Assembly (NCBI RefSeq): GCF_039830135.1
Contig: NZ_CP156081.1
Span: 730,001-794,000 of the forward strand
Reading direction: 5' to 3'
Origin: Defluviimonas sp. SAOS-178_SWC
Lineage (GTDB): Bacteria > Pseudomonadota > Alphaproteobacteria > Rhodobacterales > Rhodobacteraceae
Length of the DNA stretch: 64,000 nt
The translations under genes and the position numbers were made by a program. Under the pieces are notes generated by a model. That model saw nothing but the letters and a program-made list of their open reading frames with translations. It had not been told where the DNA came from and searched no databases. Of this stretch, positions 1-64,000 are shown in pieces; the stretch's first letter is position 1; each line of letters begins with the position of its first letter.

Positions 1-635
1 GTCAGCCGCCCGGTCGTGTAGAGGATCTTGTCGGCCGCGCTCACGCCTTCGCGGAACATGTAGCCGGCGATCTTGTCGACCGCATTGTGGCGCCCGACAT
101 CCTCCATGTAGACGAGCGGCCGGTCCTGCTGGCACAGAACCGTGCCGTGAATCGCGCCCGCTTCGAGGTAAAGCGACGGCGTGGTGTTGATCTCTCTCGC
201 CAGCGCGTAAAGCCAGCTGGTCCTGAGTTCGGCCCTGGGCAGCACCAAACCGTCGAGCCCTTCCATCATGTCGCCGAAAACCGTGCCGACGGCGCAGCCG
301 CTCGTCCGGGTCTTCTTCTTCACCTTCTCCTCGTAGGAGGTCTGGCGCTCGGTCCGGACGACGGCCGTCTCGATCTCCTCGTCGTAGTCGACGCCCGTCA
401 CCACGTCGTCGGCGCGCAGCATCCCCTGGTTCCGCAGGAATCCGACGGCGAGATAGTCGGGGTAATCCCCGATCGTCATCGCGGTCACGATCTCCTGCGA
501 ATTCAGATAGATCGTCAGGGGACGCTCCTCGACCACCGAAATCTCGGTCGCGGCCCCGGTCTGGTCGGTGCCGGTGACACGTCGGGTCAGCCTCGGGTCG
601 GCGGGGTGGGGAAGGATCGGCAGGGCAGGGGGCAT
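1..635 (-). CDS. fdhD: FdhD, formate dehydrogenase accessory sulfurtransferase (C-terminus cut by window edge)
   Basis: FdhD passes sulfur to the Mo/W-bis-MGD cofactor, which formate dehydrogenase needs for activity; it acts in the cytoplasm. Read from ATG 635-633 the frame stays open for 211 codons to the left edge, so the C-terminus is missing. Visible family features are the SGCAVGTVFG loop with Cys114 (one cysteine here, where E. coli has a CxxC) and the conserved VGRHNAVDKI at 181-190. It is divergent from the DUF2478 gene, 63 bp away. The tungstate transporter that follows suggests that it serves a tungsten or molybdenum formate dehydrogenase encoded outside the window. Confidence 0.93.
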   Translation of the reverse strand, partial: MPPALPILPHPADPRLTRRVTGTDQTGAATEISVVEERPLTIYLNSQEIVTAMTIGDYPDYLAVGFLRNQGMLRADDVVTGVDYDEEIETAVVRTERQTSYEEKVKKKTRTSGCAVGTVFGDMMEGLDGLVLPRAELRTSWLYALAREINTTPSLYLEAGAIHGTVLCQQDRPLVYMEDVGRHNAVDKIAGYMFREGVSAADKILYTTGRL

Positions 636-698
636 CGGGCGGCTTTCGGTTTCGCCCGGCATCTTGTATTCGGGGCGGGGCGGTTGCAAGGGGAAGCC

Positions 699-1205
699 AT
701 GCTCGGCTACGTCATCACGGAAGAACGGGGCAAGGCGGATGCTTGTCTGGCGGAGGTCGCGCACCGTCTCCATGCCGAAGGCATTGCCGTCGCCGGCGCC
801 GTGCAGGTCAATTCCGATCGCGGCCCGGCGCAGGCCTGCGACATGGACCTGCACGTGATCGGGCCGGGGCGGATCATCCGGATCAGCCAGAACCTCGGCG
901 CCCTTGCCAAGGGCTGCCGGCTCGATCCGGCGGGGCTCGAACAGGCGGTCGGGCTGGTTGAGGCGACGCTGGACACGGATCCACGCCCCCGACTTCTCAT
1001 CGTCAACAAGTTCGGCAAGCAGGAGATCGACGGCCGCGGCTTCCGCCCGGTGATCGGCCGGGCGCTTGCCGAAGGCATCGCGGTGCTGACCGCCATCAAT
1101 TCCGCGAGCCTGCCCGCCTTCCGCGCCTTCGCCGGAGGGATGGAGGAAGAGATCACGCTCGATCCCGAGGCGATCCTGGGCTGGTGTCGGTACGCGGTTC
1201 GGTGA
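699..1205 (+). CDS. DUF2478 family protein of Mo/W clusters
   Basis: A 168-residue cytoplasmic protein starting MLGYVITEERGKAD, with no signal peptide or membrane segment. The sequence (CDMDLHVIGPG near the middle, LIVNKFGKQEIDGRGFR in the second half) matches the DUF2478 family, which is often found beside molybdate uptake or molybdoenzyme genes; its biochemical role is not established. I chose ATG 699 rather than the longer open frame from 87 because the longer frame would lie antisense over fdhD and because conservation starts at this Met. It lies between fdhD and tupBCA on the tup strand, 132 bp before tupB, which suggests a role in Mo/W handling. Confidence 0.8.
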   Translation: MLGYVITEERGKADACLAEVAHRLHAEGIAVAGAVQVNSDRGPAQACDMDLHVIGPGRIIRISQNLGALAKGCRLDPAGLEQAVGLVEATLDTDPRPRLLIVNKFGKQEIDGRGFRPVIGRALAEGIAVLTAINSASLPAFRAFAGGMEEEITLDPEAILGWCRYAVR

Positions 1206-1245
1206 CGCAACACTCTTCCGCTGAAGGCGGGATGCCACACGAAAT

Positions 1246-1279
1246 GGACAAAATGTCCGCTCCGTTGGTCATATTGTCC
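1246..1279 (+). promoter_or_regulatory. Tandem 13-bp palindromic operator upstream of tupBCA
   Basis: Two copies of a GGWCAWAWTGTCC element occur at 1246-1258 (GGACAAAATGTCC, perfect 5-3-5 palindrome) and 1267-1279 (GGTCATATTGTCC). They differ at three A/T positions and their centres are 21 bp apart, about two helical turns. Together the region 1242-1283 forms a 17-bp inverted repeat with 15 matches. It sits 58-92 bp before the tupB start, as expected of a repressor operator. The elements do not look like the E. coli ModE box. No regulator gene lies next to them in the window. Confidence 0.6.
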
Positions 1280-1337
1280 ATTTCCACCGCGACCTCGTCC
1301 TCATATGGATGGCCGGGCGCGAAGGAACGGGCAGGAA

Positions 1338-2042
1338 ATGAACGATATCTATCAAGGCCTTTCCCAGGCGGCGCGCCTTGTCGTGACGCTCGACGCCGGC
1401 CTTGTGGAGATCACGCTCCGCTCGCTTCAGGTCACGGTGTCGGCGACGATCATCGCCTCGGCGATCGGCCTGCCGCTGGGTGCCTGGATCGCGGTCAACC
1501 GGTTCTGGCTCCGCCGCTACGTCATCGCGCTTCTCAACGCGCTCATGGGGCTGCCGCCGGTCGTTGTCGGACTCATGGTCTATGTGGTCCTCTCGCGGGC
1601 CGGCCCGCTCGGCGTGCTCGGGCTTCTCTTCACCCCGACCGCGATGATCATCGCGCAGGTGATCATCATCACCCCGATCATCGCCTCGATCTCGCATCAG
1701 GCGATAAGGGAGCTCTGGGCCGACTACCATGACCTTCTGATCTCGCTCCATGCCAGCCGAGGGCAGCGAATCGCGACGCTCCTCTGGGACGGGCGGCGGG
1801 CCTTGATGACCGCGGCGCTCGCCGGCTTCGGGCGCGCGATCGGCGAGGTCGGTGCGATCATGATCGTCGGTGGCAATATCGACCATGCAACGCGGGTGCT
1901 GACGACGGCCATCGCGCTTGAAACGGGCAAGGGTGACTTCGCGCTGGCCCTCGCGCTCGGCTTCGTCCTGATCGCGCTCGCCATCGCCGTGAACCTCGCG
2001 CTGCATATCCTGTCGGGCACCGAAAGGGGCAGCCGATGGTAA
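1338..2042 (+). CDS. tupB: Tungstate ABC transporter permease TupB
   Basis: Inner-membrane permease of the tungstate importer, 234 residues, with about five hydrophobic segments. The loop GFGRAIGEVGAIMIVGGN near residues 165-182 is the permease EAA-type loop that contacts the ATPase and is typical of the TupB/ModB group. ATG 1338 (MNDIYQGL) follows GGCAGGAA; an in-frame ATG at 1305 would add 11 charged residues and has a poorer ribosome site. The gene overlaps tupC by 7 bp, so the operon is tightly coupled. The order B-C-A, with the binding protein last, is unusual; binding-protein-first is more common. Confidence 0.9.
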   Translation: MNDIYQGLSQAARLVVTLDAGLVEITLRSLQVTVSATIIASAIGLPLGAWIAVNRFWLRRYVIALLNALMGLPPVVVGLMVYVVLSRAGPLGVLGLLFTPTAMIIAQVIIITPIIASISHQAIRELWADYHDLLISLHASRGQRIATLLWDGRRALMTAALAGFGRAIGEVGAIMIVGGNIDHATRVLTTAIALETGKGDFALALALGFVLIALAIAVNLALHILSGTERGSRW

Positions 2043-2752
2043 GCCCGATCCTGCCCCTGACCCTTGACCGGGTCGAGCTGCGGCGCGGCGGCAAGCGCAT
2101 CCTCGGCCCGGTCTCGCTGACCCTCGACGGCGACGGGATCACCATCGTTCTCGGCCCGAACGGCAGCGGCAAGACCTCGCTCCTCAGGACGATGCACGGG
2201 TTGGAGTGGATCAACGCCGGCAAGGCCCGCTGGAACGGCGACCCGGACCGCGTCCGCGCGCGGCAGGCCTTCGTCTTCCAGACCCCGGCCCTGATGCGTC
2301 GTTCGGTTCTCGATTGCATCGCCTATCCGTTGCGGCTCGACGGTATCGACCGGCGGCGCGCCCGCGACCGCGCGGCCGAACTCGCCGCCTCGGTCGGGCT
2401 CACCGCGAGGTGCGATGTGCCGGCCAATGTCCTTTCCGGCGGCGAGCGGCAGAAGATGGCGCTGGCCCGGGCCCTGATCCGCGCGCCCGAAGTGCTCTTC
2501 CTCGATGAACCCTGCGCCAATCTCGACATGCATTCGATGGCCGAGATCGAGGCGATCCTGACCCGCACCCGCGATGCCGGCACGCGGATCGTGATGTCGA
2601 CACACAACATCGGACAGGCCCGCCGCCTCGCCGATGACATCCTCTTCCTCCACGACGGCCGGGTCATTGAGACCGGCCGCGGTGACGCGTTCTTTTCCGG
2701 GCCCGGAACGCCGGAGGCAACGGCCCATATCAACGGAGACCTTCTGCCATGA
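2036..2752 (+). CDS. tupC: Tungstate ABC transporter ATP-binding protein TupC
   Basis: ATPase subunit of 238 residues that powers tungstate import with TupB and TupA. Walker A GPNGSGKT is at 40-47, the ABC signature LSGGERQ at 133-139, and Walker B LFLDEP at 154-159, with a downstream H-loop in STHNIGQ. There is no C-terminal mop-type regulatory domain, which separates it from ModC and fits the shorter TupC subunits. Start ATG 2036 overlaps the end of tupB and the stop overlaps the tupA start (ATGA), which points to translational coupling across the operon. Confidence 0.92.
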   Translation: MVSPILPLTLDRVELRRGGKRILGPVSLTLDGDGITIVLGPNGSGKTSLLRTMHGLEWINAGKARWNGDPDRVRARQAFVFQTPALMRRSVLDCIAYPLRLDGIDRRRARDRAAELAASVGLTARCDVPANVLSGGERQKMALARALIRAPEVLFLDEPCANLDMHSMAEIEAILTRTRDAGTRIVMSTHNIGQARRLADDILFLHDGRVIETGRGDAFFSGPGTPEATAHINGDLLP

Positions 2753-3552
2753 GACTCAATACACTGCTTTCGGCATGCTCAGCCGTCTGGCTGGCCACCG
2801 TCGCCGGCGCCGAGGAGATGAAGATGGCTGTGACCACCTCCTTCGCGAATTCCGGTCTGGCCGAGATCCTGCTGCCGCAGATCGAGAAGGACACCGGCAT
2901 CACGGTCGAGCTTCTCGTCGTCGGCACCGGCCAGGCACTGAAGCTTGGCGCGGCCGGCGATGTCGATGCAGTCCTCGTCCATGCCCGCGCCGCCGAGGAG
3001 AAGTTCATCGCCGATGGCGAGGCCACGCACCGGCGCGAGATCATGTATAACGACTTCATCGTCGTCGGCCCGTCCGGCGATCCGGCCGGGGCGAAGGCCG
3101 CGACCAAGGCGAGCGAGGCTTTCGCCTCCATTGCCAACGCCCAGGCACCTTTCGTCAGCCGTGGCGACGACAGCGGCACCCATAAGGCCGAACTTGCGAT
3201 CTGGGCCGCCGCCGGCGTTGCGCCCGAAGGCGACTGGTACAAGGCTGTCGGTCAGGGCATGGGCGCGGCGCTGAATACCGCGGCCGGGATGAACGCCTAT
3301 ATCTTCGCCGACCGGGCGAGCTGGCTGAACTTCGGCAACAAGGCCGATCTCGCGCTGCTTTTCGAAGGCGACCCCGCGCTCTTCAACCAGTATGCCTATC
3401 TGCCGGTGAACCCCGAAAAGCATCCGCATGTGAAGGCCGATGCCGCGAAGGCGCTCGAGGAGTGGCTGACCAGCGACACCGCCAAGGCGCTGATCGAGGG
3501 CTACACGATCGCCGGCCAGCAGCTTTTCACCTTCAACGCCCAGCCGATGTGA
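2749..3552 (+). CDS. tupA: Tungstate-binding periplasmic protein TupA
   Basis: Periplasmic substrate-binding protein of 267 residues with an N-terminal signal peptide (cleavage likely after AGA, near residue 21). After processing the sequence begins with the oxyanion-binding segment VTTSFANSG, followed by VGTGQALKLGAAGDVDAVLVHA and SRGDDSGTH, all characteristic of TupA and distinct from ModA and WtpA. This is the best evidence in the operon that tungstate, rather than molybdate, is the preferred substrate. Last gene of tupBCA; a GC-rich hairpin follows at 3559-3583. Confidence 0.92.
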   Translation: MRLNTLLSACSAVWLATVAGAEEMKMAVTTSFANSGLAEILLPQIEKDTGITVELLVVGTGQALKLGAAGDVDAVLVHARAAEEKFIADGEATHRREIMYNDFIVVGPSGDPAGAKAATKASEAFASIANAQAPFVSRGDDSGTHKAELAIWAAAGVAPEGDWYKAVGQGMGAALNTAAGMNAYIFADRASWLNFGNKADLALLFEGDPALFNQYAYLPVNPEKHPHVKADAAKALEEWLTSDTAKALIEGYTIAGQQLFTFNAQPM

Positions 3553-3558
3553 TTGCCC

Positions 3559-3583
3559 GCCGGCCCGCCTCGGGCGGGCCGGC
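3559..3583. terminator. GC hairpin between convergent tupA and lrp
   Basis: A perfect 11-bp stem (GCCGGCCCGCC at 3559-3569 pairing with 3573-3583) with a TCG loop lies in the 35-bp gap between the convergent tupA and the Lrp gene. There is no clear T-run on either side, so it may be a weak or factor-dependent bidirectional terminator. Confidence 0.5.
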
Positions 3584-3587
3584 CCCG

Positions 3588-4058
3588 TCAGCCATCGAGG
3601 CTGACGCCAAGCCCGACCTTCACCCGGTCCATCACGATCGAGGTCTTGAACTTGCTGACCTCCGGCGTGCCGAAAAAGTTTTCCTCGGTGAAGGCCTGAT
3701 ATTCCTGGATGTCGCGTACGACGAGGATCAGGGTGAAATCCGCCTCGCCGGTCGTGTAGTAGCATTGCTGCACCAGCGGTGAGGCGCGCATCCGCCGCTT
3801 GAAACTGTCGAGCACGCCAAGATTTTCCCGCTCCATCGTCACCTCGACAATGATGGTCATCGCCCGCCCGGCCGCGCCGGGTGCGACGACGGCGATCTCG
3901 GTTTCGATCACGCCGGTATCGCGCAGCTTCTTCACCCGCTTCTGCACGGCAGCGGGCGAGAGGCCGAGCCGGTCGGAAAGCTGTTCCGCCGTCTGGCGGC
4001 AATTCTCCTGCAAGAGGCCGAGAAGCCTGAGGTCGAAGGCATCGAGGTCGGTGGGCAT
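3588..4058 (-). CDS. Lrp/AsnC family transcriptional regulator
   Basis: DNA-binding regulator of 156 residues. The N-terminal helix-turn-helix covers roughly 4-60 (DLDAFDLRLLGLLQENCRQ, then LSPAAVQKRVKKLRDTGVI), and a C-terminal RAM/AsnC ligand domain follows (CYYTTGEADFTLILVVRD). The start MPTDLDAFD at 4058 was preferred over the open extension to 4163 because Lrp proteins normally begin just before this helix. It is transcribed away from dpaL across a 174-bp gap, the usual arrangement for a local amino-acid-responsive controller, so it probably regulates the dpaL operon. Confidence 0.9.
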   Translation of the reverse strand: MPTDLDAFDLRLLGLLQENCRQTAEQLSDRLGLSPAAVQKRVKKLRDTGVIETEIAVVAPGAAGRAMTIIVEVTMERENLGVLDSFKRRMRASPLVQQCYYTTGEADFTLILVVRDIQEYQAFTEENFFGTPEVSKFKTSIVMDRVKVGLGVSLDG

Positions 4059-4232
4059 GGGGGCATCTCCGCAGGCAATCTGATCGAGCTTGCGCCCCTC
4101 TGGCAGAAATTGCACCCCCGGAGGCCGATCTTCGGTGAATTTCGTAACACTCTTGCCATTCAATGACCAAAATCAGACGCCAGCCCGCGCTATGTCTTGC
4201 CGGAGCGATCAAGAACGATGAGGTGACGCGCG

Positions 4233-5420
4233 ATGACCCGGCTGGACCCTGCCCGAATGCGGCACGTCAACCGACCCGCCAAAGGCGGTGCCGCCCATGC
4301 AACGGTGCTGAGCCCGGATGACTTCGCCCGGGCCGTGGCCGAGATCACCGCCTGGCCCGGCTACGCACCGACGCCGCTTTACCGCCTCGACGCGCTGGCC
4401 GGGTCGCTCGGGATCGGCGGGGTTCTCTACAAGAACGAGGGGCCGCGCTTCGGGCTTGGCAGCTTCAAGGCGCTCGGCGGCGCCTATGCGGCGGCGCGGC
4501 TCCTCTCCCGCGAACTTTCCAAACGGCTCGGGCGCGATATCACGCCGGCCGATCTGCGTTCGGGTGCATTGGCGTCCGACGCGGCGAAGATCACCCTCGC
4601 CTCTGCCACCGACGGCAATCACGGCCGCTCTCTCGCCTGGGGCGCGCGGATGTTCGGCGCGCCATGCCGGATCTATGTCCACCGCGATGTGAGCCCCGGC
4701 CGGATCGCGGCGATGGAGGGCTACGGGGCGACCGTGACGGTCGTCGACGGCGACTACGACGCCTCGGTCCGCCGAACGCGGGAGGATGCCGACGCGAATG
4801 GCTGGTTCGTCGTCTCCGACACCTCGTGGGAGGGCTACACCGACCCGCCGCGCGACGTGATGGCGGGCTACGGCGTCATGGCGCGCGAGATCGCGGATGC
4901 GCTAGCCACGCCGCCCAGCCATGTCCTTCTGCAAGGTGGCGTCGGCGGACTTGCCGCCGCCATCGCCGCCGCGTTCCGCCAGCATTGGGGCGCGAACGCC
5001 CCCCGCGTCGTGATCGTGGAACCCGACCTCGCCCCTTGCCTTTTCGCAAGTGCCCGCGCCGGTGCCGCGACTCCGGTGGAGATCCATGAGGAAACCGTGA
5101 TGGCCGGCCTCTCCTGCGGCGAACCCTCCGCGCTCGCCTGGGAGATCCTCGCCGAAGAGGCGCGCGATTTCGTCACCATCCCCGACGACTTCGTCGGCCC
5201 CACGATGCGGCTTCTGGCAAGGCCCGAAGGCGGGGACGCCGCCATCGCGGCAGGTGAATCCGCGGTTGCCGGCCTTGCCGCGCTGATCGCCGCAGCCGGT
5301 GATGCCGACTGGCAGGGCAAGCTCGACCTCGGCCCCGACAGCGTCGCCCTGGTGATCGGTTCCGAAGGCGTCACCGACCGGGCGATCTACGCCCGGATCA
5401 TGGCCGGGGCGGCGCGATGA
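4233..5420 (+). CDS. dpaL: Diaminopropionate ammonia-lyase
   Basis: PLP-dependent lyase of fold type II, 395 residues, expected to convert 2,3-diaminopropionate to pyruvate and two ammonia molecules in the cytoplasm. The family N-terminus HVNRPAKGG (11-19) is present, the PLP lysine is Lys79 in FGLGSFKALGGAYA, and the phosphate-binding glycine loop is QGGVGGLAAA. Length is close to E. coli YgeX/DpaL. A GAGGTG ribosome site precedes ATG 4233. The stop overlaps the start of the M24 hydrolase (ATGA). A related serine/threonine dehydratase activity cannot be excluded from sequence alone. Confidence 0.85.
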   Translation: MTRLDPARMRHVNRPAKGGAAHATVLSPDDFARAVAEITAWPGYAPTPLYRLDALAGSLGIGGVLYKNEGPRFGLGSFKALGGAYAAARLLSRELSKRLGRDITPADLRSGALASDAAKITLASATDGNHGRSLAWGARMFGAPCRIYVHRDVSPGRIAAMEGYGATVTVVDGDYDASVRRTREDADANGWFVVSDTSWEGYTDPPRDVMAGYGVMAREIADALATPPSHVLLQGGVGGLAAAIAAAFRQHWGANAPRVVIVEPDLAPCLFASARAGAATPVEIHEETVMAGLSCGEPSALAWEILAEEARDFVTIPDDFVGPTMRLLARPEGGDAAIAAGESAVAGLAALIAAAGDADWQGKLDLGPDSVALVIGSEGVTDRAIYARIMAGAAR

Positions 5421-6583
5421 CCGTCCCGGCGCGGGGCTTTCCGGTTGCGGAATACGCGGGTCGCCTTGCACGGGCGCAGGCTCTCATGGCCGGGGCCGGC
5501 CTCGCCGGGATACTGCTGACCACCGAGGCGGAGATCCGCTATTTCAGCGGTTTCCAGACGCTATTCTGGCAAAGTCCGACACGGCCGTGGTTCCTGTTCG
5601 TGCCGACCGAGGGCAAGCCCGTTGCGGTGATCCCCGAGATCGGCGCCGATTTGATGCGCCGGACCTGGATCGAGGACATCCGCACCTGGCCGGCGCCGCA
5701 GCCGGGCGACGACGGGATCAGCCTGCTCATCGATCTGTTGGCGCCCCATGCCCGTCGGGGTGCGCGAATCGGCCTGCTGAAAGGGCATGAGACGCACTTG
5801 CGGATGCCGCTTGCCGACTACGAACGGCTGATCGCGGGCCTGCCGGGCCTCGGCATCGTGGATGCGACGGGGATCGTCCGCGCCCTTCGCATGGTCAAGT
5901 CGCCCGCCGAAATCGAGAAGATCGCGCATATCTGCGGTGTCGCGTCCCGCACCTTCGCCCGGGTTCCCGAATTCGCGACCGAAGGCCGGCCGCTTGACGA
6001 GGTCTTCCGCGCCTTCCGCCGCACCTGCCTCGACGAAGGTGCCGACGACGTGCCCTACCTTGTCGGCGGCGCCGATCAGGGCGGCTATCACGACGTGATC
6101 TCACCCCCCGTTGCGCGACCCCTGCGCGCGGGCGACGTGCTGATGCTCGACACCGGTTCGGTCTTCGACGGCTATTTCTGCGACTTCGACCGCAACTGGG
6201 CGATCGGCCCCGCCTCCGACGCCGCGCGCCGCGCCCACGAAGTGCTCTACCGAGCGACCGAGGCGGGGATGGCGGCCGCCCGGCCCGGCGCCACCAGCCG
6301 CGATCTTTTCGCCGCAATGCGCGCCGTCATCGCCGAATACGACACCGGCCCCGGCGATGTCGGGCGGCTCGGACACGGGCTCGGCATGCAACTGACCGAG
6401 TGGCCGTCGCATGCCGCTTTCGACGAAACGGTGCTGGAAGAGAACATGGTTCTGACGCTGGAGCCGTCCTTGAGCTATGGCGACGGCCGGATCATGGTGC
6501 ACGAGGAGAACATCGTCGTGACCTCCGGCGCCCCCCGGCTTCTGTCCGCGCGCGCGTCGGCGGAGCTGCCGGTCATCCGCTGA
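5417..6583 (+). CDS. M24 family metallohydrolase (Xaa-Pro peptidase / ectoine-hydrolase-like)
   Basis: A 388-residue cytoplasmic pita-bread metalloenzyme. An N-terminal creatinase-type domain (about 1-160) precedes the catalytic domain. Likely metal ligands are the two Asp in LDTGSVFDGYFCDFDRN, His in GHGLGMQLTE, Glu in TLEPSL and Glu in VHEENIVV. The family includes Xaa-Pro peptidases, creatinase and ectoine hydrolase DoeA/EutD, so the substrate is not fixed by sequence. Its ATGA overlap with dpaL and the racemase-family gene 8 bp downstream suggest that it releases a diaminopropionate-like product from an amide or cyclic amidine. Confidence 0.8.
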   Translation: MTVPARGFPVAEYAGRLARAQALMAGAGLAGILLTTEAEIRYFSGFQTLFWQSPTRPWFLFVPTEGKPVAVIPEIGADLMRRTWIEDIRTWPAPQPGDDGISLLIDLLAPHARRGARIGLLKGHETHLRMPLADYERLIAGLPGLGIVDATGIVRALRMVKSPAEIEKIAHICGVASRTFARVPEFATEGRPLDEVFRAFRRTCLDEGADDVPYLVGGADQGGYHDVISPPVARPLRAGDVLMLDTGSVFDGYFCDFDRNWAIGPASDAARRAHEVLYRATEAGMAAARPGATSRDLFAAMRAVIAEYDTGPGDVGRLGHGLGMQLTEWPSHAAFDETVLEENMVLTLEPSLSYGDGRIMVHEENIVVTSGAPRLLSARASAELPVIR

Positions 6584-6591
6584 GGGGCGTC

Positions 6592-7335
6592 ATGAAACTG
6601 CCGTTCGATACGGATGCGGGGATGGGCCGGCGCGCCACGTTCGGCCTCATCGTCCTGCCTGCCGACGAAACGCTGGAGAATGAGCTGCGCGCCATCCTGC
6701 CGCGCGATGGCGTGGCGCTCTATCACAGCCGGATCGCGATGCCGCCCAAGGTGACGCCCGAAACCCTCGCCGCGATGGAACGGGCCCTGCCGGCGGCGGT
6801 GTCGACTCTGCCCGAGATCGACTTCGACGTGATCGGCTATGGCTGCACGTCCGGCGCCACCGTGATCGGGCCCGAGGGGGTCGCGCGGGCAGTGCAATCA
6901 GTTCGGCCAGGGGCGCAAGTCGCCGACCCGGTCAGCGCGGTGATGGCGGCTGCGCGCCACCTTGGTGCCCGCCGGATCGGCTTCGTGTCGCCCTATGTCG
7001 AAAGCGTCTCGGCCGCGATGCGGCGGCTTCTGGAAGCGAACGGCTTCGAGATCGCCGGCTTCGGCTCCTTCATGGAAAGTGACGACCGCGTCGTGGCGCG
7101 GATCACGCCCGAGGCGACGCTCGCCGCCATCGAAAAGGTCGCCGCGATGGCGCCCGCGGACGCGGTCTTCGTTTCCTGCACCAACCTCCGGGTCGCCGGC
7201 ATCGCCGAGGAAGCGGAGCGACGGATCGGCCGACCGGTTCTCTCCTCGAACCTCGCGCTTGCGTGGCAGATGATGCGCGCGGCCGGCATCCGCTCCGACA
7301 CCGCGCCGCGGATCGCGCTCTTCAGCCCGGAATGA
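6592..7335 (+). CDS. Asp/Glu racemase superfamily protein (maleate isomerase / EutA-like)
   Basis: A 247-residue cytoplasmic protein of the Asp/Glu racemase, maleate cis-trans isomerase and arylmalonate decarboxylase superfamily. The two catalytic cysteines expected of this fold are Cys85 in GYGCTSGAT and Cys196 in VSCTNLR. EutA of ectoine/hydroxyectoine clusters belongs to the same group. It follows the M24 gene by 8 bp and is probably in the same operon. The 3' end overlaps the convergent adenine deaminase gene by 14 bp. The exact reaction (racemisation, isomerisation or decarboxylation) is not determinable here. Confidence 0.8.
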
Positions 7336-9019
7336 TCTCGAACCTCTCGACGTCCACCATGCCCCGGTCGGTGATCTTCAACGCCGGGATCACCGGCAGG
7401 GCGAGGAAGGCGAGTTGCAGGAACGGCTCCTCCAGCGTCACGCCAAGGCTTCGGGCCGCGGCGCGCAGGGTCACCAGCCGGTCGCGCACGATCTCGAACG
7501 GCTCAAGGCTCATCAGCCCCGCGACCGGCAGGGCCAGTTCAGCCAGCACCTCGCCGCCTTTCGCGACGACGAAGCCGCCCTCGATCTCCGACAACCGGTT
7601 CGCCGCCAGCGCCATGTCGGCATAGTCGGCCCCTACGACGGCGATGTTGTGGTGATCGTGGCAGACGGTCGAGGCGATGGCGCCGGCCTTGATCCCGAAC
7701 CCCTTGACGAATCCGGTGGCGATGTTGCCGTTCTTGCCGTGCCGCTCTACCACCGCGATGCGCATCAGGTCGCGGTCGGGATCGGGACGTTTATCGCCGA
7801 CGACGATGGCGATGTCTTCGCGCAGATGTTCGGTGATGATCTTGCCTTCGAGGATGCCGATGACATCCGTCTCCGCCCGGTTGGCGCGGGCGCGGAAATC
7901 CTCCGGCCGCACACGCGGCGCCTTCACGGACTGCCGCCCGACCGGCGGGATCACCCTGCGCGCCGCGAAAGCGCCGGCGTCCACCCGTTTCCCGGCACAG
8001 AGCACGAGTTGCGCATGGCAGCCCTCCAGGCTGTCCACCGCGACGATGTCGGCCCGCTTGCCCGGCGCGATCTGGCCGCGATCCTTCAGCCCGAAGGCCT
8101 CCGCCCCCGACAGCGACGCCGCCCGATAGGCGGCAAGCGGTGAGGTGCCGAGCGCGATCAGCCGGCGGATCATGTAGTCGAGATGACCATGCTCTGCGAT
8201 GTCGAGGGGATTCCGGTCGTCGGTACAAAGGCACATATAGGCCGACACCGCCTCGGTCAGAACCGGCTGCAATGCGTCGAGATCCTTGGAGACGGAGCCT
8301 TCGCGGATGAGGATCCGCATTCCCTTGCGAAGCTTCTCCAGCGCCTCCCTGGCGGTCGTCGCCTCGTGCTCGGTGCGGATGCCGGCGGCGATATAGGCGT
8401 TGAGGTCACGGCCCGAAAGCTGCGGAGAGTGGCCGTCGACATGGCCGCCCTCGAAGAGCCTGAGCTTCGCCATCGCGCCGGGATCGCGGTGGATCACGCC
8501 GGGATAGTTCATGAACTCGGCCAGCCCGATCCCGGTCTCGTGCCCCATCACCTTCGCCAGATCCTCGGCGTCGATCCGGGCGCCCGCCGTCTCCATCTCG
8601 GTCGAGGGCACGCAGGAGGAGAGCTGGACCCGGATATCCATGACCGTATGGCTTGCCGCCTCCTGGAAATAGCGGATGCCGTCCAGCCCGATGACATTGG
8701 CGATCTCGTGCGGATCGCAGATCGCCGTGGTGACGCCGCGCGGTGCGACACAGCGGTCGAACTCGTAGGGCGTGACAAGCGAGCTTTCGATATGCAGGTG
8801 CGTGTCGATGAAGCCGGGGACAAGCGTTAGGCCCGTGACGTCGATCACCTCGCGCCCCTCGTAATCGGCGCCGATGCCGACGATCGTGTCTTTGCAGGCC
8901 GCGACGTCGCCGTCGATCATCGCGCCCGTCACGACATCGAAAACGCGCCCCCCGCGCAGGACGAGGTCGGCAGGCTCATCCCCTCGTCCCTGGGCAATCC
9001 GCTGTTCCAGTTCCGCCAT
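7322..9019 (-). CDS. ade: Adenine deaminase
   Basis: Amidohydrolase of 565 residues that deaminates adenine to hypoxanthine in purine salvage. The metal-binding HLHIESS motif is present ([19 protein letters not shown]), followed by [15 protein letters not shown] and a C-terminal ADE-specific half with [12 protein letters not shown]. Length is near E. coli AdeC. The start was set at ATG 9019 (MAELEQRI); an in-frame extension to 9151 exists but would run over the start of the divergent MFS gene. Neighbours do not form an obvious purine operon, though the divergent MFS transporter could carry a purine. Confidence 0.9.
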
Positions 9020-9149
9020 GGCGCGCCTCCGGAGGTCTTCGGTCAACTCCCCGATACTCTCCTCCAGCGGCGCGGGCAGTTCAATGGCCCGCACCCTTGC
9101 ATGCCCCCGCAATCTGCCGCAGGGTCGCGCCGACCGGGCGGAGGGCAGC

Positions 9150-10334
9150 ATGCGGGCGGGACTGGCATTTCTGGTGGCGGGCTATGTGCTCAGCCAGTTC
9201 TACCGTGCCTTCCTCGCGGTCCTGTCGCCGGTCCTGGGGGCCGAGATCGGCGCAACCGCCGGCGACCTCGCGCTCTCGTCCGGGATCTGGTTCCTGGTGT
9301 TCGCGGTGATGCAGATGCCCGTCGGCGGCGCCCTCGACCGGATCGGGCCGCGGCTGACGGCCTCCGTCCTTCTTGCCTTCGGTGGCGGCGGCGGAGCGCT
9401 GGTCTTTGCGCTCGCCCAGGGACCGGGCGCGGTGCACCTGGCGATGGCGCTGATCGGGGTCGGCTGCTCGCCGGTTCTGATGGCGTCCTACTACATCTTT
9501 GCGCGGGTCTATTCGCCCGCGGTCTTCGGCACCCTCGCCGGCGCGATCATCGGCGCGGGTTCGCTTGGCAATATCGCCGGCGCGGCGCCGCTCGCGTGGC
9601 TGGTGGAGCTTGCAGGCTGGCGCGAAACGCTCTTCGGCCTCGCCGCCGTGACAATCCTCGTGGCCCTTGCGCTCTGGATCTTCGTCCGCGATCCGGAGCG
9701 GGTGGTGGCGCCGGAAACCGGACACGGGTCGATCCTCGACCTTCTGAGGATTCCGGGCCTCTGGGCGATCCTGCTCCTGATGGCCGTGGCCTATGCCCCG
9801 GCCGCCGCGATCCGCGGGCTCTGGGCCGGGCCATACCTTGCCTCGGTCTTCGGATCGGACGCGCTTGCCATCGGGCGGGCGACGCTCGTGATGGCGCTTG
9901 CGATGGTCGCGGGAAACTTCGCCTACGGGCCCCTCGACCGGATCTTCCGAACGCGGAAATGGGTTGTCTTCTGGGGCAATGCGCTTGGCGCGGCCTGCCT
10001 CGGCGTCCTGGCATTCTGGCCGGCTTCGGGCTTCTGGAGCGCGACGGCGCTTCTCGCCGCACTCGGGCTCTTCGGCTCGTCCTATCCGGCGATCATGGCG
10101 CATGGACGGTCGTTCTTCCCGCCCCATCTCGTCGGACGCGGGGTGACCTTTCTCAACATGTTCGGCATCGGCGGCGCCGGCATCCTGCAATTCGCGTCGG
10201 GGCGGTTCCACCGCGCGATGGCCGAAGGGGCCACGACGGCAGAGGCGCCGTTTGCCGCGCTCTTCGCCTTCTTTCTCGTCCCGCTTCTGATCGGCCTCGT
10301 CCTCTATCTCTTCAGCCGCGATAGCGTGAGTTGA
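9150..10334 (+). CDS. MFS transporter
   Basis: Inner-membrane major facilitator of 394 residues with about 12 hydrophobic helices. The loop between helices 2 and 3 reads [14 protein letters not shown], matching the MFS signature (G-x-x-x-D-R-x-G-x-R). The first helix begins at the N-terminus ([26 protein letters not shown]), typical of sugar-phosphate or organic-anion type carriers. ATG 9150 was chosen because the open frame before it overlaps ade in antisense and has low hydrophobicity. It is divergent from adenine deaminase across 130 bp. Substrate unknown. Confidence 0.85.
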
Positions 10335-10397
10335 AACACGCGTGGACTTTGCCTTCGGATGCGCGGCATCCTGCCCCCGGCGGCGAAAGGAGACCCG

Positions 10398-11108
10398 ATG
10401 GCCGAAACTTCCGTAGCGATCCTGCCCGCCCGAGGCGGATCAAAGCGCATCCCGCGCAAGAACATCCGGGATTTCGCCGGGCGACCGGCCATGGCCTGGG
10501 CAATCGCCGCGGCGCGTGCCAGCGGCTGTTTCGCGCGGATCGTGGTAACGACCGACGACGCGGAGATTGCAGGTGCCGCGCGGGCCTTGGGCGCCGAAGT
10601 GCCTTTCCTGCGGGATCCGGCGCTTGCCGATGATCATACGGGCACGACCGAAGTGATCCGCGACGCGGCCGAACGGTTGCGGCTTGCCCCCGACACGGCG
10701 GTTTGCTGCCTTTACCCCACGGCCTTTTTCGTCACCGCCGAAGATCTAAGGGCGGGTCGCGAAAAGCTCGATGCGGGGGCGAAATGGGTGCTGTCGGTCG
10801 GCGAATACCGCACGCCCATCGAGCGTGCCTACCGGCGCGACGGCGACCGTCTCGTCGCGCGCGATCCGGCCAAGATGCCGATGCGGTCCCAGGACCTTGA
10901 GCCCGCCTTCTTCGATGCCGGGCAGTTCTACTGGGCGCGGGCGGCGACCTGGTCCGATCCCGCCGCGCGGGTCTGGAACGGCGCGGCGGGAATTCTCTTG
11001 CCGGCCGAGCGCTGCATCGACATCGACACCGAGAACGACTGGCGCCTGGCGGAGAGGATGTTCACGCTTCTGGGACTTGGCGGCGATGCGGATCACGATC
11101 AGGGCTGA
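10398..11108 (+). CDS. pseF: Pseudaminic acid cytidylyltransferase
   Basis: CMP-pseudaminic acid synthetase of 236 residues; activates Pse with CTP in the cytoplasm, the last step before transfer. The nucleotide-binding motif LPARGGSKRIPRKN occupies 8-21, with later family motifs FFDAGQFYWA and IDIDTENDW. AAAGGAG lies just before ATG 10398; an earlier in-frame ATG at 10359 lacks such a site. The family also contains CMP-sialic and CMP-legionaminic synthetases, but the linked pseB, C, G, H and I make PseF the clear assignment. It overlaps pseG by 23 bp. Confidence 0.93.
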   Translation: MAETSVAILPARGGSKRIPRKNIRDFAGRPAMAWAIAAARASGCFARIVVTTDDAEIAGAARALGAEVPFLRDPALADDHTGTTEVIRDAAERLRLAPDTAVCCLYPTAFFVTAEDLRAGREKLDAGAKWVLSVGEYRTPIERAYRRDGDRLVARDPAKMPMRSQDLEPAFFDAGQFYWARAATWSDPAARVWNGAAGILLPAERCIDIDTENDWRLAERMFTLLGLGGDADHDQG

Positions 11109-12633
11109 CGGCAACCCGACGATCGGCGGCGGTCACGTCATGCGCTGCCTCACCATGGCCCGGGCCGCGCGGGGCCGGGGGCACGAGGTGGCATTCGTCA
11201 CGGCGGTCGGGGCCGGCTCCTTTGCCGGGCGCATCTCGGCGGAGGGGTTCACCGTCGCCGGAATCGAGCCGAGGGCGCACGACCCCTCCGCCGATCCGGA
11301 GGCGCCGGCCCATGCCGGCTGGCTCGTGACCCCGTGGGAGGAGGATGCCGCCGTCACGGCCGCCGCCGTGGCCGGTCAAGGCGCGGACTGGCTCGTCGTC
11401 GATCACTATGGCCTCGACGCGCGGTGGACCGGCAGGGTTCGCGCGGCGATGCCGGAACTGAGGGTTCTGGCGATCGATGACCTCGATGATCGGGCGCTCG
11501 GCGCGGATCTTGTTCTGGACCAGACCCGCATGGGCGGCGGGTCGCGGCGGCATTCCGGTCTGGCGAACCTCACTGGCCCGGACTATGCGCTTCTCAGGCC
11601 CGAATTCGCCGCAGCGCGGCCCGCCGCGCTCAGCCGGCGCGGCCAGCCGGTGCGGCGGGTTCTGATCGCGCCGGGGCTTGCCGACGCGGCGGGGCTCGCG
11701 CCGCTTGCGCTCGATGCGCTGAAAGGGCGGCCGGAACTGTCTGTCGATGTCGTGATGGGCGCCGAAAGCCAGAGTTGCGGCGCCGTGGCGACCCGGATCG
11801 CGGGGCGCGAGGGCGCGGCGCTGCATCTCGACGCGACCGATATGGCCGGGCTGATGACGCGGGCCGACCTTTGTATCGGCGCGGGCGGAATGACCGGTTG
11901 GGAACGCTGCTGCCTGGGGTTGCCGACGGTGGCGGTCGCCGTCGCGGACAACCAGCGCCCCGGGCTTCGCGGCCTGTCGGAGGCTGGGGCCGTTGTCGCG
12001 ATGGGACTGGAGGATGCCCGAATGCCCGGCGCGCTGACGCGCGCGATCGGCCATGCCATCGAGACCGCGCAGAACCTGTCGGTGGCCGCCGCGAGGCTGT
12101 GCGACGGTCAGGGCGCGGCGCGCGTTCTCGACGCGCTGGAGGGCCGCTTCCGTCCCGTGACCGAGGCGGATGCGCGTCTTCTCTTCGACTGGCGGAACCG
12201 GCCCGAGATCCGCGCCGTCAGCCTCAACCGCGACGAGCTGGATTGGGCGAAGCACGTGGAATGGGTGCGGGCCATGACCCGCCGGACGGACGGGGAGTGG
12301 CTGATCTATGCCGAAGGTGGCCGCGATCTTGGCCATGCGAGCGCCCGCGACACCGGTGACGGCACTTGGCAGTGGAGCTTTTACATCGGCGAAGCGGATG
12401 CGCCAAAAGGGGCGGGCGGGCGCATGACGGCCGCGTTCCTTCGCAGGCTGTTCGCGCAGCCATCCGTGCGCGCGATCCGTGCCGAGGTCGTTCCTGGCAA
12501 CGCGGCGTCCGAGGCGCTTCACCGGCGGCTGGGGTTCCGTTGCGTGAGCGAACCGGATGCGGGCGTGCTTGTCTTCGTGGCAGACAGATGCGATGTGCGG
12601 GGGCGGATGGGCCTGCCAGAGGAAGGACACTAG
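11086..12633 (+). CDS. pseG: PseG-PseH fusion: UDP-sugar hydrolase plus N-acetyltransferase
   Basis: A 515-residue two-domain enzyme. Residues 1 to about 350 are PseG, which removes UDP from UDP-2,4-diacetamido-2,4,6-trideoxy-L-altrose: GGGHVMRCLTMA near the start and GAGGMTGWERCCLGLP in the second Rossmann domain are the family motifs. From about 353 (RFRPVTEADARLLFDWRN) to the end is a GNAT fold equal to PseH, which acetylates the 4-amino group one step earlier. The two are separate proteins in Campylobacter and Helicobacter. No internal stop separates the domains. ATG 11086 overlaps pseF and pseI begins 2 bp after the stop. Confidence 0.9.
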   Translation: MRITIRADGNPTIGGGHVMRCLTMARAARGRGHEVAFVTAVGAGSFAGRISAEGFTVAGIEPRAHDPSADPEAPAHAGWLVTPWEEDAAVTAAAVAGQGADWLVVDHYGLDARWTGRVRAAMPELRVLAIDDLDDRALGADLVLDQTRMGGGSRRHSGLANLTGPDYALLRPEFAAARPAALSRRGQPVRRVLIAPGLADAAGLAPLALDALKGRPELSVDVVMGAESQSCGAVATRIAGREGAALHLDATDMAGLMTRADLCIGAGGMTGWERCCLGLPTVAVAVADNQRPGLRGLSEAGAVVAMGLEDARMPGALTRAIGHAIETAQNLSVAAARLCDGQGAARVLDALEGRFRPVTEADARLLFDWRNRPEIRAVSLNRDELDWAKHVEWVRAMTRRTDGEWLIYAEGGRDLGHASARDTGDGTWQWSFYIGEADAPKGAGGRMTAAFLRRLFAQPSVRAIRAEVVPGNAASEALHRRLGFRCVSEPDAGVLVFVADRCDVRGRMGLPEEGH

Positions 12634-12635
12634 CC

Positions 12636-13691
12636 ATGACGGAGACGTTCGCCATCGCGGGCCGCCCGATCGGGTCGGAGCATTCCCCCTATGTGATCGC
12701 GGAACTGTCAGGCAACCACAACGGCGATCTGAACCGGGCACTGGCGCTTGTCGACGCGGCCGCGGCGACCGGGGCGGATGCGGTGAAGCTGCAGACCTAC
12801 ACCGCCGACACGATCACGCTGGATGTCGACCGGCCCGAATTCCGGATCTTGGGCGGGCTTTGGGACGGGCGGAGCCTGCACGAGCTTTATCAGGAAGCCT
12901 CCACGCCGTGGGACTGGCACGGGGCGCTTTTCGCCCGGGCGCGGGATCACGGCCTGCACTGCTTTTCCTCGCCCTTCGATCCGACGGCCGTCGATTTCCT
13001 CGCCAAGCTCGACGCACCCGCCTACAAGATCGCGTCCTTCGAACTTGTCGACACGCCGCTGATCCGCAAGGCGGCGGCCGAGTGCAAGCCTCTCATCATG
13101 TCCACCGGCATCGCGGATTATGGCGAGATCGAAGAGGCGTGCCGGGCGGCACGTGAAGGCGGCGCCGATGGATTCGCGCTACTGCACTGCATCTCGGCCT
13201 ATCCGGCGAAGCCCGAGGAGATGCGCCTCGGCACCATCGGGACGCTGCGCGCGGCCTTCGGTGTTCCTGTCGGCCTGTCGGATCATACGCTGGGCTCCGC
13301 CGTGGCCGTGGCGGCGATCGCCAGGGGCGCGTGCATCATCGAAAAGCACCTGACGCTCGCCCGCGCCGATGGCGGGCCGGACGCGGAGTTCTCGTTGGAG
13401 CCGGACGAGTTCCGCCACCTGGTGGAGGATTGCCGGATGGCGCATGCGGCGCTTGGGCCTGCGCGCCATGATCGGGCCGGCGTCGGCGGCGCGAACGCAC
13501 AGTTCCGCCGCTCGCTTTACGTGACTGCCGACGTCGCGGCGGGCGAGGTCCTGACCGAGGCCAATGTGCGGTCCGTCCGGCCCGGCCTTGGCCTGGCGCC
13601 GAAGCATTTGCCGGCGATCCTCGGCCGCCGCGCCGCGCGCGCGCTCACGCGCGGCGAGCCGCTCAACTGGGGCATGATCGCTCAGGACTGA
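12636..13691 (+). CDS. pseI: Pseudaminic acid synthase
   Basis: NeuB-family enzyme of 351 residues that condenses phosphoenolpyruvate with 2,4-diacetamido-trideoxy-altrose to give pseudaminic acid. The TIM-barrel N-terminal domain shows AELSGNHNGDLNRAL near 22-36, CFSSPFDPTAVDFL and GLSDHT; the C-terminal SAF (antifreeze-like) domain starts near 290 with RRSLYVTADVAAGEVLTEANVR. ATG 12636 is 2 bp after the pseG-pseH stop. It converges on the downstream glycosyltransferase gene, overlapping its 3' end by 10 bp. Confidence 0.93.
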   Translation: MTETFAIAGRPIGSEHSPYVIAELSGNHNGDLNRALALVDAAAATGADAVKLQTYTADTITLDVDRPEFRILGGLWDGRSLHELYQEASTPWDWHGALFARARDHGLHCFSSPFDPTAVDFLAKLDAPAYKIASFELVDTPLIRKAAAECKPLIMSTGIADYGEIEEACRAAREGGADGFALLHCISAYPAKPEEMRLGTIGTLRAAFGVPVGLSDHTLGSAVAVAAIARGACIIEKHLTLARADGGPDAEFSLEPDEFRHLVEDCRMAHAALGPARHDRAGVGGANAQFRRSLYVTADVAAGEVLTEANVRSVRPGLGLAPKHLPAILGRRAARALTRGEPLNWGMIAQD

Positions 13692-14779
13692 GCGGCGCGG
13701 GCCAACATGCGGTGTTCGATGGCCTCGGCCGCGCGGTCGAGATTGCCGTCAAGATCGCCGAAACGGGCGCGGACTTCGTCATAGACGGGGTCGGGCCGAC
13801 CGATCCCGTCGATAAAGGCTTCGAGGCCCGGAAGGTCGCCGATCTGCGGCAGTTCCGCGAAAAGCGGCAGGTTCTCGGCGAAGACGGCCGCCGGTTTGCC
13901 GGAATAGATGCAATCGAGGACCGTGGTCGAGGTCGGCGAGACCATCGCATGGGCAAGATCGATCGCGTCGTGGATCGTCGCCTTTGCGAGCGGCCCGGAA
14001 TAGTAGTGCGAGAACATCACGTTCGGGTGCTTGCGCGCCAGATCCCGGTCATGGCTCCGGTGGTTCTTGCGAACCTTGCCGCGATGTGACCGGATGATGA
14101 TGCCAAGATCGGGATGCCGCGTCAGGGCCTTGTCCATCAGGTCGTAGAAATGGCCGATATGGTCCTTGGTGTAGCGCCCTTCGCCCCAGCGGAACGACTG
14201 GCAGACGAGAAGCCGTTTCGGGTAGCGCGCGACCCAGTCGCTGACCTCCTGACCCCAGCGCGCGCCCGGCAGGATGTTCTTCTTCGAAAACCCGACGACC
14301 TCCACCCGCCCGGCCGTTTCGGGGGTGAAAAGCGCTCGGTTGTCGCCCAACGGCTCCCAGAACAAAAGCTGCTGGGAATAGTACTCCATCGGCTCGTCGA
14401 TCTTGCGGGCATTCACGCCCACCTGGTAGGCGCCATGCTGGAGGAAGACCGACTGCTGGCCGATCCTGCGCATGTAGGTCCCGCGCTGCTTGCGCGTGGT
14501 CGTGTCCCAGAGCGGGTCGGCGATGGTCAGGACGGCGTCGGCGTCGCGAATGTCGCGCTGGAACAGCAGCTTCATCCGCAGTTTCGAGGCGGGCTCTGGC
14601 GCGAACCCTTCCTTTTCGAAGACGCCGGAAAGCCGGCGCTCCTTGCGCAAGAGCTTGGAATAGACGAGTGCCCTGACCTCGACCTTTCCGCGCAGGTGCA
14701 GCCGTGCGAGCACGGGGTACGTGCTTTCGAAATCCGGCATCCCGTTCAGATAGGCGAGAAGACGGGGCTTAGCGGCCAT
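13682..14779 (-). CDS. Putative glycosyltransferase (CDP-glycerol transferase-like, GT-B)
   Basis: A 365-residue cytoplasmic or membrane-associated protein without a signal peptide. The C-terminal half reads HAMVSPTSTTVLDCIYSGKPAAVFAEN, a nucleotide-sugar-binding pattern shared with CDP-glycerol glycerophosphotransferase and surface-polysaccharide GT-B enzymes. The middle contains RLLVCQSFRWGEG and IIIRSHRGK, consistent with a second Rossmann domain. It sits inside the pseudaminic acid locus, overlapping pseC by 11 bp, so it probably assembles the glycan that receives Pse or transfers Pse itself. Acceptor and donor are unknown. Confidence 0.6.
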   Translation of the reverse strand: MAAKPRLLAYLNGMPDFESTYPVLARLHLRGKVEVRALVYSKLLRKERRLSGVFEKEGFAPEPASKLRMKLLFQRDIRDADAVLTIADPLWDTTTRKQRGTYMRRIGQQSVFLQHGAYQVGVNARKIDEPMEYYSQQLLFWEPLGDNRALFTPETAGRVEVVGFSKKNILPGARWGQEVSDWVARYPKRLLVCQSFRWGEGRYTKDHIGHFYDLMDKALTRHPDLGIIIRSHRGKVRKNHRSHDRDLARKHPNVMFSHYYSGPLAKATIHDAIDLAHAMVSPTSTTVLDCIYSGKPAAVFAENLPLFAELPQIGDLPGLEAFIDGIGRPDPVYDEVRARFGDLDGNLDRAAEAIEHRMLARAAQS

Positions 14780-15914
14780 CGAGCGCCTCGGAGAGCGCGG
14801 CTACGACCCTGTCCTGATCGGCCTCGGTCAGCCCCGGATAGAGCGGCAGGCTGATCGCGCGCCGATAGTAGCCTTCCGCCACCGGGAAATCGCCCCACCT
14901 GAATCCGCGCTTCCGCCAGAAGGGCTGGGTGTGGACCGGGATGTAATGGACGTTGACGCCGATGCCCGCCGCCCGCAGGTCCGCGAAGACGCGGGCGCGG
15001 TCTTCGACCTGGATGGGGTAGAGGTGCAGCGCGGAATGGCTGTCTGGGCTTTGCCGCGGGCGGGTCACGGCAAGGTTGCCGAGAAGCCGGTCGTAGCGCT
15101 GGGCGACTTCATGCCGCCTGGCCACGAATTCCTGAAGCCGCGTCATCTGCGACACGCCAAGCGCGGCCTGAAGCTCCGTCATGCGGTAGTTGTAGCCGAG
15201 CGCGACCTGTTCGTAATACCAGCCGCCTTCCGACACGCCTTCCATCAGCGAAGGTTCACGCGTCACCCCGTGGGAGCGGTGAAGCTCCATCCGCTGGGCG
15301 AGCACCGGATCGTTGGTCGTGGCGCAACCTCCCTCCGCCGTGGTCACGATCTTGACCGGGTGGAAGGAGAAGACGCAGATGTCCGAATGCGCGCAGTCGC
15401 CGACGGGCCGGTCGCGGTAGCTAGCGCCGATGGCGTGCGAGGCGTCCTCGATCACGCGGAACCTGTAGCGGTGGGCCAAGGCGCCGATCGCCGCCATGTC
15501 GGCGCTCTGGCCGGCGAAATGGACGGGAATGACAATCTTCGGCAATCTGCCGGACGCTTCCGCCTGTTCCAGCTTTGCGGCGAGCGCGTCGGGGCACATG
15601 ACATAGGTTTCGGGGTCGATATCGACGAAATCGACCTCGGCGCCGCAGTAAAGGCCGACATTGGCGGAAGCGACGAAGGTGTTCGGCACCGTCCAGAGCC
15701 GGTCGCCCGGCCCGAGATCAAGCGCCATGCAGGCAATATGCAGCGCCGACGTCGCGGAGTTGACGGCGACCGCATGGGCCGCGCCCGTCGCATCGCGCAG
15801 CGACGCCTCGAAGCGCGGCACGGCGGGGCCTTGCGTGAGGAAGTCCGACTTGAGGACATCGGTGACGGCAGCGATGTCGTCGTCCGAGATATCCTGCCGG
15901 CCGTAGGGGATCAT
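14769..15914 (-). CDS. pseC: UDP-4-amino-4,6-dideoxy-N-acetyl-beta-L-altrosamine transaminase
   Basis: PLP-dependent DegT/DnrJ/EryC1 aminotransferase of 381 residues; second step of pseudaminic acid synthesis. The PLP lysine is Lys188 in VFSFHPVKIVTTAEGG, and ASHAIGASYRDRPVGD just before it is typical of PseC. MIPYGRQDISDDD is the classic PseC N-terminus, so ATG 15914 was chosen rather than the longer frame to 15980. The start codon shares one base with the pseB stop (TGATG), so the two are translationally coupled. Confidence 0.93.
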   Translation of the reverse strand: MIPYGRQDISDDDIAAVTDVLKSDFLTQGPAVPRFEASLRDATGAAHAVAVNSATSALHIACMALDLGPGDRLWTVPNTFVASANVGLYCGAEVDFVDIDPETYVMCPDALAAKLEQAEASGRLPKIVIPVHFAGQSADMAAIGALAHRYRFRVIEDASHAIGASYRDRPVGDCAHSDICVFSFHPVKIVTTAEGGCATTNDPVLAQRMELHRSHGVTREPSLMEGVSEGGWYYEQVALGYNYRMTELQAALGVSQMTRLQEFVARRHEVAQRYDRLLGNLAVTRPRQSPDSHSALHLYPIQVEDRARVFADLRAAGIGVNVHYIPVHTQPFWRKRGFRWGDFPVAEGYYRRAISLPLYPGLTEADQDRVVAALSEALDGR

Positions 15915-16912
15915 CAGAACGTCCCGATCTTGTCGGCGTTCCTGGTCATCCACGCCTGCAATTCCTCGACGGTCATCCATTCGGAATTGTTGTCGGAGGC
16001 GTACTGGAAGTTCTCCGGCACCTTGCGGCCGTCCTTGATCCGCACCGGATCGCGCGACCAGTTGTGGATCGCCGGGATGATCTTGAAATGGTCGTCGTAT
16101 TCGAAGGTGTGGTCAGCATCCTCCGGCCCGATCATCTGCTCGTGCATCTTCTCGCCGGGCCGGATGCCGACGATGTCATGCTCGGCTTCGGGGGCGACCG
16201 CGCGGGCGATATCGGGAAGCTTCATCGAGGGGATCTTGCGCACGTAGATTTCGCCCCCGACCATGTCCTCCATCGCGTGCCAGACCAGTTCCACGCCCTG
16301 TTCGAGGGTGATCATGAAGCGCGTCATGCGCGGGTCGGTGATCGGCAGCTTGCCGGTGGCCTTCAGCGACTGGAAAAGCGGGATGACCGACCCGCGCGAG
16401 CCCATAACGTTGCCATACCGCACCACGGAAAAGCGGCACTTGTCGGCCCCCGAATAGGAGTTGCCGGCGACGAAGAGCTTGTCGGACGCAAGCTTGGACG
16501 CGCCGTAGAGATTGATCGGGCTCGATGCCTTGTCGGTCGATAGCGCAACGCAGCGCTTAACGCCCTTGTCGATGCAGGCGTCGATGACGTTCATCGCGCC
16601 ATTGACGTTGGTCTTGATACATTCGAAGGGGTTATATTCTGCGGTCGGGACGATCTTGGTCGCGGCGGCGTGAACGACGTAATCGACCCCGTCCATCGCC
16701 CTGTACAGCCGCTCGCGGTCGCGCACGTCGCCGATGAAGAAACGCACTTCAGGCAGGTGACCGTAGAGCTTCGCCATCTCCCACTGTTTCATCTCGTCGC
16801 GGGAATAGATGATGATCCGTGAGGGCTTATAGCGCGCCAACGTCATCGGCACGAATTGCGACCCGAAAGAGCCCGTGCCGCCGGTCAGAAGAATTTTGGA
16901 ACCCGTCAGCAT
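15914..16912 (-). CDS. pseB: UDP-N-acetylglucosamine 4,6-dehydratase (inverting)
   Basis: Short-chain dehydrogenase-type enzyme of 332 residues that starts pseudaminic acid synthesis from UDP-GlcNAc. NADP-binding GGTGSFGSQF is at 11-20; the catalytic set STDKA (125-129) and Tyr136/Lys140 in NLYGASK match PseB/FlaA1. It is the first gene of the minus-strand half of the pse locus. The 111 bp upstream, between pseB and the methyltransferase-like gene, shows no terminator I can identify, so both could be co-transcribed. Confidence 0.94.
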   Translation of the reverse strand: MLTGSKILLTGGTGSFGSQFVPMTLARYKPSRIIIYSRDEMKQWEMAKLYGHLPEVRFFIGDVRDRERLYRAMDGVDYVVHAAATKIVPTAEYNPFECIKTNVNGAMNVIDACIDKGVKRCVALSTDKASSPINLYGASKLASDKLFVAGNSYSGADKCRFSVVRYGNVMGSRGSVIPLFQSLKATGKLPITDPRMTRFMITLEQGVELVWHAMEDMVGGEIYVRKIPSMKLPDIARAVAPEAEHDIVGIRPGEKMHEQMIGPEDADHTFEYDDHFKIIPAIHNWSRDPVRIKDGRKVPENFQYASDNNSEWMTVEELQAWMTRNADKIGTF

Positions 16913-17023
16913 GCGCTCGCCCCCTGGAAATTCGCCGGCGCGGCAGGGACTGGAAGGCCCCCGCGCGGCGCGACGATGTTCCTAGCCCGACGCATCCGCT
17001 TTGTCCACCGCGGCCACGCGGCC

Positions 17024-18067
17024 TCAGGCGCGGCGCGACAGCACGATGACTTCGGAGCGGTAGGAGCCGTCCTCCGACATCTCGCCATGAACGAAGGCGT
17101 CGCGGGCCGTCACGTCGAAATCGTCGAAGCGGGAGACGATGAAATCGGTCGTCACTTTCTCCATCACGCCGACCTCGCCTTCCTTGCTGGCGGTCTTCTT
17201 GCCGTGGGCGCTGTTGCGGATCAGGGCATGACGGCCGGTGAGCGGCTGAACCTTCGCGACGTAGTTGGCGACGACGTCGGGTTCCATTTCCTGGAAGGAC
17301 ATGAAATTGGCAAACAAGTCGAACTGTCCGGAGAGGCGTGGCAGTTGCCAGGGGCAGAGGACGACGGCACGGTAGCGGCCCTTGAGGGCGTCGAGGTCGA
17401 TCCGGTCCAGCTTCCGGCTCTCGGGATAGGCAAGAACCCGGTCTGCGCCGAACACCTTGGACAGATACCAGGTCGACACCGCGGCGACAGGGGGAATGTC
17501 GACATTGACGTAGATCGCGCCTTCTTCGGCCTTGAGAAGGATCTCGCCCAGAGTGCCATAGCCGCCGCCGATCTCAAGGCAGCTTTGCGGCCGGAAGTCA
17601 GGTGCCGCGCGCTTCAGAAGGTTCAGCGCCCGCAGGTAATTCAGCATCGAGCGGCTGTAGCTTTTCCCGTCGAATGCGAAGCGTTCGCCCCCGCCGATGT
17701 CGCTTTCGCTTGCGCGGTCAACGTCGAACGCTCCTTCGACGGATGTTGCCCGGAAGAGCCGGTAATCGGCTCGCGCCCGGTCCGAATGCGTCAGCCTGGT
17801 GCGCCAGCGGCTCGCCTTGCGGGCGGGGAGCCTGGAGAGAACGGGGTCGAGTACATTCGACCACCGCGCATAGGTGTTGGACGAATACACAGGAACGTAG
17901 AAGAACCGCGCCGAGGGATGCGTGCGGAAGGTCTCAATCCCCAGCTTTTCGATGTCGGAAATGATGCCCGCCAGGCCGCTGTTCCAGAAATTCGTCGGAC
18001 GGTAGAGGCCGGGCGCCCTTTCCATGTCCGTCAGCATCGGTTGGAGAATATCCTCGATCCGGTCCAA
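17024..18067 (-). CDS. Putative sugar O-methyltransferase (NanM-type)
   Basis: A 347-residue protein with the SAM-binding motif CLEIGGGYGTLGEILLK near residues 168-184 followed by IYVNVDIPP (motif II). The overall pattern, including FANFMSFQEMEP and IRNSAHGKK, fits the putative sugar O-methyltransferase family seen in nonulosonate and polysaccharide loci. It lies between pseB and the GT29-like gene, so it may methylate the Pse-containing glycan. The rare N-terminal ~130 residues before the SAM domain are of unknown function. Substrate is inferred only from position. Confidence 0.65.
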   Translation of the reverse strand: MDRIEDILQPMLTDMERAPGLYRPTNFWNSGLAGIISDIEKLGIETFRTHPSARFFYVPVYSSNTYARWSNVLDPVLSRLPARKASRWRTRLTHSDRARADYRLFRATSVEGAFDVDRASESDIGGGERFAFDGKSYSRSMLNYLRALNLLKRAAPDFRPQSCLEIGGGYGTLGEILLKAEEGAIYVNVDIPPVAAVSTWYLSKVFGADRVLAYPESRKLDRIDLDALKGRYRAVVLCPWQLPRLSGQFDLFANFMSFQEMEPDVVANYVAKVQPLTGRHALIRNSAHGKKTASKEGEVGVMEKVTTDFIVSRFDDFDVTARDAFVHGEMSEDGSYRSEVIVLSRRA

Positions 18068-18201
18068 AGCCGCCCCCTCTGCTGATCCTCAGGTTCGGGT
18101 GTATTCAGGCCGGACCCCTCCCTGTCAACCGCCGTGCGGGGGGTGCAACGTGCTTTGCGGGGTGTTAACGAGGGCGGGGCCATGCGAGAGGGCGGCGGAT
18201 C

Positions 18202-18837
18202 GTGTCGGACGGACAGCTTTCGAAACTCGGGTTCCTGCTCGCGCGGGCCCTCCGCCGGGAGGATCGTCTTGCAGGACTGTCCGTGGGGCGGGGGGGCCTC
18301 CTCGACGAGCTGCGGGGCAAGCGGGTCGCGCTTGTCGGCAACGCCCGTTCGCTAGCCGCCCGCGCCGAAGGGGTCGAGATCGACGCGGCCGACCTCGTCA
18401 TCCGCATCAACCGCGCCCCGATGCCGGATGCCGTGTCCCACGGGAGCCGTACCGACTGGCTGGCGCTCGCGACCTCGATCGGTGCGGACGACCTTGCGCG
18501 CCTTCATCCCTCACGGCTCCTGTGGATGAGCCACAAGCGCAAACGTCTGCCGTGGCCGGTGGCGGCGACGTCCGGTTTCTATCTGCACCCGCTCGCCGAT
18601 TGGGCCCGCTTGCGCGACCGGTTGGGCGCACCGCCGACGACCGGCCTGATGATGATCGACCTCCTCGCATCCAGCGACGCGGCGACGATCCGGCTTCACG
18701 GGTTCGATTTTTTCGCCTCGCTTTCGCTCACCGGCTCGCGCCGCGCCGATCAGGTGCCGCATGACTTCGCGGCCGAACGCCGTTTCGTCGCGGACCTGAT
18801 GTCAAGCGACCCGCGCGTGACCCAGGCAGGGACGTGA
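18202..18837 (+). CDS. GT29-like (sialyltransferase-family) glycosyltransferase
   Basis: A 211-residue protein with the layout of family GT29: L-motif-like VALVGNA (42-48) and VIRINRAP (66-73), S-motif-like TTGLMMIDLL (146-155) followed by LHGFDFF (165-171), and a VS-type H-x4-E pair (His187, Glu192). GT29 enzymes use CMP-activated nonulosonates as donors. No signal peptide or transmembrane anchor is visible. The start is GTG 18202; there is no ATG in frame nearby. Standing next to a full CMP-pseudaminic acid pathway, it is the best candidate in the window for a Pse transferase. Specificity is an inference. Confidence 0.65.
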   Translation: MSDGQLSKLGFLLARALRREDRLAGLSVGRGGLLDELRGKRVALVGNARSLAARAEGVEIDAADLVIRINRAPMPDAVSHGSRTDWLALATSIGADDLARLHPSRLLWMSHKRKRLPWPVAATSGFYLHPLADWARLRDRLGAPPTTGLMMIDLLASSDAATIRLHGFDFFASLSLTGSRRADQVPHDFAAERRFVADLMSSDPRVTQAGT

Positions 18838-18944
18838 CCGGCAAGTTTCAGCTTCTAAATTTCTGCGGCGCAGCATTCGTGGGGCTTTTCCTGTGCCGCG
18901 CAATCGGATAAGGGGCCCCGTCCTTATCTGAAGGAGACCCCGGA

Positions 18945-19967
18945 ATGGGCTACAGAGTCGTTGTTGCCGGCGCCACGGGGAATGTGGGCCGCGAAATGCT
19001 GAATATCCTCGCCGAGCGGGAATTCCCCGTCGACGAGATCGCCGCGCTTGCCAGCCGCAAGTCGCTTGGCACCGAAGTTTCGTTCGGCGACAAGACTCTC
19101 AAGACCAAGGACCTCGACACCTTCGACTTCACCGGCTGGGACATCGCGCTATTCGCCGTGGGGTCCGAGGCGACGAAGAGCTACGCGCCGAAGGCGGCGA
19201 AGGCGGGCTGCGTCGTGATCGACAACTCCTCGCTCTACCGCTACGACCCCGAGATCCCGCTGGTCGTGCCGGAGGTGAATGCCGAGGCGGTCGACGGCTA
19301 TGCCAAGAAGAACATCATCGCGAACCCCAACTGCTCGACCGCGCAGATGGTCGTGGCGCTGAAGCCGCTGCATGACCGCGCGAAGATCAAGCGTGTCGTC
19401 GTCTCGACCTACCAGTCCGTCTCGGGCGCGGGCAAGGAAGGCATCGACGAGCTTTGGGACCAGACCAAGGGCATGTACGTGCCGGGCCAGGAAGTGGCGC
19501 CGTCGAAGTTCACCAAGCAGATCGCCTTCAACGTCATTCCCCATATCGACGTCTTCATGGAAGACGGCCAGACCAAGGAAGAGTGGAAGATGGTCGCCGA
19601 GACCAAGAAGATCCTCGACAAGTCGATCAAGGTCACGGCGACCTGCGTCCGCGTCCCGGTCTTCGTCGGCCATTCGGAGGCCGTGAACATCGAGTTCGAG
19701 GAGTTCCTCGACGAAGACGAGGCCCGCGACATCCTGCGCGAGGCGCCCGGCGTCATGGTCGTCGACAAGCGTGAGAACGGCGGCTATGTCACGCCGGTCG
19801 AATGCGTCGGCGACTACGCCACCTTCGTCAGCCGCATCCGTCAGGACGGCACGGTGGAAAACGGCCTGAACCTCTGGTGCGTGTCCGACAACCTGCGCAA
19901 GGGCGCCGCCCTGAATGCCGTGCAGATCGCCGAAGTCCTCGGCAATCGCTGCCTGAAGAAGGGGTGA
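18945..19967 (+). CDS. asd: Aspartate-semialdehyde dehydrogenase
   Basis: NADP-dependent enzyme of 340 residues making aspartate semialdehyde for lysine, diaminopimelate, threonine and methionine synthesis. N-terminal GATGNVGREML (9-19) binds NADP, the active-site cysteine is in NPNCSTAQMV, and the catalytic His region and ESA-type C-terminus are present. A clean AAGGAGA ribosome site precedes ATG 18945. The 107-bp leader holds a short inverted repeat (GATAAGG and CCTTATC around 18907-18931). Followed by a terminator-like hairpin at 19978-20000; monocistronic in this view. Confidence 0.96.
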   Translation: MGYRVVVAGATGNVGREMLNILAEREFPVDEIAALASRKSLGTEVSFGDKTLKTKDLDTFDFTGWDIALFAVGSEATKSYAPKAAKAGCVVIDNSSLYRYDPEIPLVVPEVNAEAVDGYAKKNIIANPNCSTAQMVVALKPLHDRAKIKRVVVSTYQSVSGAGKEGIDELWDQTKGMYVPGQEVAPSKFTKQIAFNVIPHIDVFMEDGQTKEEWKMVAETKKILDKSIKVTATCVRVPVFVGHSEAVNIEFEEFLDEDEARDILREAPGVMVVDKRENGGYVTPVECVGDYATFVSRIRQDGTVENGLNLWCVSDNLRKGAALNAVQIAEVLGNRCLKKG

Positions 19968-19977
19968 GCGGGATCAG

Positions 19978-20000
19978 AAAACGGTCTGGTGGACCTTTTT
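19978..20000. terminator. Short symmetric hairpin with A- and T-runs after asd
   Basis: GGTC (19983-19986), loop TGGTG, GACC (19992-19995), flanked by AAAA before and TTTTT after. The A and T runs can extend the stem, so the site could stop transcription from either side; on the + strand it would end asd. Confidence 0.6.
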
Positions 20001-20063
20001 CCCCGCGAACGCCCGGAGCGCACGCGAAGGGCTGGAACGGGCGCGCCCGGACGGGACAGATAT

Positions 20064-20088
20064 GGAAAGGCTCTGGTGGAGCCTTTCC
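20064..20088. repeat. Perfect 10-bp hairpin with the same loop as the asd terminator
   Basis: GGAAAGGCTC (20064-20073), loop TGGTG, GAGCCTTTCC (20079-20088). The loop and closing bases repeat those of the hairpin at 19978-20000, so the two look like related elements about 90 bp apart. Function not evident; a second terminator or a transcribed hairpin are both possible. Confidence 0.5.
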
Positions 20089-20211
20089 AGGCTGAACCTC
20101 CAAAGGGAATTTGCAGCACCGGAAAAGACGTGCCCGGCGGTGTCGTGTTGCACCGCAGGGGGGCGCTCCCTTTTGTTTGACATTGTCCAGGTCAGCAAGC
20201 AGCGTGCCGGC

Positions 20212-20352
20212 ATGAATTCGGAAAGCTTGACCCTTCTCCTAAGTTGGATCGACTTCGGGCTGTCGGCCCTTCTTTCGAAGTCGGGTCTCTGGACAGTCTT
20301 GCCAACGGTCGCGGTGCTGGCCTTTGCGAAGTGGTTCTCAGGCTCGCGCTAG
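20212..20352 (+). CDS. Possible small membrane protein (46 aa)
   Basis: A 46-residue ORF starting MNSESLTLLLSWID and ending WFSGSR, with one hydrophobic stretch (SGLWTVLPTVAVLAFA) that could span the membrane. The ribosome site is weak and the nearby TTGACA at 20177-20182 has no convincing -10 partner. It lies alone between the asd terminator hairpins and the minus-strand TPR gene. I do not recognise a family; it may be a real short membrane protein or a chance ORF. Confidence 0.3.
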   Translation: MNSESLTLLLSWIDFGLSALLSKSGLWTVLPTVAVLAFAKWFSGSR

Positions 20353-20443
20353 GCCGCAATCGAACGCGTCGGGGGCGTTGCAAATTGGGCGACGATGTTG
20401 ATCAAGCGGGCGGGAAGATGATCCGCCCGGCTGTCCTGGCCCG

Positions 20444-20911
20444 TCAACTCTGCCCCGCTGCGGCGAGCGCGGCCTGAAGGTCGGCAAGTTCCTCGCAGGT
20501 TCCGCAGAGCGCGGCCAACCGGTCGCGGTTCGTCTTTGCCTTCACGAAATCGCCGGTCTCGATGAAAAGCTCGCCCTGGTATTCCAGCGCGCCGAGATGC
20601 TTCGGGTTGGCCTTCAGCGCGGCTTCGTAGTACCGCGCCGCCTCTTCGTACCGTTTCATCTTGCGGTTGGAATAGCCCATCAGGTTCAGCGCGTCGGCGT
20701 TCCTCGGTTCGGCCTTCACCACCGTTGCGAGAATTTTCAGCGCCGCCGGGTAGCGGCCCGCATCGGCGGCCGCCTTCGCCTCGCTGTAACCCGGTTGACT
20801 TGCCGGGGTGGTGCTGTCGCTGTTGACCGCGCCGCCGGGACCGGCGGAGAGGGCGAGGCAGACCGCGACACTGGCGGCGGCGAACGGAATCTTGCGGAAT
20901 GTCGGTTTCAT
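20444..20911 (-). CDS. Exported TPR-repeat protein
   Basis: A 155-residue protein with a signal peptide (RKIPFAAASVAVCLALSAGPGGA, cleavage near residue 28) and then three tetratricopeptide-like repeats from about 45 to 145 (AAADAGRYPAALKILATVV, DALNLMGYSNRKMKRYEEAA, ALEYQGELFIETGDFVKAK). Probably a periplasmic protein-protein interaction module. Two cysteines near the C-terminus (LAALCGTCEEL) form a CxxC that could be a disulfide or metal site. No operon partner is clear. Confidence 0.8.
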   Translation of the reverse strand: MKPTFRKIPFAAASVAVCLALSAGPGGAVNSDSTTPASQPGYSEAKAAADAGRYPAALKILATVVKAEPRNADALNLMGYSNRKMKRYEEAARYYEAALKANPKHLGALEYQGELFIETGDFVKAKTNRDRLAALCGTCEELADLQAALAAAGQS

Positions 20912-20992
20912 CGGGGGCCTCCTTCATCCGATGGTGCGACAGTACCACGATCCCTCTTCCCGGGCGCTCACGTTACGGAGATCGTGACCCGG

Positions 20993-21433
20993 TCAGGCAG
21001 CCCGTCCGGGGCGGACCGGCGCCGCGCGGTCTTTCGCCGATGTCGCCGAAGAACCGTGACGGAGGTCGCCGGGAAAGGGCGCCCGGAATTTCAGGACGAG
21101 CCCGGCGTGGCTGAGCCCGAGCTGTTCGATGCGCATGAGCGGTCGGTCGAGCGGCCAGGAGTGAATTGCCAGCCCACCTTCCGGGGCCCGCCGGAACACA
21201 TAACCCGATGCCCGGAGTCGGCGCTGCAGGTCGAACCAGTCAGAGGCCAGATGGACGGCATGGCGGATCACCTCATCTTCCGCCCGCAAACGCGCCGGCG
21301 TCTGGTCGAGCGCGCTGCGAAGGGTCGCCCTGACATAATCCGACGGGTCGCATCCGGCGTTTCGTGCGGCCTGTCCGAGGGCGATCAGAAGCGCCTCCGG
21401 CAGGTCGATCATGACGGCATGGGTTCTGTCCAT
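20993..21433 (-). CDS. Hypothetical protein with ribbon-helix-helix-like N-terminus
   Basis: A 146-residue cytoplasmic protein I do not recognise. Residues about 5-45 (AVMIDLPEALLIALGQAARNAGCDPSDYVRATLRSAL) have the strand-helix-helix pattern of ribbon-helix-helix DNA-binding domains. The remainder (SGYVFRRAPEGGLAIHSWPLDRPLMRIEQLGLSHAGLVLKFRAPFPG) looks like a small beta-rich domain, and the last 25 residues are rich in Ala, Arg and Pro. It could be a small DNA-binding regulator. It stands 36 bp before the carbonic anhydrase stop on the same strand. Confidence 0.6.
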   Translation of the reverse strand: MDRTHAVMIDLPEALLIALGQAARNAGCDPSDYVRATLRSALDQTPARLRAEDEVIRHAVHLASDWFDLQRRLRASGYVFRRAPEGGLAIHSWPLDRPLMRIEQLGLSHAGLVLKFRAPFPGDLRHGSSATSAKDRAAPVRPGRAA

Positions 21434-21469
21434 GCCGTCAGGGTCGGGCGAATCAGGTTAACGCGCGGT

Positions 21470-22117
21470 TCAGATCGGCTGGAAGCGCTTCGCCGCCGGG
21501 TCGAAGAATTCCAGCCCGCCCTCGCCGATATCGTTCCAGAGGCCGTGCAGCGTCATCTGGTCCGCCTCGACGGCGCTGCGGACGAAAGGGAAGGTCATCA
21601 GGTTCTCGAGGCTGACGAGAACCGCCTCCTTCTCCAGTGCCCTGAGTTGATCCGCTGCGGCGAGATCCTTCACCCGATCGTAGCCCGGGCGCAGGATGTC
21701 CATCCAGCGGCCGATGAAGCTCGTCTTCTCCTCAAGCTCCGGCGCGTGCCCCGAACACATGTCGTGGCAGCCCTTGACGCCGCCGCAAAGCGAGTGCCCG
21801 ACAATGATCAGGTGCGCGATCTTCAGCGCCGTGACTGCGTATTCCACCGCCGCCGACGTGCCGTGGTATTCGCCGTCCGGGTTATAGGGAGGGACAAGGT
21901 TGGCGATGTTGCGGTGAATGAAGAACTCGCCCTGATCGGCGCCGAAGATCGATGTCACGTGAACCCGGCTGTCGCAGCACGAAATCACCATCGCACGCGG
22001 GCGCTGGCCGTCCTCGGCCAGCCGGCGGTACCAGGCGCGATTCTCGGTCCAGGTCGTGGCCCTCCAGCCGTGATAGCGTTGTACCAGATAGGTCGGCAGC
22101 GGTTTCGCGTGTTGCAT
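21470..22117 (-). CDS. Beta-class carbonic anhydrase
   Basis: Zinc enzyme of 215 residues interconverting CO2 and bicarbonate. Zinc ligands and catalytic dyad are seen in SCCDSRV (Cys and Asp-Arg dyad) and GHSLCGGVKG (His and Cys). Length matches plant-type beta-CAs of bacteria. The start was set at MQHAKPLP (ATG 22117), where homology begins; the open frame runs on to 22636 but overlaps the divergent gene. The 148-bp gap to the + strand neighbour presumably holds its promoter. Confidence 0.92.
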   Translation of the reverse strand: MQHAKPLPTYLVQRYHGWRATTWTENRAWYRRLAEDGQRPRAMVISCCDSRVHVTSIFGADQGEFFIHRNIANLVPPYNPDGEYHGTSAAVEYAVTALKIAHLIIVGHSLCGGVKGCHDMCSGHAPELEEKTSFIGRWMDILRPGYDRVKDLAAADQLRALEKEAVLVSLENLMTFPFVRSAVEADQMTLHGLWNDIGEGGLEFFDPAAKRFQPI

Positions 22118-22265
22118 AGATCCTCGCCTCTCGGGAAATCCCCATCCGCTCATAGTCGGCATACGTGTCGAATTCGATAGGTTTTTCGCACCGGCATCAA
22201 GGAATTCTTGAGGCCGGAGCAACATTCTCGCCGCGTGCGTGGGGCACGAAGTTGGAGGGTGAAGG

Positions 22266-22646
22266 GTGGCGAAACTTGCGGTTTTGCACCACGACGAAGG
22301 AGTCCGGCTCGATCCGGACCGTCTCGTGGCGCTGTATGCGGAACTGGGCGAGAGCGCGGCGGAGCAGGTTGTCTGCCGGGCTATGGAGGAACTGGCGTCA
22401 CGGCTGACCGAGATGCAGCGGTTTGCCGACGAAGGCCGGACGCCGGCGCTCGTCCGCAGCGCGCGGTTGTTGATCAAGGTGGCCGAGCAGATCGGGATGC
22501 TGAGCTTCGCGCATGTCGCGGGCGATGTGCTGGTGGCCGCCGATGCGGGTGACGCGGCCGGGCAGGCCGCGACGCTCGCCCGGCTCGTGCGGATTGGCGA
22601 CCGATCGCTGAATGCTGTCTGGGACTTGCGCGACATGACGGTTTGA
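22266..22646 (+). CDS. Hypothetical all-helical protein
   Basis: A 126-residue protein starting at GTG 22266 (MAKLAVLHHDEG). It is predicted mostly helical; the segment RSARLLIKVAEQIGMLSFAHVAGDVLVAADAGD recalls the helix arrangement of histidine-phosphotransfer domains but has no histidine at the phosphorylation position, so that resemblance is weak. It is divergent from carbonic anhydrase and 61 bp upstream of the M17 aminopeptidase on the same strand, so the two may be co-transcribed. Function unknown. Confidence 0.6.
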   Translation: MAKLAVLHHDEGVRLDPDRLVALYAELGESAAEQVVCRAMEELASRLTEMQRFADEGRTPALVRSARLLIKVAEQIGMLSFAHVAGDVLVAADAGDAAGQAATLARLVRIGDRSLNAVWDLRDMTV

Positions 22647-22707
22647 CGGGCCTTGCGGGCGGCGCACTTGTGGCTAGTCTGGCGGCGACGTCGTAGCGAG
22701 GGTCTTC

Positions 22708-24093
22708 ATGCCGTTTTCATTTGCCAATCCCGACGAGGCGACAAGGCCCCTGCATCTGGTCGACGCTGCGGGGGCGGAGGCCTTCCTTGCCGGCCGGACG
22801 GAGGCTGAAAGGGCCTGGCTGACGGCATCGGGGTTTGCCGGAAAGCTCGGGCAGTTGCATCTGCTGCCCGGCGCGGACGGCGCGCCAGCGGGCGCGGTCC
22901 TCGGCCTCGGCGCCACCTCGGGCCGCCGGCGCGGGCGCTTCCATGTCGCGCGCGCGGTTGCCGATCTGCCGGAGGGAGGCTGGCATCTGGACGGTGCGCT
23001 GTCGCCGGCCGAGGCGGAGGAAGCCGCGCTCGGCTGGCTTCTCGCGACCTACCGCTTCACCCGTTACAAATCCACCGAGACGCCGAAGGCGCGGCTTCGG
23101 GTCCCCGACGGCGTGGACGCCGCGCGCGTCCTGGCGATTGCGCAAGGCGAAGCGCTGACCCGCGACCTCATCAACACGCCTGCCGCAGATATGGGCCCGG
23201 CGGAGCTTGAAGACGCCTTCGTGGCGCTGGCCGGGCAGTTTGGCGCGACCACTCGGGTGATCCGGGGTGACGAGCTGCCGGCCGAAGGGTTTCCGATGAT
23301 TCATGCCGTCGGCCGGGCATCGGCGCGGCCGCCCCGGCTGCTTGACCTGCGCTGGGGGGCGGAGGGCCCGGCGCTGACCCTCGTCGGCAAGGGGGTCTGT
23401 TTCGATACCGGCGGGCTCGATCTCAAGGCGGCGGCCGGGATGGGTCTGATGAAGAAGGACATGGGCGGGGCCGCGACGGTCATGGGGCTCGCCCGGATGA
23501 TCATGGCCCTGGGCCTGCGGCTTCGGCTCCGGGTTCTGGTGCCGGCGGTCGAGAACGCGGTGTCCGGCAACGCGATGCGTCCGCAGGATATCTTGACGAG
23601 CCGCAAGGGCCTGACGGTCGAGATCAACAACACCGATGCCGAGGGGCGGCTGGTCCTCGCCGACGCGCTGACGCTGGCGGACGAGGAAAAGCCGGACCTT
23701 CTCGTCTCGATGGCGACGCTCACCGGCGCGGCGCGGGTGGCGGTCGGGCCCGACCTCGCCCCCTTCTATTCCGACGACGACGGCGTCGCCGGCGCGATCG
23801 CGGCGGGCGGGGCCGCTGTCGCCGATCCCGTCTGGCGGATGCCGTTCTGGGACCCCTACGAGACGCTGATCGAGCCCGGCATCGCGGATCTCGACAACGC
23901 GCCCTCTGGCGGCATGGCGGGGTCGATCACGGCTGCGCTCTTCCTTCGCCGCTTCGTCACCGAAACCCCAAGATACGCGCATTTCGACATCTACGGGTGG
24001 CAGCCCAAGGCCGAACCCGCACGACCGAAGGGCGGTGTCGGGCAGGGCGCCCGAGCAATTCTCGCGGCCTTGCCCGGATTGCTCGGGCTATGA
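22708..24093 (+). CDS. Leucyl aminopeptidase family (M17) protein
   Basis: Cytosolic dizinc aminopeptidase of 461 residues. The family signature NTDAEGRLVLADAL is present, with metal-site residues in GKGVCFDTGGLDLK and MKKDMGGAATVMGLA. The C-terminal domain is complete; the N-terminal domain (to about 160) is divergent as in PepB-like and Rhodobacterales members. The stop overlaps the start of the NlpC/P60 gene (ATGA), so both proteins are likely made together; this suggests shared work on small peptides, perhaps muropeptides. Confidence 0.92.
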   Translation: MPFSFANPDEATRPLHLVDAAGAEAFLAGRTEAERAWLTASGFAGKLGQLHLLPGADGAPAGAVLGLGATSGRRRGRFHVARAVADLPEGGWHLDGALSPAEAEEAALGWLLATYRFTRYKSTETPKARLRVPDGVDAARVLAIAQGEALTRDLINTPAADMGPAELEDAFVALAGQFGATTRVIRGDELPAEGFPMIHAVGRASARPPRLLDLRWGAEGPALTLVGKGVCFDTGGLDLKAAAGMGLMKKDMGGAATVMGLARMIMALGLRLRLRVLVPAVENAVSGNAMRPQDILTSRKGLTVEINNTDAEGRLVLADALTLADEEKPDLLVSMATLTGAARVAVGPDLAPFYSDDDGVAGAIAAGGAAVADPVWRMPFWDPYETLIEPGIADLDNAPSGGMAGSITAALFLRRFVTETPRYAHFDIYGWQPKAEPARPKGGVGQGARAILAALPGLLGL

Positions 24094-24917
24094 GCGACCG
24101 GCGCCTGACGCCCGCGAACGGGCGGGTCGCGCATGTCTCGCTGAAAGGCGAGGTGGCGGCGGACCGCTACGTCACCGGCGATTGGGCGCGGATCGTCCGG
24201 CCGCTCGCCGATCTGCTAGCGGAACCGGGCGGACGCCGCGACCGGCAGGTCTTGATGGGAGAGCGGCTGCTGGTCCTCGACCGGCATGAGGGGTTTGCCT
24301 TCGTGAAGACGGAAAAGGACGGTTACTGCGGCTATCTGCCGGAAGAGGCCGTTGGCGCCGACCTAACGCCCTCGCATTGGGTCGCCGCGCCCGCGACGCA
24401 TCTTTACCGCGCGCCCGATCTCAAGACGCCGGAAGTCGCGTCGCTGACGATGGGCGCGCGGCTTACTGTCGTGGCCGAGCATCCGCGGTTCATGGAGACC
24501 GCCGACGGTCTCTTTGTCCCGCGCCCGCATGTTGCCCGGATCGGTGACTGGGCCAAGGACCCGGCCGGGGTGGCGGAGCGGTTTTTCGGAACGCCCTATC
24601 TCTGGGGCGGGAATTCCCGCTCGGGGATCGACTGTTCGGGCCTGGTTCAAGCCGCGCTTACCGCCTGCGGCATTCCGTGCCCCGGCGACAGCGATATGCA
24701 GGAGCGTGCTCTCGGGGCGGTTCTGCCGAAAGATGCGCCCTACCGGCGCGGCGATCTCTTCTTCTGGAAAGGCCATGTCGCGATGGCGGTCGCGCCGGAC
24801 CGGCTGATCCATGCGAACGGTTTCCACATGGCGGTGGGCTATGAGGGCATCGCCGAGGCGATTGCGCGGATCGAGGGGCAGGGGGAAGGTCCGGTGACGT
24901 CGGTCCGCCGGCTCTGA
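24090..24917 (+). CDS. SH3-NlpC/P60 endopeptidase (YkfC-like)
   Basis: A 275-residue cysteine peptidase with no signal peptide, thus cytoplasmic. Two SH3-like segments (about 25-90 and 100-150) precede an NlpC/P60 domain with Cys182 in GIDCSGLVQAAL, His229 in KGHVAMAV and a third polar residue near His241 (HANGFH). This architecture is that of YkfC-type gamma-D-glutamyl-L-diamino acid endopeptidases that recycle peptidoglycan peptides. Coupling to the M17 aminopeptidase by ATGA overlap supports a muropeptide recycling role, but no substrate is shown by sequence. Confidence 0.85.
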   Translation: MSDRRLTPANGRVAHVSLKGEVAADRYVTGDWARIVRPLADLLAEPGGRRDRQVLMGERLLVLDRHEGFAFVKTEKDGYCGYLPEEAVGADLTPSHWVAAPATHLYRAPDLKTPEVASLTMGARLTVVAEHPRFMETADGLFVPRPHVARIGDWAKDPAGVAERFFGTPYLWGGNSRSGIDCSGLVQAALTACGIPCPGDSDMQERALGAVLPKDAPYRRGDLFFWKGHVAMAVAPDRLIHANGFHMAVGYEGIAEAIARIEGQGEGPVTSVRRL

Positions 24918-24926
24918 CCGCGTCGC

Positions 24927-25274
24927 TCAGTCCACGGGCCGGATGAGCTTGCGTTCCAGGATCCGCAGCACGGCCGGCAGGTCATGGCCGCGCTTCAGCA
25001 CCTGCCCGTCCATCCCGATCACGGCGTACATGCCCTGCCGCTGCCGCAGCCGGGGATGTTTCTCGATCCGGTAGAGCGGGTGTTCTGTCGCGCGCCGGAA
25101 GACCGAGAACACCGCCATGTCGCGTAGGAAGGACATCGCGTAGTCGCGCCATTCGCCGGCCGCCACCATCCGCCCGTAGAGCCCGAGAATCGCGCCAAGC
25201 TCGGCACGGTCGAAGGCGACCTGCTCGGGCGGGGCGATGGCGGAGCGGAACGGGGTCGGTGGCTGGACCGTCAT
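24927..25274 (-). CDS. DUF2794 family protein
   Basis: A 115-residue alphaproteobacterial conserved protein. Visible features are VAFDRAELGAILGLYGRMVAAGEWRDYA and FSVFRRATEHPLYRIEKHPRLR, the core of DUF2794. No signal peptide. The start MTVQPPTPF at 25274 was chosen because conservation begins there; the open frame upstream to 25472 has an unrelated reading and lies over the structured region at 25412-25496. Function unknown. It converges on the NlpC gene with only 9 bp between. Confidence 0.85.
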   Translation of the reverse strand: MTVQPPTPFRSAIAPPEQVAFDRAELGAILGLYGRMVAAGEWRDYAMSFLRDMAVFSVFRRATEHPLYRIEKHPRLRQRQGMYAVIGMDGQVLKRGHDLPAVLRILERKLIRPVD

Positions 25275-25411
25275 GGGGGAAATGTTACCTCCGTTTCGGC
25301 GCAAATCAAGGCCGCCCGTTTTTGGCCGCAAAATCACCTTGCCGCAGGCGCGCGGCTTCCGCATCTCCGCCCCGATCGTCGACGACATCTCGGGCATAGC
25401 GACAACGCTAG

Positions 25412-25496
25412 GTTCCGGCGGTGCGGTCAACAGCCCCCACCCAGCCCGCACCGCCGGAACTGTGTCGTTCACCTGCCCCGCCCCGGCGGGGTTTTT
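25412..25496 (+). ncRNA. Candidate structured small RNA ending in an intrinsic terminator
   Basis: The 358-bp gap 25275-25632 has no convincing ORF. It contains a perfect 15-bp inverted repeat (GTTCCGGCGGTGCGG at 25412-25426 pairing with 25446-25460, 19-nt loop) followed 15 bp later by an intrinsic terminator (25476-25496). The two hairpins in a row on the + strand are what a small RNA end would look like. A further arm pair, ACCTGCC at 25471-25477 and GGCAGGT at 25503-25509, could rival the terminator. No sigma70 promoter is convincing upstream. It could instead be a leader or a terminator pair. Confidence 0.4.
25476..25496 (+). terminator. Intrinsic terminator, GC stem plus T-run
   Basis: CCCCGC (25476-25481), loop CCCG, GCGGGG (25486-25491), then TTTTT. 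This is the strongest rho-independent terminator in the window and points along the + strand, although no + strand gene precedes it other than the distant NlpC gene at 24917, which ends over 550 bp upstream. Confidence 0.75.
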
Positions 25497-25632
25497 CTTT
25501 CTGGCAGGTTGCTAAACTGAGGCGGTTTGCCGTGGCCGGTCCGAGGCGCGAAATGTTGCGCCCCGCCACCCAGCGCGGACGATCCCATACGGCGTCGTCA
25601 CGCAAAGTTCCGGGCCGGCCATGCGGCGATGC

Positions 25633-27282
25633 TCAGCAGAACGTGCCCTGGCAGAACCAGCCGCCCGACATCGTGCCGCCATGCGCGTAGTAGAGCCAGA
25701 ACCGCTCGCCCGTTACCGCCTCAACCCGCCAGTAATCGCGGGTGCCGGAGCGCCATTCGGGTTCGTCCAGCCACCATTCCGGGGCGATCCGTTCCGGCCC
25801 GGTGGCCGAGGCGGTGACGAGATCGCGCCGGCGCCAGCGGAAGCGGGCGGGCACCATCGGGTCCTCGGGGGCGTGCACGGGTTCGGGGCGGAAGATCACC
25901 AGGGGGCGCGGCCGTGGCGGCGGCGGCCAGTCGCCCGCCGGCTCCGACCAGGCGGCGGGCATCACGCGGGCGGTCTTTTCGGGGATATGGCTGTCGCCGG
26001 GATGCAGCCGGGTGATCGCCTCGAGCCCGATCCGCGCCCCGAGCTTCGAGATCAGGGTGTCGAGAGCGGTTCCCGTCCCGTAACGCTCCGAAGGCCCGGC
26101 CGTATCGAGCGGCCCGCGATGCTGGCGGGCATGGACGGGTTCGGTCACATGCGCCTCGATCCGGATCATGTCGATGCCGAAGCCGGGGTCGATCTCAGTC
26201 ATCTTCAGCATGATCAGCGGCCGGATCTGGTTCGCCTCGGCGGAGGGGCGGGCGAGGCCAAGCTCAACCTCCTGCATCGACTGGTCGGCGCGAAACAGCT
26301 GGAGCCGTATCCGACGCGCGCCCCGGCCTTTGGCCCGCAAACGATCCGACAAGGCGGGCAGCAGCCGGTCGATGCCGGCCATGATATCCTCGGCCAGCCC
26401 GATCGGGTCGGGCAGCGTCAGCCGTACCGCGAAATGCAGGGGCGGACGCGCGGGCGAGACCGGCTCCGTCTCCAGCCCCAGCGCCTGGTCGAGGCGGCGC
26501 ACGAGGCCAGGCCCGAAGCGCCGCGACAGGGCGGCGCGCGGCATGCCCATGATGTCGCCGACATGCCTGAGCCCGAGCCGGGCGAGACCGGTGAGCGTCT
26601 CCTCCTCCAGCCGCAGGGCAGCGAGCGGCAACGGGGCGAGGGCCTGGCGCAACTGTCCCTCGGCCGCGATGCGGGCGCGGGGGGGCGGAGGAGACGCCGG
26701 CAGCGGCGCCGCCCCGCCCTTGACCCAGTGGCGCTTGGCCGCGCGCGACCGGGTGGCCCGCGCCTCCTGATCGACCGCGTCGCCGTTGCGCAGGCTCACC
26801 GGTCCGCGCCCGGCATGGCGGGCAAGGCCCCAGGCCGCGCCGACCGTATCGGCGATGCCCGCCTCGACTGTCAGGCCGAGATCGGCGCAATCCTCCGACA
26901 CCGCCTTCAGGACGCCGCCCTCGCCGCCGAAAAGATGCGCCGCGCCGGACAGGTCGATCACCAGACCCTCGGGCGGCTCTTCGCCGACCCAGGGGCTGAA
27001 CTTGCCGGCCCAGCGGCGGAGGGCGGTCAGGAACCGCGCCTCGGCGCGGGGATTGCAGAGGGCCGTCACCAGCGCGGGACACATCGCGCGCGCGTCGCGG
27101 AGCGGCTGGCCGCGATAAAGCCCGGCGGCCTCCGCGCCCTCGCTGAGCGAGGTCAGGACCTGGCGGTTGGCCGCGTCCCCGACAACGGCAAAGGCGTCGG
27201 GCATGAGCCCGCGCATCTCGCGCAGGTGGCGCTCCGCGCCGAGGCGGGGAAACCAGAGCGAGAGGATTCGGCGTTGGGGCAT
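25633..27282 (-). CDS. imuB: ImuB, Y-family polymerase homologue of SOS mutasome
   Basis: A 549-residue catalytically inactive Y-family polymerase homologue that in other alphaproteobacteria bridges the beta clamp, ImuA and DnaE2 during translesion synthesis. N-terminal SLWFPRLGAERH and VIDLSGAAHLFGGE stand where active polymerases carry their metal-binding acids, and the two helix-hairpin-helix motifs near GLARLGLRHVGDIMGM are present. Start ATG 27282 (MPQRRILS) is where homology begins. An SOS box lies 14 bp upstream. imuA and dnaE2 are not adjacent, although the three usually form an operon. Confidence 0.9.
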   Translation of the reverse strand: MPQRRILSLWFPRLGAERHLREMRGLMPDAFAVVGDAANRQVLTSLSEGAEAAGLYRGQPLRDARAMCPALVTALCNPRAEARFLTALRRWAGKFSPWVGEEPPEGLVIDLSGAAHLFGGEGGVLKAVSEDCADLGLTVEAGIADTVGAAWGLARHAGRGPVSLRNGDAVDQEARATRSRAAKRHWVKGGAAPLPASPPPPRARIAAEGQLRQALAPLPLAALRLEEETLTGLARLGLRHVGDIMGMPRAALSRRFGPGLVRRLDQALGLETEPVSPARPPLHFAVRLTLPDPIGLAEDIMAGIDRLLPALSDRLRAKGRGARRIRLQLFRADQSMQEVELGLARPSAEANQIRPLIMLKMTEIDPGFGIDMIRIEAHVTEPVHARQHRGPLDTAGPSERYGTGTALDTLISKLGARIGLEAITRLHPGDSHIPEKTARVMPAAWSEPAGDWPPPPRPRPLVIFRPEPVHAPEDPMVPARFRWRRRDLVTASATGPERIAPEWWLDEPEWRSGTRDYWRVEAVTGERFWLYYAHGGTMSGGWFCQGTFC

Positions 27283-27295
27283 GGCAGGCGAAAAA

Positions 27296-27310
27296 GTTCT
27301 TCTTTTGTTC
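27296..27310 (-). promoter_or_regulatory. LexA (SOS) box upstream of imuB
   Basis: GTTC at 27296-27299 and GTTC at 27307-27310 with exactly 7 bp between (TTCTTTT) fit the direct-repeat GTTC-N7-GTTC operator used by LexA of alphaproteobacteria. It is 14 bp before the imuB start, so imuB should be induced by DNA damage. Confidence 0.85.
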
Positions 27311-27469
27311 CAAAATAGACCGCCGCGTCCTCTGAGTCGAGTCCGGCCCTGAGCCGCCACGCGCGGATCTCCGATCTCCGACGCAAAGCGTGGATTTCGA
27401 GCCCGCCCCATTGATTCCCGCGCCGGCGTGATCGACTGTGCCCCGAACCTGAGAACGGACCGATCCGCC

Positions 27470-27952
27470 ATGATCCTTCGCCCCGCCGCGCCCGCCGACG
27501 ATGACCGTCTCTGGGCGATCCTGGAACCGGTCTTCCGCGAAGGGGAAACCTATTGCCTACCCCGTGACATCACGCGGGCTGACGCGCTCGACTACTGGTC
27601 CGCCGTGCCGCACCTTGTCTTCGTCGCCGAGGATGCCGGTGATATCGTTGGCAGCTATTTCCTCACCCCGAACCAGAAGGGCGGCGGGGCGCATGTCTGC
27701 AATTGCGGTTTCGTCACCGCCCCGGCGGCGCGCGGCAGGGGTGTGGCGCGCGCGATGCTTGCCCATGCGGTTGAAACCGCAAGGGCGGAAGGTTACCTCG
27801 CCATGCAGTTCAACTTCGTCGTCTCGACCAACGAACGGGCCATCGCGATCTGGCGGGACATGGGATTTGACATCGTCGGAAGGCTTCCCGATGCCTTCAG
27901 GTCGCCCAAGGACGGTTATGTCGACGCACTGGTCATGTACCGGACATTATGA
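27470..27952 (+). CDS. GNAT family N-acetyltransferase
   Basis: A 160-residue acetyltransferase with the acetyl-CoA binding loop VTAPAARGRGVARAMLAHAVETA (motif A, near residues 84-106) and a C-terminal QFNFVVSTNERAIAIWRDMGFDIVGRLPDAF typical of GNATs acting on small molecules or amino-terminal groups. Start ATG 27470 follows a weak GAACGGA. It is divergent from imuB and 36 bp before the NYN-LOTUS gene. Acceptor unknown. Confidence 0.85.
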   Translation: MILRPAAPADDDRLWAILEPVFREGETYCLPRDITRADALDYWSAVPHLVFVAEDAGDIVGSYFLTPNQKGGGAHVCNCGFVTAPAARGRGVARAMLAHAVETARAEGYLAMQFNFVVSTNERAIAIWRDMGFDIVGRLPDAFRSPKDGYVDALVMYRTL

Positions 27953-27988
27953 GGAGTTTCCGATGATCCACGATGCGAGGAAAGCCTG

Positions 27989-28702
27989 ATGGCCCGCGCC
28001 GAAGTGCCGCTTCTGGCCGTCCTGATCGATGCCGACAACGTGCTCGCCCGGAATGCCGAGGCGATCCTGAAAGAGGTCACCACTTACGGAGAACCCGCCT
28101 TGCGCCGGGTCTACGGCGACTGGTCCAACCCCCAGCTCAATGCCTGGAAGGAAAAGGCCCGGACGCTCGGGCTCGTTGCCCATCAGCAGTCAGCCAATAC
28201 CAAGGGCAAGAACGCGAGCGATATCGGCCTCGTGATCGACGCGATGGACATCCTTCACGCCGGCAAGTTCGACGGCTTCGTTCTGGTCTCCTCCGACAGC
28301 GACTTCACCCGGCTGGCCAGCCGGATCCGCGAAGACGGTCTCGAGGTGATCGGCATCGGCGAGGCCAAGACGCCCGAGGCGCTTCGCAATGTCTGCAACC
28401 GGTTCGTCTTCATCGAGAATATCGTCGAGGAAGCGGAGCCCGCGAAAGGCGCGGTGACGAAGTCAGAGTCCAAGCGCCCGCCCGCAGAGGCCACCCCTCT
28501 GATCATCCGGGCGATGGACAAGATCGACCAGGAGGACGACTGGTATCTTCTCGGCCTGATCGGCCAGCGCATCGTCGCCGACAATCCCGATTTCGATACC
28601 CGCACCTATGGCAAGCGCAAGCTGAGCGATCTGGTGGCCGAGTTGAAGCGGTTCGAGACGAAGCGCGTCGGCAACCAGCTTTACGTGCGGCGGGTAGACT
28701 AG
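27989..28702 (+). CDS. NYN-domain RNase-like protein with C-terminal LOTUS (OST-HTH) domain
   Basis: A 237-residue cytoplasmic protein. The NYN/PIN-like nuclease domain spans about 8-150, with acidic residues in VLIDADN, SDIGLVIDAMDIL and LVSSDSDFTRLA that could bind the catalytic metal. From about 168 (TPLIIRAMDKIDQEDDWYLLGLIGQRI ... NPDFDTRTYGKRKLSDLVAEL) is an OST-HTH/LOTUS domain, a putative RNA-binding module. Together they suggest an RNA-cleaving protein. It is 36 bp downstream of the GNAT gene and may be co-transcribed. Target RNA unknown. Confidence 0.85.
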   Translation: MARAEVPLLAVLIDADNVLARNAEAILKEVTTYGEPALRRVYGDWSNPQLNAWKEKARTLGLVAHQQSANTKGKNASDIGLVIDAMDILHAGKFDGFVLVSSDSDFTRLASRIREDGLEVIGIGEAKTPEALRNVCNRFVFIENIVEEAEPAKGAVTKSESKRPPAEATPLIIRAMDKIDQEDDWYLLGLIGQRIVADNPDFDTRTYGKRKLSDLVAELKRFETKRVGNQLYVRRVD

Positions 28703-28774
28703 CGCCCGGCGCCTGAATCCGGTCGGCAAGAGGACTGCTCCGGGGCGCCATGCGTCACTCGCGGAAAAAGGAGG

Positions 28775-29407
28775 TCAGCCCTTCTTGACGCCGTAGCGGG
28801 CGAGGAACATCTCGACCGCGCCCTTCGCGATGCGGTCGCGATCCGCGGCGGAAAAGCTGCTCTTGATGCCGAAGCAGACGCAGGGGAAGATGTCGGCCTT
28901 GCACAGCTCTGCGAACTGGTCGGCGGCAAGATACACGTCGTCGATCTTCAGTTCGCCCCGCGCGACCGCGCCGTTGAGATAGGCGGCGATCCGTTCACGC
29001 ACGAGGCCGGGGCCGGACGCGTAGAATTCGCGGCCAAGCTCGGGGAAGCGCTCGGCTTCCGCCACGCAGATGCGAAAGACCGAGCGGCCAAACTCCGAGA
29101 GCGAGAAGTCGATGATCCGCCGCGCGGCCTCTGGCAGGACGCATTCGGGCGGCGCGGAGAGCGTCACAAGAGCCTCGGCTTCGTCGGCCTGACGCCGGCA
29201 TTCGCTTTTGGCCACTTCGATGAACAATATCCGTTTGTCCGGGAAATAGCTGTAGAGCGTCGCCTTGGACACGCCGGCCTCGGCGGCGATGTCGTCGACG
29301 GACGCGCCTTCGAACCCGTCGCGCATAAACACCGTCCGGGCGCCGTCCAGCACCTGGTCGAATTTGCGTCCGCGCTTGATTGTCACGATTTCGGCTGTTG
29401 CGGCCAT
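28775..29407 (-). CDS. TetR/AcrR family regulator
   Basis: A 210-residue repressor-type protein. The N-terminal helix-turn-helix is clear (ASVDDIAAEAGVSKATLYSYFPDKRILFIEVAK, about 35-67), followed by a C-terminal ligand-binding helical domain of the kind found in TetR_C_33-like members. Its start ATG 29407 (MAATAEIVT) is followed by the conserved IKRGRKF linker. The nearby pair of palindromic sites at 29787-29800 and 29820-29833, next to the small secreted protein, is a plausible target. Confidence 0.9.
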   Translation of the reverse strand: MAATAEIVTIKRGRKFDQVLDGARTVFMRDGFEGASVDDIAAEAGVSKATLYSYFPDKRILFIEVAKSECRRQADEAEALVTLSAPPECVLPEAARRIIDFSLSEFGRSVFRICVAEAERFPELGREFYASGPGLVRERIAAYLNGAVARGELKIDDVYLAADQFAELCKADIFPCVCFGIKSSFSAADRDRIAKGAVEMFLARYGVKKG

Positions 29408-29472
29408 GTCTCTCCTCGGAGCGCCGATGATAGACGCCCGCTATCCGGTCCGGCAAGCGCGTGGCGCGAAAA

Positions 29473-29499
29473 AGGGCGGGATTTCTCCCGCCCTGCGAC
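29473..29499 (-). terminator. Intrinsic terminator for the small secreted protein gene
   Basis: AGGGCGGG (29473-29480), loop ATTTCT, CCCGCCCT (29487-29494). Read on the minus strand it is followed by a run of T (TTTTTCGCGC), so it would end transcripts coming from the small gene at 29556-29744, before tetR. Confidence 0.7.
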
Positions 29500-29555
29500 G
29501 TTTCGTCAGAGCCGCGAAGCGCGTCGGTTGCCCGCAGGGGCGCGGCGGGTTGAAA

Positions 29556-29744
29556 TCAGTTTGCCGTGGGCGTGCAGGAGTTCGGTCCGCCCGGTACGGC
29601 CACCATCGTGCAGTCGCGGCTGGTCTCGGTTCCCGGTGCGGGGAAATTGAGGCGCGGCAGGTCGAAGGACATGGCGTCGGCCGTGACCGGAATGGCGATG
29701 AGGCCGAAGGCGAGGGCGGCGAGGGTGGTTCGGATATGTGTCAT
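29556..29744 (-). CDS. Small secreted protein (62 aa)
   Basis: A 62-residue ORF with a typical signal peptide (HIRTTLAALAFGLIAIPVTADA, cleavage likely after ADA near residue 24). The mature part is about 38 residues (MSFDLPRLNFPAPG... and ...CTMVAVPGGPNSCTPTAN) with two cysteines that could form a disulfide. I do not recognise a family. It has its own promoter at 29782-29810 on the minus strand and its own terminator, and one operator sits inside that promoter, so it is a regulated, free-standing gene. Confidence 0.6.
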   Translation of the reverse strand: MTHIRTTLAALAFGLIAIPVTADAMSFDLPRLNFPAPGTETSRDCTMVAVPGGPNSCTPTAN

Positions 29745-29781
29745 GATCTGTCCGATCTGAACTGTTTGATTTGGTTTCTCA

Positions 29782-29810
29782 TATCTAAACTGAATGGTTT
29801 ACTTATTCAA
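29782..29810 (-). promoter_or_regulatory. Sigma70-type promoter of the small secreted protein
   Basis: On the minus strand, -35 TTGAAT (29810-29805) and -10 TAGATA (29787-29782) are separated by exactly 17 bp, with transcription expected to start near 29775. The operator half-sites at 29787-29800 lie in the spacer. Confidence 0.6.
29787..29800. promoter_or_regulatory. Palindromic operator in the promoter spacer
   Basis: AAACTGAATGGTTT reads AAC-N6-GTT, flanked by T and A. It fills most of the spacer between -35 and -10 of the small protein promoter, the classical position for repression. It shares the AAC-N6-GTT form and the central GA with the site at 29820-29833. Confidence 0.55.
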
Positions 29811-29819
29811 GAGATAACC

Positions 29820-29833
29820 GAACCGATCGGTTC
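29820..29833. promoter_or_regulatory. Palindromic operator, perfect 14-bp
   Basis: GAACCGATCGGTTC is a perfect 14-bp palindrome of the AAC-N6-GTT type often bound by TetR-family repressors. Its centre is 33 bp (about three helical turns) from the centre of the site at 29787-29800, so two dimers could bind on the same face. Confidence 0.55.
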
Positions 29834-29880
29834 ATATACGCCAAGGTGTCGCACTTGCCCCCCTCCGTCCGGCCGCATAG

Positions 29881-29897
29881 TTTGGAATCATTCCAAG
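29881..29897 (+). promoter_or_regulatory. Irr box (iron control element) before mbfA
   Basis: TTTGGAATCATTCCAAG fits the Irr operator pattern TTTAGAA-N3-TTCTAAA allowing G for A. It ends 11 bp before the mbfA start. In other alphaproteobacteria mbfA is known to be repressed by Irr when iron is low, so this is a match of element to expected target. Confidence 0.7.
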
Positions 29898-29908
29898 TGG
29901 AGGTTCCC

Positions 29909-30886
29909 ATGATCCCCGGTCTCGCCAATCGCCGCCGGTTCGCCGATTTGAGCGAGCAGGAAGTTCTCGCCCTGGCGATCTCTTCGGAAGAGGACGATGC
30001 CCGCATCTACCGGACCTATGCCGAGCGGCTGCGGGCCGACTATCCCGCCTCCGCCGCCGTCTTCGATGACATGGCGAAGGAGGAAGACATACACCGCCGC
30101 TGGCTGATCGAACGTCATCGGGCACGGTTCGGCGAGGTGATCCCGCTCATCCGGCGTGAACATGTCGCGGGCTTCTATGCGCGTCGGCCGGTCTGGCTCG
30201 TCGAGAATCTCGGGCTCGACCGAATTCGCGGCGAGGCCGAGGCGATGGAGCGCGATGCGGCCGCGTTCTACAAGCGCGCGGCGCAGGCGACGCAGGATGC
30301 CGAAACCCGCAAGCTCCTCGGCGATCTGGCGGCCGCCGAGGCGAAGCACGAAGCCAGGGCAGGCGAATTGTCCGACACGCATCTGGACGAGGAGGCGAAG
30401 GGCGAGGAAGACCGCGCGGCACATCGCCAGTTCATCCTGACCTGGGTGCAGCCCGGTCTGGCGGGGTTGATGGACGGCTCGGTCTCGACTCTCGCGCCGA
30501 TCTTCGCGACCGCATTCGCGACGCAGGATCCCTGGACCACGTTTCTCGTCGGCCTTGCCGCATCGGTCGGCGCCGGCATCTCGATGGGCTTCACCGAGGC
30601 CGCGCATGACGACGGGGTGCTGTCGGGGCGCGGATCGCCCTTCAAGCGCGGGCTGGCCTCGGGGGTGATGACGACGCTCGGGGGGCTTGGCCATGCGCTG
30701 CCCTACCTGATCCCGGATTTCTGGACCGCGACGACAATCGCCATCGCCATCGTCTTCGTCGAACTCTGGGCGATCGCCTGGATCCAGAACCGCTTCATGG
30801 AAACCCCGTTCCTGCGCGCGGCGTTCCAGGTCGTTCTGGGCGGGGCGCTGGTCTTTGCCGCAGGCGTTCTGATCGGCGGCGGCTAG
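29909..30886 (+). CDS. mbfA: MbfA, membrane-bound ferritin / iron exporter
   Basis: A 325-residue inner-membrane protein: an N-terminal ferritin-like rubrerythrin domain (about 1-165; iron ligands likely in SSEEDDARIY, KEEDIHRRW and AAEAKHEAR) fused to a C-terminal VIT1/CCC1-type transporter domain (from about 175, starting GLAGLMDGSVSTLAP) with about five membrane helices. It exports iron and guards against iron and peroxide stress in rhizobia and Agrobacterium. The GTGGAGG ribosome site overlaps the end of the Irr box, so a bound Irr dimer would cover the transcription or translation start region. Confidence 0.92.
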   Translation: MIPGLANRRRFADLSEQEVLALAISSEEDDARIYRTYAERLRADYPASAAVFDDMAKEEDIHRRWLIERHRARFGEVIPLIRREHVAGFYARRPVWLVENLGLDRIRGEAEAMERDAAAFYKRAAQATQDAETRKLLGDLAAAEAKHEARAGELSDTHLDEEAKGEEDRAAHRQFILTWVQPGLAGLMDGSVSTLAPIFATAFATQDPWTTFLVGLAASVGAGISMGFTEAAHDDGVLSGRGSPFKRGLASGVMTTLGGLGHALPYLIPDFWTATTIAIAIVFVELWAIAWIQNRFMETPFLRAAFQVVLGGALVFAAGVLIGGG

Positions 30887-30983
30887 GCGGGGACGGTGCG
30901 GCAGGTTTACGAACGCCATTTCCTGCACCGTCGCCGGTCGTGGCGCCTAGCATCGGGCAGGTCCGCGTGCTAGTCGCGAAACG

Positions 30984-31913
30984 ATGCTGGTGATCTTCCT
31001 CAAGACCCTTCCGTTCTTCGCGCTCATCGGCCTTGGCTGGGGCGCGGGGCGGTTGCGCTTCTTTCCCGAAGCGGCAACGGAGTGGCTGACGCGCTTCGTC
31101 TTCTACTTCGCGCTTTCGGCGATGCTCTTTCGCTTCGCGGCCAACCTGTCGCTGGCCGAGATCTTCGATCCGGCCTTTGCGCTCGCCTATCTCAGCGGTT
31201 GCACGATCGTCTACCTTCTGGCCTTCGCCGTCGCCCTCACGCGCAAGGTCACGATCCCCGAAGCCTCGATCGAGGCGCAATGCGCGGTGATCGGCAATAC
31301 CGGATTTCTCGGTGTGCCGATGCTGACCGTGCTGCTCGGCCCCTCCGCCGCAGGGCCGGTTCTGATGGTGCTGGCCATCGACCTCATCGTCTTTTCCAGC
31401 CTCTTCACGCTGATCATCACCGCCGCCCGCGAAGGCCATCTTTCGCCCCGCATCGTCAGGGTTCTGGCCGTCGGCCTTTTGAAGAACCCGATGATCGTGT
31501 CGATGGTCGCGGGCCTCGCCTGGTCCGCCACCCGCCTGCCGTTGCCGGCGCCGGCCGACGAATTCCTGACCATCCTCGGCGCCGCCGCCACCCCCGGCGC
31601 GCTTTTCGCCATCGGCGCCTCGCTCGCCTCGAAGACGGCAGAGCGGGTGTCGGTCGCGCTCTGGCTGTCCTTCGCCAAGCTCGTCCTTCACCCGGCGGCA
31701 GTTGCCGTCGCGGCGCTCTTCGTTTTCGATGTCGATCCCTTCGCGGCCGGGGTGATGATCGCGGCGGCCGCGCTTCCGGTTGCGGGGAACGTCTATATCC
31801 TTGCCCGCCATTACGGTGTCGCGCCGCATCGGGTGTCGGCCTCAATTCTCTTCTCGACGGCGATCAGCATCATCACGGTGTCCGTGGTGATCGCCTGGAT
31901 CACCGGTGTCTGA
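30984..31913 (+). CDS. AEC family transporter
   Basis: A 309-residue inner-membrane protein with about ten hydrophobic helices; AEC (auxin efflux carrier) family features include RFVFYFALSAMLF, IGNTGFLGVPML and the C-terminal LPVAGNVYILARHYG. Bacterial members carry malonate, malate or similar small organic acids. ATG 30984 follows the mbfA stop by 97 bp. The stop lies 14 bp before fghA, so they may be co-transcribed. Substrate unknown. Confidence 0.88.
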   Translation: MLVIFLKTLPFFALIGLGWGAGRLRFFPEAATEWLTRFVFYFALSAMLFRFAANLSLAEIFDPAFALAYLSGCTIVYLLAFAVALTRKVTIPEASIEAQCAVIGNTGFLGVPMLTVLLGPSAAGPVLMVLAIDLIVFSSLFTLIITAAREGHLSPRIVRVLAVGLLKNPMIVSMVAGLAWSATRLPLPAPADEFLTILGAAATPGALFAIGASLASKTAERVSVALWLSFAKLVLHPAAVAVAALFVFDVDPFAAGVMIAAAALPVAGNVYILARHYGVAPHRVSASILFSTAISIITVSVVIAWITGV

Positions 31914-31927
31914 CCAAAGGAAAAGCC

Positions 31928-32758
31928 ATGCAGACGATTTCGGAAAACAAGTGTTTCGGCGGCATTCAGGGCGTTTACAGCCATGCCTCCGAGGTGTGCG
32001 GTTGCGACATGACCTTCGGTCTTTTCCTGCCGGAAGGGGCGGCGGACGAACCCGTGCCGGTGCTCTGGTACCTGTCGGGCCTGACCTGCACCCATGAAAA
32101 CGCCATGACGAAGGCCGGCGCGCAGGCATGGGCGGCGGAGGCCGGGATCGCGCTGGTCTTCCCGGACACGTCCCCGCGCGGCGAAGCCGTGGCGAACGAC
32201 GAGGCGTACGATCTCGGCCAAGGCGCGGGGTTCTACGTGAACGCGACACGGGATCCGTGGGCGCTCAACTACCAGATGTGGGACTACGTGGCCGAGGAAC
32301 TGCCCTCGATCGTCACCGCGAATTTCGCGCTTGACGAAGAGCGCCAGGCAATCACCGGTCATTCGATGGGCGGGCACGGCGCGCTCACGATGGCGATGCG
32401 GTTGCCGGGGCGGTTCCGCTCCGTCTCGGCCTTCGCGCCGATCGCGAATCCGAGCCAGTCGGATTGGGGCCGCAAGCAATTCACCGCCTATCTCGGGCCC
32501 GACGAGGCGCAGTGGGCGGCCCACGATTCGACCCTCCTGATGCGCCGTCTCGGCTTCGACGGGCCGGTTCTGATCGACCAGGGGTCGAAGGACCAGTTCC
32601 TCGACCTCCTCAAGCCCGAGGCACTGGCGCAGGCGATGATGGAGAGGCGGCAGAACGGCCAGGTCCGGATGCAGCCCGGCTACGACCACAGCTATTTCTT
32701 CGTCTCGACCTTCATGCCCGACCATATCGGTTTCCACGCGGCAGCGCTGTTCGGATGA
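31928..32758 (+). CDS. fghA: S-formylglutathione hydrolase
   Basis: Esterase of 276 residues that hydrolyses S-formylglutathione to formate and glutathione, last step of glutathione-dependent formaldehyde oxidation. Nucleophile Ser146 in GHSMGGHG, acid in GSKDQFLD, and His in GYDHSYFF complete the triad; [15 protein letters not shown] is also conserved. Ribosome site AAAGGAAAAG precedes ATG 31928. The class III alcohol dehydrogenase partner is not adjacent. The formate made links in principle to the formate dehydrogenase hinted at by fdhD. Confidence 0.95.
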
Positions 32759-33201
32759 GCCTTTACGTCGACGCCGATGCCTGTCCGGTGAAGGAGGAAT
32801 GCATCCGCGCCGCAGACCGGCTGGGCGTGCGGGTCTTCATGGTCTGCAACGGCGGCATCCGTCCGTCGGCCCATCCGCTGGTCGAGACGGTCTTCGTGAC
32901 CGAAGGCCCCGACGAGGCCGACAAGTGGATCGCCGAGCGCGCAGGCCCCGGCGATGTGGTGATCACGGGGGACATCCCATTGGCGGCGAAATGCGTGGCC
33001 GCCGGAGCGCAGGTTCTGAAACACAATGGCGAGGCGCTGACCGCAGCCAATATCGGCAACGTGCTCGCCACCCGCGACCTGATGGCAGACCTGCGTGCCG
33101 CCGACCCTTTCCGGCAGGGTGGCGGCCGAGCGTTCTCCAAACAAGACCGCGCGCGGTTTTCTTCGGCCATCGACCGCGCCTTGCGGACGGCGGAGCGATA
33201 G
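32755..33201 (+). CDS. DUF188 (YaiI/YqxD, UPF0178) family protein
   Basis: A 148-residue protein with the family start [21 protein letters not shown] and later [26 protein letters not shown], giving a PIN-like arrangement of aspartates (DADACP, DIPLA) that suggests a nuclease fold, though activity is not established for the family. Start overlaps the fghA stop (ATGA). The overlap implies coupled translation with an unrelated-looking metabolic gene. Confidence 0.9.
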
Positions 33202-33255
33202 GGTCATGTCGCGGCTGGGACAGACGGGCTGTGCCGGGCAGGGTCGAATGAGACG

Positions 33256-34233
33256 ATGAGCGTGATGGAAGACAGTGATAGCGTGGCCGCGCGGAACCGC
33301 CTTGTGGGCATGCTCTGCATTGCAGGCGCAATGGTGCTGTTCTCGGTCAACGACATGGCCATTAAGTTCCTGAGCGGCGGCTATGCCCTTCATCAGGTGA
33401 TCCTGATCCGGACCCTGATCGCCATGACGCTTCTTCTGACGGTCATCGTTCCGTTTCAGGGCGGGTATGCCGCGCTCCGCACGCAGCGACTGCCGATGCA
33501 TCTGTTGCGCGGCGCCTTCGTCGTGATCGCCAACATGCTCTTCTTCGTCGCGCTCGCGGCCATGCCCCTGGCGGAGGCGGTGGCGATCTCCTTCGTCAGC
33601 CCGTTGCTGATCAGCATCCTCTCCGTCCTCCTGCTCGGCGAAACGGTCGGGCCAAGGCGCTGGGTCGCGATCGCCGTCGGCCTCTTTGGCGTAGTTGTTG
33701 TCCTTCGACCGGGGACCGAGGCGTTCCGGATGGCGGCCCTTCTGCCGCTCTTCGGGGCCGGGGCCTATGCGATGCTCCATATCCTGACGCGCAAGATGGG
33801 CGGGACCGAACGGGCGACAACCCTGGCATTCTACATCCAGATTACCTTCGTCACCGTCTCGGCATCCATGGGACTGGCCTTCGGCGACGGGCGGTTGTCG
33901 GGGACGGGCGACGCCTCGCTCGACTTCCTCCTGCGCTCCTGGATCTGGCCGGCGCGGGAGGATTGGCCGGTCTTCGTCGTACTCGGTCTCGCCAGCGGAT
34001 TTGGCGCGGTTCTCATCAGCCAGGCCTACCGTTTGTGCGAGGCTGCCCTTGTCGCGCCGTTCGAATATATCGCCATGCCGATGGCCGTCATGTGGGGTGT
34101 CGTCGTCTTCGGCGACTGGCCGGACGCGGTCTCCTGGACCGGGATCATGCTGATCGTCGGCGGCGGGCTCTACACGCTCTGGCGCGAGACGCGGACCCGG
34201 ACGCTGGCGCAGGCGCCTCGGGCCCGGCGCTGA
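33256..34233 (+). CDS. DMT superfamily transporter (EamA domains)
   Basis: A 325-residue inner-membrane carrier with ten hydrophobic helices arranged as two EamA repeats (about 15-150 and 165-315); the first repeat has LRGAFVVIANMLFFVALAAMPLAEAVAISFVSPL and the second QAYRLCEAALVAPFEYIAMPMAVMWG, both typical of the family. Members export amino acids or metabolites. Start ATG 33256 (MSVMEDSDS). Substrate unknown. Confidence 0.88.
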   Translation: MSVMEDSDSVAARNRLVGMLCIAGAMVLFSVNDMAIKFLSGGYALHQVILIRTLIAMTLLLTVIVPFQGGYAALRTQRLPMHLLRGAFVVIANMLFFVALAAMPLAEAVAISFVSPLLISILSVLLLGETVGPRRWVAIAVGLFGVVVVLRPGTEAFRMAALLPLFGAGAYAMLHILTRKMGGTERATTLAFYIQITFVTVSASMGLAFGDGRLSGTGDASLDFLLRSWIWPAREDWPVFVVLGLASGFGAVLISQAYRLCEAALVAPFEYIAMPMAVMWGVVVFGDWPDAVSWTGIMLIVGGGLYTLWRETRTRTLAQAPRARR

Positions 34234-34297
34234 TCCGGGGTTTCCTTTCCTGCGCCGCCCGCTAGTGTCGGCCCGAACGATGTGATGAGGACGAGAC

Positions 34298-34921
34298 ATG
34301 GCGCGGGCGGAGGCTGTGGTCTTCGATATCGGCAATGTGCTGATCGAATGGCAGCCGGAGCGGTTCTACGACCGGATCATGGCGCCTGCCGACCGGCAAC
34401 GCATGTTCGCCGAGATCGACCTTCACGGCATGAACGAGGCGGTCGACAAGGGCGCCCCGTTCCAAGAGACCGTCTATGCCTTCGCTGCCCGCTACCCGGA
34501 GTGGGAGGACAAGATCCGCCTCTGGCACGACAACTGGATCGACATGGCGTCACCCGTCATTCCCCATTCCGTCCGTCTGCTGCGCGCATTGAAAGCGCGC
34601 GGGGTGCCGGTCTTCGCGCTGACGAATTTCGGCGACGACACCTATGCGTTCGCCGAGCTGCACTATCCCTTCCTGGGCGAGTTCGACCGCGCCTATATCT
34701 CGGGCCGGCTGAAGCTGACAAAGCCGGACCCGGCGATCTATGCCTATCTGGAAGCCGATTGCGGTATCGCGCCCCCGGCCCTGCTTTTCGCGGATGACCG
34801 GGCCGAGAACATCGCCGTCGCCGAGGCGCGCGGCTGGCGCACCCATCTTTTCGACGGGCCGGAAGGCTGGGCTGCGCGGCTCGTCGCCGAAGGATTTCTG
34901 AATGAGGAGGACGCCCAATGA
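34298..34921 (+). CDS. HAD-IA family hydrolase (YihX-like)
   Basis: A 207-residue hydrolase. Motif I is VVFDIGNVLIEW (nucleophile Asp near residue 9), motif II is ALTNFG and motif III/IV KPDPAIY with ADDRAENI. The form DIGNV, rather than DxD, is shared with YihX-type sugar-1-phosphate phosphatases. ATG 34298 follows GACGAG. The stop overlaps the ornithine cyclodeaminase start (ATGA), so they are probably one operon. Substrate unknown. Confidence 0.88.
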   Translation: MARAEAVVFDIGNVLIEWQPERFYDRIMAPADRQRMFAEIDLHGMNEAVDKGAPFQETVYAFAARYPEWEDKIRLWHDNWIDMASPVIPHSVRLLRALKARGVPVFALTNFGDDTYAFAELHYPFLGEFDRAYISGRLKLTKPDPAIYAYLEADCGIAPPALLFADDRAENIAVAEARGWRTHLFDGPEGWAARLVAEGFLNEEDAQ

Positions 34922-35832
34922 CGATCGAGATCGTGGGACCGGAGGTCGAACCGAAACTCGACTGGATCGCGCTGACCGAGGCGTTGGAAGCGGGCCACCG
35001 CCTGCCACGGGCGGAGGTCGCCGATACGCTTCTGCGTCGCGGGGGCGATACGCTCCTGACCCGATCGGCCTGGATCGACGGCATGGGGCTTGCCGTCAAG
35101 GCGGCCTCGATCTTCCCCGACAACCCCAGGCACGGCACGGCCGCGATCAACGGCGCGGTGAACCTCTTCTCCGATGCGACCGGAGAGTTGGAAGCGCTCG
35201 TCGATTTCACGGTCGTCACCAAGTGGAAGACCGCCGGCGACAGCCTTCTTGCCGCGCGGCGCCTCGCCCGGCAGGACGCGCGCGACATCCTGATCGTCGG
35301 CGCCGGCGCCGTGGCGCACTCGATGTTGGAAGCCTATTCCGCCGGCTTTCCCGGGGCCCGCTTCGCCGTCTGGGCGCGCAATCCCGACGCGGCTCGCGCC
35401 TTCGCGAAGGAAACCGGTGCCACGGCTGAACCAGACCTCGAGGCCGCCGTGGGCAAGGCAACGATCATCGCTACGACGACGATGGCGACGTCGCCGCTGA
35501 TCCGGGGGGAGTGGCTGAAGCCGGGCACCCATCTCGACCTCATAGGCGCCTACCGCCCGGACATGCGCGAAACCGACGACGAAACCTTCCGCCGCGCCCG
35601 TGTCTTCGTCGACGCCCGCGTGACCACCATCCACCATATAGGCGAACTGATGGAGCCGTTGAAAAGCGGCGCCATCACCGAGGCCGATATCCTTGCCGAT
35701 TTTTACGACATCGAGGGCGGCGCCTTCGCCCGGCGCTCCGACGACGAGATCACGCTGTCGAAGAACGGCGGCGGCGCGCATCTCGACCTGATGACGGCGC
35801 GCTACGTGCTAGATACCGCGCGAAAGGGCTGA
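34918..35832 (+). CDS. Ornithine cyclodeaminase / mu-crystallin family protein
   Basis: A 304-residue NAD-binding enzyme; LIVGAGAVAHSMLEAYSAGFPGA is the Rossmann motif, preceded by KAASIFPDNPRHGTAAINGAV. The family includes ornithine cyclodeaminase, alanine dehydrogenases, ketimine reductases and EutC of hydroxyectoine breakdown. It lies 27 kb from the dpaL operon, so any link is only by family. Stop is followed by a hairpin repeat at 35841-35890. Confidence 0.85.
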   Translation: MTIEIVGPEVEPKLDWIALTEALEAGHRLPRAEVADTLLRRGGDTLLTRSAWIDGMGLAVKAASIFPDNPRHGTAAINGAVNLFSDATGELEALVDFTVVTKWKTAGDSLLAARRLARQDARDILIVGAGAVAHSMLEAYSAGFPGARFAVWARNPDAARAFAKETGATAEPDLEAAVGKATIIATTTMATSPLIRGEWLKPGTHLDLIGAYRPDMRETDDETFRRARVFVDARVTTIHHIGELMEPLKSGAITEADILADFYDIEGGAFARRSDDEITLSKNGGGAHLDLMTARYVLDTARKG

Positions 35833-35840
35833 CCCCCGCA

Positions 35841-35890
35841 TCTTCTTCTGTTTCTAAATACTCTGGGGGTCCGGGGGCGACGCCCCCGGC
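35841..35890 (+). repeat. Extragenic hairpin repeat, copy 1
   Basis: Core CTAAATACTCTGGG (35854-35867) then a GC hairpin CCGGGGGC-GAC-GCCCCCGG (35871-35889). It lies between the cyclodeaminase gene (+) and the MFS gene (-) and may also act as terminator. Copy 2 at 53941-53987 is the same element inverted. Confidence 0.7.
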
Positions 35891-35900
35891 CTCGCCGCTC

Positions 35901-37136
35901 CTATGCCGGCAGGGCCTCCAGCGACCGTTCCCGGATCGGCAGATGCACGATGGCCGAGAACGCGCCCACGGCGACACCGATCCACCAGACGGCGGTATAG
36001 TCGCCGTATGCGTCGTAGAACCGGCCGCCAAGCCAGACCCCGGTGAAACTGCCGATCTGGTGACTGAGGAACACGATGCCGTAAAGCGTGCCCATGTAAC
36101 GCAGCCCGTAGATATGGCCGACGAGGCCCGAGGTCAGCGGCACGGTCGCAAGCCAGAGCGATCCCATGCCGATCGAGAACAGGACGACGGTCAGCGGTGT
36201 GATCGGGAACAGGATGAAGAGCGCGGCAAAGAGCGTCCGGCCGGTATAGACTGCGGCCAGCACGTATTTCTTCGGAAACCGCTTGCCGAGCCATCCGGCG
36301 GTGAGCGTCCCGGCGATGTTGGCCAGACCGATGAGCGAGATCGCAGCGGCACCGAGTGCCGATGTCGACGATATCCCCAAGGCGGCGAGCGGGCCGGCGG
36401 GCGAGATCGGTCCGCACATCTCGGTCACCATCGCCGGGAAATGCGCGACCATGAAGCCAAGCTGATACCCGCAGGAGAAAAAGCCCACGAAGATCAGTGT
36501 GAAGCTCGGGTCGCGGAGCGCCTGGCGGAGTGCCGCCGCCATGCTGATGTCGTTCGCGGCGTGCGTCCGCCCCGGTGCCCGCATGAAGGGCAGGACCGCG
36601 ATCACCGACAGGATCGCGGCGGCAAAGATCATGAAGACCGTCTGCCAGCTGAAAAGGCTCAGAAGATATTCCGCCACCGGCGCGCTGAAGACCTGGCCGA
36701 GCGACCCCGCCGCCGTCGCTATGCCGAGCGCAAGCGAGCGATTGCTGTCCGATGCCGACCGTCCGACCACCGCCAGGACGACGCCGAAACCCGTTCCGGC
36801 GATGCCGAAGCCGACGAGGATCTCCAGCACCTGATGCTGTTCCGGCGTCACGGCCGAGGCGGAGAGGACCAGTCCCGCCGCATAGAAGAGCGCCCCGAGA
36901 ACGATCGCCTTCCGGTCGCCGAAGCGTTCGGCGATGGCACCGAAGATCGGCGCGCCGATCCCCCAGGCGAGGTTCTGGATGGCGATGGCGAAACTGAATT
37001 CGGCGCGCGGCCAGCCAAATTCGCCTGCGACGGGGATCTGGAACACGCCGAAGCTCGACCGGATGGCGTTGCCGACCACGAGGATCAGCAGGCCGGCGAT
37101 CAGGACCGGGGTGAAAAGCTTGGCGTGGGTGGGCAT
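35901..37136 (-). CDS. MFS transporter
   Basis: Inner-membrane carrier of 411 residues with about 12 hydrophobic helices. The helix 2-3 loop is GAIAERFGDRKAIVLGALF; this and the helix 1 text NAIRSSFGVFQIPVAGEFGWPRAEFSFAIAIQNL are of the type seen in oxalate/formate or monocarboxylate-type carriers. The start MPTHAKLF at 37136 was chosen over the earlier frame to 37187. It stands opposite zapE over a 220-bp gap with an inverted repeat at 37193-37213. Substrate unknown. Confidence 0.85.
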   Translation of the reverse strand: MPTHAKLFTPVLIAGLLILVVGNAIRSSFGVFQIPVAGEFGWPRAEFSFAIAIQNLAWGIGAPIFGAIAERFGDRKAIVLGALFYAAGLVLSASAVTPEQHQVLEILVGFGIAGTGFGVVLAVVGRSASDSNRSLALGIATAAGSLGQVFSAPVAEYLLSLFSWQTVFMIFAAAILSVIAVLPFMRAPGRTHAANDISMAAALRQALRDPSFTLIFVGFFSCGYQLGFMVAHFPAMVTEMCGPISPAGPLAALGISSTSALGAAAISLIGLANIAGTLTAGWLGKRFPKKYVLAAVYTGRTLFAALFILFPITPLTVVLFSIGMGSLWLATVPLTSGLVGHIYGLRYMGTLYGIVFLSHQIGSFTGVWLGGRFYDAYGDYTAVWWIGVAVGAFSAIVHLPIRERSLEALPA

Positions 37137-37192
37137 GATGGCTCCTGTTCGGAGCGCGACATTCGCGCCGCCGAAGGGCCGGGTCAAATCGA

Positions 37193-37213
37193 GAATTGTG
37201 ATCGGAACAATTC
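37193..37213. promoter_or_regulatory. Inverted repeat in MFS/zapE intergenic region
   Basis: GAATTGT (37193-37199) and ACAATTC (37207-37213) form a 7-bp inverted repeat with 7 bp between, 57 bp upstream of the MFS start. The half-sites equal those of the lac operator, but the spacing differs from the E. coli operator (7 against 9 bp between the AATTGT/ACAATT cores) and no LacI-type gene is near. Confidence 0.4.
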
Positions 37214-37356
37214 CGTCCGGCGATCCCGTGCCGCGCGGCGCCCGTCGGGAAACGCGGGAAGGCTGCCCTGACGCTTCGGCGGACAGTGGCGGTCTTCGAT
37301 CCGCCGCCGTTACCGACGGCCTTTCCCTTATCGAACCGACAGGCTATCGGAAAACC

Positions 37357-38460
37357 ATGACCGAGACCCTGACCGAGATCTACGACCGGATGACGCATGA
37401 GGGCGGCCTCAGACAGGATGCGGCGCAGCGCGCCGTCCTGCCTGATCTGCAGCGGGTCCGCGATGCCCTGGAAAAAGCCAACGGCAGGAAGAAGGGCCTC
37501 CTGGACGGCTTCTTCGGCAAGGCGCCGGAGCCGGTCAGGGGGCTCTACATCTGGGGCGGCGTCGGGCGCGGCAAGTCGATGCTGATGGACCTTTTCCATG
37601 ACCATGTCGCGATCGAGGCCAAGCGGAGGGTGCATTTCCACGCCTTCATGCAGGAGGTGCAGGCGGCGCTCCACGCAGCCCGCAAGACCGGCGTGGACGA
37701 CGCGATCCGCCCGGTGGCCGAAAAGATCGCCGGACAGTTGCGGCTCCTGTCCTTCGACGAGATGCAGATCACCGACATCGCGGACGCGATGATCGTGGGC
37801 CGCCTCTTCCAGATGCTCTTCGACAAGGGCGTTACTGTCGTGACGACGTCGAACCGGGTTCCGGACGATCTGTACAAGGACGGCCTCAACCGGCCACTCT
37901 TCCTGCCCTTCATCCAGCTTCTGAAGGACCGGATGGAGGTGCGCGAACTCGAAAGCGAGACCGATTACCGACAGCACCGCCTTCAGGGCGCGGAGGTCTT
38001 CTTCACCCCTGCGGGTCACGCCGCCCGTGCCGCGATCGAGAAGATCTGGCTCGAACTGACCGGCGGCGGCGGGGACACCGCGCTGCGGCTGATGATCAAG
38101 GGCCGCGAGGTGGTTCTGCCGAACTACCATGCCGGCGTCGCCCGCGCCTCGTTCTGGGAGCTTTGCGGCCGTCCGCTCGGTCCCGCCGATTATCTTGCCA
38201 TCGCCGGCGCCGTCCGCGTGCTGATCCTCGAGGAGATCCCGCATCTGTCGGCGGAGAACTACAACGAGGCGAAGCGCTTCGTCACGCTGATCGACGCGCT
38301 TTACGAGGCGAAGGTCCGGCTGATCGCCTCGGCGGCGGACGAGCCGGAACGGCTCTACGTCGAAGGTGCGGGGGCGTTCGAATTCGAACGCACCGCCAGC
38401 CGGCTTCGCGAGATGCAAGGCGCGGACTGGGCGCTCGACAGGCTCAATGCGGGCGGCTGA
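37357..38460 (+). CDS. zapE: AFG1/ZapE family ATPase
   Basis: A 367-residue AAA-like ATPase. Walker A GGVGRGKSM follows LYIWG, Walker B reads LLSFDEMQITDI, and the family motif TSNRVPDDLYKDGLNR is present. Bacterial ZapE interacts with FtsZ at division under stress, and the mitochondrial homologue Afg1/Lace1 helps respiratory complex quality control. ATG 37357 is about 220 bp from the divergent MFS start. No operon partner. Confidence 0.93.
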   Translation: MTETLTEIYDRMTHEGGLRQDAAQRAVLPDLQRVRDALEKANGRKKGLLDGFFGKAPEPVRGLYIWGGVGRGKSMLMDLFHDHVAIEAKRRVHFHAFMQEVQAALHAARKTGVDDAIRPVAEKIAGQLRLLSFDEMQITDIADAMIVGRLFQMLFDKGVTVVTTSNRVPDDLYKDGLNRPLFLPFIQLLKDRMEVRELESETDYRQHRLQGAEVFFTPAGHAARAAIEKIWLELTGGGGDTALRLMIKGREVVLPNYHAGVARASFWELCGRPLGPADYLAIAGAVRVLILEEIPHLSAENYNEAKRFVTLIDALYEAKVRLIASAADEPERLYVEGAGAFEFERTASRLREMQGADWALDRLNAGG

Positions 38461-38540
38461 GATTGGTCCGTGGCAACGCCGGACGGGCGGGCTCGATGCC
38501 CGGCCGGACGGCATCCCTCTTCGGGACAGGCGACCTCGAT

Positions 38541-39563
38541 CTAGGCCAGGATCTCGCGGGCGCGGGGGATGACCGTCGTGCCGTAAAGCTCGATGGAGCG
38601 CATCAGCCTGTCGTGCGGCAGCGGGCCCGACGAATATTTCATCTCGAACCGGGACAGGCCAAGCGCCTTGACGGTCGCGGCGATCTTCCGGGCGACCGTC
38701 TCGGGCGATCCGACATAGAGCGAGCCGTAATCGGCCTCGCGGTCGAACTGCGCGCGGGTCGTCGGCGGCCAGCCCCGTTCGCGGCCGATGCGGTCGTGAA
38801 GCGCCTTGTAGTGCGGCCAGAGTTGATCGCGGGCTTCCTCGTCGGTGTCGGCGACATGGCCGGGGGAATGGACGCCGATCGGTTGGGGGGCGTTCCCGGT
38901 CTCGGCATTGGCGCGCTGGTAGAGATCGACGAAGGGCCGGAACCGGGACGGTGCGCCGCCGATGATGGCGAGCATCATCGGCAGGTCGTAACGAACCGCC
39001 CGCATCACCGATTCGGGTGTGCCGCCGACGCCGATCCAGCATGTCATCGGCGCCGCGAGGGTCGGGTAGACGGGCTGGTTCTTCAAAGGGGGCCGGGTGG
39101 AGCCCGACCAGCTGACGCGCGGCGCGCGGAGGAGCTTTGTGAAGAGGTCGAGCTTTTCGTTGAAGAGGGTTTCGTAATCGGCGAGGTCGAAGCCGAAAAG
39201 CGGGAAGCTCTCGGTGAACGAGCCGCGGCCGAGGATCACCTCGGCGCGCCCCGAAGAGAGGGCGTTCAGCGTTGAAAACCTCTGGAAAACCCGGATCGGA
39301 TCGTCCGACGAGAGAACAGTCACGGCGGTGCCGAGGCGGATTCGGCGTGTCTTCGCGGCGATGGCGGCAAGCACCGTCTCGGGCGCCGAGATCGCGAAAT
39401 CGTCGCGGTGGTGCTCTCCAAGGCCGATGAAATCGACCCCGACCTCGTCCGCCAGAACCGCCTGGTCGACGACGTCGCGGATCACCTGGTCCTGCGGCTT
39501 GAGCTTGCCGTCCGGGCCGAAGGTCACGTCGCCGAATGTGTCGAGGGCGAATTCGATCTGCAT
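38541..39563 (-). CDS. LLM class flavin-dependent oxidoreductase
   Basis: A 340-residue luciferase-like monooxygenase family protein (TIM barrel, FMN or F420 type). The segments VDFIGLGEHHRDDFAISAPETVLAAIAAKT and IRVFQRFSTLNALSSGRAEVILGRGSF are characteristic. The N-terminal MQIEFALDTFGDVTF sets ATG 39563. It is usually found with a flavin reductase, which is not adjacent. Substrate unknown. It stands alone on the minus strand between zapE and folC. Confidence 0.9.
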   Translation of the reverse strand: MQIEFALDTFGDVTFGPDGKLKPQDQVIRDVVDQAVLADEVGVDFIGLGEHHRDDFAISAPETVLAAIAAKTRRIRLGTAVTVLSSDDPIRVFQRFSTLNALSSGRAEVILGRGSFTESFPLFGFDLADYETLFNEKLDLFTKLLRAPRVSWSGSTRPPLKNQPVYPTLAAPMTCWIGVGGTPESVMRAVRYDLPMMLAIIGGAPSRFRPFVDLYQRANAETGNAPQPIGVHSPGHVADTDEEARDQLWPHYKALHDRIGRERGWPPTTRAQFDREADYGSLYVGSPETVARKIAATVKALGLSRFEMKYSSGPLPHDRLMRSIELYGTTVIPRAREILA

Positions 39564-39703
39564 GCTGCGCCTCCCGCTGATGGTCGTGCGGCTGGTCTAG
39601 TCCCGGTTCGCTGCCGGGGGAAGGGCGCGCGTCGCTCAGCCGCTGTGCATGTCGAGAGAGGTGGGGCCGGCGGCGGCGGGGTCTACCCCGCAATGCCGGG
39701 CGG

Positions 39704-40975
39704 TCAGCCGTTTTCCTTGAGAACGCCGCCGGCGAGGTAAAGCGAGCCGCAGATCAGGATGCGGGCGCCGGGATCCTTTTCGGCGATCGCGCGCACGGCG
39801 GCGAGGACACTCTCGGCGGTGCCGGCGGCGATGCCGGCCTTCGCGGCGGCGGCCTGTGTCTCCTCGGCGCTGAGCGTGTTCGCCTCGCCGGGGATCGACA
39901 CGGCGGTGAGGCTTTGCGCCCGGGCCGCGACCGGGCGGAGATAACCGGCGATGTCCTTGGTATTGAGCATGCCGAGGATGAGGTGGGTGGGCTTTTGCGG
40001 CATCCGCGCGAGGGTAGCGGCGACAGCCAGGCCGCCCGCCGGGTTGTGGCCGCCATCGAGCCAAAGCTCGCACGTGCCGGCGGCGTCCACGAGGGGGCCG
40101 TGTGCGAGCCGCTGCATCCGTGCTGGCCAATGGGCTTTCGTCACCGCCGCCTCGCAGGCGGCCCCGGACGCGCCGAGATGGCGGAGCGCGGCGAGCGCTG
40201 CGCCGGCATTGTCGATCTGGTGAGGGCCGGGTAGGTTCGGCAGCGGCAGGTCGAGAAGGCCATTCTCGTCCTGGAAGATCAGCCGCCCACGCTCTTCGAA
40301 CGCGTGCCAGTGCTGGCCGTGGACGAGAAGCGGTGCGCCAAGCTTCGCGGCTTTTGCCTCGATCACATCGAGCGTGGCCTCTTCCTGCGGGCCGACCACG
40401 CAAGGAACGCCACGCTTGAGGATGCCGGCCTTTTCGCCGGCGATCTCGGGCAAGGTCTCGCCGAGGTACTGCTGATGGTCGACCGAGACCGGGGTGATGA
40501 TCGTCAGGCGCGGCGCGTCGACGACATTCGTGGCGTCAAGCCGCCCGCCGAGGCCAACCTCGAGCAGCGTCCAGTCGGCCTCGGTGCGGGCGAAGGCGAG
40601 GAGGGCGGCGCAGGTGGTGATCTCGAAATAGGTGATCGGGATCCCGCCGTTCGCCGTTTCGCATTCCTCCAGGATGTCCGTGAGGTGATCTTCGGAAATC
40701 AGCTCCCCGGCTAGGCGGATGCGTTCGTGGAAACGGGCGAGATGGGGCGAGGTATAGGCGTGGACCTTGTCGCCCGCCGCTTCGAGCCCGGCACGGATCA
40801 TCGCCTGGGTCGAGCCCTTGCCGTTGGTCCCGGCGATGTGGATCACCGGCGGCAGGTCGCGTTCGGGGTGGCCGAGCGCGTCGAGGAGCCGCCAGACCCG
40901 GTCGAGCGTGAGGTCGATGATTTTCGGATGCAATGACATCATCCGGGCGAGGATCAGGTCGGAACCGTCGGACAT
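39704..40975 (-). CDS. folC: Folylpolyglutamate / dihydrofolate synthase
   Basis: A 423-residue Mur-ligase-type enzyme adding glutamate to dihydropteroate or folate. P-loop HIAGTNGKGSTQAMI is near 50, with TSPHLARFHERI and LLEVGLGGRLDATNVV, then ITPVSVDHQQYLG; all are FolC motifs. It is downstream of accD by 90 bp, the usual accD-folC order, but an extragenic repeat (41009-41062) lies between. Likely transcribed with accD. Confidence 0.95.
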   Translation of the reverse strand: MSDGSDLILARMMSLHPKIIDLTLDRVWRLLDALGHPERDLPPVIHIAGTNGKGSTQAMIRAGLEAAGDKVHAYTSPHLARFHERIRLAGELISEDHLTDILEECETANGGIPITYFEITTCAALLAFARTEADWTLLEVGLGGRLDATNVVDAPRLTIITPVSVDHQQYLGETLPEIAGEKAGILKRGVPCVVGPQEEATLDVIEAKAAKLGAPLLVHGQHWHAFEERGRLIFQDENGLLDLPLPNLPGPHQIDNAGAALAALRHLGASGAACEAAVTKAHWPARMQRLAHGPLVDAAGTCELWLDGGHNPAGGLAVAATLARMPQKPTHLILGMLNTKDIAGYLRPVAARAQSLTAVSIPGEANTLSAEETQAAAAKAGIAAGTAESVLAAVRAIAEKDPGARILICGSLYLAGGVLKENG

Positions 40976-41008
40976 CGTGGCCTCGTGGCGCTGGTCCCGG
41001 GCGCGCGG

Positions 41009-41062
41009 CCGGGGGCTGTATGCCCCCCGGCACCCCCCGAGGATATTTGGGGCAAGATGAAG
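41009..41062 (-). repeat. Extragenic hairpin repeat, copy 3 (divergent)
   Basis: CCGGGGGC (41009-41016), short loop TGTAT, GCCCCCCGG (41022-41030), then CCCCCGAGGATATTTGGGG, whose reverse complement is related to the CAAATACTCTGGG core of copies 1 and 2. It is inside the accD-folC gap, so it would be transcribed and might attenuate or protect the message. Confidence 0.55.
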
Positions 41063-41065
41063 GGA

Positions 41066-41983
41066 TTACTTGGCTTCGGTCTTGGCCGGTTCGGCCTTGG
41101 CCTCGGGCTTCGGCAGATCACCCTTCACGGCGGGCGACTGCCGGGTGAGCATGCGCAGGATCGTCGTCAGCTCTTCCTTGAGCTTCTTGCGGTGGGTGAC
41201 GCGGTCGAGCATGCCGTGGTCGAGGAGATACTCGGAGCGCTGGAACCCTTCTGGCAGCTTCTCGCGGATCGTCTGTTCGATCACGCGCGCGCCGGCGAAG
41301 CCGATGAGGGCGTTGGGTTCGGCGATCTGCACGTCGCCGAGCATCGCGTAGGAGGCGGTGACGCCGCCGGTCGTCGGGTGGGTGAGGACGACGATGTAGG
41401 GCAGGCCCGCGTCGCGCACCATCTCGACCGCGATCGTGGTGCGCGGCATCTGCATGAGGCCGAGGATCCCTTCCTGCATTCGGGCGCCGCCGGCGGCGGA
41501 GAAGAGCACGAAGGGCCGCTTCAGCTTCACCGCGCGTTCGGCGCCGGCGATGATCGCGTTGCCGACATACATCGACATCGACCCGCCCATGAACGAGAAG
41601 TCCTGCGAGGCGGCCACGATGGGTGTGCGGCCGATCTCGCCCTCGGCGACGAGCATCGCCTCTTTCTCTCCGGTGGATTTCTGCGCGGCCTTCAGCCGGT
41701 CGGGATATTTCTTCTGGTCACGGAAATGCAGCGGGTCGGCGATCGGCTCGGGCACCTTCACCTCGGTGAAGACGCCGCCGTCGAAAAGCGCCGCGAACCG
41801 GTCGCGCGGACTGATCGCGAGGTGGTGGTCGCAATTGGTGCAGACGTTGAGGTTGTCGGCAAGTTCGCGGTGAAACAGCATCGTCCCGCATTCGGGGCAT
41901 TTCGACCACAGATTCTCGGGCACCTCGCGCCGCGAGAAGAGCGAGTTGATCGTCGGCCGGACGTAGTTGGTGATCCAGTTCAT
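41066..41983 (-). CDS. accD: Acetyl-CoA carboxylase carboxyltransferase beta subunit
   Basis: A 305-residue subunit of the carboxyltransferase that, with AccA, moves the carboxyl group from biotin to acetyl-CoA in fatty acid synthesis. N-terminal zinc finger [20 protein letters not shown] plus CTNCDHH (about 28-50) binds zinc. The crotonase-type domain with [15 protein letters not shown] and [19 protein letters not shown] follows. The Lys-rich tail ([15 protein letters not shown]) is a common extension. accD-folC order is typical. Confidence 0.97.
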
Positions 41984-42062
41984 TGTCTCTCGAACCTTCC
42001 GTCGGGGCGGTGAGGGCCGCCGGTGTGGCCCTCCAGATAAGCCGGGGCGGCGCGAAATGCAA

Positions 42063-42956
42063 TCAGACCCGCAGGACGAGTCGGGCGAGAAGCCAGGAGG
42101 TGATCATAGCGGCGAAATCGACCGCGAGGGCGGGGAGGACGGCACTTGGATCGGCAAGATCGATCGACATCGTCCAGAGTGCGAGCCCGTCGAGGTTGTT
42201 CTCGAGCCCGACGAAGAGGAGGGCGGCGATGTTGTTGGCGAAGTGAAGGCCGAGGGCCGCGCCGAGGTTGCCGGTACGGGCCGTGAGGTCGGCGGCAAGC
42301 ACACCGAAGACGGCTGCCCAGAGTGCGACGGCCCAGGCGCTGGTCCCGAATTCGTCGGGCAGGTAGTGTCCGAACGCGAAGAGCGCCGATGGAAGGCCGA
42401 TCCAGATCAGCGGGCTTTTGAACCGGGCGGCGAGTTGCTGTTGCAGGTAGCCGCGAAAGACCAGTTCTTCCGCGCCGGTCTGGATCAGGATGCCGGGGAG
42501 CGCGAAGGGCAGATAGGACAGGAAGTCGGCGAAGCCGAGCCCCGGATGCGCGGACTCGGAGCCGAGCGCGAAGGGCAGAAGGATCCCGTTCAGGGCGAGG
42601 ACCGGTCCCAGGACGCGGGTGAAATCCGCAAGCGCCCGGCTGAGGGACGGGCCGAAAAGCGTCCCCGCCGCGCGCCCGTGCAAGAGGCGCACCGCGACCA
42701 TCGGCCCGAGGGCGAGGCCGAGGAAGGTCCATAGCAGCATCAGCATGCCGCCCGGCGTGTCGCCCCGCGCCATGCGCTGCATCAGCGCCCCGGTGATGAG
42801 GCGGCCGTAGGTTTCCGTCAGGTAGATCCCGAGAAAGACGATCGGGCCGAGATAGACCGCGAGAATGATCGCGGCGCCGGGGAACAGCCGCCAGAATTCG
42901 CGGCGCCGGCGGGCCGGGGCGATGTAGGCGTCATGGGGGGCGTAAGCGTCGGGCAT
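42063..42956 (-). CDS. CPBP family intramembrane metalloprotease
   Basis: A 297-residue inner-membrane protein with about eight hydrophobic segments. The CPBP/Abi motifs are complete: [12 protein letters not shown] (EExxxR), FAFGH (FxxxH) and HFANN (HxxxN), consistent with a Glu-type intramembrane endopeptidase related to Rce1. It is 79 bp upstream of accD on the same strand, but they need not be co-regulated. Substrate unknown; bacterial members range from bacteriocin self-immunity to membrane protein processing. Confidence 0.88.
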
Positions 42957-43115
42957 GGTGGCGCGACGCTAGCCTCCGGCGCGGACGGGGGCAATGCGCT
43001 CCGGCGCGGGCGGCAGGCATGTGCCGGCTTTGCCCGAATGTCGCCCGACCGGGCGCTTGTGTCCCGCGCGAGGCTCGCCTATTGCAGAGCGAACCGAGTG
43101 AGGGGAGGCAAGCCC

Positions 43116-44849
43116 ATGAAGAACCGCCAGTTCGACAAGTCGAAACTGCCCAGCCGCCATGTGACCGAGGGCCCCGCGCGCGCGCCGCACCGGTCCTATT
43201 TCTACGCGATGGGAATCTCCGAGGCCGAGATCCACCAGCCCTGGGTCGGCGTCGCCACCTGCTGGAACGAGGCGGCGCCGTGCAACATCGCGCTCAACCG
43301 TCAGGCGCAGGCGGTGAAGATGGGCGTGAAGGCGGGCGGCGGCACGCCGCGGGAATTCACCACGATCACCGTCACCGACGGGATCGCGATGGGACATGAG
43401 GGCATGCGCTCCTCGCTCGCCTCGCGGGATGCGATCGCCGATACGGTCGAACTGACGATGCGCGGCCATTGCTACGACGCGCTGGTGGGGCTCGCGGGCT
43501 GTGACAAGTCGCTGCCGGGGATGATGATGGCGATGGTGCGGCTCAATGTGCCGTCGGTTTTCATCTATGGCGGCTCGATCCTGCCGGGCAAGCTGAATGG
43601 CAAGGATGTCGTCGTTCAGGACGTGTTCGAGGCGGTCGGCAAGCATCAGGCGGGCCAGATGTCGGATGCCGAACTGGATATCCTGGAGCGTGTAGCCTGC
43701 CCGAGCGCGGGCGCCTGTGGCGGCCAATATACCGCCAACACCATGGCTTGCGTTTCAGAAGCCATCGGTCTTGCCCTGCCGAACTCCTCCGGCGCGCCGG
43801 CGCCTTACGAAAGCCGCGACCAGTATGGTGAGGCCTCGGGCGTTGCGGTGATGAACCTGATCGAGAAGAACATCCGCGCCCGCGATATCGTGACGCGGAA
43901 GTCGCTGGAGAATGCGGCGCGGGTTGTGGCCTGCACCGGCGGGTCGACGAATGGCGGCCTGCACCTGCCCGCCATCGCGCACGAGGCAGGGATCGACTTC
44001 GATCTCTTCGACGTCTGCGACATCTTCCGCGACACGCCGTATTTCGTGAACCTGCGTCCCGGCGGCGACTATGTCGCCAAGGATCTTTACGAGGCGGGCG
44101 GCGTTCCGGTCGTGATGCGCGAGCTGCGCAAGGCCGGGCTGGTTCATGAGGATTGCATCACCGCGACCGGCCGCACCATGGGCGAGGAACTCGACCTCGT
44201 CGACCGCGCCGTCGACGGCAAGGTGATCTATCCGGTCGAGACGCCGATCTCCAAGACCGGCGGCGTTGTCGGGCTGAAGGGCAACCTCGCCCCCGACGGG
44301 GCCATCGTGAAGGTTGCCGGCATGAGCGCCGAGGAGCAGGTCTTCAAGGGTCCGGCACGGGTCTTCGAATGCGAGGAGGATGCGTTCGAGGCGGTGAAGG
44401 CACGCCAGTACAAGGAAGGCGAGGTCATCGTCATCCGCAACGAGGGCCCCGCAGGCGGGCCGGGCATGCGCGAGATGCTGGCGACCACCGCCGCGCTGTC
44501 CGGTCAGGGCATGGGCAAGAAGGTGGCGCTGATCACCGACGGCCGGTTCTCGGGCGCCACCCGCGGCTTCTGTGTCGGCCATGTCGGCCCCGAGGCCGCG
44601 CATGGCGGCCCGATCGCCCTTCTGAGGAACGGCGACATGATCACGCTCAACGCCGTCACGGGGGAGCTTTCGGTGACGCTTTCCGATGAGGAACTGGCGC
44701 AGCGGAAGTCGGAATGGAAAGGCCCGCGCGCGACCGAATACGCGACCGGCGCGCTCTGGAAATATGCCCAGCTCGTGGGTGGCGCGCGGCAGGGCGCGGT
44801 GACCCATCCGGGCGGCAAAGCGGAGCGGCATGTCTACATGGATCAGTAA
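43116..44849 (+). CDS. ilvD: Dihydroxy-acid dehydratase
   Basis: A 577-residue iron-sulfur enzyme for valine, leucine, isoleucine and pantothenate synthesis. Cluster-ligand region [26 protein letters not shown] and the motif [18 protein letters not shown] are all present, as is [30 protein letters not shown] precedes ATG 43116. Length is that of the IlvD/EDD family; EDD (6-phosphogluconate dehydratase) was not preferred because the sequence follows IlvD. The 3' end overlaps the downstream lipoprotein gene by 20 bp. Confidence 0.95.
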
Positions 44850-45480
44850 GGCCGGGCTGGTCGCTTCCGTCTGTCTCGCGCTCGGAGCCTGTGTTCCGGG
44901 CGCGCCCCTTCTCTCCGGCGGTACGGCGACGCGGGCGATTGCGGTCTCTGGCGGTGCCGTGGTCGTCACGGGTCCGCAAGGCTACTGCATCGACAGAAGC
45001 GCGGTCCGTGACCGGCCGGACGCCGCCTTCGTTCTCTTCGGCACCTGCGCCGCACTTTCGGGCTCCGCCTCGGCGGGCCAGCCGGCGCGGCCTGCGTTGC
45101 TGACCGCCGCGGTCCTGCCGAATGCGCCCGAAGCGCCGGCTTTGGCGGCGTCCTTTCCCGTCCTCGCGGCATTCTTCCGGTCGGCGCCCGGCCGCGCGGC
45201 CCTGAGCCGGTCGGGCAAGGGCGAGGCGGTCGAGGTGCTTGACGTCACGTCGAAGGATGATGTGCTGTTCCTTCACGTGAAGGACAGTTCGGCGGCCACC
45301 GGACCGGCGGTCGACGCCGATTACTGGCGCGCGGTCCTGGCGTTGCGCGGGCGGATGGTGACGCTATCGGCGCTGGGCCTGAAGGACCGGCCGTTGTCCT
45401 CGTCTGAAAAACGGCGCGTTCTCGAGGCGCTGGTCGCGCAGATGCGGGCGGCGAATGCTGGCCCTGGCCCGGCCGGATAA
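44830..45480 (+). CDS. Putative outer-membrane or periplasmic lipoprotein
   Basis: A 216-residue protein with a lipoprotein signal peptide: hydrophobic [14 protein letters not shown] ends at the lipobox LGAC (lipidated Cys21). The mature part holds a conserved-looking C-terminal region ([32 protein letters not shown] and [18 protein letters not shown]). No domain is recognised. ATG 44830 lies inside the ilvD 3' end, so translation may be coupled to ilvD. Confidence 0.7.
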
Positions 45481-45585
45481 CGCGCGGGCGTTTCCGCCGA
45501 CCGCCGGCCTTGCGCGCGGCTGGAAAGGAAACGATAAGAATTTACTGTTTCCCTGAGCCGAATAATCGGCAAGAGCGGCGGTTCG

Positions 45586-46359
45586 ATGGGTGAAAAGCTC
45601 GACAAGGTTCTCGGCCGGCTGACGTTCCGGCGCGCGTTGACGCGGTGGAAGCGCGCGGCGGACGCGGCAGGAACGGCCGATCTGTCGAACGTGCGAACCC
45701 TGCGCGGTCAGGCGCGCCAGATCCGGCGCCAGATCGACCGGTTCCTCCACGTCGCCGACGGGCGACTGGCGCGTCCAGCCGTCGGATCCAGCGCGATCCG
45801 CAAGCCACCGATGTCCGACTGGGCCTGGCGCCCCGAAATCTGGTGCGGCCCGATCAGCCCGTCCGGTATCGCCGGGGTGGAGAACCGGGCGATTTTCGGC
45901 AGCGAGACGACTGTCTTCCACGATTGCGGGACGCGCGAGTTGACGCTCCGGCAGGTCCGCAACGGACGCGCGACCGATCTCGCACCTTACGGGCTTCGGA
46001 TGGATGTGTTCCGGTTCGACGGATCGTTCCTTTCGCTGGTGATCGACCTGCCGGATGACGCGGTCCGGGGACTGCGCCTGACCCATATCATCCGGCTGGA
46101 CGCGGCGGTCGAGACGGAAAGGCCGCTGGAAATCTTTGCCCGCCTCAACATCAAGCACGGACCAAACAGCGAACAGATCGTCCGCGAACTGCCCCTCGGC
46201 AGCGACGAGGTCATGGTGGAATTCGACCTTGCCTATACAAGGATGAACGAGAAGCGGGTGGAACGGGCGTGGATCGACCTGATCTTTGAAGGGCCGGATA
46301 TGAACCAGATCGTGTTGCGCGACGTAACGATGAGCCGCCGGCCGCGGGCGGAAATCTGA
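45586..46359 (+). CDS. Rhodobacterales-restricted protein (DUF6478-like)
   Basis: A 257-residue cytoplasmic protein without signal peptide. The core DWAWRPEIWCGPISPSGIAGVENRAIFGSETTVFHDC and RPLEIFARLNIKHGPNSEQIVREL is of a family I believe is catalogued as DUF6478 and confined to Rhodobacterales. Residues 190-250 are beta-rich and read like a jelly-roll. Function unknown. The upstream gap has an inverted repeat (GGAAAC 45527-45532 and GTTTCC 45547-45552). The gene 11 bp downstream may be co-transcribed. Confidence 0.65.
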   Translation: MGEKLDKVLGRLTFRRALTRWKRAADAAGTADLSNVRTLRGQARQIRRQIDRFLHVADGRLARPAVGSSAIRKPPMSDWAWRPEIWCGPISPSGIAGVENRAIFGSETTVFHDCGTRELTLRQVRNGRATDLAPYGLRMDVFRFDGSFLSLVIDLPDDAVRGLRLTHIIRLDAAVETERPLEIFARLNIKHGPNSEQIVRELPLGSDEVMVEFDLAYTRMNEKRVERAWIDLIFEGPDMNQIVLRDVTMSRRPRAEI

Positions 46360-46369
46360 GGGGGTGAAG

Positions 46370-46744
46370 ATGGCGGAAGCGCTGTTGTCTGGGGCAAGGA
46401 TATGGGCCGGACGGTGGGAGGCGGAGCTTGCCGCGCCGGGGGAGGCCGCGCCCGCAGTCGAGGTCTGGCATCTCGAACGGCAACTGGAGAATGTCAGCGT
46501 CACCGGCGCGGGTGCCTCGCGCTGGTCCGTCTCGGTGCCGATTCCCGCAGAACTTCTGTCGGACGGGGTGCAGACCTTCCTCGTCCGCGACGGTGCCACA
46601 GGTGGCGCACTGGGTCATTTCACGATCGTCACGGGGGAGCCGCTTGAGGACGATATCCGCGCCGAGGTCGACCTGCTCAGGGCCGAACTCGACATGCTGA
46701 AGAAGGCGTTCCGCTTCCATTGCGCCGCAACGTCCGGGCAGTAG
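46370..46744 (+). CDS. Conserved hypothetical protein
   Basis: A 124-residue protein starting MAEALLSGARIWAGRWEAEL, with a beta-rich middle (VWHLERQLENVSVTGAGASRWSVSVPIP) and a C-terminal helical segment (DDIRAEVDLLRAELDMLKKAF) that could be a coiled coil for dimerisation. ATG 46370 is 10 bp past the DUF6478-like stop. An alternative GTG start at 46364 adds two residues. I do not recognise a family; likely works with the upstream gene. Confidence 0.6.
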   Translation: MAEALLSGARIWAGRWEAELAAPGEAAPAVEVWHLERQLENVSVTGAGASRWSVSVPIPAELLSDGVQTFLVRDGATGGALGHFTIVTGEPLEDDIRAEVDLLRAELDMLKKAFRFHCAATSGQ

Positions 46745-46778
46745 GGCGGACGCGATATTTCAAGCGCGGCTGGCCAGG

Positions 46779-46799
46779 TGCATCGGGGGCGATGCATTT
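46779..46799 (+). terminator. Hairpin after the hypothetical gene
   Basis: TGCATCG (46779-46785), loop GGGG, CGATGCA (46790-46796), then TTTC. A 7-bp stem with a short T tract on the + strand; a weak terminator for the two preceding genes. Confidence 0.45.
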
Positions 46800-46912
46800 C
46801 GATGGGGCCGGGACTTCACCAGAATTCGTGCCTGCGTATTGACCTGACGCAGCGTTTGAAGTGACCCGGCCCGCGTTCTGCGCCATCGTCCGGCAACGTC
46901 AGGAGACCGCCC

Positions 46913-48931
46913 ATGCCGCCATATCCGCACCTGCTCGCCCCTCTCGACCTCGGCCACATCGTGCTGCCGAACCGGGTCCTGATGGGGTCCATGCATACCA
47001 ACCTCGAAGAGACGAAGGACTGGAACCGGGTGGCCGAGTTCTACGCGACCCGCGCGCGGGGCGGGGTCGGACTTATGGTCACCGGAGGGATGGCGCCGAA
47101 CCGGGAGGGCGGGGTGTTTCCCGGCGCGGCCGGCCTCTTCACCCCCGCCGACATCGCCAATCACCGGATCGTCACCGATCGCGTCCACGACGCGGGCGGT
47201 CGCATCGCGATGCAGATCCTGCATGCCGGGCGCTACGCCTATGGGCCGGACTGCGTCGCCCCCTCGGCGATCAAGTCGCCGATCTCGCCTTTCCCGCCGA
47301 AAGAACTGGACGAGGCGGGGATCGAAAAGCAGATCGCCGACATTGCCACCGCCGCCGCGCGGGCGCGCGAGGCGGGCTATGATGGTGTGGAGGTGATGGG
47401 ATCGGAGGGATATTTCCTCAACGAGTTTCTCGTCACCCATACCAACAAACGGACGGATCGCTGGGGCGGCACGACGGAAAATCGCATGCGGTTGCCGATC
47501 GAAGTCGTCAAAAGGGTTCGTCAAGCGGTGGGGGAGGAGTTCATCCTCATCTACCGTATCTCGCTCATTGACCTCGTGCCGGACGGTCAGAGTTGGGACG
47601 AGGTCGTAACGCTCGCGAAGGCGGTCGAAGGGGCCGGCGCGTCGATCCTGAACACCGGAATCGGCTGGCATGAGGCGCGGATTCCGACCATTGCGACATC
47701 CGTTCCGCGCCGGGCCTTTGCATGGGTGACGAAGAAGTTGATGGGGCAGGTGTCGATCCCGATCATCACCTCGAACCGCATCAATTCGCCCGATGTCGCC
47801 GAGGCGGTTCTGGCCGAAGGCTGTGCCGACATGGTCTCGATGGCGCGGCCGTTTCTTGCCGATCCGGACTTCGTGGCGAAGGCCGCAGCGGGCCGGGCTG
47901 CGGAGATCGCGCCATGCATCGCCTGCAATCAGGCCTGTCTCGATCACACCTTCGCCGGCAAGATCTCCTCTTGCCTCGTCAATCCGCGCGCCTGCTTCGA
48001 GACGGAATTCACGCTCGACCCGGTCACAACGGCGAAGCGCGTGGCGGTTGCGGGCGCCGGACCTGCCGGCCTGTCCGCGGCGCTCGCCCTCGACGGGCGC
48101 GGACACCGGGTGACGCTCTTTGAAAAGGCCGACGTGCTCGGCGGCCAACTCAATCTCGCGCGGCAGGTGCCGGGCAAGGAGGAGTTCCACGGTCTCGTCC
48201 ACTGGTTCGAGACGATGGTCGCGAAAAGCGGGATCGAGGTGCGGCTTGGCGCCGAAGCGACGGCGGACATGCTTTCGAGCTATGACGAGGTCATCGTCGC
48301 GACCGGCGTGCGCCCGCGCGATCCCGGGATTCCGGGGCAGGGCGGGGCGAATGTGCTGTCCTACATCGACGTCCTGAAAGGCGCTGAGGCCGGGTCGCGC
48401 GTGGCGGTCGTCGGCGCCGGCGGCATCGGCTTCGACGTCGCCGAGTTCCTGACGCAGGCGGGCGAAAGCCCGACGATTCATCTCGGCGACTGGCTGGCCG
48501 AATGGGGCGTCGCCGACCCCGAGGCCGCGCGCGGCGGGCTGGTCGCGCCGCAACCCGAAGCGCCGGCGCGGCAGGTGGTACTGTTGCAGCGCAAGCCCGA
48601 GAAACCGGGCCGGAAACTCGGCAGGACGACCGGCTGGATTCACCGCGCGACGCTTCAGGCCAAGGGCGTGACTATGCTGGGCGGCATGAATTACGAGCGG
48701 ATCGACAGCGAGGGCCTCCATGTCTCGACCGGCCCCGACCGCACCGATCCGCGGCTGATTCCGGCCGATACGGTCGTGCTTTGTGCCGGGCAGGAAAGTG
48801 AGCGGAACCTCGCCGATGCCCTCATCGCGAAAGGGGTCGTGACCCATGTCATTGGCGGGGCCGATCTGGCCGCCGAACTCGACGCGAAACGCGCGATCGA
48901 CCAGGGAACACGGCTCGCCGCCTCGATCTGA
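46913..48931 (+). CDS. FMN/FAD iron-sulfur oxidoreductase (2,4-dienoyl-CoA reductase FadH-like)
   Basis: A 672-residue enzyme in three parts: an N-terminal OYE-type FMN barrel (to about 340; MGSMHTNLEE, GRYAYGPD, GYDGVEVMGSEGYFLNEFL), a [4Fe-4S] site (CIACNQACLDHTFAG ... CLVNPRAC), and a C-terminal FAD/NADPH domain (AVAGAGPAGLSAALAL and VVGAGGIGFDVAEFL). This is the plan of FadH and related trimethylamine-dehydrogenase-type enzymes. ATG 46913 follows AGGAGA. FadH is most likely, but relatives act on other enals, so the substrate is an inference. Confidence 0.88.
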   Translation: MPPYPHLLAPLDLGHIVLPNRVLMGSMHTNLEETKDWNRVAEFYATRARGGVGLMVTGGMAPNREGGVFPGAAGLFTPADIANHRIVTDRVHDAGGRIAMQILHAGRYAYGPDCVAPSAIKSPISPFPPKELDEAGIEKQIADIATAAARAREAGYDGVEVMGSEGYFLNEFLVTHTNKRTDRWGGTTENRMRLPIEVVKRVRQAVGEEFILIYRISLIDLVPDGQSWDEVVTLAKAVEGAGASILNTGIGWHEARIPTIATSVPRRAFAWVTKKLMGQVSIPIITSNRINSPDVAEAVLAEGCADMVSMARPFLADPDFVAKAAAGRAAEIAPCIACNQACLDHTFAGKISSCLVNPRACFETEFTLDPVTTAKRVAVAGAGPAGLSAALALDGRGHRVTLFEKADVLGGQLNLARQVPGKEEFHGLVHWFETMVAKSGIEVRLGAEATADMLSSYDEVIVATGVRPRDPGIPGQGGANVLSYIDVLKGAEAGSRVAVVGAGGIGFDVAEFLTQAGESPTIHLGDWLAEWGVADPEAARGGLVAPQPEAPARQVVLLQRKPEKPGRKLGRTTGWIHRATLQAKGVTMLGGMNYERIDSEGLHVSTGPDRTDPRLIPADTVVLCAGQESERNLADALIAKGVVTHVIGGADLAAELDAKRAIDQGTRLAASI

Positions 48932-49081
48932 GCCGGTTTGTTAAGACATCGGCTCCGATCGGCGGATTCTTGCCACTTTGGTTCCCGACAATACCCCAGT
49001 CTTGTCTGCCAAGCTCCGCAATATTGCCCGAATTGACCGCGATACCAGAACACGGCGGGCAATGTATTTGACGGGTGCACA

Positions 49082-49987
49082 ATGGATAGACTTACAGAGA
49101 TGGAGGCCTTCGCCACCGTCGTAGACCAGGGGGGGTTTACGGACGCGGCCAAGAAGATGGGGATTTCGAAATCCGCGGTCTCCAAACACGTATCATCGCT
49201 GGAGGCGCGTCTGGGGGCGCGGCTCCTCAACCGGACGACGCGCCGGGTTTCTCCTACCGAGATCGGACTGGCTTATTATGATCGCGCCCGCCGCGTGCTC
49301 AATGATGCCGGAGAGGCCGACGCGCTTGTGACGTCGATGCAATCGGCGCCTTCAGGACTTCTCCGAATCTCGGTCGCGACGGATTTCGGGGTGAATCTGC
49401 TGTCGCCGATTCTCGGGGATTTCCTTCTGGAATATCCCGACATCACCGTGAACATGGTGCTGAACAACCGCTATGTGGAGCTGATCTCGGAAGGTTTCGA
49501 CATGGCGATCCGGGTCGGTGAGCTCGAGGATTCGACGCTCCGCGCGCGCAAGCTGACCGATACTGCCAAGCGCATGGTCGGCTCTCCCGCCTATTTCCAG
49601 AAATACGGCCGACCGATGAAGATCGACGACCTGAACGAGCACAAGCTCCTGCATTACTCCAACCAGGCTGCCGGGAACGTCTGGAAAATCACCGCCCCCT
49701 CGGGTGAGAAACGTCAGGTCCGCACTGCCGGCTGGCTGACGGTCAACGACGGCCAGTCGCTTCTGAACGCCGCGATCTCGGGCCTTGGGATCGCCTACCT
49801 GCCGTCCTTCCTCTATGCCGACGCGATGAAGCAGGGTCTGGTCGAGGAAGCGATCCCCGATCTGCCGGTCGAGACGCTTGGCATCTACGCGGTCTATCCG
49901 CCGGGCCGCTTTACGCAGCCCAAGGTTCGCGCCTTCATCGACTTCCTGGCCCAATCCTTTGCCGAAAAAGGGCCGGATCAGTGGTGA
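49082..49987 (+). CDS. LysR family transcriptional regulator
   Basis: A 301-residue regulator with the N-terminal winged helix (MEAFATVVDQGGFTDAAKKMGISKSAVSKHVSSLEARLGARLL, about 7-49) and a periplasmic-binding-protein-like effector domain (from about 90). The effector domain includes PDITVNMVLNNRYVELISEGFDMAIRVGEL, typical of the CrgA/AaeR-like subgroup. It follows the FadH-like gene on the same strand after 150 bp rather than being divergent. Target genes unknown. Confidence 0.92.
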   Translation: MDRLTEMEAFATVVDQGGFTDAAKKMGISKSAVSKHVSSLEARLGARLLNRTTRRVSPTEIGLAYYDRARRVLNDAGEADALVTSMQSAPSGLLRISVATDFGVNLLSPILGDFLLEYPDITVNMVLNNRYVELISEGFDMAIRVGELEDSTLRARKLTDTAKRMVGSPAYFQKYGRPMKIDDLNEHKLLHYSNQAAGNVWKITAPSGEKRQVRTAGWLTVNDGQSLLNAAISGLGIAYLPSFLYADAMKQGLVEEAIPDLPVETLGIYAVYPPGRFTQPKVRAFIDFLAQSFAEKGPDQW

Positions 49988-50025
49988 TCTGAATTCGGGT
50001 GTGAAGAGCTAGGCCGCTTGTGTGG

Positions 50026-50955
50026 CTATCGGGTCGAGGTGATCATCGCCTCGACCCTTCTGTTTTGGGTCCGCCCCTCAGGCGTGAGGTTCGATGCGAG
50101 CGGGCTGAGAAAGCCGATGCCGTCCGCCGAAAGCTGTGCCGGGTCGATCCCGTAGACGCTGACGAGCCGGTTCAGAACCGATTTCGCGCGCTGCCGCGAC
50201 AGGGCGACATTGGCCGAGAGAGAGCCTTCGGCATCGGTGTGGCCGACAAGGGCAATGGTCTTGTCCGGATTCGCCCTGAGGAAATCCGCCAGGGCCGCAA
50301 GCGAGTTGAAGCGCCCGTCGCCAAGCTCGGTCGCGCCCGTCGCGAAGCTCAGATCGCCGAGGACGACCTTGCCGCGCGCCAGAAGCTGGTCGCCGAGCGC
50401 GTCGGCCGTGGGCGTCGTCTCACGCGGGCTGAAGCTCGCCGCGGCGATCGGCAGCGCGGTGGAAAGGGCGGGGCCCACTCGGGTCATCTGCACATAGCCG
50501 CTGTCGGCCGACCGGCTGACGAGAAGGCTGACATAGTCCTTGGCGTCTCCGTTCGGACGCGCGGCCGAGAGGAAGCGGAAGTCGCCGAGGTCGACATGCA
50601 TGTCCGGTTCCGGCAGGCAGGGCGTTGCGAAGCGGAAGTCGAAGCCGCCGCATTCGTCGGTATCGCATTCAAAGAGAACGTCGAACCCCTCGCGCGCGAG
50701 CTGGTCGCGCAGGGTCGAAAGAAGGCCCATCGTGGTGACGCTGTCGTCACGGACCCGCCAAGCGGTCTGGGTGACCTCTCCCTCGGTCTTCACCGTCTCG
50801 ATCCTGCCGTTGACCCAGGGGCCGACCGGCAGGGCGTAGCTGCCCATCGCGCTCCGGTCCTCGGCGGTCCGTGCCGAAGACGGCGGCAATGACAGCGTCG
50901 GCGCGGCATGTGCGGCGGGGGCGACGAGGAGGAGGGCGAGGAAGAGGCGCTTCAT
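50026..50955 (-). CDS. OmpA-family protein (peptidoglycan-binding domain)
   Basis: A 309-residue exported protein: signal peptide RLFLALLLVAPAAHA (cleavage near residue 18), a middle domain with two cysteine pairs (FECDTDECGGFDFRFATPCLP) and a C-terminal OmpA domain (about 190-309) with the motifs SFATGATEL and IALVGHTDAEGSLSANVALSRQRAKSVLNRLV, which bind peptidoglycan. The unusual middle domain separates it from classic OmpA. Its start overlaps the stop of the AhpD-like gene (ATGA), implying co-translation. Confidence 0.88.
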   Translation of the reverse strand: MKRLFLALLLVAPAAHAAPTLSLPPSSARTAEDRSAMGSYALPVGPWVNGRIETVKTEGEVTQTAWRVRDDSVTTMGLLSTLRDQLAREGFDVLFECDTDECGGFDFRFATPCLPEPDMHVDLGDFRFLSAARPNGDAKDYVSLLVSRSADSGYVQMTRVGPALSTALPIAAASFSPRETTPTADALGDQLLARGKVVLGDLSFATGATELGDGRFNSLAALADFLRANPDKTIALVGHTDAEGSLSANVALSRQRAKSVLNRLVSVYGIDPAQLSADGIGFLSPLASNLTPEGRTQNRRVEAMITSTR

Positions 50956-51527
50956 CTATGCGCCCCGTGATAGTCGGGGTTCGGCTCCATCCCGGTCGCA
51001 GACGCGATGCGGTTGGTCATGTTGAAGAACCCGGTCACGGAGGCGATGTCCCAGATGTCACGGTCCGAGAAGCCGGCGTCGCGGAGCGCCTGGCGATCCG
51101 CTTCCTCGACTTTCGAGGACGACAGGGTCAGCTTTTCGGCAAACTCCAGCATCGCGCGCTGTTTCGCTGACAGGGGTGCCACGCGCCAGTTCATCACCAG
51201 CGCCTCGCCGAGGACCGGATCGCCGGAAAGCTCCCTGACGGCTGCGCCGTGGGCGACCTGACAGTACCAGCAGCGGTTGAGCGAGGAGACGCAGACCGCG
51301 ATCATTTCGCGTTCGAGCTTCGTCAGCCCGCTCTCGGCCAGCATGAGGTTGTTGTAGATCCCGGTGAAGGCGTTCAGCTTGTCGATGTCGAAGGCATAGG
51401 CCTTGAGGACATTCGGGACGAGGCCGAGCTTTTCATTGCACACATCAAAATACTTCCGGGTCGCATCCGGAAGCGGCTTGACCATTGGCAGATCAAGGGC
51501 GGTGGGGCTGTGGCCGTCGTCTTTCAA
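50952..51527 (-). CDS. Carboxymuconolactone decarboxylase / AhpD-like peroxidase-related protein
   Basis: A 191-residue protein with the AhpD-like CxxC-H site NRCWYCQVAHGAAV and the segment LSGDPVLGEALVMNWRVAPLSAKQRAMLEFA, matching peroxidase-related enzymes of the AhpD group. The start was set at TTG 51527: an AGGGGAG ribosome site stands 6 bp before it, no in-frame ATG occurs before MVKPLPDA, which would cut conserved N-terminal residues, and the frame to 51677 has no homology. Probably oxidative-stress related. Start choice moderately sure. Confidence 0.85.
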   Translation of the reverse strand: MKDDGHSPTALDLPMVKPLPDATRKYFDVCNEKLGLVPNVLKAYAFDIDKLNAFTGIYNNLMLAESGLTKLEREMIAVCVSSLNRCWYCQVAHGAAVRELSGDPVLGEALVMNWRVAPLSAKQRAMLEFAEKLTLSSSKVEEADRQALRDAGFSDRDIWDIASVTGFFNMTNRIASATGMEPNPDYHGAHR

Positions 51528-51550
51528 CTGCTCCCCTTGCCTCTCGGGGC

Positions 51551-52255
51551 TTATTTTGAGCGGTAGTGATAGTGTCCCACAATCCGCATTCCAAGGGAAG
51601 CATAGAGCGCGTTGGCGGGCTGATTCGCCGCAGTCACGAGGACAGAAAACCGCGTCATTCCCTGATCTTGCGCCCAAAGCGCGGCTCTTCGCATCATCTT
51701 GACGGCGGAACCTTGCCGACGCTGATCGGGAACGATGTGGAGCGCGTGCAACATCGCCGTATCGCCGTGGCAGGCGACGAAAGCGGCGCCCGAGGCGCGG
51801 TCGTTCACCCGGCCGAGGAACGCGGTCTTCGGACCCGTCACCCGATCCATCACCGCGACCCGTTCCGGGCCGATTCCGCCTTCCGCCCAGATGTCGCGCA
51901 TGATCGCGAGAGGAGGCCAGATCGCAAAACCTGTCATGCCCGATACGGGCGCGGCCGCGACCGTCGTGATGGCGCCTTCGTAAACGTTGACCGGATCCTT
52001 GGTCCGGTACCCCCGTGCCGCGAGTGCCGTGTCGAGCGCCCCTTCCCCGTCGCGGATCATGAAGAGCGGCGGCTGCCCGAGTTCAGCCTGCTTCGCCTCG
52101 GCAGCGTCGATATCGGCCTCGCTCCAGCGCCCCTCTGCGGTCGCGGCCGAGACGCGCTGGCCGCCGCACCGGCCTTCGCGGATGATGAAGGCGCCAACCC
52201 TGTGGCGTGCGGCAGCGGGCCAGGTGGCCTCGGACACGGCGAAGAGGTCGGTCAT
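51551..52255 (-). CDS. GNAT family N-acetyltransferase
   Basis: A 234-residue protein. The acetyl-CoA motif is in its C-terminal part (HALHIVPDQRRQGSAVKMMRRAALWA, then VTAANQPANALYASLGMRIVG). The N-terminal ~130 residues are a divergent GNAT-like half. I chose ATG 52255 (MTDLFAV) because it forms an ATGA overlap with the upstream gene stop; ATG 52261 two codons earlier is possible. Acceptor unknown. Confidence 0.8.
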   Translation of the reverse strand: MTDLFAVSEATWPAAARHRVGAFIIREGRCGGQRVSAATAEGRWSEADIDAAEAKQAELGQPPLFMIRDGEGALDTALAARGYRTKDPVNVYEGAITTVAAAPVSGMTGFAIWPPLAIMRDIWAEGGIGPERVAVMDRVTGPKTAFLGRVNDRASGAAFVACHGDTAMLHALHIVPDQRRQGSAVKMMRRAALWAQDQGMTRFSVLVTAANQPANALYASLGMRIVGHYHYRSK

Positions 52256-52983
52256 CCGCATTCCGCCGGGAAAAGCGCGGCGAGCCGCGAGATCGCGGTG
52301 TCAACCCGGCCGGGATCGGTGCCCCGGATGACGATGTTCGACCCGTAGGCGCCATTCTGGATGAACGGGTAAGAGCCGAAGCTGAGATCGGCGAATTCGC
52401 TGGCCAGCGCCGAGAGCCGTTCGGCGATCTCGCCCTCGCCGCGCTCGATCCGGAGCGTCTGGCTGAGCAGCGGCTCGCCCCCGGTGAGGCGCGGCAGGAG
52501 CGAGGCGACCATCGCCTGAAAGATGCTCGGGACGCCGGCCAGGACGTGGACGTTTTCGAGGCTGAAACCGGGGGCGGCGGAGATCGGGTTTTCGATCAGC
52601 GTCGCGCCCTCGGGGATGCGCGCCATCCGTTGACGCGCGGCGTTGAACTCCAGCCCGGAGCGGTCGTAATGCGCGGCAAGAATGGCGCGGGCATCGTCGC
52701 GGACATGAAGCGCCATCCCGAAGGCGGCGGCGATGGCGTCCGCAGTGATGTCGTCATGCGTCGGGCCGATGCCGCCGGAGGTGAAGAGATGGGTGTAGGC
52801 GGCGCGAAGCGCGTTCACCGCCGTCACGATGGCGGCGTGGTCGTCGGACACCACGCGCACCTCTTTCAGGTCGATGCCGATCCGCGTCAACTCGCCCGCG
52901 AGGTAGTGCATGTTGGCGTCGCGGGTGCGGCCGGACAGGATCTCGTCCCCGATAATCAGGATGGCGGCTTTTGGGTTCGGCAT
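52252..52983 (-). CDS. CinA-N-terminal (molybdopterin-binding-like) domain protein
   Basis: A 243-residue protein corresponding to the COG1058 half of CinA: ILIIGDEILSGRTRDANMHYLAGELTRIGID (about 9-39) and FTSGGIGPTHDDITADAIA (67-85) are the MoaB/MogA-like motifs. The C-terminal deamidase half of full CinA is absent. Members may act as ADP-ribose or FAD-linked pyrophosphatases. Start ATG 52983. It is coupled by overlap to the GNAT gene downstream. Confidence 0.88.
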   Translation of the reverse strand: MPNPKAAILIIGDEILSGRTRDANMHYLAGELTRIGIDLKEVRVVSDDHAAIVTAVNALRAAYTHLFTSGGIGPTHDDITADAIAAAFGMALHVRDDARAILAAHYDRSGLEFNAARQRMARIPEGATLIENPISAAPGFSLENVHVLAGVPSIFQAMVASLLPRLTGGEPLLSQTLRIERGEGEIAERLSALASEFADLSFGSYPFIQNGAYGSNIVIRGTDPGRVDTAISRLAALFPAECG

Positions 52984-53086
52984 GGCTCGGATCCTCCGCA
53001 ACTGGAAAGGGTATAGGGCGCGGTCGGGCGCGGCGGAAGCCCCCGGCTCTGGCCAAAGCGCGTTTCCTTGACTATCTAGTCGGATC

Positions 53087-53914
53087 ATGAAGCGGAAGGA
53101 GCAGCCGGTGGATGACCCGCGCGGCCGTCTGACGAAGGACGGGATCAGGATATACGAGCCTGGCGATTTCGCCGGGATGCACGCGGCAGGGCGCCTGGCG
53201 GCGGAGATCCTCGACGATGTTGCGGCCCTTGTCGAACCGGGCGTGACGACCGAGGCGCTGGATCGTTTCATCGAGGATCGCGTGACCGCGGCGGGTGCGA
53301 AGTCGGCGACGATCGGCTATCGCGGCTATCAGCATGCCTCGTGCATTTCGGTCAACCACGTCGTCTGCCACGGCATTCCGGGGCCGAAGCTTTTGAAGGA
53401 CGGCGATATCCTAAATATCGACGTGACGGTGATCGTCGACGGCTGGTACGGCGACACGAGCCGGATGTATGTCGCCGGGTCGATGAGCCGCAAGGCCGAG
53501 CGGCTGATCGAGGTCACGCATGACGCGCTGATGAAGGGGATCGAGGCGGTCCGCCCCGGCAATACGTTCGGCGACATCGGCTACGCCATCCAGAGCTATG
53601 TCGAGGCGCAGCGGATGAGCGTGGTGCGCGATTTCTGCGGGCATGGGCTTGGACGGGTGTTCCACGCGCCGCCGAACGTACTCCATTACGGTCGCGCCGG
53701 CAGCGGTCCGCGGCTGGAAGAGGGCATGTTCTTCACGATCGAACCGATGGTGAATCTCGGCCGGCCCGAGACCAAGGTTCTGGCCGACGACTGGACCGCG
53801 GTGACGCGGGACAAGTCGCTTTCCGCGCAGTTCGAGCATTCGGTGGGCGTGACGGCGGACGGTTGCGAGATCTTCACCCTGTCGCCTGCGGGACGTTTCT
53901 ACCCGACGCAGTGA
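53087..53914 (+). CDS. map: Type I methionine aminopeptidase
   Basis: A 275-residue metalloaminopeptidase that removes the N-terminal Met from new proteins. Metal and substrate residues are seen in LNIDVTVIVDGWYGDTSRMY (two Asp), FCGHGLGRVFHAPP (His), FTIEPMVN (Glu) and the final Glu in SAQFEHSVGVT. GAKSATIGYRGYQHASCISVNHVVCHGIP is also classic. There is no SH3-type zinc finger extension, as in class Ia. Start ATG 53087 is divergent from the CinA-domain gene. Confidence 0.96.
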   Translation: MKRKEQPVDDPRGRLTKDGIRIYEPGDFAGMHAAGRLAAEILDDVAALVEPGVTTEALDRFIEDRVTAAGAKSATIGYRGYQHASCISVNHVVCHGIPGPKLLKDGDILNIDVTVIVDGWYGDTSRMYVAGSMSRKAERLIEVTHDALMKGIEAVRPGNTFGDIGYAIQSYVEAQRMSVVRDFCGHGLGRVFHAPPNVLHYGRAGSGPRLEEGMFFTIEPMVNLGRPETKVLADDWTAVTRDKSLSAQFEHSVGVTADGCEIFTLSPAGRFYPTQ

Positions 53915-53940
53915 TCGGATCGCTGACGCGATCCGACCCG

Positions 53941-53987
53941 CCGGGGGCTTTGCCCCCGGACACCCAGAGTATTTGGGAACAGAAGAT
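53941..53987 (-). repeat. Extragenic hairpin repeat, copy 2 (inverted relative to copy 1)
   Basis: CCGGGGGC (53941-53948), loop TTT, GCCCCCGG (53952-53959), then CCCAGAGTATTTGG (53963-53976). Its reverse complement repeats the CAAATACTCTGGG core and GC hairpin of copy 1 at 35841-35890. It lies between map and the HAD gene and may act as a terminator for both. Confidence 0.7.
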
Positions 53988-54048
53988 GTCTTGACGGGTT
54001 CTCGTTCGAACTCTGACGCTTGAGATCCGGATATGAACTCGAACCGCC

Positions 54049-54696
54049 TTAAAGACCGAGAAGGGTCGGAAGCTCGTCCATGTGGCGGAAGGGCCGGGCG
54101 CCGACGGCTGTCAGGCGGGCGACGTCGCCAGAGGGCGCATAGCCGTAGCACCTCATGCCGGCGGCTTGTGCCGCGCGGGCGCCGGTGGGGCTGTCTTCCA
54201 CGACGACGCAGGATTCAGGGGCGGCGCCAAGCGCCTTCGCGGCGTGAAGGTAGAGGTCCGGCGCCGGTTTCGGCCGATCCACGTCGTGGCGCGAGAAGAT
54301 GCGGCCGACGAAGCGTGCATGGATCTCGGGGTGCTGACCGAGGGTGACCGCCATCTTGGCATGCGGCCCGTTGGAGCCGACGGCATAGGGAATACCGGCG
54401 CCGTCGAGAGCGTCGAGAAGGGCCGGAACGCCGGGAATGAGCGGCGTGCCTTCGGCGAGGACGACAAATAGCTCGGCATAGATGTCGTCGACCCATGTCT
54501 CGGGCAGGGTTGCACCCATCCGCCGCGCCTCCTCCCCCAGGCCGGCAATGGTGCCGCCGAGAAACATCGTCCCGATCTCATGAACCGGCAGAGTCAGCCC
54601 GTGGCGCGCGAGGTTGGCGGCGATGACGCGATCGGTGATCGGCTCGCTGTCGACGAGAACCCCGTCGCAGTCGAAAAGAACGGCAGCCGGTGTCAT
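54049..54696 (-). CDS. HAD-IA hydrolase (beta-phosphoglucomutase-like)
   Basis: A 215-residue phosphatase/phosphomutase-type protein with motif I LFDCDGVLVDSEP (nucleophile Asp near 9), motif II VGSNGP, motif III KPAPDLYL and motif IV VVEDSPTGARAAQAAG. Start ATG 54696 (MTPAAVLF) overlaps the rsmD stop (ATGA); the open frame to 54795 has no homology. Substrate not defined; may be a sugar-phosphate or phosphoglycolate-type phosphatase. Confidence 0.88.
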   Translation of the reverse strand: MTPAAVLFDCDGVLVDSEPITDRVIAANLARHGLTLPVHEIGTMFLGGTIAGLGEEARRMGATLPETWVDDIYAELFVVLAEGTPLIPGVPALLDALDGAGIPYAVGSNGPHAKMAVTLGQHPEIHARFVGRIFSRHDVDRPKPAPDLYLHAAKALGAAPESCVVVEDSPTGARAAQAAGMRCYGYAPSGDVARLTAVGARPFRHMDELPTLLGL

Positions 54697-55256
54697 GCGG
54701 GGGCCTTCAGTATCGTGATGATCGTGTCGCCATAGCGACGCTGGTCGAGCGGTGCAAATCCCGCGGGCGGAGGCGGGATCGTACTCTCCTCCCACACGAT
54801 CAGCGCATTCGAGGCGAGCCAGCCGCCTTCCAAGAGCGAGGCGAGCGCGGCTTCGCCGAGGCCCTTGCCATAGGGCGGGTCGAGGAAGACGAGGTCGTAG
54901 CCCGGGCCCCGGTTCGGCCCCATCCTGGTCGCGTCGCGGCGCCAGACATCGGTCACGCCCATCGCCTGCATCTTCTCGATATTCTGTCGAAGAAGGGCCC
55001 GCGCGGCGGTGCCGTCATCGACGAAGGCCACGCGCGCGGCACCGCGGCTCAGCGCTTCGAGGCCGAGCGCACCGGTTCCGGCGAAAAGGTCGAGGACACG
55101 GGCGCCTTCAACCGGATTACCGTAGGGGCCATTCATCAGAATATTGAAGATCGCCTCGCGCACACGGTCGGAGGTGGGGCGCAGATGCGCGGCGGCGTCG
55201 CCTGCGCCGACCTCGGCGAGCTTAAGCCCGCGTCTGGCGCCGCCGATGATCCTCAT
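54693..55256 (-). CDS. rsmD: 16S rRNA (guanine(966)-N(2))-methyltransferase
   Basis: A 187-residue SAM-dependent enzyme. The family start MRIIGGARRGLKL, motif I LDLFAGTGALGLEALSRGA, and the catalytic VFLDPPYGKGLGE (DPPY) are all present. Also THLRPTSDRVREAIFNIL-like text as HLRPTSDRVREAIFNIL near 25-41. Starts at ATG 55256 with an ATGA overlap onto the oxidoreductase stop. Function in ribosome maturation is firm. Confidence 0.95.
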   Translation of the reverse strand: MRIIGGARRGLKLAEVGAGDAAAHLRPTSDRVREAIFNILMNGPYGNPVEGARVLDLFAGTGALGLEALSRGAARVAFVDDGTAARALLRQNIEKMQAMGVTDVWRRDATRMGPNRGPGYDLVFLDPPYGKGLGEAALASLLEGGWLASNALIVWEESTIPPPPAGFAPLDQRRYGDTIITILKAPA

Positions 55257-56467
55257 GCCTTCAGGAGCGGCTTGAGATCGGCAGAGGCGTCGGCAACCAC
55301 CGCCGGGTCGGGGGATTTCCCCATCTCGATCAGGCGCTTGCCGATCATGTAGGCGCGGGCATCGTTCATCGCGTCGATCGCCAGGAGCGTGTCGCCCCGG
55401 TAGTACCAGAAGCTGACCACATCGCCGTCGCCCTTCCGGGTCACGATCCGGTCGTAGCCGGTGTTCAGCCCGGCGATCTGGAGCTTCACGTCATACTGGT
55501 CGGACCAGAACCACGGTTTCGCCTCGTATCGCGTGTCGGCACCGAGGATGTTGACTGCCACGATCTCGGCCTGGTCGATGGCGTTGCCGACGCTTTCGAG
55601 CCGTATGCGCCCGCCGGCATGGGGAAACGACGCGCAATCGCCGGCGGCCCAGACATGGGGGGCGGAGGTGCGTCCGAAGGCGTCGGTGCGGATACCGTTT
55701 TCAAGCGCGATCCCTGCGGCTTCGGCGAGTTCGGCATTGGGCTGGATACCGATCCCGACAATAACGAGGTCGGCGGCAAGATCGGTGCCGTCAGCAAGAA
55801 TCGCCGCGCTGACGTTGCCGTCCTTGCCGACAAGCCGGTCGAGACCGATGCCTTCGCGGACCGTCACGCCATGCGCGGTGTGCAACTTTCGAAAATAGTC
55901 CGAGGTTTCGGGCGCGGCGACGCGTTGCAGAATGCGCGGCGCGGCCTCGATCAATGTCACGTCGAGGCCGAGTTTCGCCGCGACCGCCGCCGCCTCCAGC
56001 CCGATATAGCCGCCGCCCACGATCAGCGCGCGGGCGCCCGCGCGGAACTCCGGCGCCATGCGGTCGACATCGGCAAGTGTCCGCACGGTGAACACCCGCC
56101 CGAGATCGCCGCCGATCGCCGCCGGCAGGCGGCGGGGGCGCGAGCCGGTGGTCAGAGCGAGATCGTCGAACGCGATGATCTCGCCGTCCTCCAGCGTGAC
56201 CGTCCTCGCGGCCGTATCGATCGCCTCGACCCGCGCGCCGAGGCGAAGCGTGACCGACTGCTCCTCCCAGAAAGACGGTGCGCGCAGGTAAAGGCGCTCC
56301 AACTCCATCTCGCCCAGAAGGTATGCCTTGGAAAGCGGCGGGCGCTGATAGGGCGGGACCGGCTCCTCGCCGATCATTGTGATCGGGCCGGTATGGCCAA
56401 GCGACCTGAGCTTCGCGGCCAACGCGGCCCCGGCCTGCCCCGCGCCGACGATGACGATCCCGCGCAT
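55253..56467 (-). CDS. Ferredoxin/rubredoxin-reductase-type FAD oxidoreductase
   Basis: A 404-residue FAD enzyme: N-terminal FAD site IVIVGAGQAGAALAAKLR (4-21), a middle NAD(P) site LIVGGGYIGLEAAAVAAKLG, the motif VWAAGDCASF, and a C-terminal reductase domain (DQYDVKLQIAGLNTGYDRIV and DGDVVSFWYYRGDTLLAIDAMNDARAYMIGKRL). This is the plan of BphA4/terpredoxin-reductase-like enzymes that feed electrons to a ferredoxin for an oxygenase. No ferredoxin or oxygenase is adjacent. ATG 56467 was chosen over 56473 for ribosome-site spacing. Confidence 0.88.
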   Translation of the reverse strand: MRGIVIVGAGQAGAALAAKLRSLGHTGPITMIGEEPVPPYQRPPLSKAYLLGEMELERLYLRAPSFWEEQSVTLRLGARVEAIDTAARTVTLEDGEIIAFDDLALTTGSRPRRLPAAIGGDLGRVFTVRTLADVDRMAPEFRAGARALIVGGGYIGLEAAAVAAKLGLDVTLIEAAPRILQRVAAPETSDYFRKLHTAHGVTVREGIGLDRLVGKDGNVSAAILADGTDLAADLVIVGIGIQPNAELAEAAGIALENGIRTDAFGRTSAPHVWAAGDCASFPHAGGRIRLESVGNAIDQAEIVAVNILGADTRYEAKPWFWSDQYDVKLQIAGLNTGYDRIVTRKGDGDVVSFWYYRGDTLLAIDAMNDARAYMIGKRLIEMGKSPDPAVVADASADLKPLLKA

Positions 56468-56546
56468 CCGCATTCTCCCTCTGGCCGACACCCGCCCGGA
56501 CCCTATATCGTGGGGTCAGGAAAACGCAACGCGAGAGGACCGAGAA

Positions 56547-57032
56547 ATGACACTTTCGAAAGGCGGCAAACTGCCGGAAGCGAGCTTCGTCACGATGGGG
56601 GCGAACGGCCCCGAAACGGTGCAACTGTCCGAACGACTGAAGGGACGCAAGGTCGTGGTCTTCGGGCTTCCCGGCGCCTTTACCGGTCCCTGTTCGACGA
56701 TCCACGTGCCGAGTTTCATTCGCACGGCCGGGGACTTCCGCAAGAAAGGCATCGAAGAGATCCTCTGCATCTCCGTTAACGATCCCTTCGTCCTGAAAGC
56801 CTGGGGCGAGGCGACCGGCGCGACGGGCGCCGGGATCACCTTCCTCGGGGATGCCGATGGCAGTTTCACCAAGGCGCTCGGCATGGCGTTCACCGCGCCG
56901 CATCTGGGCCTGATCGGCCGGTCGAACCGCTATGCGCTGGTTCTCGACGACGGCGTGATCACCGCGGCGAGCATCGACAAGCCGGGCGAGTGCAATATCT
57001 CGACAGGTGAGCATCTTCTGGCGGAGATCTGA
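56547..57032 (+). CDS. Prx5-type peroxiredoxin, first tandem copy
   Basis: A 161-residue peroxidase with peroxidatic Cys in PGAFTGPCST (conserved PxxxTxxC), and IHVPSFIRTAGDFRKKGIEEILCISVNDPF plus GLIGRSNRYALVLDDGV typical of Prx5/atypical 2-Cys type (1-Cys Prx5). Start ATG 56547 follows GAGAGGACC. It reduces hydrogen or alkyl peroxides using glutaredoxin- or thioredoxin-type donors. A close paralogue starts 2 bp after its stop. No OxyR site seen. Confidence 0.92.
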   Translation: MTLSKGGKLPEASFVTMGANGPETVQLSERLKGRKVVVFGLPGAFTGPCSTIHVPSFIRTAGDFRKKGIEEILCISVNDPFVLKAWGEATGATGAGITFLGDADGSFTKALGMAFTAPHLGLIGRSNRYALVLDDGVITAASIDKPGECNISTGEHLLAEI

Positions 57033-57033
57033 C

Positions 57034-57516
57034 GTGATCTTAGTGGGGCAGCGCCTGCCGGAGGCGCGTCTCCTCCGGATTGGCGCCGGGGGGCCTGAGG
57101 AGGTGCAGTTGTCGGAGCGGCTGTCGGGACGCAAGGTGGTGATTTTCGCCGTGCCCGGCGCCTTTACGCCCACCTGCGACAGCGCGCATCTGCCAAGCTT
57201 CATCCGTAGCGCGGATGCGTTGCGGGCCAAAGGGGTGGAGGAGATCATCTGCCTTTCCGTCAACGACGCGCATGTGATGCGGGTCTGGGGCGAAGCGACG
57301 GGTGCCACGGCAGCGGGCATCACCATGCTCGCCGATTCCGATGCGGGGTTCACGACGGCGGTGGGGCTGACCTATTCGGCCCCGGCCGCCGGCATGTTCG
57401 ACCGGTCGCGTCGTTACGCCATGGTTGTCGAGGACGGAATCGTCACGGATTTCGAACTCGACCCGCTCGGCCAGTGCAGCCTCTCGACCGGAGACGCAGT
57501 GTTGGAGCGGCTCTGA
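57034..57516 (+). CDS. Prx5-type peroxiredoxin, second tandem copy
   Basis: A 160-residue paralogue of the previous gene (ELSERLSGRKVVIFAVPGAFTPTCDSAHLPSFIRSADALRAKGVEEIICLSVNDAHVM, so PxxxTxxC is kept). It differs from copy 1 mainly in the site sequence PTCD against GPCS and in the variable C-terminus (FELDPLGQCSLSTGD). The start is taken as GTG 57034, two bases after the copy 1 stop; a further GTG at 57043 is possible. Tandem duplication with divergence suggests separate peroxide preferences or partners. Confidence 0.88.
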   Translation: MILVGQRLPEARLLRIGAGGPEEVQLSERLSGRKVVIFAVPGAFTPTCDSAHLPSFIRSADALRAKGVEEIICLSVNDAHVMRVWGEATGATAAGITMLADSDAGFTTAVGLTYSAPAAGMFDRSRRYAMVVEDGIVTDFELDPLGQCSLSTGDAVLERL

Positions 57517-57521
57517 CAGCG

Positions 57522-57884
57522 TCAGCGGCGGGCGTGGATCTGGCAAAGGCAGGCGACCGGCTCGCCGTGGTCGCGCTGTACTTCGGCATCGCCCGCGATC
57601 TTGTCCATCCGGCGCGCAAGCGTCACATCGAGCGCCGATAGCCCCTCGCAATCATGGGTCGTCAGCGTAACGTCGACGACGTTGTAGATGTTGGTCCATT
57701 CCGGGTGGTGGTTGAGCTTTTCGGCTTGCAGCGCGGCGCGGGACATGAAGCCCCAGGCCTCGGAAAAGCTCCGGAACTTCCAGATCTTGCGGATCGCGTC
57801 GCGGCCGTCGACCGCGGCCCAGCCGGTGTCGCCAAGGGCGGGCAGGTCGGCGGTGCGCTCGGCTTCGGTCAGAAGGTTGGCCAT
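57522..57884 (-). CDS. phhB: Pterin-4a-carbinolamine dehydratase
   Basis: A 120-residue enzyme recycling the tetrahydrobiopterin or related cofactor after aromatic amino acid hydroxylation. The signature [25 protein letters not shown] gives the catalytic His pair and the C-terminal helix. Start is ATG 57884, spaced 4 bp from AGGAGGA; ATG 57887 is possible. phenylalanine hydroxylase is not adjacent. The start shares a base with the GST stop (TGATG). Confidence 0.93.
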
Positions 57885-58501
57885 CATTCCTCCTTCGGCG
57901 GCATCGCCGAGTTGTCGGCATCGTTTGCCCGCTGCAGGGCGGGCCGTTCGCTCAGCCGGTCCCAATAGGTCTGAAGAACGGGGCGCGGTTCTATAGTTCC
58001 GAAGCGGAGCCCCCAGCCGATCTGCGACCCGGTGGCGACATCGGCTGCCGAGAACCGGTCGCCGGCGAGGTAGGGACTTTCGGTCAGCGCGATCTCCAGC
58101 GCGTCGAGCGTGGTCTGGAGCGATCCGAACCCGACCATGCCGCGCTTGTCGGCGGGCACCTCGACGCCGAGCGCCTTGATGATCACCGTCGCCTCCAACG
58201 GGCCGGCCCCGAAGAAGAGCCAGCGGTAGTAGGCGGAACGCTCCTTCGGGGCGAGGCCGGCCTCGGGAAACTCGTCGGCGAGATAGGCGCAGATCGCGGC
58301 ATATTCGGTGATGATCCGGTCGCCATGAACGAGTGCGGGAACCTTGCCCATCGGGTTGATTTTCAGATAGTCGGGCGTCTTCATCGCGGGCCCGTAGTCG
58401 AGATACCGCACTTCGTAGGGCTGGCCCACTTCTTCCAGCATCCAGCGCGCAACCCGGCCGCGCGACATCGGGTTCGAGTAAAGCGTTAGCGTTTCGGGCA
58501 T
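57884..58501 (-). CDS. Glutathione S-transferase
   Basis: A 205-residue GST with an N-terminal thioredoxin-like domain (about 1-80: [27 protein letters not shown], then [30 protein letters not shown]) and an all-helical C-terminal domain. The catalytic residue is likely Ser at position 8-13 (NPMSRG), as in beta/nu-like bacterial GSTs. Start ATG 58501 (MPETLTLY). Co-transcribed with phhB by 1-base overlap. Substrate unknown. Confidence 0.93.
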
Positions 58502-58526
58502 GCGCGGTCTCCGTTTCCTTTCAAGT

Positions 58527-58580
58527 GAAATATTCCCGCCGGGGGTGAAAACTTTCAATGCCTCCGGCGGGGATATTTTC
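58527..58580. repeat. Extragenic hairpin repeat, copy 4 (divergent)
   Basis: GAAATATTCCCGCCGG (58527-58542) and CCGGCGGGGATATTTTC (58564-58580) form an imperfect long stem around CCGCCGG. The AAATAT-CCCG core resembles copies 1 and 2 (AAATACTCTGGG with GC hairpin). It lies between the GST and the COG3146-type genes. Confidence 0.55.
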
Positions 58581-58599
58581 GGCAAGGTGCATGCCGTGG

Positions 58600-59775
58600 T
58601 CAGGGGGCAGGGGGTTTGCGGAACGGGCCGTAGTCCGTGAGCACCTCGATCTCTTCGCCGACGGCGCGGGCTTCGGCGTCGAGATATCGGGCGACGGCGG
58701 TCCGGAACGAGGGATCGGCGATCCAGTGCAGCGAATGGGTTTCGACCGGCAGGTAGCCGCGGGCGAGCTTGTGTTCCCCCTGCGCCCCGGCCTCGACGCG
58801 CGAGAGGCCGTGGGCGATGGCATAGTCGATGGCCTGATAGTAGCAGCATTCGAAATGCAGGAACGGGTGGTCTTCGATCGCGCCCCAGTAGCGGCCGTAG
58901 AGTGTGTCGCGGCCGATGAAGTTCAGCGCGCCGGCGACCGGACGCCCGCCACGTTCCGCGAGGATCAGGAGGACATCGTGCCGCATCGTTGCGTGCACCT
59001 CGTCGAAGAAGCCTCGAGTCAGATAAGGATGGCCCCATTTGCGACTGCCGGTGTCCTGATAGAAGTCCCAGAACGCGTCCCAGTGCTCAGGGCGGATCGC
59101 ATCGCCGGTCAAGTGCCGGATCCGGCCGCCGAACCCCGCCGCGCCGGCGCGTTCCTTGCGGATAGCCTTGCGCTTGCGCGAGGCAAGATCGGCGAGGAAA
59201 CTGTCGAAATCCGCGTAGCTGCGGTTTTCCCAGTGAAACTGCTGGGTAACGCGGTGCAGAAGGCCCATTTCCGCGCCGGCTTCCGCCTCTTCGGCGGTGC
59301 AGAACGTGACGTGGGCCGAGGAAAGGCCGTTGTCGGACGCGATCTGGACCAGGGCTTGGGTCAGCGCGGCGCGGCCCGTGACGTCCCATCCCGGCTTCGT
59401 CAGGTAGCGGCGTCCAGTGGCAGGTGTGAACGGCACCGCGACCTGGAGTTTCGGGTAATAACGCCCGCCCGCCCGCTCATAGGCATCGGCCCAGGCATGG
59501 TCGAAGATGTACTCACCCTGGCTGTGGGATTTCACGTAGAGCGGCATCGCGGCGATGACCTCGCCCGCCGCGCGGGCGATGAGGTGGCGGGGTTGCCAGC
59601 CGGTGTCCTTGCCGACAGAACCCGAGCGTTCGAGGGCGGAGAGGAAACGATATGTCGTGAACGGATCTCGCGGTCGCCCCGACCCCGCCTCGGGGCAGGC
59701 GCAGGCATCCCATTCGGCCGCGGCAATATCGCCAAGGCCGGACAGGACGCTGACGTCGAGAGCGATATCATCCAT
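58600..59775 (-). CDS. COG3146-type GNAT protein (FemAB-like)
   Basis: A 391-residue protein with a N-terminal divergent domain and a C-terminal GNAT fold; text such as ENRSYADFDSFLADLASRKRKAIRKERAGA, RKWGHPYLTRGFFDEV and HFECCYYQAIDYAIAHGLSRVEAGAQGEHKLARGYLP is the conserved COG3146 pattern. Members are thought to transfer acyl or aminoacyl groups, with peptidoglycan-type functions suggested. No signal peptide. Start ATG 59775 (MDDIALDV). It is 48 bp before the diesterase gene. Exact role unknown. Confidence 0.8.
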   Translation of the reverse strand: MDDIALDVSVLSGLGDIAAAEWDACACPEAGSGRPRDPFTTYRFLSALERSGSVGKDTGWQPRHLIARAAGEVIAAMPLYVKSHSQGEYIFDHAWADAYERAGGRYYPKLQVAVPFTPATGRRYLTKPGWDVTGRAALTQALVQIASDNGLSSAHVTFCTAEEAEAGAEMGLLHRVTQQFHWENRSYADFDSFLADLASRKRKAIRKERAGAAGFGGRIRHLTGDAIRPEHWDAFWDFYQDTGSRKWGHPYLTRGFFDEVHATMRHDVLLILAERGGRPVAGALNFIGRDTLYGRYWGAIEDHPFLHFECCYYQAIDYAIAHGLSRVEAGAQGEHKLARGYLPVETHSLHWIADPSFRTAVARYLDAEARAVGEEIEVLTDYGPFRKPPAP

Positions 59776-59823
59776 GCCGCACCAGATCCATTCCCTTGAC
59801 TTGGGGAGGGAGGGCGGGGCGCG

Positions 59824-60603
59824 TCAAGCCGTCAGCCGCGCGGCGTAACGTTCGAAGGTCACGTTTTGCGCGATCCGGCGGGCTTCCGCCTCGGCCTCGG
59901 GCGACTTGATGGTCCAGGTCAGCACCGCCGCGCCCCTCGCCTTCAGCTCGGCCACGCGCGGGCGGTCGAGGTCGGCGGCCTCGTGCGAGATGAAGCTCGC
60001 GCCGACCCTCTCGTAGTCGGGGATGTCGCGCAGGCGGTCGCGGACATGGCCGGGCAGGAGCGGCCAGCCCTCGGCGGTATAGGCGGAGGTGGTCAGCCCG
60101 CGCGGACGGCCGGGCGCCGCTTCGGCGAGGGCGGCGACCGAATGCGGGTTGAACGACATCAGCGCGACCGACCCCGGATAGTCTTCGAGAAGCGCTGCCA
60201 CGGCGCGTTCGAGTGGCCCGACCTCGGGCCCCATCGTTCCGTCCTGGTCCTTGATCTCTATAAGCAGGGGTGCCTTTCCGGCGACCAGCGCCAGAATCGC
60301 GGCAAGCGTCGGAATGCCGTCTTCGGCATCAAGAAGCCTGATCCGCCCCAACTCTTCCGCGGTTCGTCCCCGGATGCGGCCGGGAGCGCCGGTCAGACGC
60401 TTCAGGTCGTAATCATGAAAAACCATCGGGACGCCATCGGCAGACGGCTGGATATCGGTTTCGATCGCATAACCCGCCTCGATCGCCGCGCGGAAGGCCG
60501 CTGGCGAATTCTCCGGCCGTCCGGCCGCGCGATCGTGATAGGCGCGGTGCGCGATCGGTTTGGTCAGAAAGACCTCGGGAAGCGGGACCGGCTTCGGCGC
60601 CAT
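59824..60603 (-). CDS. Glycerophosphodiester phosphodiesterase
   Basis: A 259-residue GDPD-family TIM barrel. Catalytic motif is HRAYHDRAAGRPENSPAAF plus AIETDIQPSADGVPMVFHDYDLKRLTG, which supplies the two His, two Glu and Asp of the GDPD site. Cleaves deacylated phospholipids to glycerol-3-phosphate and alcohol. No signal peptide, so cytoplasmic (UgpQ-like). ATG 60603 shares a base with the RidA stop (TGATG). Linked to RidA by overlap. Confidence 0.9.
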   Translation of the reverse strand: MAPKPVPLPEVFLTKPIAHRAYHDRAAGRPENSPAAFRAAIEAGYAIETDIQPSADGVPMVFHDYDLKRLTGAPGRIRGRTAEELGRIRLLDAEDGIPTLAAILALVAGKAPLLIEIKDQDGTMGPEVGPLERAVAALLEDYPGSVALMSFNPHSVAALAEAAPGRPRGLTTSAYTAEGWPLLPGHVRDRLRDIPDYERVGASFISHEAADLDRPRVAELKARGAAVLTWTIKSPEAEAEARRIAQNVTFERYAARLTA

Positions 60604-61067
60604 CACTTCACCTGGAAGACCGCCTCGATCTCTACCGCGACGCCGAGCGGCAGGGCGGGAGCCGAGACGGCAGCGCGGGCGTGGCGGCCGGCATCGCCCA
60701 GAACCTCGACCATGAGGTCGGAGCAGCCGTTGATCACCTTCGGCTGATCGGTGAACTCGGGGGTCGAGTTGACGAAGCCGGTCAGTTTGACCACCCGCAC
60801 GATCCGGTCGAGATCGCCGCCGAGCGCCGCGCGCGCCTGGGCGAGAAGGCTCATCCCGCAACGCCGGGCGGCTTCCGCGCCTTCCGCCACGTCCATCGTG
60901 TCGCCGAGCCTGCCCTTGATGAGGCCCGCAGAGCTTTGCGAAATCTGGCCCGAGACAAAGACAAGGTCCCCGGCCTGCACGAAGGGCACATAGTTCGCCG
61001 CCGGCGCGGGAGCGTCGGGCAGGGTAATCCCCAGTTCGTCAAGGCGTGCGTCAATCTTTCCGGCCAT
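60603..61067 (-). CDS. RidA family protein
   Basis: A 154-residue RidA/YjgF/UK114 member. Hydrolyses reactive enamines/imines released by PLP enzymes. The conserved tail PALPLGVAVEIEAVFQVK and the earlier VFVSGQISQSSAGLIKGRLG are characteristic. Its longer N-terminus (MAGKIDARLDELGITLPDAPAPAANYVP) is typical of the group active beside amino acid lyases. It lies far from dpaL (53 kb), so no direct link. Confidence 0.92.
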   Translation of the reverse strand: MAGKIDARLDELGITLPDAPAPAANYVPFVQAGDLVFVSGQISQSSAGLIKGRLGDTMDVAEGAEAARRCGMSLLAQARAALGGDLDRIVRVVKLTGFVNSTPEFTDQPKVINGCSDLMVEVLGDAGRHARAAVSAPALPLGVAVEIEAVFQVK

Positions 61068-61148
61068 ATTTCAATCTCCTCGCGATTCCGGTTCGGGATG
61101 GACGTTAGCCGCGTGGCCCGGTGGGGGAAAGAGGGTCCGCCGGAACCG

Positions 61149-61592
61149 TCAGAGGTTGAGGACGAAACGTGGAAGGTTGAGGCCGGGTATACAACCCGAC
61201 GGCGCCTCGCCCGCGGAACGGGCGCCCATACGGGAGAAAAAGCCCGCGGCGGCGGGGTCGGCGGCGATGATCAACTCGACGGCCCCGGCCGCACAAGCCA
61301 TCTTCAGCGCTTTGGCGAAAAGCATCGCGCCAATGCCCGTGCCGACCTCGTGCGGTTCCACGAAGAGTTTTTTCAGCGTGGCAGTCGTCCCTTCTGTCGT
61401 TACCTGAACGACGCCGACGGGATGGCCCCGCCGTTCGGCCACGAGCGTCGTTGGAAGGTCGTCGGGCGCCACGGTCAACTCCGCACGGCAGGCGGCGATG
61501 AATTCCGGGTCATAGCCCCAGACAGCCTTCGAGCGCAGGCAGAGAAGCGAGAGTTCCGCCAGTTCCACGGCCCGCGCGGCCCGCACGATCAC
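61149..61592 (-). CDS. GNAT family N-acetyltransferase
   Basis: A 147-residue acetyltransferase with motif A LKKLFVEPHEVGTGIGAMLFAKALKMA and a C-terminal GFFSRMGARSAGEAPSGCIPG. The start is taken as GTG 61592, 8 bp after the adaptor stop; GTG 61586 is also possible and no in-frame ATG exists near. It is downstream of the type I secretion adaptor and probably read with it. Acceptor unknown. Confidence 0.75.
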   Translation of the reverse strand: MIVRAARAVELAELSLLCLRSKAVWGYDPEFIAACRAELTVAPDDLPTTLVAERRGHPVGVVQVTTEGTTATLKKLFVEPHEVGTGIGAMLFAKALKMACAAGAVELIIAADPAAAGFFSRMGARSAGEAPSGCIPGLNLPRFVLNL

Positions 61593-61599
61593 GATGCTG

Positions 61600-62904
61600 T
61601 CAGCTTTCCCGGAAGGCACGGTTGAAATACTCGGCGAAAGGTTTGACCAGATAGGCAAGCGGGGTGCGCTCGCCGGTGCGGATGAAGACTTCCACCGGCA
61701 TGCCGGGAATGATCGGGTGACCGTCGAGCTTGGCGAGCTCTCCGGCATCCAGCACCACTTCGGCACGGTAGTAAGAGGCTTTGGTTGCCTCGTCGACGAG
61801 CGAATCGGCCGAAATCCGCGCCACCTGGCCGAAGAGTTCCGGTGTGGTGCGCGTGTCGAATGCGGCGAAGCGGAGGGTGACTTCCTGACCGATGCCGATC
61901 TCGTCGACATGGATGGGGGCCACGCGGGCGGCAATGACCAGCGGGCGATCCTGCGGCACGAGATAGAGAACGGGTTCGGCCGCGCGGATGACCGAGCGTG
62001 GCGTCGTCACCTGAAGCGCATGGACGATGCCCGCCACGGGCGCACGGATGTCGAGACGGTCGATCTGTTCGATCAGTGCCCGGCGCCGCTCGGCGAGTTC
62101 GAGTTCGCGATAGCCGAGGTCGCGCAGCTGGGTGTTCGCGTCCTCGCGCCGCGTACTGCCGCGCTTGAGGATCTCGATATCGATTTCCGTGACCCGGCCT
62201 TCAGCCTCGGCGCGGGTGGCGTCGAGCTCGCCCGCCAGTCCTTCGAGCCGGGCCTTTTCACGTTCGAGCGCCAAGACGCGTCCGGCCTGCGTCAGTCCCC
62301 GGTCGAGAAGCGTCTTAAGGTCCGCCAGTTCCTCGTCGATGAAACTTAGCTGGCTGTCGGTCGAGGCGCGCTGGGCGACGATCCCCTCGATCTGGTTGGC
62401 GATCTGGCCGCGCCGTCGCTGAAGCTGGTCGACCTCGTTAGCCTCGGTCTCGGCACGGGCGACGAAGAGCCGCTCTTGCCCCTTCATCAGTGCCGCGATC
62501 TCGGGGCGTGCCTCGGCGAAGTCCCTCAGTTCGGCAGGAAAGGCGATTGCGTCAGCGTCGTCACGCTCCGCCTCCAGCCGGCCCCGCCGGGCGAGGATTT
62601 CGAAGAACTGGCCCTCGACGATGGTCAGTTCTGACTTCAGAAGCGTTCCGTCGAGCTGGATCAGCGGCGCGCCCGCGGCAACGAGGTCGCCGTCCTTGAC
62701 GAGGATCTCGGCGACAACGCCCCCGTCGGGATGCTGCACGACCTGGCGGTTCTGCTCGACCTCGACCTGCCCGCCAGCGACGACCGCTCCGGCGATCTCG
62801 GTCGTCACCGACCACGCGCCGAAACCGCCGACAAGAAGCACCAGCGCGATGGCGCCGAGGAGAAGCGGTGCGCGCGCCGAGGGGGGCGATGCGGGGTCGG
62901 TCAT
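61600..62904 (-). CDS. HlyD family type I secretion periplasmic adaptor
   Basis: A 434-residue membrane-fusion protein: one N-terminal transmembrane helix (LLLGAIALVLLVGGFGAWSV, about 15-34), a long coiled coil (about 100-270: RRGQIANQIEGIVAQRASTDSQ... and ALEREKARLEGLAGEL...), and a lipoyl and beta-barrel part (DRLDIRAPVAGIVHALQVTTPRSVI ... YLVPQDRPLVIAARVAP). It connects the inner-membrane ATPase with an outer-membrane TolC-type tunnel to export a protein directly out of the cell. ATGA overlap with the ATPase gene. Confidence 0.93.
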   Translation of the reverse strand: MTDPASPPSARAPLLLGAIALVLLVGGFGAWSVTTEIAGAVVAGGQVEVEQNRQVVQHPDGGVVAEILVKDGDLVAAGAPLIQLDGTLLKSELTIVEGQFFEILARRGRLEAERDDADAIAFPAELRDFAEARPEIAALMKGQERLFVARAETEANEVDQLQRRRGQIANQIEGIVAQRASTDSQLSFIDEELADLKTLLDRGLTQAGRVLALEREKARLEGLAGELDATRAEAEGRVTEIDIEILKRGSTRREDANTQLRDLGYRELELAERRRALIEQIDRLDIRAPVAGIVHALQVTTPRSVIRAAEPVLYLVPQDRPLVIAARVAPIHVDEIGIGQEVTLRFAAFDTRTTPELFGQVARISADSLVDEATKASYYRAEVVLDAGELAKLDGHPIIPGMPVEVFIRTGERTPLAYLVKPFAEYFNRAFRES

Positions 62905-64000
62905 GTCACACCTCCGGGCCCGGGCGCGCGGGCGATCTCGCTCGCGTTCCGGACCATGCTTTTGAGGACCTCGTCGCGCGGCCCGTAAGCGCGGCGGATG
63001 CCCCCGTCGAGCACCATGATCTGATCGCATTCCTGGATTGCCGCCGGCCGGTGCGCCATGATCAGGACGGAGCCACCCTGGGCTTTCACCGCCCGGATCG
63101 CGGCGTTCAGCGCCATCGAGCCGTCGTTGTCGAGATTCGAGTTCGGTTCATCGAGGACGAGGATGACCGGATCGCCGTAAAGCGCGCGGGCGAGGCCGAT
63201 CCGCTGGATCTGGCCGCCCGACAGCCGCCCGCCGGTCTGGCTGACGCGGGTGTTGTAGCCTTCGGGCAAGTCGAGGATCATCTGATGCGCGGCCGCCTTC
63301 TGGGCTGCGGCGACGATGGCCGCATCGTCGGGCCGGGGCGCGAGGCGGGCGATGTTTTCGGCGATGGTTCCGTCGAAAAGCGTCACCCGCTGCGGCAGGT
63401 ATCCGATATAGGTGCCGAGCATGTCCGGGTCGTACTGATCAAGCGTCGCCCCGTCGAGCCGCACCCAACCGCCGGCGGGGCGCCAGACCCCGGTCAGCGC
63501 ATGGGCCAGCGTCGATTTTCCGGCGCCGGAAGGGCCGATCACCCCGACGGCCTGACCCGGTTCGATCCGGAACGACACCATTCTGAGCGCTGCCTGGGTC
63601 TGACCCGGCGGAACCACGGTCAGCTGGTTCGCCTCCAGGATCGCGCGCGGCTTCGGCAAGGCCGTGCGTGGGGTGTCCGCCGGCACCGTCGCGAGCAGGG
63701 TGGCGAGCCGATGCCAGCCTTCCTGCGCCCGCTGTACGGCCGCCCAACCGCCGATCGCCTGTTCGACGGGGGCGAGCGCACGGCCCATCAGGATGGACGC
63801 GGCGATCATCGCGCCGGGCGTCAATTCTCCCTTTAGGACCAGAAGTGCCCCGAGCGCCAGCATTGCCGATTGCAGGAACAGCCGGAACGTCTTGGAGAAG
63901 ACCGTATAGACGCCGGACCGGTCGGTGGCGGCGATCGATTCCGTCAGCGCCTCGCCCCGCGCCCTGGCCCAACGGGAAAAACTCGCACCCCGCATCCCCA
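62901..64000 (-). CDS. Type I secretion ABC permease/ATPase (PrtD-like; N-terminus cut by window edge)
   Basis: The frame is open to the right edge, giving at least 366 residues of the C-terminal half. The visible membrane part (SKTFRLFLQSAMLALGALLVLKGELTPGAMIAASILMGRALAPVEQAIGGW) fits the last two helices, followed by the ATPase: Walker A GPSGAGKS, signature LSGGQIQR, Walker B VILVLDEPNSNLD. It lacks a visible C39 peptidase domain in this part and resembles PrtD/LapB-like RTX exporters. Works with the HlyD adaptor. The substrate is not in the window. Confidence 0.92.
   Translation of the reverse strand, partial: GMRGASFSRWARARGEALTESIAATDRSGVYTVFSKTFRLFLQSAMLALGALLVLKGELTPGAMIAASILMGRALAPVEQAIGGWAAVQRAQEGWHRLATLLATVPADTPRTALPKPRAILEANQLTVVPPGQTQAALRMVSFRIEPGQAVGVIGPSGAGKSTLAHALTGVWRPAGGWVRLDGATLDQYDPDMLGTYIGYLPQRVTLFDGTIAENIARLAPRPDDAAIVAAAQKAAAHQMILDLPEGYNTRVSQTGGRLSGGQIQRIGLARALYGDPVILVLDEPNSNLDNDGSMALNAAIRAVKAQGGSVLIMAHRPAAIQECDQIMVLDGGIRRAYGPRDEVLKSMVRNASEIARAPGPGGVT

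Follow-up and report, generated by a model that had tools for sequence, protein, structure and literature searches.

Glycosyltransferases of family GT29 generally draw on CMP donors, among them CMP-ulosonates, and a sialylmotif III of the His-Tyr-Tyr type has been described for the family. The occurrence of GT29 proteins in Alphaproteobacteria is not new: in the available text of a 2018 study, 23 bacterial GT29 sequences are reported, 19 of them alphaproteobacterial, which are described as having neither a transmembrane part nor disulphide cysteines, for which sialylation was inferred, with no genome context given, and in which motif III was retrieved (PMC5811610). A different donor is indicated by Arabidopsis RCKT1, described in 2024 in the available part of the report as a GT29 CMP-Kdo transferase of RG-II on the basis of the walls of mutant callus rather than an enzyme assay in vitro (PMC11288761). 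R. capsulatus appears in the available text of one source in a list of bacteria with Neu5Ac in their LPS (PMC9631793). Our literature search of freely accessible papers found, among the matches listed, no assay of any alphaproteobacterial GT29, which is no proof of absence.

Our analysis concerns a GT29 protein encoded at 18202..18837 of the window, i.e. the whole stretch of 64,000 nucleotides of Defluviimonas sp. SAOS-178_SWC that was analysed. The protein shares family and phylum with the set in the available text of PMC5811610, but of the 23 genomes of its clade 21 are without a NeuB-family gene, at variance with the sialylation inferred there. RCKT1 is a GT29 as well, so that the family can serve Kdo transfer (PMC11288761, as far as its available text goes), a likeness at the family level; as a plant Golgi enzyme it is unlike the bacterial GT29 of the window. 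The animal GT29s ST3Gal-I (2wnb), ST6GalNAc2 (6apl) and ST8SiaIII (5bo9) are about 20% identical to the window protein, which is much shorter, shows no motif III on inspection and, judged by the pathway genes sought, has no sialic acid donor available.

Family membership of the GT29 protein

The open reading frame at 18202..18837 lies on the plus strand, begins with GTG and encodes 211 amino acids. An earlier note on this DNA had read sialyltransferase-type motifs in it, and all of them are in place on the plus strand: VALVGNA (residues 42-48, 18325..18345) and VIRINRAP (residues 66-73, 18397..18420) as parts of the L motif, TTGLMMIDLL (residues 146-155, 18637..18666) as S motif, and H187-x4-E192 within PHDFAAE (18760..18777) as VS motif. 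In an alignment of 29 sequences including that of the window, from which L047 had been removed (it was also omitted from the tree), G46, N47, A48, R68, N70, T147, G148, H187 and E192 are invariant. The Pfam profile of GT29, PF00777, exceeds its cut-off of 23 with 34.5 bits, the match spanning residues 38-90 and hence mainly the L motif. A protein search returned 1323 homologues at E<=0.001, the best 120 of which all carry PF00777, and homologues from Rhodobacteraceae that were named by NCBI are mostly called 'glycosyltransferase family 29 protein' among the matches listed. The motif match goes beyond chance because of the PF00777 score, the 1323 homologues and the invariance of N47, N70, G148, H187 and E192. 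In a sequence search of solved structures the sole meaningful match was ST3Gal-I (E=0.024); the top row, a tandem of antifreeze proteins at E 7e-5, had no single stretch passing by itself. Structure prediction, which the earlier note had proposed as a check, gave a GT29-like fold. By profile and predicted fold the product is thus confirmed as a genuine bacterial member of GT29, as the earlier note had supposed.

No sialylmotif III of the His-Tyr-Tyr type was seen in the window protein by inspection, the corresponding stretch being ASLSLTGSRRADQ, and inspection of the window clade likewise showed no motif rich in His and Tyr in the segment that separates the S motif from H187. The clade therefore looks divergent at motif III relative to the bacterial set as presented in the available text of PMC5811610. 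Between 17900 and 19100 no sigma-70-like promoter was found, and two terminator-like sites were present against a shuffled mean of 0.7.

The pse cassette and the site upstream of GT29

The GT29 gene had been described as standing beside pseBCFGHI. These genes are real, and PseB, PseC, PseF, PseG and PseI all pass NCBIfam equivalog cut-offs. On the plus strand, an MFS transporter gene (9150..10334, start estimated from MRAGLAF, 88% identity to the copy at L003) is followed by pseF (10359..11108; TIGR03584, 243.2 bits, cut-off 205.7), a 515-residue fusion of pseG and pseH (11086..12633; TIGR03590, 226.7 bits, cut-off 153.55) and pseI (12636..13691; TIGR03586, 479.5 bits, cut-off 340.25). On the minus strand lie a 365-residue GT-B-fold protein (13682..14779) that overlaps pseC, pseC itself (14769..15980; TIGR03588, 544.5 bits, cut-off 423.5), pseB (15914..16912; TIGR03589, 529.3 bits, cut-off 407.75) and a putative sugar O-methyltransferase of NanM type (17024..18067; TIGR04371, 252.1 bits, cut-off 44). 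The description needs qualification in that PseH is fused to PseG, and in that the pse genes nearest to GT29, pseB and pseC, are on the opposite strand with the methyltransferase gene between. The PseH half of the fused frame stays below its NCBIfam cut-off (TIGR03585, 59.5 against 93.1 bits). Downstream of GT29 the next gene, in the same direction, is asd for aspartate-semialdehyde dehydrogenase (18945..19967, plus strand, NCBIfam).

Related loci show a different neighbourhood. Among the best 80 of 121 confirmed loci, two of which have under 1 kb of downstream sequence, 72 have asd downstream of GT29, no more than 2.5 kb away and in the same orientation, and 66 have a GT4-type gene up to 2.3 kb upstream, which in 61 is the immediate neighbour. 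An MFS gene is found upstream in 58, pse genes occur in the available flanks of 3, and at 11 loci both pse and a GT4 gene within 2.3 kb are missing. The GT4 assignment is based on PF00534 in two copies. At L003 the stop codon of the GT4 gene overlaps the start of GT29. In the window and at L004, L006 and L007, the pse cassette separates the MFS gene from GT29, and a GT4 gene of this type was not seen there; nor was a close copy of it found elsewhere in G000, where the best match had 32% identity. Thus, in the window the pse cassette replaces the GT4 gene that is coupled to GT29 in relatives. Within the same genus, where loci reach about 1.5 kb upstream, the 17 GT29-bearing genomes have GT4 at 12 loci, a pse cassette at four and neither at one, the fourth cassette (L147, G311) being assigned by contig positions. 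In some relatives at greater distance, the position of GT4 is taken by a polysaccharide pyruvyltransferase (PF04230). Given these occupants (GT4, cassette and pyruvyltransferase), the site upstream of GT29 exchanges glycan genes while GT29 stays.

The cassette also occurs by itself. G012 and G168 carry pseF, pseG(H), pseI, the GT-B protein, pseC, pseB and the NanM-type gene in identical order and orientation, and the NanM-type gene is likewise part of the cassettes of L004, L130 and L131. The search of 199 genomes gave no GT29 match in G012 or G168, and GT29 as a fixed component of the cassette was accordingly rejected. A search of plasmids for the cassette at high identity found none: all 75 records that matched did so at 60-80% identity, none covering over 80% of the cassette length. 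A GC step at the cassette was looked for and not found.

A candidate transferase for the pse cassette

A role of the GT29 protein as Pse transferase, which the earlier note had suggested, would most plausibly reflect its recruitment after arrival of the cassette, and we consider it very unlikely. It would fit the established use of CMP-ulosonates by GT29 enzymes and the full pse set that adjoins GT29 in the window, L004, L006 and L007. In this context dN/dS of GT29 is 0.15-0.20 (pairs without pse gave 0.28 and 0.33), so that the gene is still under purifying selection despite the loss of its former GT4 partner. Against such a role, however, stand the pse-bearing flanks at only 3 of the best 80 of 121 loci, the absence of a NeuB-family synthase from 21 of 23 clade genomes, the cassettes of G012 and G168 that do without GT29, the strand of GT29 opposite to pseB and pseC, and another transferase candidate within the cassette itself. 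Neither linkage to nor co-occurrence with pse genes, as would be expected of a Pse transferase, was found for the GT29 of the window. In the tree, the window protein moreover groups with L001 and L002 (support 96/96), both of which have GT4 and no pse genes at the locus. The tree has several long branches and a bootstrap that did not converge, and the pse label was compared only with 15 distant rows. A Pse-specific GT29 lineage was rejected on the grouping of the window protein with these two pse-less relatives.

The other candidate is the protein encoded at 13682..14779, for which an AlphaFold2 model (pLDDT 93.7) with GT-B relatives was obtained and which is without a Pfam family. It is found in 8 of 199 family genomes, all eight of them NeuB-positive, and so combines a glycosyltransferase fold with the co-occurrence with pse that a Pse transferase should show. 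In G168 one stop was counted inside this protein. KpsS1 (GT118) is among the known Pse transferases. Two others, GtfS of T. forsythia (PMC6120980) and FlmG of Caulobacter (PMC7591256), are described in the available text of these sources as GT-B type; they resemble the model of the 13682..14779 protein, a likeness by description only, and differ from the window GT29, which is not GT-B. The 13682..14779 protein is a better candidate for the Pse transferase than GT29, and a candidate for a new Pse transferase family. On this reading, the search for the transferase of the cassette shifts to this orphan GT-B family.

Co-occurrence and the likely donors

The earlier note had proposed a survey of co-occurrence with pse and neu genes. 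In a family sample of 199 genomes, NeuB-family synthases (PF03102) were found in 54 and GT29 in 37, of which 23 belong to the window clade (best GT29 match of at least 259 bits, the next genome reaching 119.5) and 14 score below 120 bits. The window clade is linked to neither pathway. PF03102 is absent from 21 of its 23 genomes, only G000 and G021 being positive, and the NeuB-family gene is depleted in the clade compared to the others (2/23 versus 52/176, p=0.044). The linkage to neu genes expected of a Neu5Ac sialyltransferase was likewise not found in the clade. In a genus sample of 22 genomes, the NeuB family was absent from 10 of 17 GT29-positive genomes, eight of these ten being at least 90% complete and the other two only 77% and 87%. 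At the level of this key synthase, orthologues do occur in genomes without a detectable nonulosonate pathway, which speaks against the tie to Pse that the earlier note had drawn. The five genus members without GT29 (G009, G319, G323, G326 and G327) all carry a NeuB-family gene, one of them as a fragment. In G009 and G323, waaA, waaA, neuC and neuB lie in one stretch without GT29.

A single PF02348 CMP-sugar synthetase gene was detected in 11 of the 23 clade genomes, the other 12 having two. In all eight of the single-gene genomes that were scanned it passed NF003950 (Kdo cytidylyltransferase) while staying just under the cut-off of the narrower equivalog TIGR00466. A Kdo cytidylyltransferase is thus present in G000 and in 8/8 clade genomes scanned, which is necessary for Kdo transfer but common to most Gram-negatives. 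If the clade GT29 uses a CMP-ulosonate, CMP-Kdo is the most likely donor, since it is the only one that many clade genomes appear able to supply.

Transfer from a CMP-ulosonate appears most likely because the L and S motifs, which bind the nucleotide, are intact, as is the histidine of the VS motif. Alternatively, the protein may transfer no CMP-ulosonate at all, being either a GT29-fold protein that has diverged and uses another donor, or a partner of GT4 without catalytic activity. We regard this as unlikely, since N47, N70, G148, H187 and E192 are invariant in all 29 sequences and common to a GT29 clade linked to neu genes, and since the gene persists under selection where GT4 is gone.

Fold, motif conservation, gene order, co-occurrence and the replacement of GT4 are computed, whereas for catalysis and donor we infer, as a reading that is on balance somewhat probable, an inverting CMP-ulosonate transferase of a surface glycan with CMP-Kdo as most likely donor. 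By exclusion, the protein most likely functions as a surface-glycan transferase of CMP-Kdo type. In the Rhodobacteraceae clade, GT29 normally comes second in a GT4-GT29 pair, with asd behind it, and its product would act with inversion, taking an ulosonic acid from a CMP donor, most likely CMP-Kdo, to a cell-surface glycan, with the LPS core as a possible acceptor. In the lineage of the window, the pse cassette displaced GT4, introducing a transferase candidate of its own (13682..14779). GT29 is probably the older surface-sugar enzyme at the site where the cassette landed.

A second clade of GT29 is linked to neu genes. Eight of the 14 other GT29 genomes form one branch (L083-L090, support 100/94), and NeuB is present in all eight (p=2e-5); of the remaining six, G155 has NeuB elsewhere and G006, G007, G087, G137 and G192 are without. 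In six of the eight loci (L083, L085-L089), two waaA genes (Kdo transferases), neuC, a Pfam-less protein, GT29 and neuB form one cluster; G106 has its neuB on a different contig, and L090 is truncated by a contig end. The naming of waaA, neuC and neuB is based on L088 and L089, whose NeuB proteins reach 339 and 346 bits; this is short of the equivalog cut-off (400), yet the match to PseI is far poorer. This clade is about 29-36% identical to the window protein, with which it shares G46, N47, R68, N70, G148, G167-D169, H187 and E192, and differs at columns such as 175-176 (S-L in the window GT29, T-Y in the neu-linked clade). Its members are plausible LPS-core sialyltransferases of the animal-type family.

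It is conceivable, and we put it forward tentatively, that the GT29s of Rhodobacteraceae are sorted by donor, the asd-linked clade using Kdo and the waaA-waaA-neuC-neuB clade transferring Neu5Ac to the LPS core. If so, a division by donor like that of plant from animal GT29s would also exist within one bacterial family, the label 'sialyltransferase' would misname the sugar for one alphaproteobacterial GT29 clade with many proteins, and the two clades would offer small models without a transmembrane part for the choice of GT29 between Kdo and sialic acid.

Two further observations concern GT29 relatives outside the window clade. Directly upstream of the neu-linked GT29, the protein encoded at L088:8602-9621 is without a Pfam match, is present in 8/8 loci of that clade and looks glycosyltransferase-like by eye only. 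Very divergent GT29-like stretches at L095 and L096 (G137 and G192) lie in open frames of more than 700 codons and are possibly fused to another glycan enzyme.
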